From: Umbelopsis ramanniana AG
Taxonomy: Eukaryota; Mucoromycota; Umbelopsidomycetes; Umbelopsidales; Umbelopsidaceae
NCBI RefSeq assembly: GCF_025399195.1
Contig: NW_026252109.1
Coordinates: 62,001-126,000 of the forward strand
Reading direction: 5' to 3'
DNA: 64,000 bases
Notes under the pieces: generated by a model
What the model was told of the DNA's origin: nothing
Seen by the model: the letters and a program-made list of their open reading frames with translations, nothing else
Databases searched by the model: none
Shown: one piece after another, positions 1 to 64,000 of the stretch
Layout of the letters: every line of letters starts with the position of its first letter
Position numbering within the stretch: the first letter of the stretch is position 1
Program-made: the position numbers and the translations under genes

Positions 1-1054
1 AATGAATGAAGATTCCAAACTTGTCTTGATCAAACCAGCGCGGCGCTTTGTGCTGCGATAAAGATTCCTCGTTAGGTTCCCAAGCATTTATTCCAAGCTG
101 GAGAGGAATATTCATGGTGATGATCGCTACGTTGCTTCCTTTGATGCTCAACGCTGTAGCCAGGTTCCTTTTACCGAAAAACGAAGTTTGAACGCCAACA
201 TAGACTGTTCGCTTCTCTCCTCCTTCCAAGACATCCAAAACACCAGGAACAGTGGTGACTACTCCATGACCCAGTACAGACACTTTAACATTGGACCCAT
301 ATAACCTTCTGGTCCCCGAGTTGTGGATGTCAACCTCGACCATTTGCCAGAGTCGACCGGATTCGTCGGGTATTTTGTTCGCAGTAGCGACGGCATGGGT
401 GATGGCCAAATCTGTAGCAGAGCTGGCCATTTTACCTGCTGCAGCGAATATATGAAGAAGAGGGTGAAAAGAAGCCACTGGATCTCCCGCTGGTAGCGAG
501 AGTTTGACAAGGGTTTTGGCTGGGTTGACATATACAGGAAGAGAGTACATGTGGCCATGAGATGGGACGGTGGAGCTGCCTTGGACAATGGTGGAAGTGG
601 AAAAGGCACTGTAGGCACCTCCAGTTTGCCAGTCGGAAACGACGAACTTTGTGGTATCGCTTGTTCCATCACTGTATACAGCTGTAAGGTTCCCTACCGA
701 TGGGCCATGACTTGCCGTCACAAGCAGATACAAAGCACCATAGCGTCGCGGCGTCATCGGTATATCTTGACCAAACGCTGCAACGTTGTCATTCCCACCC
801 ATTCTCAGCTGATACGCCAGACTACCGACTCTAACCAACCCTGCGTTTCGAACTTCTTGCTCGGGAAATGCACCCCCTAGACCATCCAGATTTGCCGGAG
901 ACCCAGTGTTGCCAATTCCACGGTTATTGAAACTGTCAACCAGGGCTATAGGTGAAAAAATGGAGGCATCGGAAGTGCTAGTGATGACCAAAGGCGATGC
1001 ACCGATGAGTGACAGGCTTAAGACGGTGACATACAGCGTAGCTAGTGTTCGCAT
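1..1054 (-). CDS. GH29 alpha-L-fucosidase, secreted, 3' part outside window
   Basis: The gene reads leftward from ATG at 1054 and runs off the left edge, giving 351 uninterrupted codons with no intron. Residues 1-20 form a hydrophobic signal peptide (MRTLATLYVTVLSLSLIGAS), so the enzyme should be secreted. A beta-sandwich-like N-terminal part of about 320 residues precedes the start of the catalytic barrel, marked at the window edge by RWF-DQDKFGIFIH. That matches the W-F-x-x-x-K-F-G-I-F-I-H signature opening family GH29. GH29 enzymes release alpha-L-fucose from glycans; the nucleophile lies beyond the window. The long N-terminal module is not part of the classical GH29 core and I cannot name it. 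The family call rests on the terminal signature alone. Confidence 0.72.
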   Translation of the reverse strand, partial: MRTLATLYVTVLSLSLIGASPLVITSTSDASIFSPIALVDSFNNRGIGNTGSPANLDGLGGAFPEQEVRNAGLVRVGSLAYQLRMGGNDNVAAFGQDIPMTPRRYGALYLLVTASHGPSVGNLTAVYSDGTSDTTKFVVSDWQTGGAYSAFSTSTIVQGSSTVPSHGHMYSLPVYVNPAKTLVKLSLPAGDPVASFHPLLHIFAAAGKMASSATDLAITHAVATANKIPDESGRLWQMVEVDIHNSGTRRLYGSNVKVSVLGHGVVTTVPGVLDVLEGGEKRTVYVGVQTSFFGKRNLATALSIKGSNVAIITMNIPLQLGINAWEPNEESLSQHKAPRWFDQDKFGIFIH

Positions 1055-1666
1055 CTTCGTTATGTATTGGGTGGCGCGGGCTTTATGCAGGGCAGTGACG
1101 ATCGAATCGATTATCCCACGGTTGGAAGGGGATGTAATATGGTATAATCGAGCAGTTTATACAGTCTTTCTCGACCAGTCCAGCGTGAAAGTAGGCAGCA
1201 CGGAATGAAGTCGATGACGCTAAGACAAAAGAAAGGTACGGCGCCGGTACCGCCTTGTTTAATTTGAATACTTCACGCATCCCGTGAATTTGTACGGACA
1301 TCTGAGGTAGTTTACCGTATATGGACGCAGCAGCTGACGACTTGTGTGATTTTATTTAGGCATAAAAACAAGGTAAGGTCACTCTACTCTATCAAGTGGT
1401 GAGGATGCAATAAAGAGATGGAAAAGCACTGGTAATGACAGTCAGTGATGTGCAGACAAATTATAAACAGGTCAGGGCATCAAAAAAGGGGGAAGCAAAT
1501 TTTCTAAGCAAGCAATTTTTAGCCGCCAGCCAGCCACTACGTTTCAAAAATGAAATGTGTGTCGTTCAAACAGGTAAACCGTCGTTATATACAAAAGCGT
1601 TGAAACAGTGACCACGAACACCATGTCATGTCGTCTACTATTCCTAATAAATCAAAAAGGTTTAAA
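1055..1666. other. Intergenic: GH29 promoter side and 3' end of the acyltransferase gene
   Basis: No gene is recognisable here. It holds the upstream region of the leftward fucosidase gene and the 3' flank of the leftward HGSNAT-like gene. Open frames in it are short and have no recognisable domain. Confidence 0.5.
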
Positions 1667-3013
1667 TCAAAGTTTGATATATATGCGTCTATAATCCATC
1701 AATGTGGCCACGGGCAATATCATAAGCACCACCCAAAAAAGACTCAGCACAAGACTGTCAAGGCCTTGTGGTAGCCATGATGAAAACATGATAGTTTGCA
1801 TGGCTTGGTAAAGCGGGATACCAGACGGTACGTTGACGGCCCAAAATAAGTTGAGCACCAATTCCGACAAAATATAAATGACCGTACTATTGCGACCACA
1901 GGCCAAGAAAACATAGAGAAGGTAGGATAATGCGCGATAAGCAACGTTGGGGTGAGTGTGGTCAGCCAGACGCTTTATGTCGTAGAGATAAAAGCCGATG
2001 GCAAATAGGACGATGGATACAGAAGAAGTCAGCAGAGTGAAGGTAGGGGTCCACAATGGCTTGCCAATGGGTATGAAGGAGTTGAACATGCCGGCAATGC
2101 TAGCTAGACCTGCAGCCAGTAACTGCCAATGCGCAATGAGCTTGTACTGAACCAGTGGACGATGAAGCTCAGGTTTACGGCGGTTCAGGTGCATGCCGAT
2201 CAGGAGACCGGACCAGGACGTAAGGAGGGAAGGCAGGGTAGAGATGGTTCCTTCTGGATCAAAGATACCCAACGAATGAGAGCCAAATAAGGCAGAATCA
2301 AACATGGTTTCCGTACAGCATGTTTCAGACAAGTCACCACGCGTCTGGCATGCCGGGTTATACACGGCAAAGGTCAAGCTCATCCACAGGATAAAAATGG
2401 TAGCCGGGTAAATGAAGTAGAGGTATCGACGGGGCCAAACAGCATCGGCTTTGGTTCCACATGTTATATAGAGCGCAGTGGTAACGACATAGCAGATTGC
2501 GGCTCGTTGAAGGACGCCCATGATTCTCCAGGTCTGCAGAAGGTCAGAGTCGGTAAAAGGGAAGGCATTGAGAAGCAAGCCGATGGCGAACAGCAGCACA
2601 AATCTTCTGGCGATTTTGAACATAGTTGGGTATTTAGGTTTGCGACGAACATTTTTGTAGGCAAAGGCAATGGCTACACCGGCTACGAATAAAAACAAAG
2701 GAAACACTTGATCGGCGATTAAATGGAATCCAAACCAGTCTACGTGCTGAAGAGCAGGATACGGATTATAACCTTGGTAGTTGACGATGATCATAAATAG
2801 CACTGCCACTCCACGCAAAGCATCCAATGACAAAAGTCGCTGAGCTGGCGGTGAAGTAGTGGTCGGAGACGAAGACGATACAGACTTGGTATCGGGAAAG
2901 TTCCAGCTACGGTCTGTAGATGAGTACCCCAGCAAAGTGGAGGTTGAGCCCGTTGAGTCGTAAATAGGTTGGATGGGCGGTTGTCTCGAAGCTGGTGGCG
3001 ACAACAAGCTCAT
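1667..3013 (-). CDS. HGSNAT-like transmembrane acyltransferase
   Basis: Single open frame of 448 codons from ATG 3013 to TGA 1667. About 10-11 membrane helices follow a Ser/Thr/Pro-rich cytosolic N-terminus of roughly 58 residues. The first helix carries RLLSLDALRGVAVLFMIIVN, the hallmark of the heparan-alpha-glucosaminide N-acetyltransferase family (DUF1624/DUF5009-related). The His of QHVDW (about residue 90) aligns with the catalytic His of human HGSNAT in KHASW. Human HGSNAT moves acetyl groups from cytosolic acetyl-CoA to lumenal glucosamine across the lysosomal membrane. Fungi lack heparan sulfate, so the substrate here is unknown. The frame is open six codons further upstream but has no ATG there. 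A CTTTTTCCAG just before the ATG looks like a 3' splice site and may end a 5'UTR intron. Confidence 0.75.
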   Translation of the reverse strand: MSLLSPPASRQPPIQPIYDSTGSTSTLLGYSSTDRSWNFPDTKSVSSSSPTTTSPPAQRLLSLDALRGVAVLFMIIVNYQGYNPYPALQHVDWFGFHLIADQVFPLFLFVAGVAIAFAYKNVRRKPKYPTMFKIARRFVLLFAIGLLLNAFPFTDSDLLQTWRIMGVLQRAAICYVVTTALYITCGTKADAVWPRRYLYFIYPATIFILWMSLTFAVYNPACQTRGDLSETCCTETMFDSALFGSHSLGIFDPEGTISTLPSLLTSWSGLLIGMHLNRRKPELHRPLVQYKLIAHWQLLAAGLASIAGMFNSFIPIGKPLWTPTFTLLTSSVSIVLFAIGFYLYDIKRLADHTHPNVAYRALSYLLYVFLACGRNSTVIYILSELVLNLFWAVNVPSGIPLYQAMQTIMFSSWLPQGLDSLVLSLFWVVLMILPVATLMDYRRIYIKL

Positions 3014-3196
3014 GCCTGGAAAAAGAAGCAAGAGAAAAAGGGATAAAGATTTTACCAGCGTTAAAGAAAGGCTTTATGGTTGGTCTCATAGGAGGAACGC
3101 CCAAAAGGTTTACAGTGAGAAAAAAATTTTATTTTTACATCCCATTTTTCGGTTTGGCTTTTACATGAGGAGAAAACGAATGTGCATCATTTTTGT

Positions 3197-4600
3197 TCAT
3201 AGTTGCTGTTGCAAACCTGAAGTATAGGCTCCAAAGGATGGTTTTTCTTCATGGTTATGATTAGCTGACTCCGCTGTATCAGTGGATATGGAGGGTTTTT
3301 CCGCTGACTCTAAGGGAATGCTAGTGAACGAAGTACTGTCAACGGCTGAATCTAAGGGATTGCTAGTGAACGAGGTACTGTCAACGGCAGAGGTAACAGG
3401 GTCAACCATTGAGGCAACAGGTAACTGTGCGATTTGATCCTGCAGAAAGCCAGGGATAATGGGTTCAACTGGAGGAAGTTCTGACTCCGCAGCCGGTAAC
3501 TCGGTGATATCTCCCGTCACAGCGGTCAAAGATGCAGCAGTAGGCTCTGTTGGAAGGGTTGAAAGCGGGTTGGCTATAGCTGGTACAATGGGCTCGGTGG
3601 TGTCTTCAAGAGCGGTGTTCGATGGAGTCGTGTCAACAGCAACATCGGCGAGTGTTTCAGCAGCGACCTCTGCTTGAATCGGGGTACTGTCAAGAACCGC
3701 TGGAGCAGGGTCGATAGGAGTATCGGTAACTTCTGCTTGGATGGTTGTGATCGGGGTGGTGTCAACCACAGCTGGAACGGAATCCGTTGCTGGTACAGTG
3801 TTCGTGGGCTCCGAAACTTGGCCACCACCATTCATAGACGGTTCATTTTTTTGAGTGACGGAAACGGACTTTCCAGTCATGGACTCAATACCTTGTGCAA
3901 TACTTTGAGCAGGCGACACACCGATTTTCAAACTCTTGATACGCCCGCCTTTTTCGATGACTACATGAGAACGCTTGACACCTCCACCATTGCCAGACTG
4001 ATTTTTGGTCACTCCTAAGCGCTTAAGCACATCCCCCTTGGGGTCACACAAGAGTTCATATGGTAGCGAATACTTTGTTTTCCATGTAGTTTGAGCCTTG
4101 GGAGAGTCTGTGGGGTGGTGCGCGGTTAATATTTTTTTTTTTTGTTACAAAGCCATGAAATAAATAAATTAACCGATGGACCGAACCCATCGCCAAATTT
4201 TCCACTCAACCAGCGTCCCACGGCATATCCAATACCATTATGACTTACCATAGCTCATACCATAGACTTTCCAGCCATCGGCCACCACCTCCTCATACCT
4301 ATCACGGAAACCGCATGCTTGCGTAGTGCATCCAGGTGTATTGGCGCGAGGGTAAAAGAAGATGAGCAACCCAGATTCTTTAGCAAGATCCTGCACACGT
4401 ACTTCTTCGCCGGTATTCGTAGTGACTGGACTCAAATCCTCAGGAAGTTCGTCACCCTCTTTCAGTAGTGTGATTGTTGACTCCAACTTTGGTTTTTTAG
4501 CGGATGCATCACTTCGGGAGCGAGTTAATCGAGTAGTGGGGGCTTGGATAGTGCTAATCGCTTCAGAAGCAGCTGATGCGGCCTTTCTTTTGGGTGGCAT
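3197..4600 (-). CDS. Nuclear-type peroxiredoxin (PrxQ/BCP, Dot5-like) with long Pro/Thr-rich tail
   Basis: Two exons, complement(join(3197..4107,4249..4600)), 420 residues. The GTAAGT donor and CACAG acceptor rebuild the codon in SY-D-SP. The basic N-terminus (MPPKRK and a later KKPK) suggests nuclear import, as in yeast Dot5. The thioredoxin fold has peroxidatic Cys91 in NTPGCTTQAC with resolving Cys96 five residues on, the atypical 2-Cys BCP/PrxQ arrangement. Such enzymes reduce hydroperoxides using thioredoxin. The core ends near residue 205, while typical family members are about 150-215 residues. The remaining ~215 residues are a low-complexity tail rich in V, T, P, A and D with repeated DTTP/DSTP motifs and a tandem 14-residue repeat, in the same open frame. 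Family call is firm; the tail function is unknown. Confidence 0.85.
3309..3393 (-). repeat. Tandem 42-bp repeat in the peroxiredoxin tail
   Basis: Two adjacent near-identical units of 42-43 bp start with TCTAAGGGA and contain GCTAGTGAACGA and GTACTGTCAACGGC. In the gene's frame each encodes about 14 residues of the form AVDSTSFTS-I/N-PL-E/D. The copies differ at a few bases, including one Ile/Asn change. Confidence 0.85.
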
Positions 4601-4723
4601 GGTTGAAAAGAAGAAGGTAGAAAGATGAAGCGGGATAGAAAACCATGCGAAATACATGCTTAAAGAGCCTCGCGGGGGCCAATCTGTTTTAACAGTCACA
4701 AGAACGTCATTTTATTGTAGAAC

Positions 4724-7659
4724 TTATTCTTCCATGGCATCTATCTCCATGGCTTTACTTTCACCGCCTGCTGAAATAGCGTGATTCAATCCGCCTTTCC
4801 AAAGCTTGGTATTCCACTTGGGGAAGACTCGTTTGTATAAATACATCATGACGGTATCTTGCTGAGTAATGGGACCGTCAAACATGCACTTTACATAACC
4901 GTGGGTACCGAGAGATTCTTTGATGTGACCAGTGCGGCCATACTTGGTAGTCAATTGCACAGGCTTGAACCAATGGACATCCTCTGGGAAAAAAAAAGGT
5001 GTGAGCAATGGACGAGTCAATATTTGGGCATTAACCCAACCTTTTACTTACCGGAATTGAAAAACATGAATCGAATGACAGCAGAGCGCTTATGAATCTT
5101 GTATGGATGACCAGAAAGAATAATACGCTTGGCTACGATTCGCCTGGTGTCAGTGTCCATGAATGAACCAACCGACACTAAGATAGGATCGTTGACATCG
5201 TCGGTTTCCTTATAGAGCAAGCACGGCACTTTACCGAATACCGTAGGAGCATAGATGGTGGCAACCGATGGTTTGCCCATTTGCAAGAACCGCTCATACT
5301 TGTGAACATTATTGTGACCCTTTCCATTACCTCTCTGTGAATAAATGGGTCGAACTTCCATTCGTCTAAAGCCCATATGTAATATCATGGCATCCTATGT
5401 GTGAAATAAGGTTTAGTCAAGAAGGGACACCCAGGCAATGAAAAAATATACATAGATATATATACCTTGGACTTTACAGGCTCTTCGTAAGCGTTGTCAC
5501 GAGAGATCTGGAAGTTAAGAACTGTCATCTTGTGTTCGTATTGCAAAAGACCAAAGACGACGAACGGCCGTGATGGACTATATGATTCTATAGAGGCAAA
5601 GGGGTTAGTGTCTCTACTGGCTGAGCTGTAAACACATACGAAAAGGCTTACCATAAGCTTCTTTGGGAACGTCTTTTATATACAAGGTGATTCTTGTTCG
5701 CGCTCTGAACTTGCCGACAAGATTTTGTGTCAAGATTCTGTTCTTGGTTCTATTATAATTTTCGTATTGGAAAATACGGGAGTAGTCTATTGGGAGGTTT
5801 TCGTATGGATCCCAAGGGCTAGTTCTGAAAGATTGCAAGCCACGATACCGCGCAAATCGAACTCGGGCAGGTGTATCCAATGGCGTATCGACTTCGTCTG
5901 GGAAATCGGTATGTGACTTGAGCTCTTTTTGGCGAGCGAGGTATTCTTGGAGCCTAGGGTAGTGTACAAATTAGTACAGCGGGTTAGCAGGGTAAAAAAA
6001 AAAAAATGCCAAACTTACTGTCTATCTTCTTCTTCGGCATCAAACTCATCGTCTTCGTCAGTCTTCTCCTTGCCGTTCATGTCTATGAGTTCGTATTCTT
6101 CATCATCATCATCAAATGAGGGGAATTCTGAATCGGCACCAGCAGGTTCAACATTCTCATCGTCATCCTCCATCATATCTTGTCCTTCTTCATCTTCATC
6201 AACGTCACTGTACTCGTCCTCTTCGTCAACGATCCACGCAGCTTGGTAGGCCGACGTTCCCTTTGGCACAAGTTTTGTCACCTTTCCTTCGGAATCCATA
6301 GGCTGACCACCATTCATTTGTCGTACTCTCTCTGTGAATGGCAAGGCAAGGTTAGTTTCTATGATGCTCTCATAGATACGTACGACACATTTGTAAATGT
6401 CCTTACCATCTGCCTCGGCCAATTCTTCTTCGGTTGGCCATGTTTGTTCATTTTCCATGAAATCAGGCTCGTTCTCAGAGACCAAATCATCCTGCTCGTC
6501 TGGATTAGGGATATCAAGCACAGCAGAGTCCTCCTGCATATCGGATACTTGAGCAGATGAAACTGGGGCCGACATGATCTGATGAGGGAGTTAAGTGCGA
6601 GTCCATGACAATAGCCATTACAGTCATCCTCTGTGTGCTTACCTTCTCAATTTGGAAATCGCCATAGTTTTGCAAATGAACAAGACGGTTGGCATTAAAG
6701 GGACATCCTCTAGCAACACCAGTCACTTTGAGAGTACCAAGTTCGCCTTCCTGCTCCTCAAACTCAACGTTTTCAGCCAACAAGTAGGGATGTTGTTCGC
6801 GCCACTTGATGGATCGAGGTCTTTGAGTGGCAAGCATACGCAAAACGGTCATGGCTTCGGCCTCGGTATCAAGGGTGTGCACTCTTGCTTCCTCGGGGTA
6901 GAACTGTTGCACGAAAGCGACGAGAGACTTTTTGATGTTGGCGCGAAGTTTGGGTGAGGTGCGTTCGAGATGCTGAACAACAGGAATGGGAGACACGAGA
7001 CCTTGGTTCAAAACACCCAACAAACAGGTGATGCCAAACTTATCGACTTCAACCTCGGCGGACATAAGCATGATGGTGAAATCAGCGACCTTCATGGCAT
7101 CCATCACGTCGATAAAATTGCGCTGCAAAGGCACAAATTGGAATTTGTGCTTGAATCGCTCAGATTGCATGTTGAGCGGTCCGGGAGTTTGAGGCACAGG
7201 TTGATCCACAGCCTTGTACAAATTCTGAATAGCCAAATCCATATCGATGTCTGGGCAGAGGGGCAATACAGCCTGTGGAACAAGAAGTCAGGTTTTGTAT
7301 AGGGTGATTGAACCGATCATCGACAGGATGTACCTACCACAATCTTTGGAGCTCCGTCTTTGCCTTCAAACACTCGAGTGGTCTCGTAAACTTCGCTACG
7401 TTTCTTTTGTTGCGCTACTCTAGCTGCATGGCGACGGTCGGCCTTGTTGCTCGGTCCCTGACCTCGTTGCTTAATGGAGGATCGGTTGATTTTACCTATA
7501 ATTCAAGGGTTAGATCTCGAGGACAAAAGCGTCCATTGAGGGCTTCTGAGGACACATACCCTTTGATTTTTCTTTCAATGAATTCTTGGAAGCATGCTTT
7601 GACTTGAACGGCTTATTGCTCTGTTTCAAGCCGCCTGACCTGTGGCGAAATGAGTCCAT
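4724..7659 (-). CDS. TSR1: Pre-40S ribosome biogenesis factor Tsr1
   Basis: Eight exons, complement(join(4724..4983,5052..5394,5466..5587,5652..5953,6019..6578,6643..7272,7338..7495,7560..7659)), 824 residues, all junctions in phase. The length is close to yeast (788) and human (804) Tsr1. A basic N-terminus ([16 protein letters not shown]) is followed by the Bms1/Tsr1 N-terminal region with the translation-GTPase-like fold ([20 protein letters not shown]). An acidic stretch encoded around 6050-6200 and the conserved C-terminal half ([37 protein letters not shown]) complete it. Tsr1 binds pre-40S particles and blocks premature subunit joining. The GTPase-like domain of the family is catalytically inactive. 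An 18-nt T run lies about 25 bp upstream of the ATG on the coding strand. Confidence 0.93.
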
Positions 7660-7994
7660 GTTGGCAAAGCTTTTTGAATCGCAGAAAAAAAAAAAAAAAA
7701 AAGTTTCTATAAATTTTAAAAAAACTCTTTTTTCGTGACTGCCAATTTTTTATTTCCAAAGGATATGAAAGAACAGAAGTGAGGTGGGATGGGTGGAGAG
7801 TATATGGGGGGAAGAAGTAAATTTGTTATGTATGTATAAAAAAAAAAAGAGGTTGAATGTGCAATGATATGTGCTGAGGCAGGGTGGTTCCTCAGCACAG
7901 AGTGTATTGTATGTGCTTGGTGTGATGCTTGTTGGTGGACGGGATCTGCTCAGCTATATTTCGTTTTTTGGTTGGAAGGTTGGTGGAGTACTTT
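7660..7994. other. Intergenic between Tsr1 start and sestrin stop
   Basis: Contains the Tsr1 5' flank, with an 18-nt A run on the plus strand at 7685-7702 and another A-rich run near 7839-7849, and the sestrin 3' flank. No gene is seen. Confidence 0.5.
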
Positions 7995-10829
7995 TTAGAT
8001 TTGAGAAATGGTAGAAAGGCCATAGATGAGAATGGCCTGCTTTTTGGCTTGGACGGTCAATAGATTGACATGGCATTTTTCTTCGTCTCTTAGGCTTAAG
8101 CCAAAATTCTTCCAATCGTGATAGCGAATTTCTTGAGGTGAATAGCACACCTTCTGGATGTAAGCTTTGTTTTGATTGGTAAGGTATGTGGAGATATCCG
8201 AATAATCATAATCTTCCTTGGTGACTCCAAATAATTTGAGAGCATAATACCACATGGCGTTACGCAGTGGTCCAGTATCGACTGAGCTTTCGGTCTGGTG
8301 GAAAATGCTTTTTTTGATGATGACAGTTAGAAGCTGCTTGTATGGTAAAGTAAGTTAAAAAGTCGATGCTCTTACCTCCAATCGCTAATGTTGACGACTT
8401 CATCGAACTCGGCATCAAGACAGTCACCAATACCAGGAAGGAACTGGTTGATGATATCACAGCCTTCGTCTTCCCAGCAGTATTCGCTTAGCATGAACTC
8501 ATTGTTATCGTCGCTTTGGCTGAACTTGGTACGCTGAATTTTAGCGTTGGCAGATGGATCAATAAAACGATCAAGGTCCTCAAGGACGATGTTAGCTCTA
8601 GATGACAACTTGCTACAATGAGTCGTTGAGGAAGAGATATCAGAGGATGCATTGGTATGAATGCTCAAGGCACTGATGCGGGAAGCTCGAGAAGGCGATT
8701 CTGCAAACGAAACATGATGATCATCTTCTATAGGAACCGTTAGTACCATGCCAGTCAAGGTTTTTATACGTATATATATAAAAAAGGGTTAGGCAAGTGG
8801 GCTTACCTTCGTCATCCACTGTTTCCTCTGGTACAGTCTCGGGACGTTCATCCGCAACAGCAAGGCTTTCGGTGACAAAATCTTTCAGACCAGAATCCTT
8901 CTTCTTCTTTAGGATTGAAATGAGTACGCTCGTACGTCTCAAGCTGATGGGATTAGACAGGTCATCTTCATCCGTGGCCTCTTCTTCGCCTGCTTCACCA
9001 AATTGCTGCTTTTCCCAATTTTCATCACCCTCCAATAAACGTACGCCAAGGCCGAGTCCCATATCAGATGAGAACGCCTCGGGTTGCTTCGCGACAGGCT
9101 GATTCTCATCCAAATCATCGTTCCAGCCGGTGGCGGAGGCTGCAGCTTTGAAGGCGTCGTGTTCATTGGGCAAAGGGTGTCGTACAACGATATGTTCATC
9201 CAGTTCATGCTCGATGCCAGCACTTTGATGGTTTTGGGGAGCCCCAGCTATAAAATAGCCACCTCGGGTATCGATTTCAGGCACAATGCCACAGCCAAGG
9301 ACAAAGCTGCTCAAGCTATGGAATGTAGCAATGACAACGATGGCCTGGATTAATTCGCCTTTGGTCCAAGAATCAGTAACAGGATTACCGCCATTTCTAC
9401 AGTGCAAGAGATCGTGAATGTGATTTTCCGTCAGAGCCCATGGTTGCCTTGCCAGAAGGACCAAGAGAGTAGAAATGTTGCGAAGTTTAAGTGGAACATA
9501 GTCAATGCCCTTAAGCCAGGATGGATCGCCTCCATATTGGAGGAAATAAAGCTTTTGAAGCGACACCAAGTATTGGCACTTGTGTTCTGCAGCAGCCTAT
9601 TTTGATGTGGGTGGGTTAAATTTTATGCATATACAAAAAGTGACAAAGTGGCGGTTTTTTCTTACCAGAAGGCCAAGATAGCTTCTCCAGGTTCGCTCCA
9701 AGGGGCCGACTGAAGATCGCATAATCTGATGGTAGGCAAGATCGAACTTTTCAAAAAAGGTGGGAAAGAACGCCAAGAGTCGAAAAGTGTTGGAGAGTCT
9801 TCCACTGTCTAAGTAATTTTTAACCATCAAATCTCTAATGTATTGATCTGAAGGTTGTCCCATAGGCGCTTCTTCATCATCATCAGAGTGACAATTTTCA
9901 TCGTCAGCTTCTACGAGAGGACCGCCGTTGATGATGGTATCGTTGTGATCATTGCTGAAGGTGGAGCTTGCGCCGTCTGACCAGGGCGAAATAGAGATAT
10001 TGGCAGGTCGAGGGTAAAACACATGGGCGGATGACGAGGATTCGAGTGAAAAGACGTCTTCTGGATGCACAAAGAACGAAGGTGATACGTTGACTGGTTC
10101 TGGAATGGTGATTGCGCTTTCCTATATAAAGGATATTTGGGTTAGAGAACAGAAATAGGATGAGCGAGAAAGTTCGGAGCGTGTGAGCGGTATTCTATGG
10201 AAAGTTAAAGCGGACAAACGGGATGTTGCCACAAACCTTTAGCTTCCTCAAAAAGTCTTTGAACGTCTTGCGAACATCCCGAAATGGACAGGTAATGGAC
10301 AAGCGTACGATGGTCAACAAGTAGTTGTGAAGTTTTTCAGCAGCTTCTTCGGTCTCGGGATCAGAAGGTAACTCAGCGTCATTGTCTGAGAGTTCTCGTA
10401 AACTTTCCACCGAAGGGTGCTGCGGGTATGTCTTTTCTTGCTCGTACAAGTAGCCGTCAAAGTGCGTTTGTCCAGGGTTGGGCGTATTTGGAGCAGATGT
10501 ATCAGTGGAAGCGGCCGATGCTTTGGAAGGTGAGTTGGGTGGGTATGCGGCGTGAATATACGATTTTGTTACATCAACGATTCGTTCAAGAGCGATGGCT
10601 CGGTCGTCTGGATCATCTGACTGCAGGCCCTTGAACAGCAGAATACGAAGTCTCGAGGATTCTACTCGACGTGCTCGAGCTACATAACACAAAAATAAAT
10701 GATTAGAAACCAACAGACAGAGGGTCTCAGGAACGAGATGGAGATCCGTGGCAAAGCACTTTGGAAATGCTTACCATCTTTAGCGGTTGCAGCAGCAATG
10801 TCATAATCATTGCTCTCCAAGCTATTCAT
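7995..10829 (-). CDS. Sestrin (PA26 family), stress and amino-acid signalling protein
   Basis: Six exons, complement(join(7995..8286,8376..8727,8807..9596,9666..10121,10237..10679,10775..10829)), 795 residues against about 480 in animals. The excess lies in low-complexity insertions. Family landmarks in order: GPLERTW then AAAEHKCQYLVSLQ (sestrin Cys motif, Cys325), GGDPSWLKGIDY-PLKLRN, then PWALTENHI, HSLSSFVLGCGIVPE, WEDEGCDIINQ, SSVDTGPLRNAMWYY, KEDYDYSDI and KCHVNLLTVQAK at the C-terminus. Animal sestrins inhibit TORC1 through GATOR2, sense leucine (SESN2), and have alkyl hydroperoxidase-like activity. Here Cys and Tyr of the Cys-Tyr-His relay are kept but His is Gln332. The last intron is best closed at the AAG ending at 8287, because the nearer CAG (8295) breaks phase with the conserved C-terminus. 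Confidence 0.88.
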
Positions 10830-11287
10830 CTTGCTCAATGTCGATGTCAGGAAATAATGATTGAAAAACCGTCGAAGGAAAAGAGAAGAAAAAAAAAGAT
10901 GGTCCTCCCAAGTTAGAGAACCCCGTCCCCATGATCATTAACATTCCAAACTCCGCACGCACACAGGCCAACTACGCTTCTTTCTCTGAGGAAGATGACC
11001 TCATATCATCCTTTGTTCAGGCTTATTTTGTATGAAATATGATCACCAGTCATGCTTCAATGATAGAAGGTAGAAGATGCCAAGGAAAAGCGAAGAAGCA
11101 GCAAGAAGGAAGTATGGTTTTTGTAATTTATTCCATTATGTTTGATGAGTGCATCATACGTTCGTTATTGCTACACTTTTGAGATGGATGGGGGGAGGAG
11201 AGACACAATATAATTTTTCTTTTTACAATAATGGACTGCGATCATACATGCCGTAAAGCAGCATCACGCACACACACTTATAAGAAT
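10830..11287. other. Intergenic: sestrin promoter and aldolase 3' flank
   Basis: No gene seen. The left part is the upstream region of the leftward sestrin gene and the right part is the 3' flank of the leftward aldolase gene. Confidence 0.5.
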
Positions 11288-12713
11288 CTAGTTACGCTTG
11301 ACGTTACCGAGATGCTCGCAAGCTTCTTGGATACGCTTGATCATGGTCTTCTCACCCTCACGGACGAAGACACGGGGATCGTAGTACTTCTTGTTGGGCT
11401 TGCTGGCACCTTCGGGGTTACCGACCTGAGTGGCGAGGTACTCCTTCTTGGCGTTGAAGTAATCTCTGAAACCGCAAAGGTAGGCCCATTGGGTGTCAGT
11501 GTCAACGTTCATCTTAACAACACCGTGGGAGACAGCAGTGTTGATATCTTGCTGAGTGGAGCCGGAACCACCGTGGAAGACGAAGAAGACGGGCTTGTCA
11601 TCTTCAGACTTGAGTTGCTCCTTGACATAAGCTTGGTGCTTGCCGAGAAGCTCAGGGTGCAAGCGGACGTTACCAGGAGCATAGACACCGTGAACGTTAC
11701 CGAAAGCAGCAGCAATGGAGAAAAGATCAGTGATCTCAGAGAAAGCCTTGTAGATATCCCAGATATCCTCAGGCTGGGTATACAAGGAAGCATTGTCAAC
11801 GTTCTCGTTGTTAACACCATCCTCCTCTCCACCAGTGATACCGATCTCCATCTCGAGAAGACAGCCGATGGGTGCAAGACGCTTCAAGTATTGGAGACAG
11901 ATCTCAATGTTCTCCTCCTTGGGGTCCTCAGAGAGATCCAACATGTGGGAAGAGAAGAGGGGTTCACCGTGAGCCTTGAAGTAAGCCTCATCAGCCTCAA
12001 CCATACCATCGAACCAGGGAAGGAGCTTCTTGGCGCAGTGGTCAGAGTGAGTGATGACGGGAATGCCATAGGCGGCGGCGACAGAGCGAACGTACTGTAA
12101 AATAAAAAAATCCAAAGCAACGCAAAGAAAAAAAAAATTGAGTCTCAGCTACACTATGTTATCAAGATATCGTTATCAAGGCGATTATGATCTTACATGA
12201 GCACCAGCGACTGCACCGAGGATAGAGGCCTTTTGACCTTCGTTGCTCAAACCCTTACCAGCAAAGTAGGCAGCACCACCGTTGGAGAATTGGATGATGA
12301 TGGGAGAACCAATATCACGAGCAGCTTCGAGAGCAGCATTGACGGTGCTGAAGTTTAAAGCACACGCGAGAAAAAAAAAAATCTCGTTAGAACCACGCTC
12401 ATAACAATCAATGCTGATCAGTGAAAGCGTCACAGCTCGCCCAAACGCATCTAACGCGCAAGTCTTCTCGAGAAAACAGTAGTTCCTCGATGAATCCCCC
12501 GAGCAAACTCAATAAAAACTTACCTGGTGGAAGTACAGTTGATAGCGGGAATGGCGAACTTGTTGGCCTTAGCTATCCGAGACATAAATCGTCAGTTAGG
12601 TGAAGATCATTATGATGATCAAAAACATCAGAGCATAACATACCATAGGCGAAAAGCTTGCGAAGGTTGTCACCAGTGACAACTCCAGCGGGAACGATAT
12701 CGAGAAGACCCAT
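11288..12713 (-). CDS. FBA1: Fructose-bisphosphate aldolase, class II
   Basis: Four exons, complement(join(11288..12094,12197..12347,12524..12572,12644..12713)), 358 residues, against 359 for yeast Fba1. It cleaves fructose-1,6-bisphosphate to DHAP and glyceraldehyde-3-phosphate in glycolysis and runs in reverse in gluconeogenesis. The zinc-dependent class II signature is clear: VITHSDHCAKKLLPW with metal-binding His, LEMEIGITGGEEDG, then FHGGSGSTQQDI and KMNVDTDTQWA. Codon use is strongly biased to C/G-ending codons, as expected for a highly expressed gene; this bias also leaves a long spurious frame on the opposite strand. The divergent neighbour is the UBE2E gene 1.7 kb away. Confidence 0.97.
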
Positions 12714-14434
12714 GTTTATGTTCTTGTTATTAGTAGAAAGAAGAGATAGCAGACAAGTGTTGGGCAGCAACGTGGACATTAAATTGGCCCCCAAAAATTT
12801 CGTTGCATCATCACGTTTTCCGAGCTATTCCATGGCGCCCCCGGTTACCTATAATCCAGCTCCGATCTCACTATAGCGCTTTAACGCTGAAGTCATAATG
12901 AACTAGCTTGTCTTTACAAGCGACGTGAAATGAAAAATAGTCCCATTTTTACACTGAAACTAGAGAAGCTGGTAATGAATGTAATAGCGTCACATTTGCA
13001 TGATAGCTGGACCTTTGCGAACAATGTCATCATCACATGAACAATAGCCCAACCATGAACACTGACCGAAGTTCCCACGGCTTCGCTCTTCTTCAGCTTC
13101 ATGCCATCCGTTTATACCCGTGCTTTCCGTTCATACCAATTTTTGGCAGCCGCACCTTGTCAGCTTAGAAAACCCCTGGTACTAACGCTTACGTCTGTGA
13201 CCTTGCGGATCATGATTTTCTCGGTCTGTTAAACTGTCTGCATGTACTGGCATTGTCGGTCAAAGGCCAAATAGAGAGATAATGGTGCATCGGCCATAGC
13301 GAGAAAGCTATTCTGGCACATGCTCCTTCTTTGGCAATGATCCGTACCTGAGGGCGGGCAAATTTTCATGTCCCTGAAATGTGGGTTCTATCGGCCAATA
13401 TGGAAAATTTTAAGCATCCTTGACTGGTTATCACTGTAATGCTGTGTCCCGCACAGTTGGTCATATTTATTACAAAGGAAAAAATAGCCGCCGTAATGTG
13501 TGATGTTTTTATTATATGTCAGACCAGTGCAGGTTAAAAGAAACGATTTTCTTATAGCTGGAGGCAGTACAAAATGGCATTCGAACTATACCCATGATGT
13601 ACTTGTTTTGTGGTCGCTGGATCAAAGATCGCAACTCGATGTTATCACAGGTGTCTCTTCATACGCTACGGTTCCCATTTCTTTTTTATGCAACCGATGT
13701 AAGCTTGACAGGTGCAGTTCAATTCATTACCAGATGAGACCCCGAGTTCCCTGACGCGTCGACCCCCTGGGCCCTCTTTCGTTGCGGCGGACATTGACTG
13801 GAGGTGACTGGCTTCTTCTTTACCCCCATCTGCGGTGAAATACTTTATAAATTGACTATGAATTGACCAGACGCTTAACAACGCCGCCAGGAAATACTTC
13901 ACGTCGCTAAGATAGACTATTTTTTTTTCCTCTAATCTTTCTAATTTTGCTCAAAGCTTCGTGGTGCTAAATTGCAATTGCATCCCTTTCATATCATCTG
14001 TGTAGAGTAGATCCAAACCACTTGACGATCTGTCTATTCCCCTTGTTCATGTCAACAATAGATTTGCAGCATTAATAAAATTCAGAGCGCTCCTTTTGTT
14101 TCTCCTCTAACCTAAATCTGGACGGTCAATCACTATCTGCTCACAGCAGTAAAGCTGTCCCTGTGTACAGGAGATATCCTTTTTATCATTCTCGGTTTCT
14201 CTCATCATGAATACCGTAAATAAATGCGTTGAACATTACATTGTGAGCGATGTGGTCAATATAGATTAAACACACAGCATTATGCTTCATTGTCTCTGTT
14301 TGCCTTTTTTTTTTTTTTTTTGGGAGCTGGCAAAGATCAAAGTCACGAAATTCAGTTCCAGTGAAAGAGTTTTGAGAAATTTGAGTGTGCGCCCTTGGCT
14401 TTCGCGTCTTTTTCCTCTTGAACTCACAGTAAAC
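12714..14434. other. 1.7-kb divergent intergenic region between aldolase and UBE2E
   Basis: No coding region is recognisable on either strand. It separates the start codons of a highly expressed glycolytic gene and a ubiquitin-conjugating enzyme gene. The right end carries a 17-nt T run near 14306-14322. Short open frames here have no domain and no coherent splice pattern. Confidence 0.5.
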
Positions 14435-15550
<1,116 letters not shown>

Positions 15551-16095
15551 TCAGGCATTATTAATATCTCCATATTGACAATTTCATGAACGTTATATGA
15601 TTGTATCGTACTGACACAAAACATGGACATAGCTTTTTTTCTGTCTTTCATTCTTCATAAGTACGTGCACCATTGGTTCATCAAAGAGGTCCTCCTTCTG
15701 TCTTTCTTTTTTATCTTTTCTTTTAGTAGCAAAATATTTCATGTAAAATAATAAAGCCAAACCATCTTATCATGAACATCTTCAACCTTTTCTGTATGAA
15801 AATTTACAAGCCTGTTGAAAAAAGTATAAAAATGAGGTCGGTCCTTGCTCCAGCAAATCCCCAAGGTCACGTGCCACGAATTGACGCACCGGATACCAAC
15901 TGGGTATTGTTCCCGAATTTGCAGACTCCATCCACTCCCAACTTTGCGTCAATCGGCCTGTTTGTCGATCGCTCGAACAGCTCGATTTGATGCAGCGAGA
16001 TATACTGAGAAAGGCCTTTACTCTATAAGTATTTCCGGTCAATGTTTGTACTCTCATTATCTTGATCGCTGACATTTCTTTCGATCTTTCACTAG
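15551..16095. other. UBE2E 3' flank and unresolved 5' end of TAF2
   Basis: Must contain the TAF2 promoter and initiating exon. The ATG at 15990 opens a 12-codon frame that hits TAA exactly at the only nearby GT donor (16029). An ATG at 15834 is an alternative if an intron runs from about 15868 to 16010. I cannot decide between them. Confidence 0.4.
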
Positions 16096-19000
16096 TCACG
16101 AACGGTTCGTGATTGAGGTGGATCCAAGCAAGCGCTTGTTACAGGTATAAAGATCATAGCCTATTATATCAAAACTCTCATTCCATCCAGCTGACGCGAT
16201 TTTTTATTCGTACACCAGGGCTATGCGGAACTGTCAATTCTCCCATTGCAACCCAACCTTGACCATGTTCTGATCAATTTTAAGCAAGGCAGTACGTATT
16301 GGTCACGATCTCTTCAGGACAATTTGACCCACTCTGAACTCTATTGCTTTTCAGGCATTACGCATGTGTCCGTCAATGGTGATCCGGCACAGTATGTTTA
16401 TAAAGATCCCCTGACCGACGTTACAATGGGCCCGAATACAACCATTGCCAATCATCAAAGTTACAAGGGAAAATATTTGACGGCTTTAAAGGACGCAGAT
16501 GAAGGAGAGCTCAAAGTTACGATACCCAGTGATGCAGTGGTCCAGGTTTGTTTGTAACTCATCGAAGGCTCATTTTTCTTGCATATCATACTCATCTACT
16601 CAAATTGTAGGCGAAGGGAGACGACGCGTATTTGGAAACAGCTGGTATGTTGTGTATCATGATTGATAACCGCATCCTGCTGTCAAGTGTTTAATTTTAC
16701 TCGTACTCGCAGCCATTCTACCTACAGCTATAACGCGCGCCGAACCGTCTACACCACAAACTCCTGGCGGTCCCTCAGCCATGACCAACTATGCGCCTAT
16801 CACCATACGAATTGATTATTTTGTAGAATCACCCTCAGCAGGCGTCATTTTTGTTGAACCAGACGCTGATGTTGCCCCTTACGTGAGTACCCTAGAGCGC
16901 GTTTTCTTACCAGACTTAATATCTCATCAATTTCAATGTTAAAAGCGTGACCGACATGTATATACGACCAATCAACCAATGTCAGGGGGTACCAGGATGT
17001 GGGTCCCTTGCGTTGACAAAATATCAGAACGATGCATGTGGGATATGATTTTCATTGTACCGCAGAAGATGACGTTTAGCGAGGATGATGTCTATGATGA
17101 ATCCACGAACGACGTGTTCCAAGAAGGCGAGAATACAGTGGTGTGCAGTGGTGAAATAATGGAGCAGGTATGAATCTTTCACTAAAGGTGATCATGCCAG
17201 CCATTTGGTATTAGTGTAATTAACGTTCTTCTATTCAGACGACCCATCCCACCGACCCATCCAAGAAGATCGTTCATTATTCACTTACCGTTCCAACTGC
17301 TGCTCCATTCATTGGTTTCGCTATTGGACCCTTTGAAATGATCAAGCTATCGACTGAAGATTTACAACTTGAAATCGTTGCTGATGGCGAATTGGGCCTT
17401 TACCAAAAACAAAGCGCCATGACCGGTATTAACATGATGCCAGATATATATGCCTTCTGTTTGCCTGGTCTTGTGGATGAATTGACGCATTCGACCTCGT
17501 TCTTGGCTCATGTAAGTGTCGCTGTTTCTTCTCGCCCTGAATATAGTAATGTTACTTAAGTCACATACTGCATTATCTAGGCCATGCATTTCTATTCTCA
17601 AGAGTACGGAACATATCCCTTTGTAAATTATAAGTTGGTGGTCGTTGAAGAAGCTTGGGATCCTGTCATGTCGTGTGCTTCCATGTCGATTTGCAGGTGA
17701 GTTTTACGGTGTTTCTTTTTTTTTAGATTGGTTGGAATTAGTCTGATGGCTCATAAACAACTAATATTTTTTTATTATTTTAGTGTATCATTACTGCACC
17801 CACCAGAAGTTATCGACCAAACATACGACACTCGACGTGAGCTCAGTATTGCCCTTGCGGCCCAATGGTTCGGTGTACATATTGTTCAAAAGGTTTGGTC
17901 GGATATATGGTTGATTGCCAGTCTTGCCCACCATATGGCTTCTATTTTCTTGCGAAAACATCTGGGAAATAACGAATATCGGCTGCGGCTCAAAAAAGAC
18001 ATGCTACGATGCGTGTCCATGGACGTCAACAGACCACCTATTTTCAACTCAATGTTACCAGCACCACTTGACCAAGACGACCTTGACTTCATAACATTGA
18101 AAGGACCACTTGTTCTATATATCCTCGATAGACGCATGACCAAAGCTGGAAGCACGCGTGGTTTATCCCGAGTCATACCAAAAATACTAGTCGAAGCCAT
18201 GAGTGGTGAATTGACGTTGAACGCTCTGAGCACCCATTGGTTTTTACGACAATGTCGCAAAGTTAGTGGCTACGACACCAAAACTTTTGCTGAGCAATGG
18301 ATTTATGGCAGCGGATGCCCCAAATTTACCTTTAAATATCACTTCAATCGCAAGAAGATGGTGGTTGAAATCGATATGACTCAAGAGAATTCCAGCGCAA
18401 CCTCTGCCCCACCTGCAGACGCCATTACCGATGTCAACAACACTCTGGCGTTCCAAGATACGGTCACTACCATATTCACTGGAAACTTCATTGCTCGTAT
18501 TCATGAAGCTGATGGAACTCCTTACGAACATATCCTTGACATTCAGACGTCAGCAAAACGGTTTGAAGTCCAGTTCAATACAAAGTACAAGCGTATTCGT
18601 CGTAACACCAAGCGTTTTCAAGCTAAGCAAGCTGCTGCCGCTGCTGCTGCTGCTGAGGAAGAACAACTGGAAGGCGAGGAAGGCGAACAAGTCTCCAGTA
18701 TTGTCCCCTCTCTTGGCTTAGGTATGCCATTGTTTGAGGAAGATCAATATCGACAAGAGTGGAGACTGGTTGAATGGGGTCAAGAGGAAGATGACACCAG
18801 TGGTGCAGCCAGCGCAACATTTGATTGGATTCGACTAGATGCCGAGTTCGAGTGGATCTGTACCATCAAATTTGAACAACCTGATTATATGTGGGCTGCA
18901 CAATTGACCAAAGATTGGGATGTTGTTGCACAGTATGAGGTAAGCAAACTGCTTGATTGGTAAGAAGAAGAAAAATGGGCTGTTACTTACATCTCTTTGT

Positions 19001-22000
19001 ACAGGCCCTGGAAGCTTTGAAGACTATGCCATCACCGATGACATCAACCAGTTTGTTGCGTGCCATTATGGACCAAAGATGTTTCTATCGAATTCGTATG
19101 CAGGCTGCAACTGCTTTAGCAAGGGTTGGTAGATTTTTCTTAGATTGAAACGCATAATAGCTGTTCCCTATCTGACTGGACTATCCTCTTAGTGTGCACG
19201 TCCAGACGTTGGCTGGGTTGGACTCTTGCAGCTGACGAAAATCTTTCAAAAAAAGTACTGCTTTACACCCCCTAACGAAGACGCATTTATTGATGCTGCA
19301 TTGCCTATGGTGCAATGCATTCCTCGACCTAACAACTTTACCAATCTGGTCGACTACTTTCTTCAAAAGGCTGTGGTAGCTGCATTCGCCTTGATACGAG
19401 ATGAAAATGGATTATGTCCGCTTCCGGTATGCAAACTGCTATTAGACTTACTAAAATACAATGATAATACTGGTAACGAGGTAAATGTCTTGGCCTGGCT
19501 GCGCTTTCTTTAATACCAATCATGCTTATGAATTTTTCTTTCTCTAGATGGAAGACAGCTATTATGTCTGCGCCATGATAAATGCGTTAGCGGATGCTCT
19601 CATGCCGATCTCCAGTGTCGACCCAGATCTCATTGATCCTAAACGCAAAATGTTTGTCGACACGGCTATTGCTGAAATCGAGCGATACCGAACTCGTGAC
19701 ATTGTCATTCCATCCTATCGAAATATTGTCACTGTCAACTGCTTACAAGTTTATACTGGTCTCATGCTCAGCGGCCTTATGAAGACAGATTTGATGCTTT
19801 TCATGAATTACTCTAGGTATGTTTGCTTGACCCAAAGAAAATATTGTTCTGAAGCGATATAACTAAATCTAAACAACCTGGGAATTGTAGATATGGCAAT
19901 TTCGATGGTATTAGAACCGTGGCTTTCGACAGTATACTTCTACTTTGCGGCCTTTCGGACAACACTATTCTGAAATACATGCTGGATATTGCTCAGTATG
20001 ATCCATCCTCCACCATTCGCCATTATGTTGCAAAAGCCCTCTTGGTAGCGCTTGGTTTGATGATTCGAGGAAATAATCGCGACAATTCTGCTGTAGAAGA
20101 GTTTGCAGAAGAAGAAGGCAGAGTTATCGTTGAAGACGCTTGGAGAAAGAGACCCAATGGCCTACTTGAATTTCATAAGGCCATCAATGATATTCGAGCC
20201 ACCTTTTCGACAAATTATGAACTTCAGCATTACCTTTGGGATACCTTGAATAACAAAGCAGCCACTCGCTTGGATCACCGTGTTCTCAAGTACTTGTTGC
20301 AATTTTGCGAATACGCATACAAGCCTGTAGATGTTGGATTGAAGGTCACTATTCGGGTTCCAACACTCCCCCCTGTCCACGTTGCAGAGGAAGCTGAAAA
20401 CACTCCATCGTCGCGTGCCACTGCCAGTCCAGTCAGTGAATCTCCTAGAATCAGTATACCGGTTCCGGCATCTACACCGCCTGTTAGTGGTACGCCGACA
20501 ACACCTACCATTAGCAAGCCAAGTAAAACAAAGGAAATCAAAGAACATAGGGAACCTAAGGAACCTAAAGCTCCCAAGCCTCCAAAGCCAGTATCTGCGC
20601 AGACGGATGGTATGCAGTTCGACGATCTCAGGAAAGCCAAACGTATATTGAAAAAATTGTTCAAGCACAAGGCATCGTTCTGGTTCCGTCAGCCTGTTGA
20701 CCCTATACGAGATGGAGCTCTCGATTACTTTAAATATGTCAAGATCCCCATGGATCTCGGCACTGTACAAACAAAACTAGACAACTCTCGGTATCGGACT
20801 ATCAAAGAGTTTGAAAACGACATTCGATTGGTGTTCAGCAACTGCTATGTGTTCAACCCAAGAGGTACTGAGGTGTACAATGAGGGGCAAGCACTGGAGG
20901 CTTTATATGAAAAGGAATGGGCCAGGATCAATGGACAGGGCGATGGTGAAGATTTCAACATGACTATTGTTGAGTCGCCTGTACAAACTCCAACGGAAGT
21001 TGCACTCCCTCCTCCACCTACAAAACCTGCTCCCGCTCCCAAGCCTGTTGTGGTTAACAAGCCCGTTGCGATTAACAAACCAGCTGTCGTTAGCAAGCCT
21101 GCAGTGGCTACCAAACCTGTGGTGGTTAACAAGCCAGCTCCTGTTAGCAAACCTCCACCCACAGTCTCAGAAACAACGCACACTACTTCTGCACCCACTG
21201 CTACCACTCCATCTACCCCACCTGTCATCAAAACGAAACCACCCACGCCCAAGATGACCAATGGAGCAGCGGTAAAGACTGACAAAACGCCTATGGAACT
21301 GTGCCAAAGTGTTCTTCAAAAAGTTTTGCAAAATAAGTTGTCGGCAGAGTTTCGTCAACCGGTTGACCCAGAATTACAAGGCATTCCTCATTACCGACAG
21401 ATCATTACTAACCCAATGGATTTTGGCACAGTGAAAACGAAGCTGAAGAAGGGCAAGTATGCCAACCCAAGGGAATTCGACAACGATATGCGCCTAGTGT
21501 TTAGGAACTGCTATACGTTCAATCCGCCTGATAACCCGGTGTTTCAGCAATGTAAATTACTTGAAAAGGACTACAATAAGCTATGGCAGCTCCATTTTGG
21601 AAACAAGACTGTCCCCGAAGCGTCAGCATCACCCGTTGAAGCAAGTGTGTCGCCTGTTCCCAAAGCCAGTATTCCAGTACCGGCGGCGCGTCCTCATGCA
21701 GCATCTGTCCCACCCAAGGCTGCTGCAGCTCCATCCCCTGTCATCAAACAGCAACCGCGACCAGCCTCAGTCGGTCCTGCAAACGCATCCGTCTCGGTGA
21801 CGAGCCATTCTACCGCTCCTTTGGATATGACCATGAATCCACTCAATTATAGCAAGTGTGAGCGTATTTTACAAAAGCTGACTGACAGTCCGGCTGCTCT
21901 TCCATTTTTGCAACCGGTAAGACTTCATTCTATATATATGCGCGGGTGTAGGAATGCTAAGACTGACTCTTGTATGTTACCCATGACAGGTTGATCCTGT

Positions 22001-22755
22001 TGCATTAGGCATCCCCATGTATTTCGATATCATCAAGGTAAGATAACAACGGATATGGTTGGCATAGCCGCGCATATATTAAGCTTCGTAATTTTTAGGT
22101 GCCAATGGATTTAGGAACGATACGGAACAAGTTGTCGGATCAAAAATACCAAACTGTGAACCAATTTGCACAAGACGTGCGACAAATATTTTGGAACTGC
22201 TTCCGATTCAATATGGCTGGATCATGGGTCGAACAGCAAGGACGAGAATTGGAAGGAGTGTTTAATGACCTGTTTGCAGTGGACTATGCCCGACCTGGAA
22301 CATTAACCGCAGCAGAACATAAGAGTGCTCGTGGTGTCTTGTTCAAATTGATGACACATGAAGCTGCCACCATCTTCTTGGAACCTGTGGATCCTAATAT
22401 TTTACCCAACTACTATACTGTTATCAAGCACCCCATGGATTTCCGCACCATATCCGAGAAGCTGACATTTCCCAAGTACAGAAACTTGGAGGAATTGACT
22501 TTGGATATTGAGCAGATATTCACCAACTGTTTCACATATAACGCGCCTGGCGTGTGGGGTCACAACCAAGGCAAGAAGCTTCAAAAATATTTCCACAGTC
22601 TTGTGGGCAAAGATGCGGTAAGTTATGTTAGTATGATGCAACAACGAGTAGAGTGAACGGTTCCGCTAAACGAGATGTTTCAGGCTTGGGGAATTAAGCG
22701 TAAGAGAGAGGGAGGCTCAACGCCGAATGTTGGCGAGAAGAAACGCAAGGTTTAA
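16096..22755 (+). CDS. TAF2: TFIID subunit TAF2 with four C-terminal bromodomains (first exon unresolved)
   Basis: Sixteen exons are supported: join(16096..16144,16219..16291,16355..16545,16611..16644,16713..16882,16946..17167,17239..17511,17581..17696,17784..18939,19005..19124,19193..19480,19548..19816,19891..21916,21990..22037,22099..22617,22684..22755), at least 1874 residues. The first part is the M1-aminopeptidase-like TAF2 fold (MWVPCVDKISE, FIGFAIGPFEM, EEAWDPVMSCASMSI, DLLKYNDN) without a zinc-binding HExxH at the expected place. Then come four bromodomains encoded at about 20600-20930, 21285-21590, 21840-22280 and 22310-22600. Each keeps the acetyl-lysine Asn (YVFN, YTFN, FRFN, FTYN) and a PMD motif. 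Lys-Pro repeats link domains 1 and 2. The C-terminus is a basic KKRKV nuclear signal. TAF2 contacts the initiator in TFIID; the bromodomains suggest direct histone reading. The initiating ATG is not settled. Confidence 0.9.
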
Positions 22756-22928
22756 AATAATTGAATGTAATCGTAAATAGGCTCGTTGTAATAAAAACAT
22801 ATCTTTCTGAGAAATACCCGGCCAATCAATTTTGTCTGGCGGAGTTGTAAAATTCATACGGGATTGTTGGACTCAAAACGATGCTTGAATTGCTAACCAC
22901 TAGAGCCTCCTCTTTTTTACCTTGACAG

Positions 22929-24079
22929 ATGAAGGCAAGTATTTCATTCATCTGTTAAAGATATCAGTACCTGTAGACCATCCATGGATGCATTCATCAA
23001 TGGATGGATGGATGCAAACCGCCAAGCTATTTCGATTTATATGTTTTTCCACTTCGACATGTGGAATTTTGCAACATTGGTCTCCATGAACGATGTAAAA
23101 TGCTTCATTTTGACTATACGGCTACAATCAACCTGTCAATATCACTATTCCAACGAACAGCGTATCAGACCACTTCCTTTCAGCACTTATATCATGCATC
23201 ACTCCAGCCACACTTTGATCCCATTCCCTGAGTTTTTCATTGGAATCTTACCACTGACATTTTTCTTTTCTCACCATTAGCTTAACATCGCCAATCCCGC
23301 GACAGGCTGTCAAAAGCTTATCGAAATCGAAGACGAACGTCGTGTGTAAGTTGCCTAACTGATCTTTGTAGTCCATTGTTACACTTCTCTAAACATCCAC
23401 CCCACCCCCTTTTGCTAGCCGTGTCTTCATGGACAAGCGTATGTCCGCTGAAGTTCCCGGTGATTCCATCGGTGATGAGTTCAAGGGTTACGTTTTCCGC
23501 ATCTCTGGCGGTAACGACAAGCAAGGTTTCCCCATGAAGCAGGGTGTCCTTCTTCCCCACCGTGTCCGTCTTCTCTTGAGCAAGGGTCACTCCACCTACC
23601 GTGCCCGCCGCACTGGTGAGCGCAAGAGAAAGTCCGTCCGTGGATGCATTGTCTCTTCTGACTTGTCCGTCATCTCCCTTGTCGTTGTCAAGCAGGGTGA
23701 ACAAGACATCCCCGGATTGACCGATACTGCTGTCCCCAAGCGTCTCGGACCTAAGCGTGCTAACAACATCCGCAAGTTCTTCAACTTGGAAAAGACTGAT
23801 GATGTTCGCAAGTTCGTCATTCGTCGTGAAGTTCAACCCAAGAACCCCGAGAAGAAGCCCTACACCAAGGCCCCCAAGATCCAACGTCTTGTCACCCCCG
23901 TCACTCTTCAACGCAAGAGAAGACAACAGGCTCTCAAGCGTAGACGCGCTGAAGCCTCCAAGGAAGCCGAAGCTACCTACAAGGAACTTCTCGCCAAGCG
24001 CGTTAAGGAATCCAAGGAGCGTAAGCATGAGATCAAGAGACGCCGTACTTCTTCTATGCAAAAGTCCAGCAGCGCTTAA
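22929..24079 (+). CDS. RPS6: 40S ribosomal protein eS6
   Basis: Three exons, join(22929..22934,23281..23345,23419..24079), 243 residues. Exon 1 is only ATGAAG; intron 1 (346 bp) starts with GC in the context AAG|GCAAGT and ends in CCATTAG. This is required to rebuild the universal eS6 start [16 protein letters not shown]. The body is canonical ([41 protein letters not shown]). The C-terminus [13 protein letters not shown] carries the basic-directed Ser cluster that S6 kinases phosphorylate downstream of TORC1. eS6 is part of the 40S subunit. Only 173 bp separate its ATG from the TAF2 stop, so the promoter must be very short or overlap TAF2. Confidence 0.96.
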
Positions 24080-24215
24080 ATGGATTGAAGGGAATCAGTC
24101 GTCAAATCAAATAAAAAGAAAAAATTATTATTTCAATTGAGTGTTAGCGAAGGGCTGAAATTTAAAAGGCTCAAAAAAAGAAAAAATTAAGTAAGAGCCT
24201 TCATTCCAATTTGTA

Positions 24216-25250
24216 ATGACTTCCTCAGATTCAGAGGACCATCAACGTATAGCCATTGCACATAATGTTCGCCATTCTTTCTATACCTTACCTACGGAGA
24301 TACTGGTCCAAATCACCAGTAGGCTATCCCTACCCACTTACATTGCTTTAGCCATGACCAGCAGCGTCCTGTTCTCCAGGCTTATGAGCCGAGAAATTAT
24401 CCTGTACCTAAGAGCGAGATTTGACCTGAATCCTCAAAGTGGTAACATGATAGTATTTGCCTATCACACAGGGCTCATCATCAAAGCGCCCAAGGTGTGC
24501 GAGGCCATATTCCAAGAATTTTTCTCATGCACTTTTGACAAGGTGAAATCTACCACCGCAGTTCGGGACCAAACGGTTCGAGCATGGGCGGTTCTTTATG
24601 CTCTTCATCGTGCTACGCGAGTATGCTATGAGCCCCTACTGTCGGATGATAGCTCAGACTTTGGCCACGGATTGGATAAGGAGAAACAAAAACGAGTGGT
24701 GGTAGATTCACAGGAACGCAATACTTTATGTCCATTACACCAATGTATGGATATACGAATTCAGAATTTGGCTTTCATAGAACGCTATGTTCACTATATG
24801 CTCCAAGTGGATGATCAAAAGCATCTCATGACATCGGAAGCCTTAAATACAGCATTTTCTAATATTCATACCCGCAAAACATACCATACTATCTTTCTGC
24901 AAGTCCTGAAAGAAGGCGACTTGAATATCCTGGAGTTTTATCTACGTACTTATGGCCCTCCATTTCAACATTTCCGATTACGTGGCGACGAATACGATGA
25001 TATTAATATCGGTGCTGCTTCCGGTGCCTGTCCTTTATGGCTTCCCATGCCGCAACGACTTTCACCTCCGAAATCACCACTGTCAGGGTCAGACACGACT
25101 CTCTTTGACCCTTCAGCTCATCATATTGACCATACGAACATTTGTCGCTGTCATCTCACTGTGCCTGCTTCATCTGGCCAGGAACTACGACGACAAGTGA
25201 AATCTATACTGGAGCAATACGGCGTTCATGTCATTGACGGCTTCCCATAG
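24216..25250 (+). CDS. F-box-like protein
   Basis: Intronless, 344 residues, ATG at 24216 and TAG at 25248. Residues about 22-60 (FYTLPTEILVQITSRLSLPTYIALAMTS... given in part) fit the F-box pattern LP-x-E-I-L-x-x-I followed by a hydrophobic helix pair, which in other proteins binds Skp1 in SCF ubiquitin ligases. The rest has no repeat or domain that I recognise; it has Cys/His pairs (CPLHQC, CRCHL) too scattered to call a zinc site. The function is inferred only as a possible SCF substrate adaptor. No intron is a contrast with its intron-rich neighbours. Confidence 0.65.
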   Translation: MTSSDSEDHQRIAIAHNVRHSFYTLPTEILVQITSRLSLPTYIALAMTSSVLFSRLMSREIILYLRARFDLNPQSGNMIVFAYHTGLIIKAPKVCEAIFQEFFSCTFDKVKSTTAVRDQTVRAWAVLYALHRATRVCYEPLLSDDSSDFGHGLDKEKQKRVVVDSQERNTLCPLHQCMDIRIQNLAFIERYVHYMLQVDDQKHLMTSEALNTAFSNIHTRKTYHTIFLQVLKEGDLNILEFYLRTYGPPFQHFRLRGDEYDDINIGAASGACPLWLPMPQRLSPPKSPLSGSDTTLFDPSAHHIDHTNICRCHLTVPASSGQELRRQVKSILEQYGVHVIDGFP

Positions 25251-25534
25251 ACGCCAATATATTACCTAGCCTTTTCTTTACATTGATCACATCTTTCATT
25301 CTCTGCTGTAAATAGTTGCTGCCTCAGACATAAAACCACATTCTCATCCCACTGACTGATCCTCTAAAAACTGCACATTTGGTAAAAGCTCCTTTGTCTG
25401 AATTTCGCTCAATCAGGAAAAGTCAAATCATCTATTCATGAGACAACATAGTAAGATAGAATTGTACAAAGCATAACATATAGTAAGATGCATATAATGA
25501 GGTGTGTATAATAGGTACATAATCTATGCATTGA

Positions 25535-26676
25535 TTATATGCCAAGGAACTTCCATGAAGCGAATACCATGATGTTCCTTATGAAGTAGTAGTACCATCT
25601 ACGACTGAAGGTCATGTAAGAGGCAGCAGGTATAATCAAGGCCTTTTCGTCAGAAGCAATAGCATGAACGTTGTGCAAAAGCACATTAACATCGTCTCCG
25701 AGAACACCGTCGACATTCCATCGGACAGTCTCTTGAATCATAGCAGGGGTATTAACAGTCCATACGTAGACCTTCTTGTTTGCTTCGTGGGCGTCTCGGA
25801 TGAGCTTTTGGCCATCAATGCCGGAAAGTGCGGCGAAATGTAAACTGATAACATCGACATGCTCGAAGAAGTGTTTACGAGCAGCGGGTACAGATACGCC
25901 AATGAAGCAAAGACTATAATCTGGAAACAATTTCTGGGCCAATGGAATGAAACGTGGATGCCAAATACCAATTACGATTTGCTTGGAAAAATCGTGTGGC
26001 TCGTGCGCCAGGATTAGCTTGTGCAACTCCTCCAAAACACTAGGCGAGTTATCATTCTGGCAATACGTAAGCCCGACATTCTGCGATATGACTAAACTCA
26101 TTATTCGCTACTTTACCTTGATATCAAGAACGAGATAGAGGCCATTCTCTACATTTTCTTTTTGCTTGAGGTATGACAGGACATCGCTCATACGAGGAAT
26201 AGCGCAATGTGGCTCCTTCTTGGTACGCAAATTCTCCATGTAACCGTACCAATTTTGCTCCTTAATAACGCCAGTTCCATCGGTTGTGCGGTCAAGTCTA
26301 GGGTCATGAAGCATGACCATCTCGCCATCCTTTGTCATGTGAATATCTAAACACCAGAGTAAGAAGTCAATACTGTGGTTTCCCCCAACGTTGAAAATGA
26401 CGAACCCTAACTAACCGGACTCAATGCCATTGGCCCCAGCCTTGACAGCTTCGTCGAACGACAGCATGGTGTTTTCTGGGTATTTGGCTGAGAATCCTCG
26501 ATGGCCGACGACATGCGGGCAATCTATATGACACACAGGACAGAGAATGGTAGAAGTATGAGTTGATTGAGGTTGACAACGGGGAATCTTGGACGTCACT
26601 TTCAGGCAACTCCAACAAGACTATTTCTCGAATATAGAAAGAAAACTGTACCGTTGGTGGGTTCTGGGACGGTCAT
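25535..26676 (-). CDS. Glycerophosphodiester phosphodiesterase family, Pgc1-like
   Basis: Four exons, complement(join(25535..26056,26117..26346,26416..26523,26652..26676)), 294 residues. The GDPD TIM barrel is clear: [14 protein letters not shown], then [15 protein letters not shown] with the Glu and Asp metal ligands, and [13 protein letters not shown] with the HD pair. LVLDIK and VYVWTVNTP follow. A hydrophobic C-terminal tail ([19 protein letters not shown]) could anchor it to membranes. The closest family I recall with this pattern and tail is yeast Pgc1, a phosphatidylglycerol-specific phospholipase C of lipid droplets and mitochondria. Substrate assignment is inference. Exon 1 is only 25 nt. 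Confidence 0.88.
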
Positions 26677-27126
26677 GGTTGAGGATGAGGAAGAACCTTG
26701 AATAGGGCCGACCGCAAGTCAAAATCGTGGTTTTAACAATTTTTTTTAAACTTCCTCCCCCATTTTGGCGCTAAAGTCAGGCGATCGTTATCATTTGATA
26801 ACGACTGTAGAGATAAAATATACAAATGAACATCTGCGAGAAACATGTATTCTCATATGAGAATGTGGCTTCTTTCACATTGGCATGGAAGCAAAGCTAT
26901 AGACTGTGTCAAAGGCACGATCTCCACCACGGCAATAAATAGGCCCGGTTTCCCTCTCCATCCAAAAAAGTGGCAATCATAAAAAGCGGTCACGTCTCAC
27001 AAAATTGACAGATTTCATTAAGGACAATGGTGTCAATCTTCATTCTTCATACAGTGAATAATAAATATTGAAATAAGGCTATACTAAATAATAGAAATTC
27101 AACCAACTGTTCTCTGATGAAGATCT
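26677..27126. other. Intergenic between GDPD and the small acidic protein
   Basis: No gene seen. It holds the upstream region of the leftward GDPD gene and the 3' flank of the leftward small protein gene; AT-rich from about 27040. Confidence 0.5.
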
Positions 27127-27464
27127 TTAAAGTGCCATGAATCCGATCGCAATGGCTGCAGGGACAGCTAGAGCGCCTTTGACAATGGTTTGAGTACTAG
27201 CGCCAGAGTGCCAATGGCCGTACTCGTCAACCCAGCCTGTAATGACAACAAGGAAAAAAATTGGGCTGAATATTCTGTAATGTTATGAGATGCTCTTCTT
27301 TCACACTTCTTACCTCCTTGTCCATTGGGACCGTAACCACCATAGGGGGCGCTGGGATAGTAGTTGTCTTCATCGTCATCATCATCATCATCGCGGCTTC
27401 TTGCGCTGACAGCGAAGACTAGGACGAGGAGAGTCAAGAAGAGGAAGATTGGGAAGCGTTGCAT
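27127..27464 (-). CDS. Small secreted acidic protein, probably GPI-anchored
   Basis: Two exons, complement(join(27127..27236,27314..27464)), 86 residues. A signal peptide (MQRFPIFLFLTLLVLVFAVSA) is followed by RSRDDDDDDDEDNYYP and a Gly/Pro/Tyr-rich stretch. The second exon encodes WVDEYGHWHSGAS and a hydrophobic C-terminus (ALAVPAAIAIGFMAL). Signal peptide plus a small-residue site plus a terminal hydrophobic tail is the pattern of a GPI-anchored cell-surface protein. No family is recognised. Without splicing the frame stops at 27168 and loses the hydrophobic tail. Seven consecutive Asp could bind cations, but that is a guess. Confidence 0.65.
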
Positions 27465-27516
27465 ATTGGTTTTTGCTGATTGGTAAATATCTTTTTTCCA
27501 ACCCACATCTTTGTCC

Positions 27517-27524
27517 CTTATATA
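27517..27524 (-). promoter_or_regulatory. TATA box of the small acidic protein gene
   Basis: TATATAAG on the minus strand about 55 bp upstream of the ATG at 27464, a plausible core promoter position. Confidence 0.5.
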
Positions 27525-27529
27525 CCTTT

Positions 27530-28690
27530 ACAGAATCGGTTGTCCTCCGGCAGCGAAATGGATCTATCTTAGGACACGAAAATTTTAGCGGCATGTATGG
27601 CAAAATGCACTATAATGCAGTGATGGTAAAGAAGGGACCTAGTCATCAGGGTATGATTTTTCACATCCCATATTACCCGGCATACAACCAGCGCATTGAA
27701 TTTCGTAATACCTGCAGAAGTCCTTATTCGTAGGATGAGCCCATCATTCCACAACTTCTTGGGATAATCAGAGGACCTCTGTAGTCGTTTTGAATATCCA
27801 ACGCACTGGTAGTTTCTCAATCATCTGGGAGAAATGACTCGAGACGCAACGATACTTCTCTAACGATGTCATGTCTTCTTGTCCGTGAAATGATCCTTCC
27901 GATAAAAATACGTCATCTCGTTCAGCCGAACTTGCTGCTTGTGAACAAATTGCTCCCTTTACCTTGTCTCATAATAACATGACTTGACGATAATGCACTA
28001 CAATCTTCGAGCCAACATAATATTAAAAAAAATCAATGTGATTCGATTATAGAAAAAAGGTGTTATTAGGCACCCATCGTTCGTGAGGATGATGAATGGA
28101 TTTTATAAATTCAAACATTGAATGAATTCTGTACACTTGTAAAAGGCTGATGGTACTGTTTTTCCCAAGTTCAATATTTTTTTGGACAGACATATGAATT
28201 ACTTGTAGACCATGAAATCTGAATTGTTTAATTGTCTGCACAGACATATCCAACCGCGGTCAGTTTAATTTTGGCGGAAGAGAAAAATGGTCATTTGTAA
28301 ATGCGCTCGTCAATTACCAGTACTACTTGGATAGCTAAATGTCATAGGTTCTAAGCATGCGTGCACCATCCATGTCGAAGTTAAGGAGAATCGCTAGGGA
28401 AGATCCCTGTGATATGATGTAGGTTGGATATTGCTCAATGCAGCTATAGATCATGATCTGACTTTTTACGTTCGTTCAGCGTTCTGATTCCAACCAGGGA
28501 TCATCATGTATAATGAAATACGCAAGAACACAATGCATGTTCCATGAATATGACGAGTATTGTACCTGATCAGAATAGATTACAGATGTGACACCACCGA
28601 ACGCGAACGTCAGTTTCAAGGAATAGCAAAAAGTCAACTGCTTTTTCTTTTTATTTTTAGTTTTTAATTATACAAAGTAGCCGCAGTACA
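27530..28690. other. Intergenic, no gene recognised
   Basis: About 1.2 kb, AT-rich from about 28000. Short open frames on both strands lack domains and plausible splice partners. The right end is the 3' flank of the eEF1B gene. Confidence 0.45.
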
Positions 28691-28694
28691 GCCT

Positions 28695-29608
28695 CTAGAT
28701 CTTTTGCATAGCAGCGACATCGACAGATTGGACATGGTCCTCGAGTTCACAGATCTTGTCGGAAAGATCATCAAGCAAAACCTAAAAAAATATTGGTAAC
28801 TACTGGCTAGGAAAGACGCTTGGTCATGGCTCATCAGGTGTGTCTGTAAGGACTGCAATGCACAATATAAAAAAAAAAAAAAAAAAAAAAAACATATCAA
28901 CTGTCAGCCATCAACGCTACATTGGATGAAAGCATAGGAATAAGAAACCCACCTTGTCATCTTCAACAACACAGTTGATCTGGAGCTTCTTGATACCGTA
29001 ACCGATAGCAACAAGTTGGGAACCACCCCAAACCAAACCGTCCATGGTAATGGCCTTGACAGCAGCGGTCAACTCCTCCATGTTGGTCTCGTCATCCCAG
29101 GGCTTGACATCGAGAGTGACGGTGGTCTTAGCGATGGTCTTGGGCTTGTTGGCCTTCTTGGCGGCGTACTCAGCAAGACGTTGAGCCTTGAGCTTCTCGG
29201 CGGCCTCATCGACCTCTTCGTCATCAGAACCGAAAAGATCGATATCTTCATCCTCTTCCTCAGCGGCAGCAGCAGGAGCAGCATCCCTGTAAACCAACCA
29301 ATGTTTAGTATTCCATCCTGATACGCGTCAAAACCAACCAGAGCATACACTTACTTGTTGACGGAGGCGTACCACTTGGCAACGTGGGCGAATTCACCAG
29401 CGGGAGCCGCACCAAGGGCCTTGGCGACAGCAGCGTCAGCGTCAGAGGCAGCAGCACTAAGGTAAAACATCGGTTAACGTGAATTCCACAACACTGAAGA
29501 TGGAAAAAAAGGAAAAGATCAAAGTTACCCCTTAACGAACTCGTTGTTCTCGAAGAAACCGTTCAGGATCTGAAGAGCGATGGGGGAATCGATGGTGATG
29601 GAAGACAT
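28695..29608 (-). CDS. EFB1: Translation elongation factor eEF1B beta (EF-1 beta)
   Basis: Four exons, complement(join(28695..28781,28953..29286,29355..29456,29529..29608)), 200 residues against 206 in yeast. An N-terminal GST-C-like helical region is followed by an acidic linker ([16 protein letters not shown], the conserved D-L-F-G-S motif) and the C-terminal nucleotide exchange domain ([36 protein letters not shown]) ending in AAMQKI. It recharges eEF1A with GTP during elongation. Intron 3 (28782-28952) contains a run of about 24 T on the coding strand, and the coding sequence uses highly biased codons. Confidence 0.96.
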
Positions 29609-30342
29609 GTTTGACAAGTGGCAAGGAAAGAGAAAAATTTTCGCCCAACTTAATGCCAAAAGTCCTGAGGCTGGGAGCAATCCGCAAATTTGATTGGCTA
29701 CAATAATCAATTGCCCGTCCTCTCCATCATGTTGACTTTAAGTATTGAATCCTCAGCTTGACTCCAGTGCAGACACTGGGACATAAATCACTTTCTACAC
29801 TGCTTGCATCTTCGACAACCATCCACTTTTTATCTAATATCCACAGTATGTGTAAGTTGCTTTGAAGCCAGCTGGTATTGTATGATGACTAGTATTTGAC
29901 GTGAAAGGATACTTAATAACGCTAAAATGTTGCAACGTGTGTCGCGTCGAACGGCCGATTTCATTGTTTCCGACTTGTCAAAAGGATGTCCCATAATGTT
30001 GTTCTGTCTTGTCAGTCTGGGATATCACCTATTCATCTGTGCTTTATAGGCTAAGTAGATAGATTTCTTCACAGCTCGAGTGCTCATATCAATACTTGAT
30101 AACATAAATCATCTTTTGGATGATGTACCGCTGGTTTTTGTTTTCTATCGCACTACGGAATGTCTCCTCTGTTGCCGTACGCTCACAACACTGTATTATT
30201 GCAGTATCCACGTGACAGGACGGTTGTTGATATCCAAGGCACCAAAAAGGCAATTGGAGTTTTCTTACAACTGGGCATTCTCCAGTCGGAAACTATTTAT
30301 CTTTTTACTCTTCTCTTCTTTTCGTCAAGACTTTCAATAACG
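29609..30342. other. Divergent intergenic region between eEF1B beta and myosin light chain
   Basis: No gene seen. It must contain both promoters. A pyrimidine-rich stretch (about 30290-30330) precedes the light chain ATG. Confidence 0.5.
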
Positions 30343-30978
30343 ATGGCTCCGGTAGAGTGGATACCTCATGTGCCCCTATTCCATGTGAACTTACATCTAA
30401 TCGTTTCGTCTCTTGAAGGTTGGTAAAAAATCAAAGAGAAGAACTCCTCGCCAAAACTCAAACGTGTTCGCCATGTTCACACCTCAGCAAATCATTGAGT
30501 TCAGAGAGGCTTTCAGCATGATAGATACCGATCATGACGGCTATGTGTGTGCAGAGGATTTAGAGGAGGCTTATGTGCAAATTCTGGGTAAGTACCGTAC
30601 CGTGGACTTTATGGCCCCAGCCAGCCTGATCTAATCGGAACTTTTTTGCGGATGCCAGGTTTGCAACCAACACCTGGAATGATACAGAATATGCTGGGAG
30701 ACTCGACTTCGTCCATCAACTTTACCATTTTCCTAACGCTGATGGCAGAAAAACTTTCAGGCACAGACCCTGAGCCTGAAATTTTGCAGGCGTTCGCTGC
30801 CTTTGACGACGATGGCAAGGGCTACATCAACGCTGACGACTTGAGGGAATGCATGACCACCATGGGAGATCGATTCACCGATGAAGAGGTTGATGTCATG
30901 TTTAAGGGATGTCCAGTAGATGACTATGGCAACTTCAATTATCGAGAATTCGTACGAGTATTGAAGCATGGCGATTAA
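30343..30978 (+). CDS. Myosin II regulatory light chain
   Basis: Three exons, join(30343..30351,30419..30587,30659..30978), 165 residues. Exon 1 encodes only Met-Ala-Pro. The N-terminus KKSKRRTPRQNSNVFAMF matches the phosphorylatable segment of regulatory light chains; Ser17 corresponds to animal Ser19, while the adjacent Thr18 position is Asn. EF-hand 1 (DTDHDGYVCAED) has all metal ligands and the Asp at position 12 typical of this family. A second loop, DDDGKGYINADD, is also well formed. The protein binds the neck of myosin II and acts in the cytokinetic ring. An RLC1-like role is inferred from fission yeast. Confidence 0.9.
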
Positions 30979-31232
30979 TTATTATTTTTTTCTTTTACAC
31001 GCCGTAGAAAGCTTTCCCTTCCAAACTATACCCTCTTCTTTGTTGTATATAACCCTTACGGCCCAGCTGATTTAACTTGTGGAAATAAATGCCGAGTTAC
31101 CCCTTACCCAACATGGTGATATAAGACGGAATTCGTTTTGTGATGTACAGAAAGGTATTAAAGATAGATGGTATTTTGAAGAAAATTAAACAAGTAATTA
31201 CATAAAATAGTAGACCGTTCAACACCAAATGT

Positions 31233-34200
31233 TTACAAATCGAAAAGTTTCCGAATTTCTTGGGTTGTGAGTTTGGTACTTTGTATCGCTCCATCACCAA
31301 GTGCTCCATGGATGATGCGAGCTTTTTTCTGCTGAAGTGCAACCACCTTCTGTTCTATGGTATGATTCACAAGTAGACGAACCACGTGCACGGGAGAGGT
31401 TTGCCCTATACGATGAACTCGATCGATAGCTTGTTCTGTGAGATAGAATAGAGTTAACAAAAGTAAAAGGTGATAGTCAAGTGTGCGGTGTGCATTACCT
31501 TCCAGCGCCGGGTTCCACCACACGTCGGTCAAAATAACTCTGTTAGCGGCAGTAAGATTTAATCTTTCATAATAAGAAAAAAAAAGTAACATTAGACAAG
31601 GAAAGGTTTCTCTCTCAAAAATAGTCTGTATGCACTTACCCTAGTGATCCACATTTGAGCGATATGAGCATAACTGTCGTCTCTGGATCATGCTTTAAAG
31701 CTTTAAGACTCTTCTCTCGCAGCGGATTAGGCATTGAGCCATCGTATCGGCAGTACTTGAATCCACATTTCTTCAACGGTTCCTCGATAAGATCCAACAT
31801 GGCAGTGAACTGTGAGAAAATGATGGTTTTTTCCGTTGGCGCTGTGATTCTGGTCTCATCCAAGATTTCCATCAATTTGGTGATTTTGGCACTGGTAACA
31901 AAGCGTTGCGACACGTCTTTGCCGATTTCCGGTGGATCTTCCGATACAGGTGGTGGGATAGCAGCCTTCGTAACTTGTTCAGCGCACTCCCAACAGAAAG
32001 GCGACGTCGCATCCGAGTTGGAATTGAATAGCGTTCGACTGCATAGCTCACAAAATCGCTTGCCTGGTAGATTCTTGTCAAAGACAGACATGCCTGGTTC
32101 TGCAACTCCACCCCAACCAAGATCGACAGCCATTTTAGCCATCAAAGCTCGTTTCGCCAACGCTTCTCCTGCTTCCTTCGCTTCTCGACGACTATTGTTG
32201 ATAGACTTTAAGCTGGTTGTTTCCAGTTCTAACGCATCAGCATCAGCTCCCATAGACTTGAGGACTAGCTGTGGGTGATTACAGGCTGTAAAGTAGGTGC
32301 AACAATTTAGTCTCAGACTCTGTGGTTCAGCTTGGCCATCTTTTCAATAGGTGCCGCATAAGCTTACCTTGTCGCAACCTCAACAGCATACATAGCATGT
32401 TTAGATAATTTTTCTCGTCTTTGCCAGACTTGAAAATCTTTTCCACAGTGGATTTGGTTTTCAGGGTCAGCATCTCGTATAGCTCTCGTTCCTTTGGTGA
32501 AAAATCCAAAAACACATCCTTCTTTTCTCGATCAGGTAGTTTGAGTGTAAGCTTGGTCGACAGAGGACCGTCAGAATCTTTGCCATTTGACTGACCGGAT
32601 TCCACAGAAGCAGCTGGAGACATCGCTTCGGAACCTGTAGCTCCAGGAGTGGTTGCTCGAGATGGATTCGCAGATGGAGTGGCCTCTTCTTTCGAATTCA
32701 TCTGCTCTTCCTTCAAAACACTCTTCGTACGACGTAGCATGATAGCCATCAGTACAGCTTTTAACCTTGCCATGGCAGTCTTGCTGTGTCCCGCTTGAAT
32801 TTGCGCCGATATCGTCTTTTTAAAATTAGAATAATTAGCTAAGGGTTGTATTTGTAAAAATCGTAGCAAGCTGTAGAGTTCTTCGACATTGTTCTGAAGT
32901 GGTGTTCCCGTCAAACACCATCGTTTGGATGCTACAAGGCTGGTACATGATAAGGATGAACGGGTGTTTCTGTTTTTGATTTGCTGTGCTTCGTCTTGGA
33001 TAGAAAAGAGGGTAAGGGGGAATATTCTTTTTGTTATAAATGATGTTTATACATGTCATACATACCTAATACAACTCTATACCACTTTGTTTGAAAAAGC
33101 GGCCCATATCCGCTGGTACTTTGTAAGCCTGAATCATACTCAACGGGAAGAATGCTTGCTTCGAATGCGCTTTGTCCTGGTGAGGACACCGCACTCGTTG
33201 GGTCGTCATCGAAATCGTCCAAGTCATTCCGCCGTTTCTTCGTATTCTGAAAACTAGGTTCCGACTGCGTATCGTTGTCCGTGTCAATAGCTGCGGATTT
33301 TTTCTTTCGTCCTTTCTCAATGGCCGGAAAATCAGACGCTACCACCTGGTAAGTAGTGATGACAATATCATATTGCAAAAAATGCTTTGGGTCTGCACAG
33401 GTTATGATAGTGAATTAGTATGACATGCTATCTTTGAACCGTGAACTTAGTTTATTGAATTTACCTTTCGTTCTGGATTGACCGTGGTGGATCAAAACCC
33501 TTAGTTTACCATCTTCTGTCTTGGATTGGATCTCGGATGCCCATTGCTGGATAAGCGCAAGTGGTGTGACGATCAAAGTCAATTTTTTGGGAGCTGTGTC
33601 GTTTGTTCGTACTGAGCCTTGCTCTTGAGGTACACATTGCGCAGTATCCTGTTGATTATCAGCATTCATAGTCGAAAGAATTAATCCAATGGTTTGAATG
33701 GTTTTTCCTAAGCCCATCTGTAAAATACGATAAGAAAGGTAAGAACAGGTTTCAGATTAGTCAAGCAACAGTAGTAATGTATACATACATCCTGCACAGT
33801 GAAGAAATTAAAGAAAGAATGAAAATGAGAATTAGTCAACAGCAAGACAATACGATAGCACACTTCAAATAATGTTTACATACATCAGCCAGAATTCCAC
33901 CGTTACTGCTCTTGTTGGCTTCACGATCAATCATCCAGTTAACTCCGTGAACTTGATGCTTCATCAATGCAATCTTCAATCCTTCGATGTGTCGTTTACT
34001 GTCATCTAGCTCTTCATCATCATCTTCAATATCTCCAACATCTGGCATCTCATTATCCTCTAAAATGGTAATGGTGCCATTATCGTCTCTATATGATTGA
34101 GATAACTGAGAAACAGCTCGTTTGCGACCGAAGGAACTTGGAATACTATCCAAAAGCTCTGATATATCTTGTTTTGTTTGATCGACCGCGCCATGATTAG

Positions 34201-35356
34201 CAGAATCGTAAGCACTAGCACCGTAAGAATATTTGGAGCGACTGCTGGATGTATTGGTCGGCACGGGGTTGGGGTTATTGTATCGAGTGGAAGGATTAAA
34301 AAAAGGAGGTTCTTCTAAGTAGACGTTTTGTTGATAGAGGTTGGCACTAATGAGCTTGACATTGGCTGGTTGACAGTACAGAATGATATACACTGGTGTG
34401 CGATGTTGATTTGATTTGTTTCGAGGAATTACTGCATCCCACCATATCATGCCAGCATCGGCCATAGGGCCAAGAAATTTGGTATCTTCAAAGGGAAGCC
34501 ATCCAAAGAACTTTTTGGGAGGAGATCTTGACGATACCACAAAGGAGTAGTTTCCAGTTCTATCGCGTCGACCTTCATTCAAAACTTGAATAGCTTCGTA
34601 ACCTTCATCTTTGACAAGTTCAATAGATTTGATAGCAACAATATCGGTTTTGACCATGCCTAGACAAATGTTCTTATTGGTCATTTCTTCATCCAGAATC
34701 ACATCGTCGTCGTCTGTACTAGTGTGTGAAGAAGATGTGGTCGTCACCACGGTTGGTATGGCTGCTGGTGAACTCAGCATGGCGACTGGACCTTGACGAT
34801 TGATTTGGTTGTATACGGCTTGATGCTGCTGTCGTGCCAACATCAATCTGCTATAATCCATAGGAGACACAGCTACATTTCTATCCGTCGGTAGTGGTGT
34901 ATAGGGATTTCGAAAAGGTACACCGCTAGATGATAACGATCGCACTAGATTAGTCGCATTATGAGGAGAATGAATGGAGAGGTGTTCAAAAGACGGCGTA
35001 GTGTTCAGTTGATTTGGCGTCTCATCTTTCTGAACAGGTGTTCCTGAAGACATTGGTAACTGCGGCCAAAACTGTTCATGGGCGACATAGGTTTGTACAG
35101 GTTGTTGGTGCCGGTGCAAATTATCAGTGGTTAGTATTCGTCGTCTTTTCTCAGAGTGAGGGGATTCTGATACGGGTTGAGGTTGTGGGACAGGATATCG
35201 GTGCTCTTGCGAGAATAAAAACGGGTCTGCTGAAGATGAATCTGAGAGATCTATGTACATTGAGTCCTGAGTTCGTTGAGCTGTAGACGAGACTATAGGA
35301 CTGCTTCCTGCGCTCTGCGTCTGTCGGAAGGACTGATTCTGAAAGTCATAGTCCAT
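31233..35356 (-). CDS. SNF2-family DNA-dependent ATPase, Rad5/16-Uls1-like
   Basis: Eight exons including a 3-nt microexon, complement(join(31233..31435,31499..31563,31640..32285,32368..32994,33066..33392,33465..33717,33789..33791,33884..35356)), 1198 residues. The first ~440 residues are Ser/Gln-rich with a conserved block (VVSSRSPPKKFFGWLPFED). ATPase motifs follow: MKHQVHGVNWM, GGILAD-D-MGLGKT, VVLDEAQQIKN and CLTGTPLQNN. Helicase C has IIFSQFTAMLD and AIDRVHRIGQT. Where Rad5/Rad16 relatives carry a RING, this protein has CELC-x15-CWEC (about residues 973-995), a four-Cys zinc knuckle. Such ATPases remodel DNA-protein complexes in repair and transcription. I place it in the Rad5/16 group by the long insertion between the ATPase lobes. 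Ubiquitin ligase activity is doubtful. Confidence 0.9.
33775..33886 (-). repeat. 17-bp duplication flanking the SNF2 microexon
   Basis: On the coding strand, GATGTATGTAAACATTA (33886-33870) spans the end of exon 1 and its donor. GATGTATGTATACATTA (33791-33775) spans the 3-nt microexon and its donor. The two copies match at 16 of 17 positions and are about 95 bp apart. Confidence 0.9.
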
Positions 35357-35549
35357 TTTGTTTCGTACGAGATGAATCTGAAAGACGAATGCTGAGGAGA
35401 AGCAGCAGGTGGGTAATGAACCAAGCCAGGCGGGAAACTACTAGTTTGATAACACACACACAGCACTTTTCTCTGCCCACACGGTAAAAAAAGAAGAAAT
35501 CGAAAAAAGACGAGCTGTCACATGATGTAATCGGACTTTTAATAGTAGA

Positions 35550-38500
35550 TCACTTGACTTGTAACAAAATTTCAGTGACGAAGTCTTCCAGTCGACATTT
35601 CTCTATGAACACCGCGAGCTCAAACTGTTCACTTCGTAAGTCTCCCGCTACGTTTTCAATGTTAGAAGCTGTAATGATGGAAGGGAATCGAATCTTGATA
35701 TCCCATTTAACTGGTCCAAGTTGGATTTGCCTTGGCCGCAATACATCTTGGATATCTGGACAAAGTGGTGGCCATTTCAGTAAACAAAACTAGTAATGCT
35801 ATGCTGCATTGTTGCTGTCATATGACTTACTCTGATCCCGGCACCGATTGAATACTCGAAATGCCGTAGTTTGTCTCAATTGAACGGCGAGTTGTTTATC
35901 CGTGCACGTTTGACGGTAGGCATTAATATCATCCCATCTAAAAAGTGAAAAAAGTTAAACCATGGAAGTAAACAGAAGTTGAAGAAACCGTGGGCGATTT
36001 TACCTGTCGTTCGTGTAGATTCGTCTCCAAATAGTATTCAGCATGGCCAAACTTCTCTCAGCTGGTAGTACAGACTGCTAAAATTATTCAGTAACTCCGT
36101 ACATATCGTAGCTACATCGTCATCATCTCTCACCTTGGCATTGGAGTACAACTTCAGCGCTGTCACATAATTATGGCTTTGCGATGGTCGATTATCTCTT
36201 AGAGTCAGTATGTCTACCAGCCCTTCCTCAGTAAGCATCTTTCCGTCCAAAATCAATCCCGTCAAGTACTTAAAAATCTATTAAAAGTCAGTTCTGGTAT
36301 CAGCCAACAATGTATAATAAAATCATACACCATGCCAAACATAAACACTCTACCATCTTGAGGTTCGTCCATTCATTATCAGTTAATTTGGTACAGAGGA
36401 TATCTGTGATAGCGGATGCCTTTTCTTGACTTGAATTGTGACTTTGCCCTTCCATTAGACCGTTGAATTCCTGCAACAGTTCTTCCTGGACACTAATGAT
36501 TTTGAGTGCTCGGTCGATATTTTGAACAGGTCCTGCTTCTATAACACAGTCAATGTCGGAGTTTAGAATGCAGTGAACTCAAACTGGATCAAAACCCGTC
36601 TAAACAGCTTACTGTAGACTTCAAGACTGCTTGGAGTCACCTGCTCAGAGTTCGCCATAAATACCAGCTTAGCAGTGCTGAGCAGATTCTATTGGTGACC
36701 ATAGATTAGAAAATAGGTTGGATAAGCTTTGAATTAGCAATCGGTTTAGCAGTTACCTTCTTCTTAGTAAGAACCGGCTCATTCTCAGCTATCCGCTCTA
36801 AAGTTTGAAACGCCTTATCATATTTTTTTAACCGAACATCATGCAACCATGCTAGTTTCAGATGATGCGTCTCTTCAAGGTATTTGCTGAGCTGATCGTT
36901 GTATTGATCACTAAGTTGCAGTAGCTCGGCTTCGTGTCCTATTGATAGGTTATCAGTAATTGCCCCCAACAAAACAGTACCCCATGCCTGGGCACAAACA
37001 ATATACCTGATGTGATAAACCAGTCAAAGAGTAGTCTGACAAAGCTATCGCCATATTTCTCAGAAAAATAGTCAGCTTGTGATTGGGCGCTTCCACTCTC
37101 TGTAGGGTTCAAAACCTGGATGAGCTTGTCAAAAACTAGATATTCCTCTGCAAATTGTATGGCAATTTCCGGCTGGCCAATCTGATTCAAAGCGGCGATA
37201 ACAGAAGACTGTAATTCTTTCAGAACGGATGCATCTCTGTCTTTTCTAACCTTTCGCTCATGTCTATTAGGCACATTCTGCTTAGTAACATATTCGAGCA
37301 GTGGGAAGAACAAGTTTCTTTTTCATCATTACCTTTGTCTGGCATTGTGCTGTCGCTGTGTTGCTCTCAACAAAAGGTCAGCGAGTTCAATTGCCTGTTT
37401 GCTAAGGATGGAAGAGAGTTGTCTTTGCGGGCTAAGCTGCCGTTCTTCTTCGTACTCCATTGCGTTGCTTGTAGTTTTCGAAGCCGGTTGAATTAGAGGT
37501 ATTGAGGCAAAAAAGATAGACTTGAGTGCATGAACTATGTCAGCATTGGCTGAAGAAACGATATACCACATTAGCTTTAATAGAGCTTCACAGCAGTGAA
37601 AACATTACTCCTTACATGTCCATAATTCAGTCCTTGCCAAATCTTCTCCAAGGTACATATTTTCCAGTTCTAATCGTGCTTCGTGAACCGTCTTTAGAAC
37701 CGTCTAAAACATATAAAGTTGAGCACCATTGTCAGTCCGGCAACGATATAATGTACAATGTTGATGTGATGTCAAAATGAGCCTTACCAATACTATTGAA
37801 TTAGATGCTTGTTGTAGCGCGACTCTTCCAATGTCCGTTGCTAGAGGATGAGTTGTAGCAGATACCATGTTTCCAATATGAACGATTAGCTGAGGGATGG
37901 TATTTGCTTTGGTTTTAAGATAGGTTCGTAATTTTGCCTCGTCACTAGCCCCGGTTTCCAAATTGCGCTGTGCGGGAATTGCAGCAGACGCAACCTTAAA
38001 AGCAACTTCGGCATTGTCACTTTGATAAAATACGATTAGTTAAAATGGTAAGCAAGCTCTTTTGCATGACTCTAACTTACGGATAGTTGGTAATCAAAGA
38101 CCAAAGTGCAGATGCAGCTTTCATGGTCTCATAATTGGTGCATAGCGTGGGTGGTATATTTACACCTGCCTATAATCCATAAGAGTTAATACCCGCTCAT
38201 CGACATGAAAACAATGAAATTTAAAGCATACTTGTGAGGTCAACCCATTTCTATAAATGCATTCAAGTAACGACTTCAACGCCGAAACTCGCGTCAGCAG
38301 ATGCTCTTGGAGATCAAGCCTTGGTACTAAGTAGGTAGACTCTGCAGATACATCAAAAGTTAACGTCTTGAGTGCATTTTTCCCCAAATGTATCACCACA
38401 GTCACACATTACCTCCCGACACTATTTCTTTACTCAATTCAACAGCGGATTGAGCAAGAATCGTTCCATAGGCAATGGAAGTTGTTTGCAGCGGAAATGT

Positions 38501-40682
38501 CAAAGGGTTCTGTTAAGCATGATGATTGATATTAGACATTTTAATGAGATCTTTCTGAATATACACAAACTTTATATCATGGTAATTGAACTTACATTAG
38601 GCTTGGATTCGTAAAAGACCACTTGCTCTAAATGTGATTTGGTCAAGACTTTCATTAAAGCCTACACAAGATGAAATTGTTACAAGTTGTCCTACGAAGA
38701 TAAAGGCGCCGCAAGTGAAGCACTTACATTATAGCTGTCCGACTCTGCGTTGGGACTGGATATAAAAAAAAAAATGAGCAAAAAGCTATGGCACACAGTA
38801 GTTCTAACAGACAAATACCTTTCCGGAGTAAGAAGTTCGCTTAAATTGTTGATATCTACAGTTAACTCCAACAGCCCAGCTTGGGAGGTAAGTAGTTGAA
38901 CACGAGCTGTAGGTTCATCATCTCTACTCCACGCATTTTCCTTGGCATTTCTCCAGAGCAAGAGAACATTGTCATTGGGGTTTTTCAATCCAATTCGCTC
39001 TTCCGCTACCAGACTAGCGTACATATGTCTATAGATGATGGAACTTCCCACATGCACAATAGCGATTGGTCCCCCATTCGGCAGTAATAGAGATGGTCGT
39101 GGGTTTTCAAGTCCATCCTGAAGGAACAAAACATTGGTTATTGAACCAAATTAAGGGCCCAAATATTGTATGTATACGTACATCGGTATATTCCAATTTC
39201 ACAATATCCTCTATTCGTGGGCCACCGAATGGATCGTCCATCAATATGTCACCATCCGCTTCACTGTCATTTGTAACATTGGAAGTAATAACAAGTGCAT
39301 AACCGTGTACATTCTTCTCTTTAAAGGCTACCAATATAACCAACTTCCCGGATCTGAAAAATCACGACCTATCAGCCATGTCTGACTATACTTTTGAGAT
39401 CCGAATCAGCCTCAATCACTTACCTTTCAATTGCAAAATCTAGCATTCCAAACTCATTGATATTTACACCAATTTTCAATTTGAGTTGCTCCAAGATTTT
39501 ATCGTAAATCTGTATGCTGTTCACGATCTGTTACAAACAATCAGCAACATGCCATTGAGTACCGTATTGAACCGCAATTTTACCAACCTTGCTTCGATTT
39601 GACGATTCGATTTGGCATCTAAGAACGGATTGACCCGATAACACAATAGCCTCACTGAAAAATAGAGAATCGACATTAGTACGTCATTGTGCTGAAGGCA
39701 GAGATTTCTAGGGCCATGCAATATTCACCTCTGATGAAGCCTGTTCGGCCGTGGATCCATATGTACTTTTAATATTTCTTCATTTCTTCCTCGAATAAGA
39801 GGTGTGTTGCCTGCACCCAACATGCCACGAAGTGGCAACGCATTGCCGCCGGTCAGCCATGAGCCAACTCGTTGTAGCATGCTGTTGCGTTTTCGGAGAG
39901 ATGCAACAGAAAAAGATCCATCGTACTGTATTTCGGTGATGTAAATCTCGCCTGTGGATGTTCCTAGCACAAATCGACCCTCGTGAAAATCGCTAACAGC
40001 TGTGATTGTCTCCCCAAGCTTTAAAGGTACTTGTTGCTGAATGCTGTCGCCTTGGTGATATGACAAGGAGTGCCACAATGCCAAATTTCCATCGGCTGAA
40101 CATGAGAATAAAGAGTATCCTTCTATTCTTGATGTTCCTTTGAGCGCAAATAGATGTATACGCGGTGGGGTTGAGCATCGAAAGGGAAGATCAAACTTGT
40201 ATAGGTAGCTAGGAGCAGCTCCCTATACAGCAATGGGTCAGTCAATTTCATATAGTGCTTACCACCATTGATCTAAACACTACCTGTCCTAACTTCCACA
40301 CCATGATTTGCATCGAATCTGCTATTGCCGCCAATTGAGCTTTGGGATCGAAGCTTGCGGTTGGAACAGCACCTTGCGAAACTAAACGATCGTTAGCTGA
40401 TACAGTTGCCGTGAAGATGTGGTTTGAAATGCGGAAGAAAGGAAACTTACTGCTCGCACTGCATAGGTTCTTTGCTTGTTCTGGTAGTTTTTCTAAGCCG
40501 GCGACGGATTGAAAGCAAGATTTAGACCATTCAACATGAGCTGTAAAGACATCGCTGGACGGCGTCCCAATAAAACGAGATGTCTCGGGTATGGAAGTAA
40601 AATCATAGGGATTGCGAGGTGGAAGCTCTTCTTGCTGTTCATGCGATACGGTCCGATTCCTCGAACGCGTAGCGGTAAACAT
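35550..40682 (-). CDS. NUP133: Nucleoporin Nup133 (Y complex)
   Basis: Twenty-three exons, 1207 residues (human Nup133 1156): complement of 40451..40682, 40284..40381, 39729..40222, 39588..39654, 39424..39527, 39182..39353, 38819..39117, 38728..38755, 38596..38661, 38413..38509, 38232..38341, 38081..38169, 37788..38019, 37616..37703, 37333..37549, 37007..37263, 36757..36938, 36613..36688, 36354..36538, 36134..36277, 36004..36077, 35831..35937, 35550..35755. Every junction is in phase. The N-terminal beta-propeller shows QIMVWKLGQ and YSLFSCSADGNLALWH; an all-helical C-terminal half follows. Nup133 sits at the tip of the Y-shaped scaffold of the nuclear pore. Identification rests on propeller-plus-solenoid architecture, length and motif context. 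Its ATG lies 171 bp from that of UPF1 on the other strand. Confidence 0.85.
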
Positions 40683-40853
40683 TGACTATTGCAGGACGTT
40701 GACAGGCACGACAAAAATGCCTCTTGAAAGTCGGGACGGAATTGAGAGGTGAAAGCGGTTTGGTAGTTTAGCAGTCACTAAGTTTGCTTTGCCATGGCCA
40801 TAACAGACACAAAATCTTGTTAATTGTCAGCTTTTTGCCTTTTCATTCACAAA
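40683..40853. promoter_or_regulatory. 171-bp bidirectional promoter, Nup133 / UPF1
   Basis: The start codons of two divergent genes are separated by only 171 bp, so both transcripts must start within it. No TATA box is evident on either strand. Confidence 0.6.
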
Positions 40854-44716
<3,863 letters not shown>

Positions 44717-45446
44717 ATTCTGGGAATATAATACCACTTTATGGTGAGGCAATAGTAAAGCAACCTTGAGCTCTCTCATCCAAATATTTTTGCGACGAAA
44801 AGACAGTGGCAACACCTCCAGTTTGAACGACAAATCTAGTCATCCCGGCAGGAGGATATTGGGCCCATTCTGCGACGAATGAAAGATAGCAGCTATGTTT
44901 CTGCTCCGCATGGTTTCTAAGCTGAAAAAGTGAAAGGCATCATGATCCCCCCTGACTGTATTCATGCTTCTACAATTCTTTTTATTATTCACTTGACAAC
45001 GCGTGTACCATATAGTGATAGCGATTAATAAAGCCCATAGTTGTCTGTTTTCTATTCATGTTGCATACACGGTTTTTTCATCTGTTGATCTGCCAAGGGC
45101 GGCCAGTTCGATCCAGTGAAAACAAAAAGTCTCTAAAAGTGTCCGAAATCTGTTTATCCGTCTTTACCCCTCCTATCTTAATTTTAAGCATCATGATACT
45201 ATAAGACACGCACAGCATTGCTGAAGCCTTCATTTTCGCGTAATTTGCAACCGCCGAGGATTTTCCAAGCAAACGCCAAGAAATGCATGACGAGTTACCC
45301 GCCAGGTGAATTTTTTTGAGTCAAAAATCCGGTAGTCGGGAATAGGTAAATTATCCTCACGGGTATTGACAAGGTATTTAAATACAGAGCGATCCCCACA
45401 AACACAGGCACTTTATCTATTGTATATACTTCTATATTATTCACAC
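44717..45446. other. Intergenic between UPF1 and the FAD monooxygenase
   Basis: No gene seen on either strand apart from UPF1 3' flank and the monooxygenase promoter. Confidence 0.5.
45375..45384 (+). promoter_or_regulatory. TATA-like element of the FAD monooxygenase
   Basis: TATTTAAATA lies about 62-72 bp upstream of the ATG at 45447, a fitting TATA position. The element suggests an inducible rather than housekeeping gene; that is inference. Confidence 0.45.
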
Positions 45447-46759
45447 ATGCCTATTCAAAAGGTTCTCATCGCCGGTGGAGGTTTATCTGGTCTGGTTCTC
45501 GCCCAAGGGTTGAAAAGAAATGGCATCCCATTCGAGATCTTTGAACGGGATGAATCTTCAGATGCTAGAGGCCAAGGTTACTCACTCTCGGTTCACTGGG
45601 CTATACCATATATAAAACGCTGCATGGACCCTGAACTCTTCAAAAACATCGGTGAAGCTACTGTTAATCCAGCAGATCCATCGGATATGGGTTTCGCGGT
45701 GCTCGACGGCACAACTGGTAAGGTCCTCATAAACCTTAACCCCACACCAAACAAAGACAATCCGAAAGGGTACCGTATGAACCGCCAAAGGTTTCGAAAA
45801 TTCCTCGGCAAAGGCATTGATATCCATTGGAACAAGCGAGCCAAGGAATATGAGGTTACAGAGGAAGGTGTTGTTGTCCGTTTTGACGACGGAACGGAGA
45901 CCAGAGGCGACGTTTTAGTCGGCGCGGACGGATCGAAGTCTCGTATTTGTAAAAAACTGCGGGGGCAGGATCTAGAGACAACACCGCTTCCTGTCGCCAT
46001 CATGGGAACTATCATCTCGGTTAACGGCGAAAAGTTCAAAGAGTTTCAGGCCATCACTCGTACTCATGGCATAGCATTTGGGCCTGAAACAGGATGTGAA
46101 GGCACATACGCAATGTTTTTTTCTCTTAACGACAGTAACATAGAAAAAGATCAGTACGATATGCTCCTTGCATTTTCGTGGTTAAATGAAAGCGGTGAGC
46201 ATGGCGTGCCGGAATCTCAGGCTGAAAAAGTTGCCCTAATCAAGAAAATTGGGTCATCTTTCTGCGAGCCTTTTAAATCTCTGGTGCAAAATATTAATAA
46301 TGATCAACCAATACATGAGGTTCAAGTGACTGAAAAGATACCTCGTCCATGGAATAATCAAGGAAGAGTTACTCTAGTTGGCGATGCCGCTCATTCAATG
46401 TCGATGTTTCGCGGAGAAGGTAAAAAAGAATCTACCTTTGACTGAAGCGGTTCAAGGAATATATACTGATAGCTTACAATTTAGGTGGAAACCATGCCAT
46501 GCGTGATGCAGGAGAACTTTGCACCCACATGGTCCAGGCACACAATGGTGAAAAGACCTTGCAGCAAGCGTTGGATGACTATGAAAAAGAAATGATTGTT
46601 CGTGGAGCTGCCGCAACAGTTGAATCTCACAAAGCTGCTTTCACTGCTCACGCGCCTTTGACATTTTTTATGCGGTGCCTTATATTAGCTGGCGCTACGT
46701 ACTTGAAAGTATATTCATACGTACCTAATGTGAGATCGTATATCTTTGGTAGTAAATAA
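45447..46759 (+). CDS. FAD-dependent monooxygenase (PHBH-fold)
   Basis: Two exons, join(45447..46419,46485..46759), 415 residues. The Rossmann motif VLIAGGGLSGLVLAQGL binds FAD, followed by FEIFERD, the DG motif (DVLVGADGSKSR) and the GD motif (VTLVGDAAHSM). The exon junction falls inside the conserved FRGEGGNHAMRDA block and is in phase. A hydrophobic C-terminal segment (PLTFFMRCLILAGATYL) may be membrane-associated. Enzymes of this group hydroxylate aromatic or polyketide-like substrates with NAD(P)H and O2. The substrate is unknown, and no biosynthetic partners are nearby, so this is not a gene cluster. The open frame extends upstream without an ATG until the chosen one. Confidence 0.88.
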
Positions 46760-48494
46760 AAGATCCTTTATGTGTAAGCATAGAACACAGTCGGTACATA
46801 ATGTTATTTAGTGAAATGAGGACGAGGATGTGGTGGCCTCTTCCCACAGAAAAAAATAAAAATCACGAAAAAAATTATTTAAGAACGTTCAACCATCCCG
46901 GACCACAAAGGCGAACTCGCTAGCGTGGCAAAAGAGATATGGGAGACATTAGATAAAATAATTTTATCATTAATATTACGAAGAATAAAAGCTTGACTCT
47001 AGAGCCTATAGCCACAGCCTCGTACTCATTCCGCCAACTAATAGTAGTCGAAAGATTGACAAGCAAAGAAAAAAAATAAACTAGAGCCTTGATATTTTGA
47101 CTCACTGAAAAGATGCCTTATAAATTGTGTATAAATTGAATGCCGCAGTTCTTGCAGCTAGAAAGGAAGCTCAGAATTTCTGACGGTTGTAGCAAGCAGT
47201 ACCTTCTGAGAATAATTTCATTCATTTATGGAAGAAGTGTGAATCATCTTAGATTTACCAGCCTCATCGGCCTTATTTGAGCGAATGATTGTTTATTCCG
47301 ATGTGCCATCTATTCAAAGGATGTTTACGTTTTGGTACAGCCATGGCGGTAGAAGCTTGAAATTACACTTTTTTGAAAATACTGGGTTACTAAAATATAA
47401 AATATAAATAAACATAGTGCTTACAAAATTCACATAGACACAGATTATGTGATGGAAGAGCCTAAACCTTGTGATAGGTAGAATATACAAATTCCCAAAT
47501 ATTTGGTGCCTAAGAATCCTTGATGGTAACTAGGTACTACAAACTTGAGGTTCTCCTCTTTTTATCCATCACAATGATGAATTATTTGCTATTCATGTTC
47601 ATCATCGAGGCTGAGCAGCTTTACTACGCAGTAGTCGCAATGGTGTCGGTATACAGTTTGTGCTTCAAGCCTGTTACTGTTTTGAACGATATTTCCTTTT
47701 GATTTCCATGTCTAGGCGCAAAGTGCCGTCTTGATACGTCTCCAATCTGCGTTCTGTTTTATGATGAGCTTTGATATAAATATGTTGAAATGTTCGCCTG
47801 TAGGCTGGCTAATCACAGGACTGCGTTGTCGAAAGATAAGAGGCAATGAAAAAATTATGGCTGTAAAGTCGTGGCACATTCCGTTGTTTGTGCTTAGCAT
47901 TTAGAGCACATGCCATACCACTGCTTTTACATTGCGCTTCTTAGCTGGTCTATAAATGCCTTTCTATCAATTAATACAATCATGGACGCTTAGTATGACC
48001 GCAAGTCAAAGTTGACTACGGGAGACTAGTTGTGCCTTTTCTCGGCTTGAGGTTGCTACGAATAGCTTAAAGATTTGTTTAGATTCTTCCTGGTATCGTA
48101 GGGCCGCTTTTGGAACATAGTCACTTGCAGGGCTTTTTCCTTTTGGTGTCTGAGTGTTTATGGATTGTTGTGGTTTTTCTTCGGTCCAATCGCCGAAATA
48201 TATGTCGAGGACAGACGCTCAAAGGATGGGGAGGCTCCCAAAGTTGTTGAAGAGAACTGGGAGAACGACGAGAATACCATAGCTTGTGACAAAGATATTT
48301 CACCATCATTGATGCGATCAATGCACAACACTAGGCGATGGTCTAAGCGTACGGACTATGAAATCGACAGTACCACCATCGATGAATCTCCAAACTTGGT
48401 GACTAAATCAAACGTACTTAAATAGTTGCAACAGGCGTAGCGAAGACGACAAAGTATTTTTTCATGCAGTATTTGGCGCTAATCTTTTGGCAAC
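46760..48494. other. 1.7-kb gene-poor region
   Basis: AT-rich with no confident gene. A frame without ATG at 48165-48425 (86 codons, ending in TAG) has a charged protein-like composition but no family and no splice partner; it could be a decayed remnant or chance. Confidence 0.4.
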
Positions 48495-50240
48495 ATGTAT
48501 CTTTCAACTACTCAAGTTAGTTTTCTATTCGACGTTATGGCAATGGCCATAAGCTTAATCATTACCAGTTGCCTCACTTATTATGCAACTATGATCAACA
48601 ACCTCAACGTGGCTTACTACTCAAAGTTAGATAGGGCTACTTCTCTCATAAGTCAAATTCCTCTGGTTTACAGACGCTTGGTGAAGAAAGAACCTGTTCA
48701 CCAAAATTTACTTTTTGTAATCACATTAACAACACTGGGTTTGAGCTTGCGCTTCATATCGACGTTGTACTTCAAATTTTCGGAACCTGTCCAGTTCATT
48801 GCCAGTACTGAAGTTACCATGAACAGCATTAGTCCTCTTTACAATATCAGTGGCTGGACCGGAGGCTTCACGGAGAACAGTACTAATTTACAGTCACTGA
48901 CACAGTATCTATCTAACAACAACCGCACCCTTTTAGATCAAGTTGTCAGGATCGACAAAGTTCCGTTCGTAAATGACAGCTCAGCTTTTAATTCTACGCC
49001 ATATGCTAGAAATTCCATAGGGTTGATTCCTGATCTAGTGGATCCTACATCATCCCTATACTTCAATAGCGCATCCGAAAATGTATCGTCAGAGTTTGCA
49101 AATGGCAATACAACAATGTTCTCAACTTTGTTCACAGATGAAAATGCCACTTTGCCTTCCGCAAATATGGAACTGCTGACTTCATTACAATTCATCGACG
49201 GCTCAGATGGCTCAGATGCTCTTTGGGAATACGTCCCCTACGTTTGGGCCAGCCCTTCAATGTCTCTATGGCAGAGCACTGATACAGTCTACCCCTACAT
49301 GAGCGTAAAAGATTCTGGTCTGTATGCCCATAACCCAACAAACTCAACGCTCATCATTGTGAATAAGAGAAGCGCAGTTTCAGTCTGTCAACCCTTCCAC
49401 AACGTCACTAAAGAACAGTGTTTACTCAGCGGGGTATCAATGGACGAAAAATTCATACGGGGGTGTTCAGCTTATTTGAACAAAACTAGCCATCTTTACA
49501 TGGAAGGCAGCTATCTGGAACAGCTTTGTATAGACTGGCGTGTAGAAAACGAAGAGTATACCATTAGTATCGTCGATGTATCTGGCGCGAGTTTCATTCA
49601 ATTCAAGAAGTTACAGATAACCTATAACATGTATTACTCCAACGAAGTGAAGCAGATACTCGACCCGAAGGAAGGCTTCACTCCTCTAACAGATTTGGAC
49701 ATGTCAACTTACTCTGGTGATGTACTCTTTCTACAGCAACTGTTTGTGCAGAACCCAGCGAAAGTGACTTATACAGGCTCGCATCAATTGGGCATATACA
49801 CCACTCCGTTCGACAATGATTTAGTAAATGAACCATTCCTGGAAAGTCTGTTGACATGGTTTGGAGCAGGATGCACGCTAAGTGGCTGTGAAAGAGGGCA
49901 AGTGGTTTACGAGTATGCGTCAGGCTACGAGGGGACAGCATTATTGATAGCGACGCTCGTGACACTGGTGTTAGCCCTTTGTACCATACCGCTGAGCCAA
50001 GTCAAAAAATACAGCTTGTTCAATGAACACATCATAGACACAGTGGGCAGAACTGTCGACTACGGTAAGGAGGACAGCCTATCTAGCAGGGACCATGATG
50101 GCTACTACTGGCGCCTAGTAGCTACGAGCGATGAAATTCATTTGGCAGTAGCCATTAACGACTTAGGTCAGCTAAGAGCTAGTAGGGTAGGTGAGGTCGA
50201 GATCAAGGAATCAACACCACTAAATGATTTGAAGGTGTAG
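48495..50240 (+). CDS. Unrecognised glycosylated multi-pass membrane protein
   Basis: Intronless, 581 residues. The frame is closed by a stop five codons before the ATG at 48495, so this start is well supported. Helix 1 is residues ~8-32, helix 2 ~71-93 and helix 3 ~481-501. Between helices 2 and 3 is a ~385-residue loop with about eleven N-x-S/T sequons (for example NIS, NRT, NVS, NTT, NAT, NVT, NKT) and several Cys, which should face the lumen or outside. The last ~80 residues are polar and end in a cytosolic-like tail (YYWRLVATSDEIHLAVAIND). I recognise no family. The size, single exon and isolation in a gene-poor stretch set it apart from its neighbours. It could be a lineage-specific surface receptor or sensor, but that is speculation. 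Confidence 0.75.
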   Translation: MYLSTTQVSFLFDVMAMAISLIITSCLTYYATMINNLNVAYYSKLDRATSLISQIPLVYRRLVKKEPVHQNLLFVITLTTLGLSLRFISTLYFKFSEPVQFIASTEVTMNSISPLYNISGWTGGFTENSTNLQSLTQYLSNNNRTLLDQVVRIDKVPFVNDSSAFNSTPYARNSIGLIPDLVDPTSSLYFNSASENVSSEFANGNTTMFSTLFTDENATLPSANMELLTSLQFIDGSDGSDALWEYVPYVWASPSMSLWQSTDTVYPYMSVKDSGLYAHNPTNSTLIIVNKRSAVSVCQPFHNVTKEQCLLSGVSMDEKFIRGCSAYLNKTSHLYMEGSYLEQLCIDWRVENEEYTISIVDVSGASFIQFKKLQITYNMYYSNEVKQILDPKEGFTPLTDLDMSTYSGDVLFLQQLFVQNPAKVTYTGSHQLGIYTTPFDNDLVNEPFLESLLTWFGAGCTLSGCERGQVVYEYASGYEGTALLIATLVTLVLALCTIPLSQVKKYSLFNEHIIDTVGRTVDYGKEDSLSSRDHDGYYWRLVATSDEIHLAVAINDLGQLRASRVGEVEIKESTPLNDLKV

Positions 50241-50863
50241 TGGGAATCAATTGCCTTCCCCATGCAGACGGTATCAAAATATTGGTGCCCATGGACGGAT
50301 GTGTCAGCTCAATATATCACTTAAACGTAACATAAAGTCACCTAAGGATGCAAATACATAAAAAATCGAATTTTTCTTTTAAATAACAATTTATGCTTAT
50401 GGGTACATTGTAGTAGTGCTTTACAGGAAACGGGGAACCACTGGTTTCGATGTGCTATTAAAACTTTCCCTGCAAATTAGTTTTTGTAACTGAGTATTAA
50501 TTCCAAACTCCGAAAGCTGAGACGTGTGGCCCGTGAGTGAAATGAATGAAGCTACTTTAATCTGAAGTGATGCGTTTATAACGAGAGTTCGATACTATTA
50601 CAACGGTAAAAGCGTGGAATAGTACTGTGGTGGACAACACTGGGGATTAAATGAGGTTGGGGAAAAAGGAAGAGAATTGGATCCTGTTCTTTATTGTTAC
50701 TGAATTGATATTTATAGGCGGCAGATACACGCCATTGAAGAGAAAGGCACGGATGAAGCACGTGACGGCCGAGGATAAATGTACTCGACTCAAAGCAATA
50801 GAAGAAAATAAGAATTGGAGTTGACGGCTCTTTACTTACACCAATCGTCACAAAGCAACAAAT
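50241..50863. other. Intergenic between membrane protein and tRNA-Thr
   Basis: No gene seen. AT-rich near 50340-50400. Confidence 0.5.
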
Positions 50864-50936
50864 GCCTTCTTGGCTCAGTTGGCAGAGCGTCTGCCTAGTA
50901 AGCAGAAGGTCACTAGTTCGATTCTGGTAGAAGGCA
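50864..50936 (+). tRNA. tRNA-Thr(AGT)
   Basis: 73 nt that fold as a cloverleaf. The acceptor stem GCCTTCT pairs with AGAAGGC (50929-50935) and the discriminator base is A. The D arm is GCTC-AGTTGGCA-GAGC. Anticodon stem TCTGC/GCAGA encloses loop CTAGTAA, giving anticodon AGT. The T arm is ACTAG-TTCGATT-CTGGT. There is no intron. The internal A box (TGGCTCAGTTGGC) and B box (AGTTCGATTC) are in place for RNA polymerase III. Confidence 0.96.
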
Positions 50937-50940
50937 TTCC

Positions 50941-50946
50941 TTTTTT
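50941..50946 (+). terminator. RNA polymerase III terminator of tRNA-Thr
   Basis: A run of six T starts 5 bp after the tRNA, the usual Pol III stop signal. Confidence 0.8.
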
Positions 50947-51177
50947 ATTTCTTTTTGAAATTCTCACTGATTTTTTATTTGCTTAGGGAATATTCCTCCC
51001 TTCGCTCTTTTTTCTTCAGATTGTTCCTTTGGAGATTTATAGACGAAAAATGATAGTGTCATAAACATCTGCTTTTTATGGGGAGGCGAGATTTCATAAA
51101 TCTACTATTATATGCTAGATATCAACCATTGTACAATATTTACACAACTACATCTCATCGCTTCTACTTCTTCATAA

Positions 51178-52366
51178 TTAAAACACTTCTGTTTCAACCT
51201 CAATACCACATATTTGACACGTTTGTATAGAATTTCCAGTGTCTGGATCCTGAACTGGGTCTCCGTACTCATGCTCGTGAGCTTTGTCTCTCCGCTTCTC
51301 CCAGGTACTGGTCATGGTTCGCCTTCGTAAATCTACATTGAACTCAAAAGCATGAGCTACATGTTGGAGTGGGTATTGACAAAAATCACAAGTTACCTTT
51401 GAGCTTCTCTTTAAATTGCTTGTCCTTCTTTTCCTTTTTCTGCTGCTCTCTTTTCTCGTACTCAGCGTCTAACGCATCTGACCCACCCCATTTTTCGAAT
51501 GCATACTCTTCAACCTACACGAAAAATGTCACAAGGTTACTCGCAATCCAGTACTATAAGCATAAGAATAACCATCGTACCATATATCGAACATAAAGCA
51601 TCATGTTATTCCATGTCGATTTTCTAGGATTCGGTTTCGACCAATGTGGCAGTAAATCCTGGTCACGCAATTCAGCTGTAGAGATAATAGTCAGCACCTG
51701 TCAATGAATGGAGACAGATATGAAAGATTGCACATACGATCAGTCAAGAGGTAGTCCTATAGATGAAAATGATTCGTTAGGATGATACCAATTAAAAAAT
51801 GCTATGGATTGAATTATGACATTACCTCCTTTGCCTCCGTTTTTGTGATCAGACTATACTTGTCAGGGTACTTTTCTTTGCAAGCACCGCAGATATTGAT
51901 TTTGAAGATTTGATTGAAGTGAGGGTCGATATCTAGCGAATTGCATTCTACACACTTTGGGTTTTGGCTTGGGTCGATAGACCGAGCTGTCATCAGGAGA
52001 AATTAGCCGCTAGAGTTAACGGAAGCGCAGTCTTGCTGACTGTAACTTACGAGGGTTGAGCTCGACAACATGGGTTTTCTCATCGAACTTCTTCTTTTTG
52101 TCATCTTCGCTTTCATCGTCCTCAGCGAGAAAACCTCCTCTGGTATCCACCATTTGACTGAGGTCGTATTCAAAGATTGGCTTCGACCAACGAGCTCTAC
52201 GCTTGGAAGGTCGGGAATCTTCGTCATTGCTAGCTTTGTTGGAGTCGGTAGCATCGGAAGTTTCCGTAGTTTGCTCAAGTTTTCGTTTTGCTGCTAATTT
52301 AGCTAATGCTTTTGCTTTGTTTTCTGCAATCCTCTGAAGAACCTCTTCGCTTAATGGTTGGGACAT
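51178..52366 (-). CDS. RAD14: DNA repair protein XPA / Rad14
   Basis: Six exons, complement(join(51178..51332,51397..51514,51581..51675,51738..51756,51826..51986,52051..52366)), 287 residues. A Lys-rich N-terminal helix with a KRR nuclear signal is followed by FEYDLSQMVDTRGGFL. The XPA zinc finger is C117-VE-C120-x17-C138-GA-C141. Then come [23 protein letters not shown] and the basic DNA-binding part ending EHEYGD, and a final CQICGIEVETEVF. XPA verifies damage and positions the endonucleases in nucleotide excision repair. Exon 3 is a 19-nt microexon inside the conserved DYLLTD motif. Confidence 0.95.
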
Positions 52367-52881
52367 TTGGTAGACGATTTTGAGCATTGTCCGCAGCAAC
52401 GCTTAATTTTGGCCCAAAAAAATGTTCAAAGTCACAAAGTGATCCAAGCGTCAAATGCGAAAGTTGCACACAGTACCACCTCTCACAAGGACTGAGAGGG
52501 AATACCTTGCTGCGGCATGCTAGCCGTTTCCAAACGTTTCATAAACATTCGATGATAGTAAAACTGCTTTCCACGTTCACTGCACGAAGATTGTATGGAC
52601 ATCACACCATGCCTCAATGAATACATCCAAAATCGTATCCTTCAGATATGACATTGGCGTTCATCTACCATCATGTCTGAAAGTTCGTATATAACTTGAT
52701 GTTCAAAACAATACCAATTGATTTTCTTACAAATGGTGACATATTTATTGCGTTGGAGAAGGCAAAATATGAAACTATTTAAATTTCAACAAAAGACAAT
52801 GATTACAAATCCAAGGAATCATAACGAAATGTAATTGCAATTTATTTTGTAAATGAGAGCTCAACTAAGGTTACAAACTAC
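52367..52881. other. Intergenic between XPA and uL16
   Basis: No gene seen; XPA promoter on the left and uL16 3' flank on the right. Confidence 0.5.
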
Positions 52882-53600
52882 TTAAGCCTTGAGGGCCTGG
52901 CGGAAGTAGGTGTTAAGGGGACCCTTGGTGGAGAGGTACTTGACGTGGCAACCATCGTTTCTGATCTTGCCTTCGGCACGAGCCTCGACGAATTCCTCGC
53001 GAGTCAACTTGGTGAAACCCCAGTTCTTGGAGACAATGATCTTCTGTTGACCAGGGAACTTGTACTTGCAACGTCTGAGAGCCTCAACGACAACAGCCTT
53101 GTTGTTGTCCTTGGAGCGAACGGAGAAGATGATCTGACCAATGTTGACACGGGCTACAAGACCGTTGGGCTTACCGAAAGCACCACGCATACCGGTTTGC
53201 AATCTATACACAAAGGATGTGAGCTCGAATATACATTGCACAATAGTCTATATGGCAGTTGTAAGACTTACCTATCGGCACCAGCGCAAGACAACATCTT
53301 GTTGATACGGGTGACGTGGAAAGGATGGACGCGGATACGCATGTGGAAGGAGTCCTTACCACTGGTCTTGGCCATATACTTGTTACAGCAGATACGACCA
53401 GCTTCAAGAGCTTCAGCGGAAAGTTGTTCATATTCGTTGGAGACGAGATGGATGCAAAGAGGGAAGTCATCGACAGGAGCCTTCTTACGACCAAGATCGT
53501 AGATTCTGAGCTTGGCATCGGGGACACCACGGCAGAATCTGCTCTTGGGGTAGGGCTTGTTCTTGCAGTATCTATAACATCTTGCTGGACGGCGACCCAT
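52882..53600 (-). CDS. RPL10: 60S ribosomal protein uL16 (L10)
   Basis: Two exons, complement(join(52882..53203,53272..53600)), 216 residues. It starts [20 protein letters not shown] and keeps [32 protein letters not shown] and [14 protein letters not shown]. uL16 joins the 60S subunit in the cytoplasm as one of the last maturation steps and lines the tRNA path near the peptidyl transferase centre. Codon use is strongly biased, typical of ribosomal protein genes. Confidence 0.97.
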
Positions 53601-55301
53601 TTTGAACTAAAAAGTAGAGAAGAAAAGGATGATATGTCAGCTATGTGAATACCTTCCAGGATATTTAAGGGAAATTTTAGTGTCAAAGTCTCGTGCACCG
53701 CAGTCGCTCGCTTATTAAGCAGGGCAGGCAAATTGGACATTTCGAAATTGTCGAAGGAATTCATATTTTTTCAGGTTTGAAGAATCCAGATGTTTCTCGC
53801 AGCAATTGAGATATTGCCACAGCAGAGTAGTCTTGTTGAATTCGTTTGGCGTTAATGGACATTTCCGTTTCGCTCAATGTATTTTCATTTCAATGTGCAT
53901 TGTCGATGACCGTTTCGAACGTCATATATCAATCCTTCGTGAGTCGCATCAATGCATCATCCATACAGATGAATCATCCATCCATATCGTATCGAATAGT
54001 GCAGCAAGGGTAACATGGATTTGAGGATCTACATACCACTAGGTGAAAAAGATGATGGAAGTTGTGAGTAAGGATCACATCCATTTTGTTCCCCTTGATT
54101 TCAGACCCCGCACGGCGTTCAATTTTGGGGGAGGATCTCTGGCAATGTGAATAAAATTTGCCACAATGAACTGGACTCTATACCGAATACTGTGTGAATA
54201 AAGCAAACTTTTATTTTTATTAAAATTGTAATCCTGAACAGCTAACGGTCACTCTTCAGAAAAATAATCGCTACGAATTGAACTCTTTTATCCAGTGTCG
54301 TCAATTATATTATCCAGGACTATCCGTCTTCGTCATTAATTTCATCCTAGTACCGTTTAACTATAGTAACAAAACCAACCTTCTCGAAATTTGCATATTT
54401 TGGTAGCTGGATTCTTTGTCTTTTTTGTCTCAACAGCATTTGCAAACTTCGGTGATCGCAAGGTACGCATATAAAATAAATTATTAGGATATTATATAAC
54501 ATTACAGCAGTTGTGGACCAAAAAACACGGATTATGTTCCTCTTAGCATATAATTACGTATCTGCTGCTCGCGCAGATATAACCATGTTTGCACAAATTG
54601 TAGCAAATGGCTTTCTGGAAGTGCTAAAATGAAATGGCAGTAATATTCTGAATACAATAATTGACCCCATACATTATTGTTGACATCAAAAAAACCCGTC
54701 GAAATAGCTCCCAAAAGAAAACTAGGACTAACAAAAACAATTGTACACTTGAAAAAACAGCAAATATAAATATCAGCGACTCCATGTTAGTTTCCATAAG
54801 TTCCAGAGGGGTGCCCAAACGAAAGAATACGAACATCATTTGTTGTCATTTTTTTCATCTCATTTATTTTTTAGCCTCAGCTTCGTCCAATTATTTGGCA
54901 TTCGCCAAACGAAATATCTTCAGAGCATTGTTTGGACTATAATCACATCAAATGTATGATAAATGGTTGCTATTCATGATATATGTGGAAAGTCAGGAGG
55001 AAGCTATAATTCGTCGGCTGTGCAATCTGTAATCCGACATTGATATAAGGTAAAAGAAGATGGCATATTGGATGAATCTGTACTCAACATAGCTTTTCAA
55101 CTCAACATCGCATTCGACATCGCATACCTAGCCCACAATCGAACTCGTTCGACAAATGGACACCCATTAACGATCTGTCTATCTAATTATACTGGACTTT
55201 TCGCAAACAAACACCACGTCTAGATTACGAATTTTTGAATTTTTAATTTGATTTTATGCATGCTTACTATATGATATTGCAATGACATTGTATACAACAG
55301 C
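53601..55301. other. 1.7-kb AT-rich intergenic region
   Basis: No gene is recognisable. The left part is the uL16 promoter; the 54180-55260 stretch is strongly AT-rich with only short frames. A CAATTTTGGGGG stretch near 54119-54130 resembles an Sm site, but I could not match the flanks to a known snRNA. Confidence 0.45.
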
Positions 55302-56221
55302 TTATTGCTGCTCACGACGACCGCGGCCTGTAAATAGACATAAGTTAGATACAGGATCGTCATGTTCGACAAATGTATGAATGACGAAGACTTACCGAGA
55401 CCACCACGGAACTCTGGCTTGAACTCACCGGAGGCACCTTCCTTGCGGCGGTAGTCATCACGGTCACCACGGGGACCACGGGGGCCTTCAGCTATAATGG
55501 GAGAAAAAGTCAGTCAATGGACATTTATGAAAACGATGAATTTTTCTTTCAATTTACCGGCGCGACGAGGAGCAGCGGGACGAGCAGCCTTCTTGAGAGT
55601 GGCAGGGACAATCTCGGTGGGAAGATGGAGGAACTCGCGAAGGTAGTCGATTCCCTCGTTGGTGAGGGAATAGTAGTAGTATTGCCAAGAGAACTGAGTC
55701 TTGACATAACCACGGGAGGTCAAGGATTGCATAGCCTTGACGACCTGAAGGTTAGGGACATCAATTTCAGCGTGCTTGGGGAGGTTGTAGTCCTTGGGGG
55801 CGACCAAGACACCGTCTATAGTAGGAAAATTCCATATGTCAGTAAACAGATCAAGATGAAGTGGCGGGCGTAGCATGTTTGGCGGTAAGGAACCATGATG
55901 AATTTGTTGAGCTATGGTTGAGAACATGCTGTGGTTGGTTCTCCCAGGTGTAACGTATGATTCGATTGGAACTGACTATGATATCGCAAAATCAGGGGTG
56001 AAAGTCCCTACGAAAATGTCGAAATTGGACTCATGTCCCTCGTCGAACAGTTCAGCTATGTGGACAGTCGCTAGTTCTCTTGTTGTAAAGTTCGGGGATA
56101 GATGGACGTCTATTGTAGTCAAGCATCCTGACTGTCCAGTCCACTGAAATACACGCGCAAGATGCTTACCCTTGAAAAGAGCTTCGTAAATGAGCTTCCT
56201 GTTTTCCTTGGAGATAAGCAT
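55302..56221 (-). CDS. RPS10: 40S ribosomal protein eS10
   Basis: Four exons, complement(join(55302..55327,55396..55491,55558..55815,56170..56221)), 143 residues. It starts [20 protein letters not shown] and keeps [13 protein letters not shown] and [20 protein letters not shown]. The tail is basic, Gly/Arg-rich ([22 protein letters not shown]). eS10 sits at the beak of the 40S head. Intron 1 is 354 bp, several times longer than the window's usual introns, like intron 1 of eS6. The last exon is 26 nt. Confidence 0.95.
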
Positions 56222-56662
56222 GACGTCTGCTGCAGATCAAGAAATTTGGATCGGTTAATGATTTGTCTAGGGTACAATTCCATCTGCATACCATCCAAAA
56301 TGTCGTCGATTGTACAAAATGTTAACAGCCAGAAGCCGCATTTTTTGGCGACATCTAGCTATTATGATCGATCGATGCAGACGATGGTGGATGGATGGAT
56401 GCAGCCGGATACATGGAGGATCAATACTTACTCGGTTAGAGGAGGGTTTCGGATGGGCCCTGGGCTCGATTGTTCAAGTGGTTGCCGATTTGAATGAGCA
56501 TTCTCAAGTTCCAAGTCTCCGCTTAAAGAAAGTGTGACGTTGTCTCAGCCGCTATTGATTGAGAAAGGAGTGGAGGCAAAAAAGTCAAAAAACAAATTTA
56601 CAGGTCCAGAAATTTTTGTTTTTTGACGTTGCCAATTTAACAACCAATTCATTCAATAAGCC
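56222..56662. promoter_or_regulatory. Divergent promoter region eS10 / bL12m
   Basis: 441 bp separate the ATGs of a cytosolic and a mitochondrial ribosomal protein gene facing away from each other. No gene lies inside. Confidence 0.5.
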
Positions 56663-57497
56663 ATGGTAACGTTTCGCTCACTACCTTTAATGCACTGACT
56701 CCACTCGTCTTCTAACGTTTGAGCTCTTACATCAGTCTCGCGCCGTCTCCTCTTTTGCATCCTCATTGGCTCGCCGTTCCGTTCGTGCAGTCCAGCCACG
56801 GTAAGCAGTCCTGTTCGACCGTCTTGTGTTTGTGTTTTGAGTCCAATATCTTAGCCGACTATTTTGAAACAGTATCCAGGCCACTGCCATTGGTGCCAGA
56901 CGTTTGTATAGCACCGAGAACTTGCCTGCTCCCGGTGCAGGTGGCAACGATCCCAAGATCGCTTCCATTGTTGACGAGATCTCCAAATTGACCCTTTTGC
57001 AGACTGCTGATCTTGTTTCACAACTCAAGGTAAGCTAGCAAGCAAGCGAAGCATTACGCTTATCAATTCCCTCTTAATGACTCGATATGTTGTATTTTTC
57101 CAGACTCGTCTCAACATTCAAGATATTGCTATGCCCGTCGCCATGCCTGCCGCACCTGCTGGTGGTGCAGCGGCAGCTGTCGAGGAAGAGAAGCCTGCCG
57201 AGAAGACTGACTTCAAGGTTAAGCTCGAAAAGATTGACCCCGCTGCCAAGGCAAAGGTCATTCGTGAGGTCAAGAACCTTACTGGCATGAACTTGGTCGA
57301 GGTAATTTTATCGTCAAATGCGGTTTGTTTTGATACCCTAAAATGTGCATTTGGTTTAACTTTTTGTTTACGTATCATAGGCCAAGAAGTTCGTTGAGAG
57401 TGTACCAAAGGTCCTCAAGGATTCCGCTCCCAAGGACGAGGCTGAGAAGTTGAAGAAGGCTTTGGAAGCCCTTGGTGCCACTGTTGTTTTGGAATAA
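56663..57497 (+). CDS. MRPL12: Mitochondrial ribosomal protein bL12m
   Basis: Five exons, join(56663..56665,56724..56800,56873..57029,57104..57301,57381..57497), 183 residues. Exon 1 appears to be the start codon alone. The next exon has no in-frame ATG back to a TAA at 56688-56690, and intron 1 (58 bp) has donor ATG|GTAACG, branch site CTAAC and acceptor TTTGAG. The product begins with an Arg/Ser-rich targeting peptide (MLLHQSRAVSSFASSLARRS). It continues with the L7/L12 N-terminal helix (KIASIVDEISKLTLLQTADLV) and the C-terminal domain (KTDFKVKLEKIDPAAKAKVI, GMNLVEAKKFVESVPKVLK). bL12m forms the ribosomal stalk that recruits translation factors. Confidence 0.9.
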
Positions 57498-57755
57498 GGG
57501 AGCCAATGCAATCATTGTCCCTGTTTATTTCTTTTTTCCAACCAATTACCACATCAAACCCGCTCTCATCTGCTCTCCTCAGCTGCTGGACTCCACAAGG
57601 AACCAAAAAGAAAAAATAGACTTTTTTTTATAATGTAAATTTCTCTGAAATACAAAAATCGATACACTTGTTTTCCTCGTAATGAAGTCTGTCGTAGTCA
57701 TGATGAGATGCGTTTAACAAGATTTATTGAATAAGTACTGCAGGTTTGGTATTAT

Positions 57756-59097
57756 TTACCAGTCCTTCTTAATATCGAAAGACCAGTTCCACTCCATATG
57801 GGTAACGTTGTCGTCGTCAACGAATTTGCTCTGCAAAAATGAGAAGATGCAAAGTCAGATTGAGCGGATCGATGAATAACAGAACTGACAAGCACAACAT
57901 ACCTTGGCTTCATAGTGACCACGAGCAAGCATACCAGAGGGAGCTTCTTCAGTTTGGAATTTCTTTTCGTATGGTTCAGCATTGGGGCCATAGCTGCCAA
58001 TCATCTCTTCGGTCTTGTCCACTAAAGCACGTGTGCGGCGTTAGGAAAAACGATCAAGATCATTAAGAATTGATATGACATATAGATGACAACAAACCTC
58101 GGAGACCCTTTCTCTTGACAACCTGCAGGTACTTGAGACCAGAAACAACATCGTGTTGAATTCTAAAATAACGCAGTTAATAAACATGTCCTGGACAACA
58201 TGTCACATCCGTGAAAAAACGCAGCTCACCTGAACTTGACCTTCATGCGGTATTCAACACCTTCTTTGATGGTGAAGGGGTGGGATCTGGCCTGTTCGAG
58301 GGCGTCTATAATTTTTTTTTGACAGCTTTAGTGAACTTATTATTATTTCTTTTGTGAAACTTGAACTATCGTCAAATATGGCTATACAGCACGAGCTCCG
58401 ATGCAAGTAAATGCGAGCCATCGCGCCAGTTGATATCATAGACAAATGTCATTGGGGGAGTAACTTACTTGGTGTAGATAAGTCAACAGTGACATCAGTA
58501 CGTCCAGCAACTTCCAATGCAATACCGAGAACTACAACCTAATAAACCACAAAGCAAAAAATTAGCATTTGGGAGCAGGATGGCGTGTTTAAGCATGTTA
58601 ATGCCATCCATGGTGGTACGCACTCTGCGAGGATCATCCGTGGGTGCTAATGCAAAGACGTGGGTCAGTTAAGATGGACACGATAGAGAACATGATCGAG
58701 ACGAATGAAGCGTAAACATAACAAAAACTCAAATCGGCATCGCCACAGCCGCACCCATGAAAAAAAGGCGAGGAACAAAAACCGCGTCAATGGGATGGAA
58801 AATAGCCCAAGGACAATAGAAAAAATACGTATCATCAACAGATCAAAGAATAATATAAATAAATGCCTCTGATGAAAGGCAGAGGTAGAGTGAACTGTAA
58901 AAAAAATGGGGTAGGGAGGTCAAAGGAGTGAGTAACTTACCAGCAGCCTGTCCGAGACCAAGAGATGCCTTCCACTTCTTGAGAGACTCGTCGTTCGCGT
59001 CCAAAGTCTCGTATTCTTGAAGGCTCTTCTTCTCTCCAACCTTGTAGCCTGCAGTTTGGGTAGGTGCGAGTTCGTCTTCTTCGTGATGATCAGTCAT
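57756..59097 (-). CDS. RDI1: Rho GDP-dissociation inhibitor
   Basis: Seven exons, complement(join(57756..57830,57903..58021,58098..58162,58230..58305,58469..58538,58624..58646,58941..59097)), 194 residues, the usual RhoGDI length. The N-terminal regulatory arm has KKSLQEYETLDANDESLKKWK. The immunoglobulin-like prenyl-binding domain has PRRVVVLGIALEVAGR, PFTIKEGVEYRMKVKF, GLKYLQVVKRKGLRVDKTEEMIGSYGP (in part) and ends FDIKKDW. It extracts prenylated Rho/Cdc42/Rac from membranes. Exon 2 is 23 nt. Its ATG is 130 bp from that of the divergent Rab4 gene. Confidence 0.96.
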
Positions 59098-59227
59098 GAT
59101 TCGATGCTGTAAGTAAACAAGATGGACCAGTTGAGTTGGGAGGATGTTGAGCCTGAAATTTTTGTGACTTGGCTACGCCTCCGCTTCGAGTTTGGTTGTC
59201 CGCTTTGCTCTGCTTTGCTTCTGCTAC

Positions 59228-60499
59228 ATGTCAGCAGACGCCTATGGTAGGGAAAGCTCTCTAGCATTGGCTGCATATTTAGAAACCAAACTCATCTTCA
59301 AACCTAGATTTCTTATTGAAATTCCTCATCATTGGCGAATCCGGTGCCGGAAAGTAAGTAGGAACTGTTCCGCCTCCAAGGCTAATGCGAAACACCGACT
59401 CAATTACTCTACATTGTCTTTACAGGTCATGCCTATTACATCAGTTCCTTGAAAACCAATGCAAGTGTATATGCAAATTGATTTTGTAGTGCTTCGACGG
59501 AAAGCTTACTATCAGCCTCATCTTTTATCAGTCAAGGACGCTTCAACCAATACTATTGGTGTGGAATTTGGCAGCCGGATTTTGCATATTGCCGACAAAT
59601 CGATAAAGTTGCAAATATGGGACACTGCTGGCCAGGTAAGGCCATCCGCCTTGCTTTTTATGCAATGTTTTTTTATGGGTGTTCTAATGAATATGGCTCG
59701 GGAACTTAGGAACGATTTCGGTAGGGAAAAAAAAACCCGGTTCAAGACATTTTGCAGTAAATTAGGCAGGCGGAAGCGCTTATTCATTCCATTCATTTCC
59801 ACAGGTCCGTCACTCGAAGTTACTATAGAGGAGCAGCTGGAGCTTTACTTGTATATGATATAAGCAAGTAAGTCTCTTTGTAACACATGGATGGTATAGG
59901 TATCTCCCAGTCTTTATACTAACTGGCCCACAGCCGAGATACCTTTGTTGGATTGTCTTCTTGGCTTACTGATGTTCGAACGCTGGCCAGTCCAGAGCTA
60001 GTGGTCCTTCTGGTGGGGAATAAAACAGATAGAGCCGAAGACAGAGAAGTGTCTTACCTCGAGGCCAGTCGATTTGCACAAGAGCATGGTCAGTACATAT
60101 TTCAAAGGAACCAAAGCACACGTGCATGCAGTAGAGAGATTAATTCAAATGTGACTCGTCCAAATTTCTTTTGTAGAACTGATGTTCATGGAAGCCAGTG
60201 CAATGACCGGCGATGGAGTAGAAGATTTATTTCTAAAGTGTGCCCGATCGATTTTGACAAAGGTTGAGACAGGTAAGAAAATAAAAATTTAGGAGGAAAA
60301 AGGAGGCCGCAATTACATTCGATCAGCTGCAGATTGAAAATGTGTACCTTTCTTTTCACTAACTGTCTACATTATAGGGCAAATTGATCCTGAGAAGAGC
60401 GGTACAGGTGTTCAGTTCGGCGACTCTAGTCTTCGACGAATGACGCAACGAACGAGGACTACAGTTCGTAAAAGAGACCGGTCTTCATGCTGCTTCTAA
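59228..60499 (+). CDS. Rab4-family small GTPase
   Basis: Nine exons, join(59228..59246,59308..59353,59426..59460,59532..59635,59710..59720,59805..59867,59934..60088,60177..60272,60378..60499), 216 residues. G motifs: GESGAGKS (P-loop), TIGVEF (switch I), WDTAGQERF (G3), NKTD (G4) and EASA (G5). [22 protein letters not shown] and [12 protein letters not shown] are typical of Rab4, which drives fast endosomal recycling. The tail RDRSSCCF offers a Cys pair for geranylgeranylation. Exon 5 is an 11-nt microexon encoding Glu-Arg-Phe and part of Arg. Intron 3 probably starts with GC (CAAT|GCAAGT), which gives [19 protein letters not shown] with no insertion; a GT five bases on would add two residues. 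Confidence 0.92.
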
Positions 60500-60845
60500 T
60501 ATGTAACAATTTTTCCCTTCTACTCTTTTTTTTTTTTTTTTTTGGCCCGGCTGGTTGCAAAATCTCCTAATTTTGTTTTCTTTTCTTATGACAACAATTC
60601 CTTTCACTTGACTTCTTTTCAAATATATCTATTCCTATAGCTTCTTATTGCCCATAGAATAGTATACATACCCCACAGGCTCTAATGTACTGTATTTTTA
60701 TATAAATAATCTCTTTTTTTTTGGAAAACGTTGGAAGGGAGAACGCATGCATTTATTTCATGGTTGTTGATGTACAAGGACATGCGTGAAAAGATTATTA
60801 TATTAAATGATTGGGGGGAAAAATATAAATTTGTGAGAGAGTGTA
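60500..60845. other. Convergent 3' flanks of Rab4 and Bem1 genes
   Basis: 346 bp between two stop codons, T-rich with a run of about 19 T near 60525-60543. No gene seen. Confidence 0.5.
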
Positions 60846-62978
60846 TCAGGATGCAATGACTGTGAGTTTGCCAGACGTCAATGCACCTTGGAATGCTTCA
60901 TCCATATCCGCTTCGTTTTCGAGAGGAAGTCTCTCGCCGGACAATTCGTCCTTGTAAGTCAAAAGAGGTTCAAAACCGAGACGTTCGGTAATCTTGTCGC
61001 TCAGAGGGCCAAAACGACAATCGGCTGGTACACGGAAAGCGATAATATCATCTCGATATATAATTTTAACTTTGACAGTGGATTGAGTGGGTTGTCCTCC
61101 AGGGGGTGCACGGTTGGGGGACACCTTTTTACCAGCGGATGAAGGCTTTCGTGTAGGTAATTTATCCTCATAAGCTTCTGATTGCGATGGTTCAGGCTGG
61201 GCAACAGAAGGGGTTGTAGATTCTGCCTTAGTGGTTAGCGGTGGCGATGGCTGGTGTTGATAAGCCGAACTATCCATGGCTGCTGAGTAAGAATCTCGAG
61301 AAGATCTGCCTGTACGCGGGTCATAGTCGGTTTCAATGTCACCGTCATTGATGCCAAATAGCTGATCTTGCACGATGGGGCTTTCAGCAAGATAATTTGG
61401 CAAGGCAAGGAGGTCCTTACAATACTTATCCAAATCACGACGTCTTTCAGCTGAAGGAGGGGCAATATTTGGGATCAGCAAGCCATGATTTTTTTTTTTT
61501 TTTCAATTGCAGCAACCATCAGAAGGATTGTGCCGTACCTGTGATCGTTTCATCTACTTCAGCCAATGGACCTGGCATATAAGGAAGAATTCTCTCCTTA
61601 CTCTTCTTTCCAGCTTCAATAGGGAATTGGTGTAGCATATTGATTTGAAAGTCATAGAAATCTTTTAGGGTATAAGCAAAGGGGAGAGATCCAGGTTGTG
61701 TTAGGGAGGTACAGTATCAATGGGCATTGTTTTTCCCTAAACTAACTTACCTTCATACAAACGATACAAGACTCTGTGTCGACCATTGGCTAGATCAGCA
61801 TAAACAATGAACCAATATTGGTCACCTTCCAGAATATAAGAATCCACAGAAGCTGAAGTCACAAGGGACGATTCATCGCGGTATTGGTCAGTGTAAGCAT
61901 CGTGGTCATTCAAAGGAGAATTGGAGCGCGACTTTGGTAGAGTCAGACTATCTTCGGATATTCTGGCTAAATGCTGCATGCCATAAGCGTCTAAAATGCC
62001 GTCTTCACCATGATAATGATCGTATACATCTTCTTCATCGCCAAGGTCATCAGGGTGTCGGCCATATTGTTGTGAAGTTTGCATGAGCGGTGGCATTTCA
62101 CCTACAGTAGGTGGTCGCTCAGGTCTTTGTAGTTGGTCTGGGACTTGCTTTTGCTTTTCAATAGAACCAAGTAAGATGCTGCTAGATTCGTACCCCTGAG
62201 TCATTTTCTTCCATTCTTCAACTTTTGGAATGGGAGTAGAGGGATTTTGCATGAGATCGGCTACATTGGTGATGGTCCTGCCAGTCACCGCATCGCGAAT
62301 CTCCACAAAAGAAACTGGTATCAAGCCTGGTCCACCCAGGCGTCCGATTGGCTTGGCTACAAACCACTCGAGGTTGGATTGCGCAATGACAATGATAGGC
62401 TCTCCGGCCTTCGCTTGGAGTTCATCTGCTCGTTCCGCTTGGAAATCAAATAAAACGATACCGTAGAGTGGTTGCATACGTTTAGCTGATGATTGGTCTA
62501 GGCATGATAAAGGGAATGGGGTTAAAAAGGGGTCATGAATAGGAAACCTGATACATTAAAGCAATTACTCACTGCTGTCATGAATATCACCGAATCCAGA
62601 GTCTTTTGAATGTGGATTGGTAGGAATGGAGTTATTGTCACTCAGGATACGCTCTGCCTTTTCAAGCACTTGAAAAAAGTTAACTGGAACCAGGCCCTTT
62701 GAATTGGTTGCAGGGTTACAGGCTTCATACCATTGTCGATCGTTTTCCTTTCCAACAACATGGAAGAAATCGCCCTGTGAGAAAGAAAGTTCATGGGGAC
62801 CTTTAGCCTTGTAATCGTAGAGAGCCTTGATCACCTTTTTGGGAGGAGCAATGCTAGGTGTATGTCTGGTTGGAAAGCTGACAGGAGTCGAGATTTTCTC
62901 CTTGAGCACTGATCGCCGAGCACTCTGCAAGCTTTTAGGAGCTTTCGCCTTCTCTCTCGGTAGATTGGCCGTGGTCAT
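60846..62978 (-). CDS. BEM1: Bem1-like polarity scaffold (SH3-SH3-PX-PB1)
   Basis: Four exons, complement(join(60846..61450,61539..61661,61751..62497,62573..62978)), 626 residues. SH3-1 is about 48-107 (VIKALYDYKAKGPHELSFSQ, WYEA, LVPVNFF). SH3-2 is about 146-205 (YGIVLFDFQAERADELQA, GLIPVSFVEI). The PX domain is about 350-470 (YWFIVYADLANGRHRVLYR, PYMPGP). The PB1 domain is about 545-626 (VKVKIIYRDDIIAFRVP, GFEPLLTYKDE). This order is that of Bem1/Scd2, which links active Cdc42 to its exchange factor and PAK kinase at growth sites. An in-frame ATG at 63056 would add 26 residues; I prefer 62978 because the extension is of low quality. Confidence 0.95.
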
Positions 62979-63330
62979 GGAACAAGACAAGAAAGAGATG
63001 ATTGTTAATTTTTTCTTGTTCGGGCTCAAAAAAAATGGTCGGTTGCGGGGGCCCATTTCGTTTCGCGCGGGCTCCCAAAAAATTGATTGGGTTTAGAAAC
63101 TGTATTGAAACAGGGAAAGGAGAACTCTTTGGGAATTTTTTAACATAGCAGATGGCCATTAGTGAACGTCTCATTTTAATGCGCAGGGAAGATGCTGTTA
63201 TGATATGATTTACGTCTATTATTATTTTTTAAAAAACAAGAAAGAAAAAAAGACAGACTCTTTGATTGCCAGTGTGCGAAGCTGCCGCCTTGCATTAAAA
63301 TAGTTAAACGGATAGAACCTGACAATCAGC
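62979..63330. other. Bem1 promoter and THP3-like 3' flank
   Basis: 352 bp without a recognisable gene, apart from the possible 26-codon N-terminal extension of Bem1. Confidence 0.5.
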
Positions 63331-64000
63331 TTAGACCGTGGCCGAGCGATTGATATCCACCTTTGCAAACTGTTTGGCAAGATCATTCAAACCTGGTAGG
63401 GCATTTCGGGCATCGAGGTTTTGGTCATCTAATGTCCCACTGATCTTCAATTTCTCCAAAAACTTGTGTAAATCTTGAGTGGTTTCGAATGCAAGCTCTT
63501 TACGTATAAATTCAATGTCGATCGATGGTCGGTAACTAATTAAATAATGATGTCAGTACAACCCTAAAACGACCGTTCATGCATAGAAAGAAATGATTAT
63601 CTTACGCTTTGCACATGGTACGTAAGGCATATATCCGTTCCCGTTCAATAAATTGATGAATCAAGTAATTGCCCATGTTGGGAGTTTCCTTGTAAAGTAG
63701 AAAAAAACGATGATAGTTTGATGTTGCAAGAGACGACCGAACCTGTAGTGCGTGTTGAACCGCTTTATCATTTGCATGTGTTCCTTTTATCTCAGCCATG
63801 ATGGCGTTTAAAGCTTTGAATGATGGTTAATTTGCAGGAAATTGACCACGGAAGAAGATTCAGCAATGAAACCGCTTACCTGATCGATTTTGCGTATGAA
63901 GCATATAAAGAATTCGATAGGCCAAAAACTCCATCGTCTCGCCCGCAATTCCTTTGGAATACAGGTCTTTCAGTTGCGTCTGGCACTGATTATACTCACC
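63331..64000 (-). CDS. THP3/LENG8-type SAC3/GANP-domain protein, C-terminal part
   Basis: Three exons are in the window, complement(join(63331..63535,63606..63813,63880..64000)), giving the last 177 residues; the 5' part lies beyond the right edge. The segment opens with [14 protein letters not shown] then [20 protein letters not shown]. It continues with [45 protein letters not shown] and [13 protein letters not shown]. This is the SAC3/GANP helical repeat and winged helix of the Thp3/LENG8 branch. In yeast Thp3 works with Csn12 in transcription elongation and mRNA maturation. Another member of the SAC3 superfamily is possible, but the EYNQCQTQL block favours THP3/LENG8. Confidence 0.85.

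What the first reader, a model, noticed from the sequence alone, without database searches (positions are those of the whole stretch)
33718..33883. Three-nucleotide microexon (GAT) at the Walker A motif of a SNF2 ATPase, with a duplicated exon-donor boundary
Splicing exon 1 (ends 33884) directly to exon 3 (starts 33717) gives ILAD-MGLGKT, one residue short of the family's ILAD-D/E-MGLGKT. Between them, TGCAG|GAT|GTATGT at 33791-33789 has a full acceptor and donor, and its inclusion restores the residue. The 17 bp over exon-1 end plus donor recur (16/17) over the microexon plus donor. So the microexon may have arisen by local duplication, a rare visible route to a minimal exon. Skipping it would remove one residue beside the ATP-binding loop, a possible on/off switch.
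Basis: partly seen in the sequence, partly recalled or inferred. Interest (0 to 1): 0.75.

Follow-up and report, generated by a model that had tools for sequence, protein, structure and literature searches.

The report
Conserved three-base exon in fungal ATPase
A fungal DNA-dependent ATPase gene carries an exon only three bases long that supplies one amino acid next to its ATP-binding loop, and related fungi appear to share it although gene predictors often miss it.

Summary
On the minus strand, exon 1 (ends 33884) and exon 3 (starts 33717) of a SNF2 ATPase gene are separated by 166 nt holding two complete introns (92 and 71 nt, each with GTATGT donor, TTGACTAAT and CAG) around a 3-nt exon GAT (33791-33789). 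With it the gene reads as one 1198-aa ORF with GGILADDMGLGKT. No single GT/GC-AG intron tried supplies the residue. Relatives support it. An ORF from a close relative (P0125) reads LQ|D|VSITLL..YLLQ|MGLGKT: acceptor, one Asp codon, donor and a whole intron 2, similar to ours beyond 200 of 200 shuffles. In Lichtheimia, the annotated protein lacks the residue while a spliced-looking contig has it. Of 35 Mucorales proteins among the 120 listed hits, 16 read ILAD-MGLGKT, against 2 of 85 others, as expected if gene callers skip a shared microexon. So this is probably an old, constitutive microexon, not a recent local duplicate. The 16/17-bp repeat is real but does not date the exon. A regulated switch has no support here. 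A new, unusually conserved member of a known kind; RNA of this species and DNA of relatives were not available.

The parts
33884..35356 (-). Exon 1 coding part (ATG 35356 to ..GGILAD)
   Evidence: exon-1 ORFs of relatives P0121-P0124 run from GGILAD into VC.. or VS..
33792..33883 (-). Intron 1, 92 nt, GTATGT..GTGCAG, branch-point-like TTGACTAAT at 33839-33831
   Evidence: branch-point role recalled, not tested
33789..33791 (-). Microexon GAT (Asp), phase 0 on both sides
   Evidence: read through as Q-D-V-S in P0125
33718..33788 (-). Intron 2, 71 nt, GTATGT..TTACAG, branch-point-like TTGACTAAT at 33764-33756
   Evidence: similar to intron 2 of P0125 (0 of 200 shuffles as high) and the tail in P0126 (0 of 200), not to that in P0128 (47 of 200)
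33465..33717 (-). Exon 3, begins with the ATG of MGLGKT (Walker A)
33393..33464 (-). Intron 3, 72 nt; not present in the reading of P0003
31233..33392 (-). Remaining exons and introns 4-7 (33065-32995, 32367-32286, 31639-31564, 31498-31436), stop codon ending at 31233
33870..33886 (-). First copy of the 17-bp near-repeat (exon-1 end plus donor)
33775..33791 (-). Second copy of the 17-bp near-repeat (microexon plus donor), 16/17 identical

Best explanation
A constitutive 3-nt exon (GAT, Asp) lies between two normal-sized spliceosomal introns in a Rad5/16-like SNF2 ATPase of an Umbelopsis-like fungus, and supplies the acidic residue before MGLGKT. Shown by sequence: two complete introns, the only in-frame solution among those tried, and the same layout read through in a close relative. 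Inferred: it was present in the common ancestor of Umbelopsidales and Mucorales and was later merged into exon 3 in one Umbelopsis lineage (P0003) by loss of introns 2 and 3. Inferred mechanism: short introns are recognised across the intron, so introns 1 and 2 are removed one after the other; removing intron 1 joins GAT to exon 1 and leaves a strong ..GATGAT|GTATGT donor for intron 2, avoiding the crowding that a 3-nt exon would impose. Skipping gives ILAD-MGLGKT and probably an inactive ATPase.
For: Full 1198-aa ORF with all seven introns removed. On a 150-aa fragment PF00176 scores 113.5 bits with the residue and 103.5 without; Rad5 (6l8n) and the archaeal 1z63 chain have ADE- and ADD-MGLGKT; 7 paralogs in this genome have a contiguous GAR codon there and one a GAA codon split by another intron. 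P0125..LQ|D|VS..LLQ|MGLGKT, its intron 2 scoring above 200 of 200 shuffles of our intron 2 but not of our intron 1 (21 of 200 as high). P0121 (LAD|VCEN..) and P0126 (..YLLQ|MGLGKT) both have longest contig 17774, so probably one contig in which Asp is attached to neither exon. Lichtheimia: annotated P0011 lacks the residue; P0136 (975-nt contig) has LADDM and is joined across intron 3, where P0134/P0135, identical over the 65 residues of exon 3, start at MGLGKT and run into intron 3. Of 35 Mucorales rows 16 read ILADM and 4 LAD-VSx(x)-M, against 2 blanks of 85 others. Logic: moving a GT donor and an AG acceptor by 3 nt in all can add K, Q, E, V or a stop, never D.
Against: No transcript of this species was available. 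No relative's DNA was seen, only translations. Of the 35 Mucorales rows 12 have D, which is uninformative; 2 have K and 1 has N, unexplained. P0003 has Asp attached to exon 3, so the exon is not universal even in close kin, and its intron showed no match to either of ours (183 and 195 of 200 shuffles as high). P0128's tail did not match our intron 2 (47 of 200). That P0136 is cDNA is inferred, and its reading departs from P0011 after TTY. Two weaker Pfam families scored slightly higher without the residue (ResIII 24.7 to 26.7 bits, DEAD 24.0 to 25.9).
Confidence: 0.9

Rival explanations
1. The microexon is young: exon-1 end plus donor was copied locally into a former single intron in this lineage.
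For: 16/17-bp repeat, the pattern being found nowhere else in the assembly; GTATGTANACATTA occurs only 6 times in the assembly, 2 of them here; the intron cores look somewhat alike (global score reached by 24 of 1000 shuffle pairs, local by 101 of 1000); only 2 of 496 donor-like pairs in the window are as alike.
Against: P0125 has the same exon and a similar intron 2 but a second donor that is not GTATGT; Lichtheimia and other Mucorales data imply an older exon; 9 of the 17 bases are the Asp codon plus donor; without the residue the ancestor would have lacked a motif position.
Confidence: 0.07
2. The microexon is a regulated switch: skipping makes an ATP-binding-dead or altered ATPase.
For: Skipping keeps the frame; a regulated microexon is reported in Trichoderma Xlr2 (PMC11121469, start of abstract and two passages seen).
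Against: The one spliced-looking relative contig found (P0136) includes the residue; annotations without it are best explained as predictor failures; the skipping intron is 166 nt against 63-92.
Confidence: 0.05
3. No microexon: the protein really lacks the residue, with one 166-nt intron.
For: It is the simplest GT-AG reading, and 16 of 35 Mucorales annotations read so.
Against: P0125 and P0136 readings; 10-bit PF00176 loss; D present in 80 of 85 non-Mucorales hits and an acidic residue in the paralogs read; intron size; shuffles.
Confidence: 0.03

Closest known systems
1-nt exon of Fusarium CYP621A P450 genes (PMC12940212; abstract and Discussion read)
   Same: Ultra-short exon in a fungal gene, inside a conserved motif, found because the joined exons fall short; conserved over many orthologs
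   Different: 1 nt, needed for the frame; backed by RNA reads. Here 3 nt, frame-neutral, different gene and phylum, no RNA of the species
1-nt exon of plant APC11 and conserved plant microexons (PMC4674806 abstract and introduction; PMC8831610 passages)
   Same: Constitutive, deeply conserved, widely misannotated, lost in some lineages by intron loss; one plant cluster (16) lies in an SNF2_N domain
   Different: Plants; whether cluster 16 lies at the Walker A position was not seen
Trichoderma Xlr2 microexon (PMC11121469; start of abstract and two passages)
   Same: Microexon in a filamentous fungus
   Different: Depends on glucose and lies in a regulator of sugar and cell-wall-degrading activities; no regulation shown here
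Phanerochaete P450 microexons (PMC1184071; passages)
   Same: Very short exons in fungal genes
   Different: Shortest exon there is 6 bp (2 aa)

Membership tests
Ultra-short constitutive microexon | Internal exon of 15 nt or less with its own acceptor and donor | tested here: met
   GTGCAG|GAT|GTATGT
Ultra-short constitutive microexon | Needed to restore a conserved protein motif | tested here: met
   ILADDMGLGKT
Ultra-short constitutive microexon | Conserved in relatives | tested here: met
   P0125 directly by read-through, the P0121/P0126 pair by inference; Mucorales by inference; merged in P0003
Ultra-short constitutive microexon | Present in mature mRNA of this species | not testable with these tools
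   No RNA reads held; P0136 in Lichtheimia is indirect
Regulated cassette microexon | Inclusion varies with condition | not testable with these tools
   No RNA-seq
SNF2 ATPase, Rad5/16-like | PF00176 and Helicase_C domains | tested here: met
   238.4 and 81 bits
SNF2 ATPase, Rad5/16-like | RING finger between the helicase lobes | tested here: not met
   No Pfam RING hit at E 0.001 in the 1198-aa protein; a Cys-rich CELC..CWEC stretch is there, so only 'Rad5/16-like' is claimed (best solved chain Rad5 for a 153-aa piece)
Exon born by local tandem duplication | Repeat across both exon-donor boundaries, as old as the exon | tested here: inconclusive
   Repeat real; the relative with the exon has a different second donor; no relative DNA to date it

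The most novel reading that the evidence does not exclude
The 3-nt exon predates the Mucoromycota radiation (also hinted by ILADM annotations in Calcarisporiella P0043 and Paraglomus P0044, in a related subfamily), has been kept for hundreds of millions of years (age recalled, not computed), and is missed in about half of the Mucorales gene models listed here; it would be among the oldest known 3-nt constitutive exons and a natural test of how a spliceosome handles an exon too short to bind both U1 and U2AF at once.
Probability: 0.4. Interest if true: 0.65.

Novelty: new member of a known kind. Interest (0 to 1): 0.5.

Why it matters
A 2015 abstract (PMC4674806) gave 6 nt as the smallest constitutive exon then known and 3 nt as the smallest alternative one before reporting a 1-nt case, and the fungal examples that my searches listed are few. 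This exon sits in a catalytic motif, appears to be shared across Umbelopsidales and Mucorales, and would explain a recurrent one-residue error in deposited ATPase models. It can be settled with public RNA-seq, and it offers a small natural system for sequential splicing of a minimal exon by intron definition.

Tried and rejected
Relatives' DNA: scans of viral contigs (14 pattern matches, none confirmed) and genome contigs (41 pattern matches, none confirmed) gave nothing, so protein read-throughs were used instead. Introner or repeat-family origin: the 202-nt stretch has one match in the assembly, itself. Own-genome SNF2 paralogs: one search scanned the 23 loci then held on one strand only; one search repeated it on both strands of 26 loci. 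Seven paralogs (L001-L006, L022) have a contiguous GAR codon before ATGGG; L008 (also L013, L019) has a GAA codon split G|AA by a different intron; L021 has a contiguous GAC (read, followed by GKV, so outside the pattern). None of these has this microexon; PF00176 matches without a locus were not read. Intron 1 versus intron 2 as duplicates: weak (24 and 101 of 1000 shuffle pairs as high). The P0121 5' intron fragment did not separate our intron 1 from intron 2 (20 and 22 of 200 as high). NAGNAG acceptor as the cause of the ILADM annotations: cannot add D, so rejected where a D transcript is inferred (Lichtheimia); not excluded for other rows. One literature query was too loose to be useful, and one on Umbelopsis introns listed 7 papers, none on this gene by title and abstract start.

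Not in print as far as searched: (microexon with Mucoromycota; Mucorales with exon skipping and alternative splicing; microexon with Mucor) listed 2, 1 and 6 papers, none about this gene by title and abstract start; of these only listings were seen. Passages only were seen of PMC3990503, PMC1184071 and PMC6224609.

Full report
Observation. The 166 nt between exon 1 and exon 3 contain GTATGT..CAG (92 nt), GAT, GTATGT..CAG (71 nt). Both introns carry TTGACTAAT, a branch-point-like motif (role recalled), with 39 and 38 bases from its end to the end of the intron. The whole gene model, seven introns of 63-92 nt, gives an uninterrupted 1198-aa protein with PF00176 and Helicase_C domains. The organism is Umbelopsis-like: the best named hit is Umbelopsis sp. 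WA50703 (69% identity over the searched region; 75% over 1096 aligned columns). No other test of the taxon was made.

More than chance. Three internal AG..GT exons of 3n length up to 60 nt exist in the 166 nt; GAT is the only one that leaves both introns over 40 nt. Among the single-intron variants tried (donor shifted -15 to +30, acceptor -30 to +15, GT or GC donors), none adds 3 nt. A generic YAG-NNN-GTRWGT arose in 34 of 20,000 shuffles, YAG-GAN-GTRWGT in 1 (all). A TGACTAAT, CAG, NNN, GTATGT pattern, written from this site, occurs once in 22.8 Mb, here.

Close relatives. The protein database includes what look like raw ORFs called on genomic contigs, which read through introns. Exon-1 ORFs P0121-P0124 (94, 87, 79 and 76% identical) go from GGILAD into VC or VS, codons that fit a GTNTGY or GTNAGY donor (Ser could also be TCN). 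Exon-3 ORF P0125 reads MPLQ-D-VSITLLMLCLANRNLFIVTLTSYLLQ-MGLGKT: acceptor, one Asp codon, donor, a 78-nt intron in frame, acceptor, Walker A. Scored against our introns as degenerate codons, it matches our intron 2 (41.2 against a shuffle mean of 16.2, 0 of 200 as high) and not our intron 1 (21 of 200 as high); P0126 also matches intron 2 (0 of 200), P0128 does not (47 of 200). P0121 and P0126 share the same longest-contig length, 17774, so they are probably one contig in which Asp is attached to neither exon; this is an inference from the length.

A relative without it. P0003, identical to full-length P0001 over the 665 residues of the exons they share, reads LAD-VSFW..FLK-DMGLGKT and has no intron 3. 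If it is plain genomic read-through, this lineage has Asp on exon 3 and lacks introns 2 and 3. With the microexon older (next paragraph), that is best read as joint loss of neighbouring introns, as by recombination with cDNA (mechanism recalled). Its one intron did not match either of ours (183 and 195 of 200 shuffles as high).

Mucorales. The search found 5090 proteins and listed the best 120. Of the 35 that I assigned to Mucorales from their names (taxonomy recalled), 16 read ILAD-MGLGKT, 4 read LAD-VSx(x)-MGLGKT (a donor read into the exon, then joined to M), 12 have D, 2 K and 1 N; of the 85 others, 80 have D, 2 are blank, 1 is P0003, 1 has H and 1 has no readable motif. On a quick tree of 50 rows the 18 blanks (16 Mucorales, P0043, P0044) need 11 changes against a shuffled mean of 14.9, as low in 9 of 500 shuffles: spread over many lineages, but more clustered than chance, as expected if some lineages keep the exon and others have merged it. 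A D cannot be gained by moving a GT donor and AG acceptor by three bases in all; only K, Q, E, V or a stop can. In Lichtheimia the annotated protein P0011 lacks the residue, P0136 from a 975-nt contig has LADDM and is joined across intron 3, and P0134/P0135, identical to P0136 over the 65 residues of exon 3, start at MGLGKT and run into intron 3. So the Asp codon there must be an internal 3-nt exon, provided P0136 is cDNA and the annotation of a relative (98% identical over 97 residues) stands for the same gene structure. P0136 departs from P0011 after TTY. The 12 D rows cannot tell a correctly called microexon from a merged one.

Origin. The 17-bp near-repeat is found only here in the assembly, its GTATGTANACATTA part 6 times, and a 7/8 match after GTATGT is uncommon (2 of 496 pairs in the window, this pair being one). 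But nine of the 17 bases are Asp codon plus donor; the relative with a similar intron 2 has a different second donor; and the exon seems older than the split from Mucorales. A trace of origin would not be expected to survive that long in introns. Homogenisation or chance is more likely. How the exon first arose remains open; one simple route is gain of a second intron one codon away from an existing one.

Function. The residue precedes the P-loop (ADE- and ADD-MGLGKT in Rad5 and in 1z63); seven paralogs of this genome have a contiguous GAR codon there, one a split GAA and one GAC. Its loss costs 10 bits in PF00176, while the weaker ResIII and DEAD matches gain about 2 bits each. It would be expected to move the P-loop relative to the preceding strand; not tested. 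Splicing by intron definition in sequence, intron 1 first, is my preferred mechanism; passages of PMC6224609 show that, in a part-spliced reporter in HeLa cells, a donor six bases past a junction can be used, giving a 6-nt microexon.

Novelty. Ultra-short exons are known: 3-nt alternative exons and a 1-nt constitutive exon in Arabidopsis (PMC4674806 abstract), many in plants (PMC8831610 passages), 1 nt in Fusarium (PMC12940212), a regulated one in Trichoderma (PMC11121469). This is a new member, notable for its likely age, its place in a catalytic motif and the recurrent misannotation.

Noticed in passing
L008, L013 and L019 (G000:C6, near 330077): An SNF2 paralog has a phase-1 intron splitting the codon at the same motif position (..tag|AAATGGG, Glu codon split G|AA), so introns have entered this motif more than once.
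   Followed up: partly
P0043 (Calcarisporiella) and P0044 (Paraglomus), outside the window: Annotated proteins of a related subfamily also read ILAD-MGLGKT, hinting that the microexon, or another like it, may be older than Mucoromycotina.
   Followed up: no
P0003 (and P0001, P0002 by kinship only), relatives of the window gene: This Umbelopsis lineage seems to lack both intron 2 and intron 3, a neighbouring pair, as in cDNA-mediated intron loss.
   Followed up: partly
window 33065-32995 and 31639-31564: Introns 4 and 6 of the gene, as modelled, end in AAG (CCAAG, GAAAG) rather than CAG/TAG.
   Followed up: no
PMC8831610, plant microexon cluster 16: Land plants have a microexon cluster within an SNF2_N domain; whether it is at the same motif was not seen.
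   Followed up: no
P0028, P0030, P0037: Three Mucorales models have N or K in place of D (LADNM, LADKM); K could be an acceptor shift, N could not.
   Followed up: no
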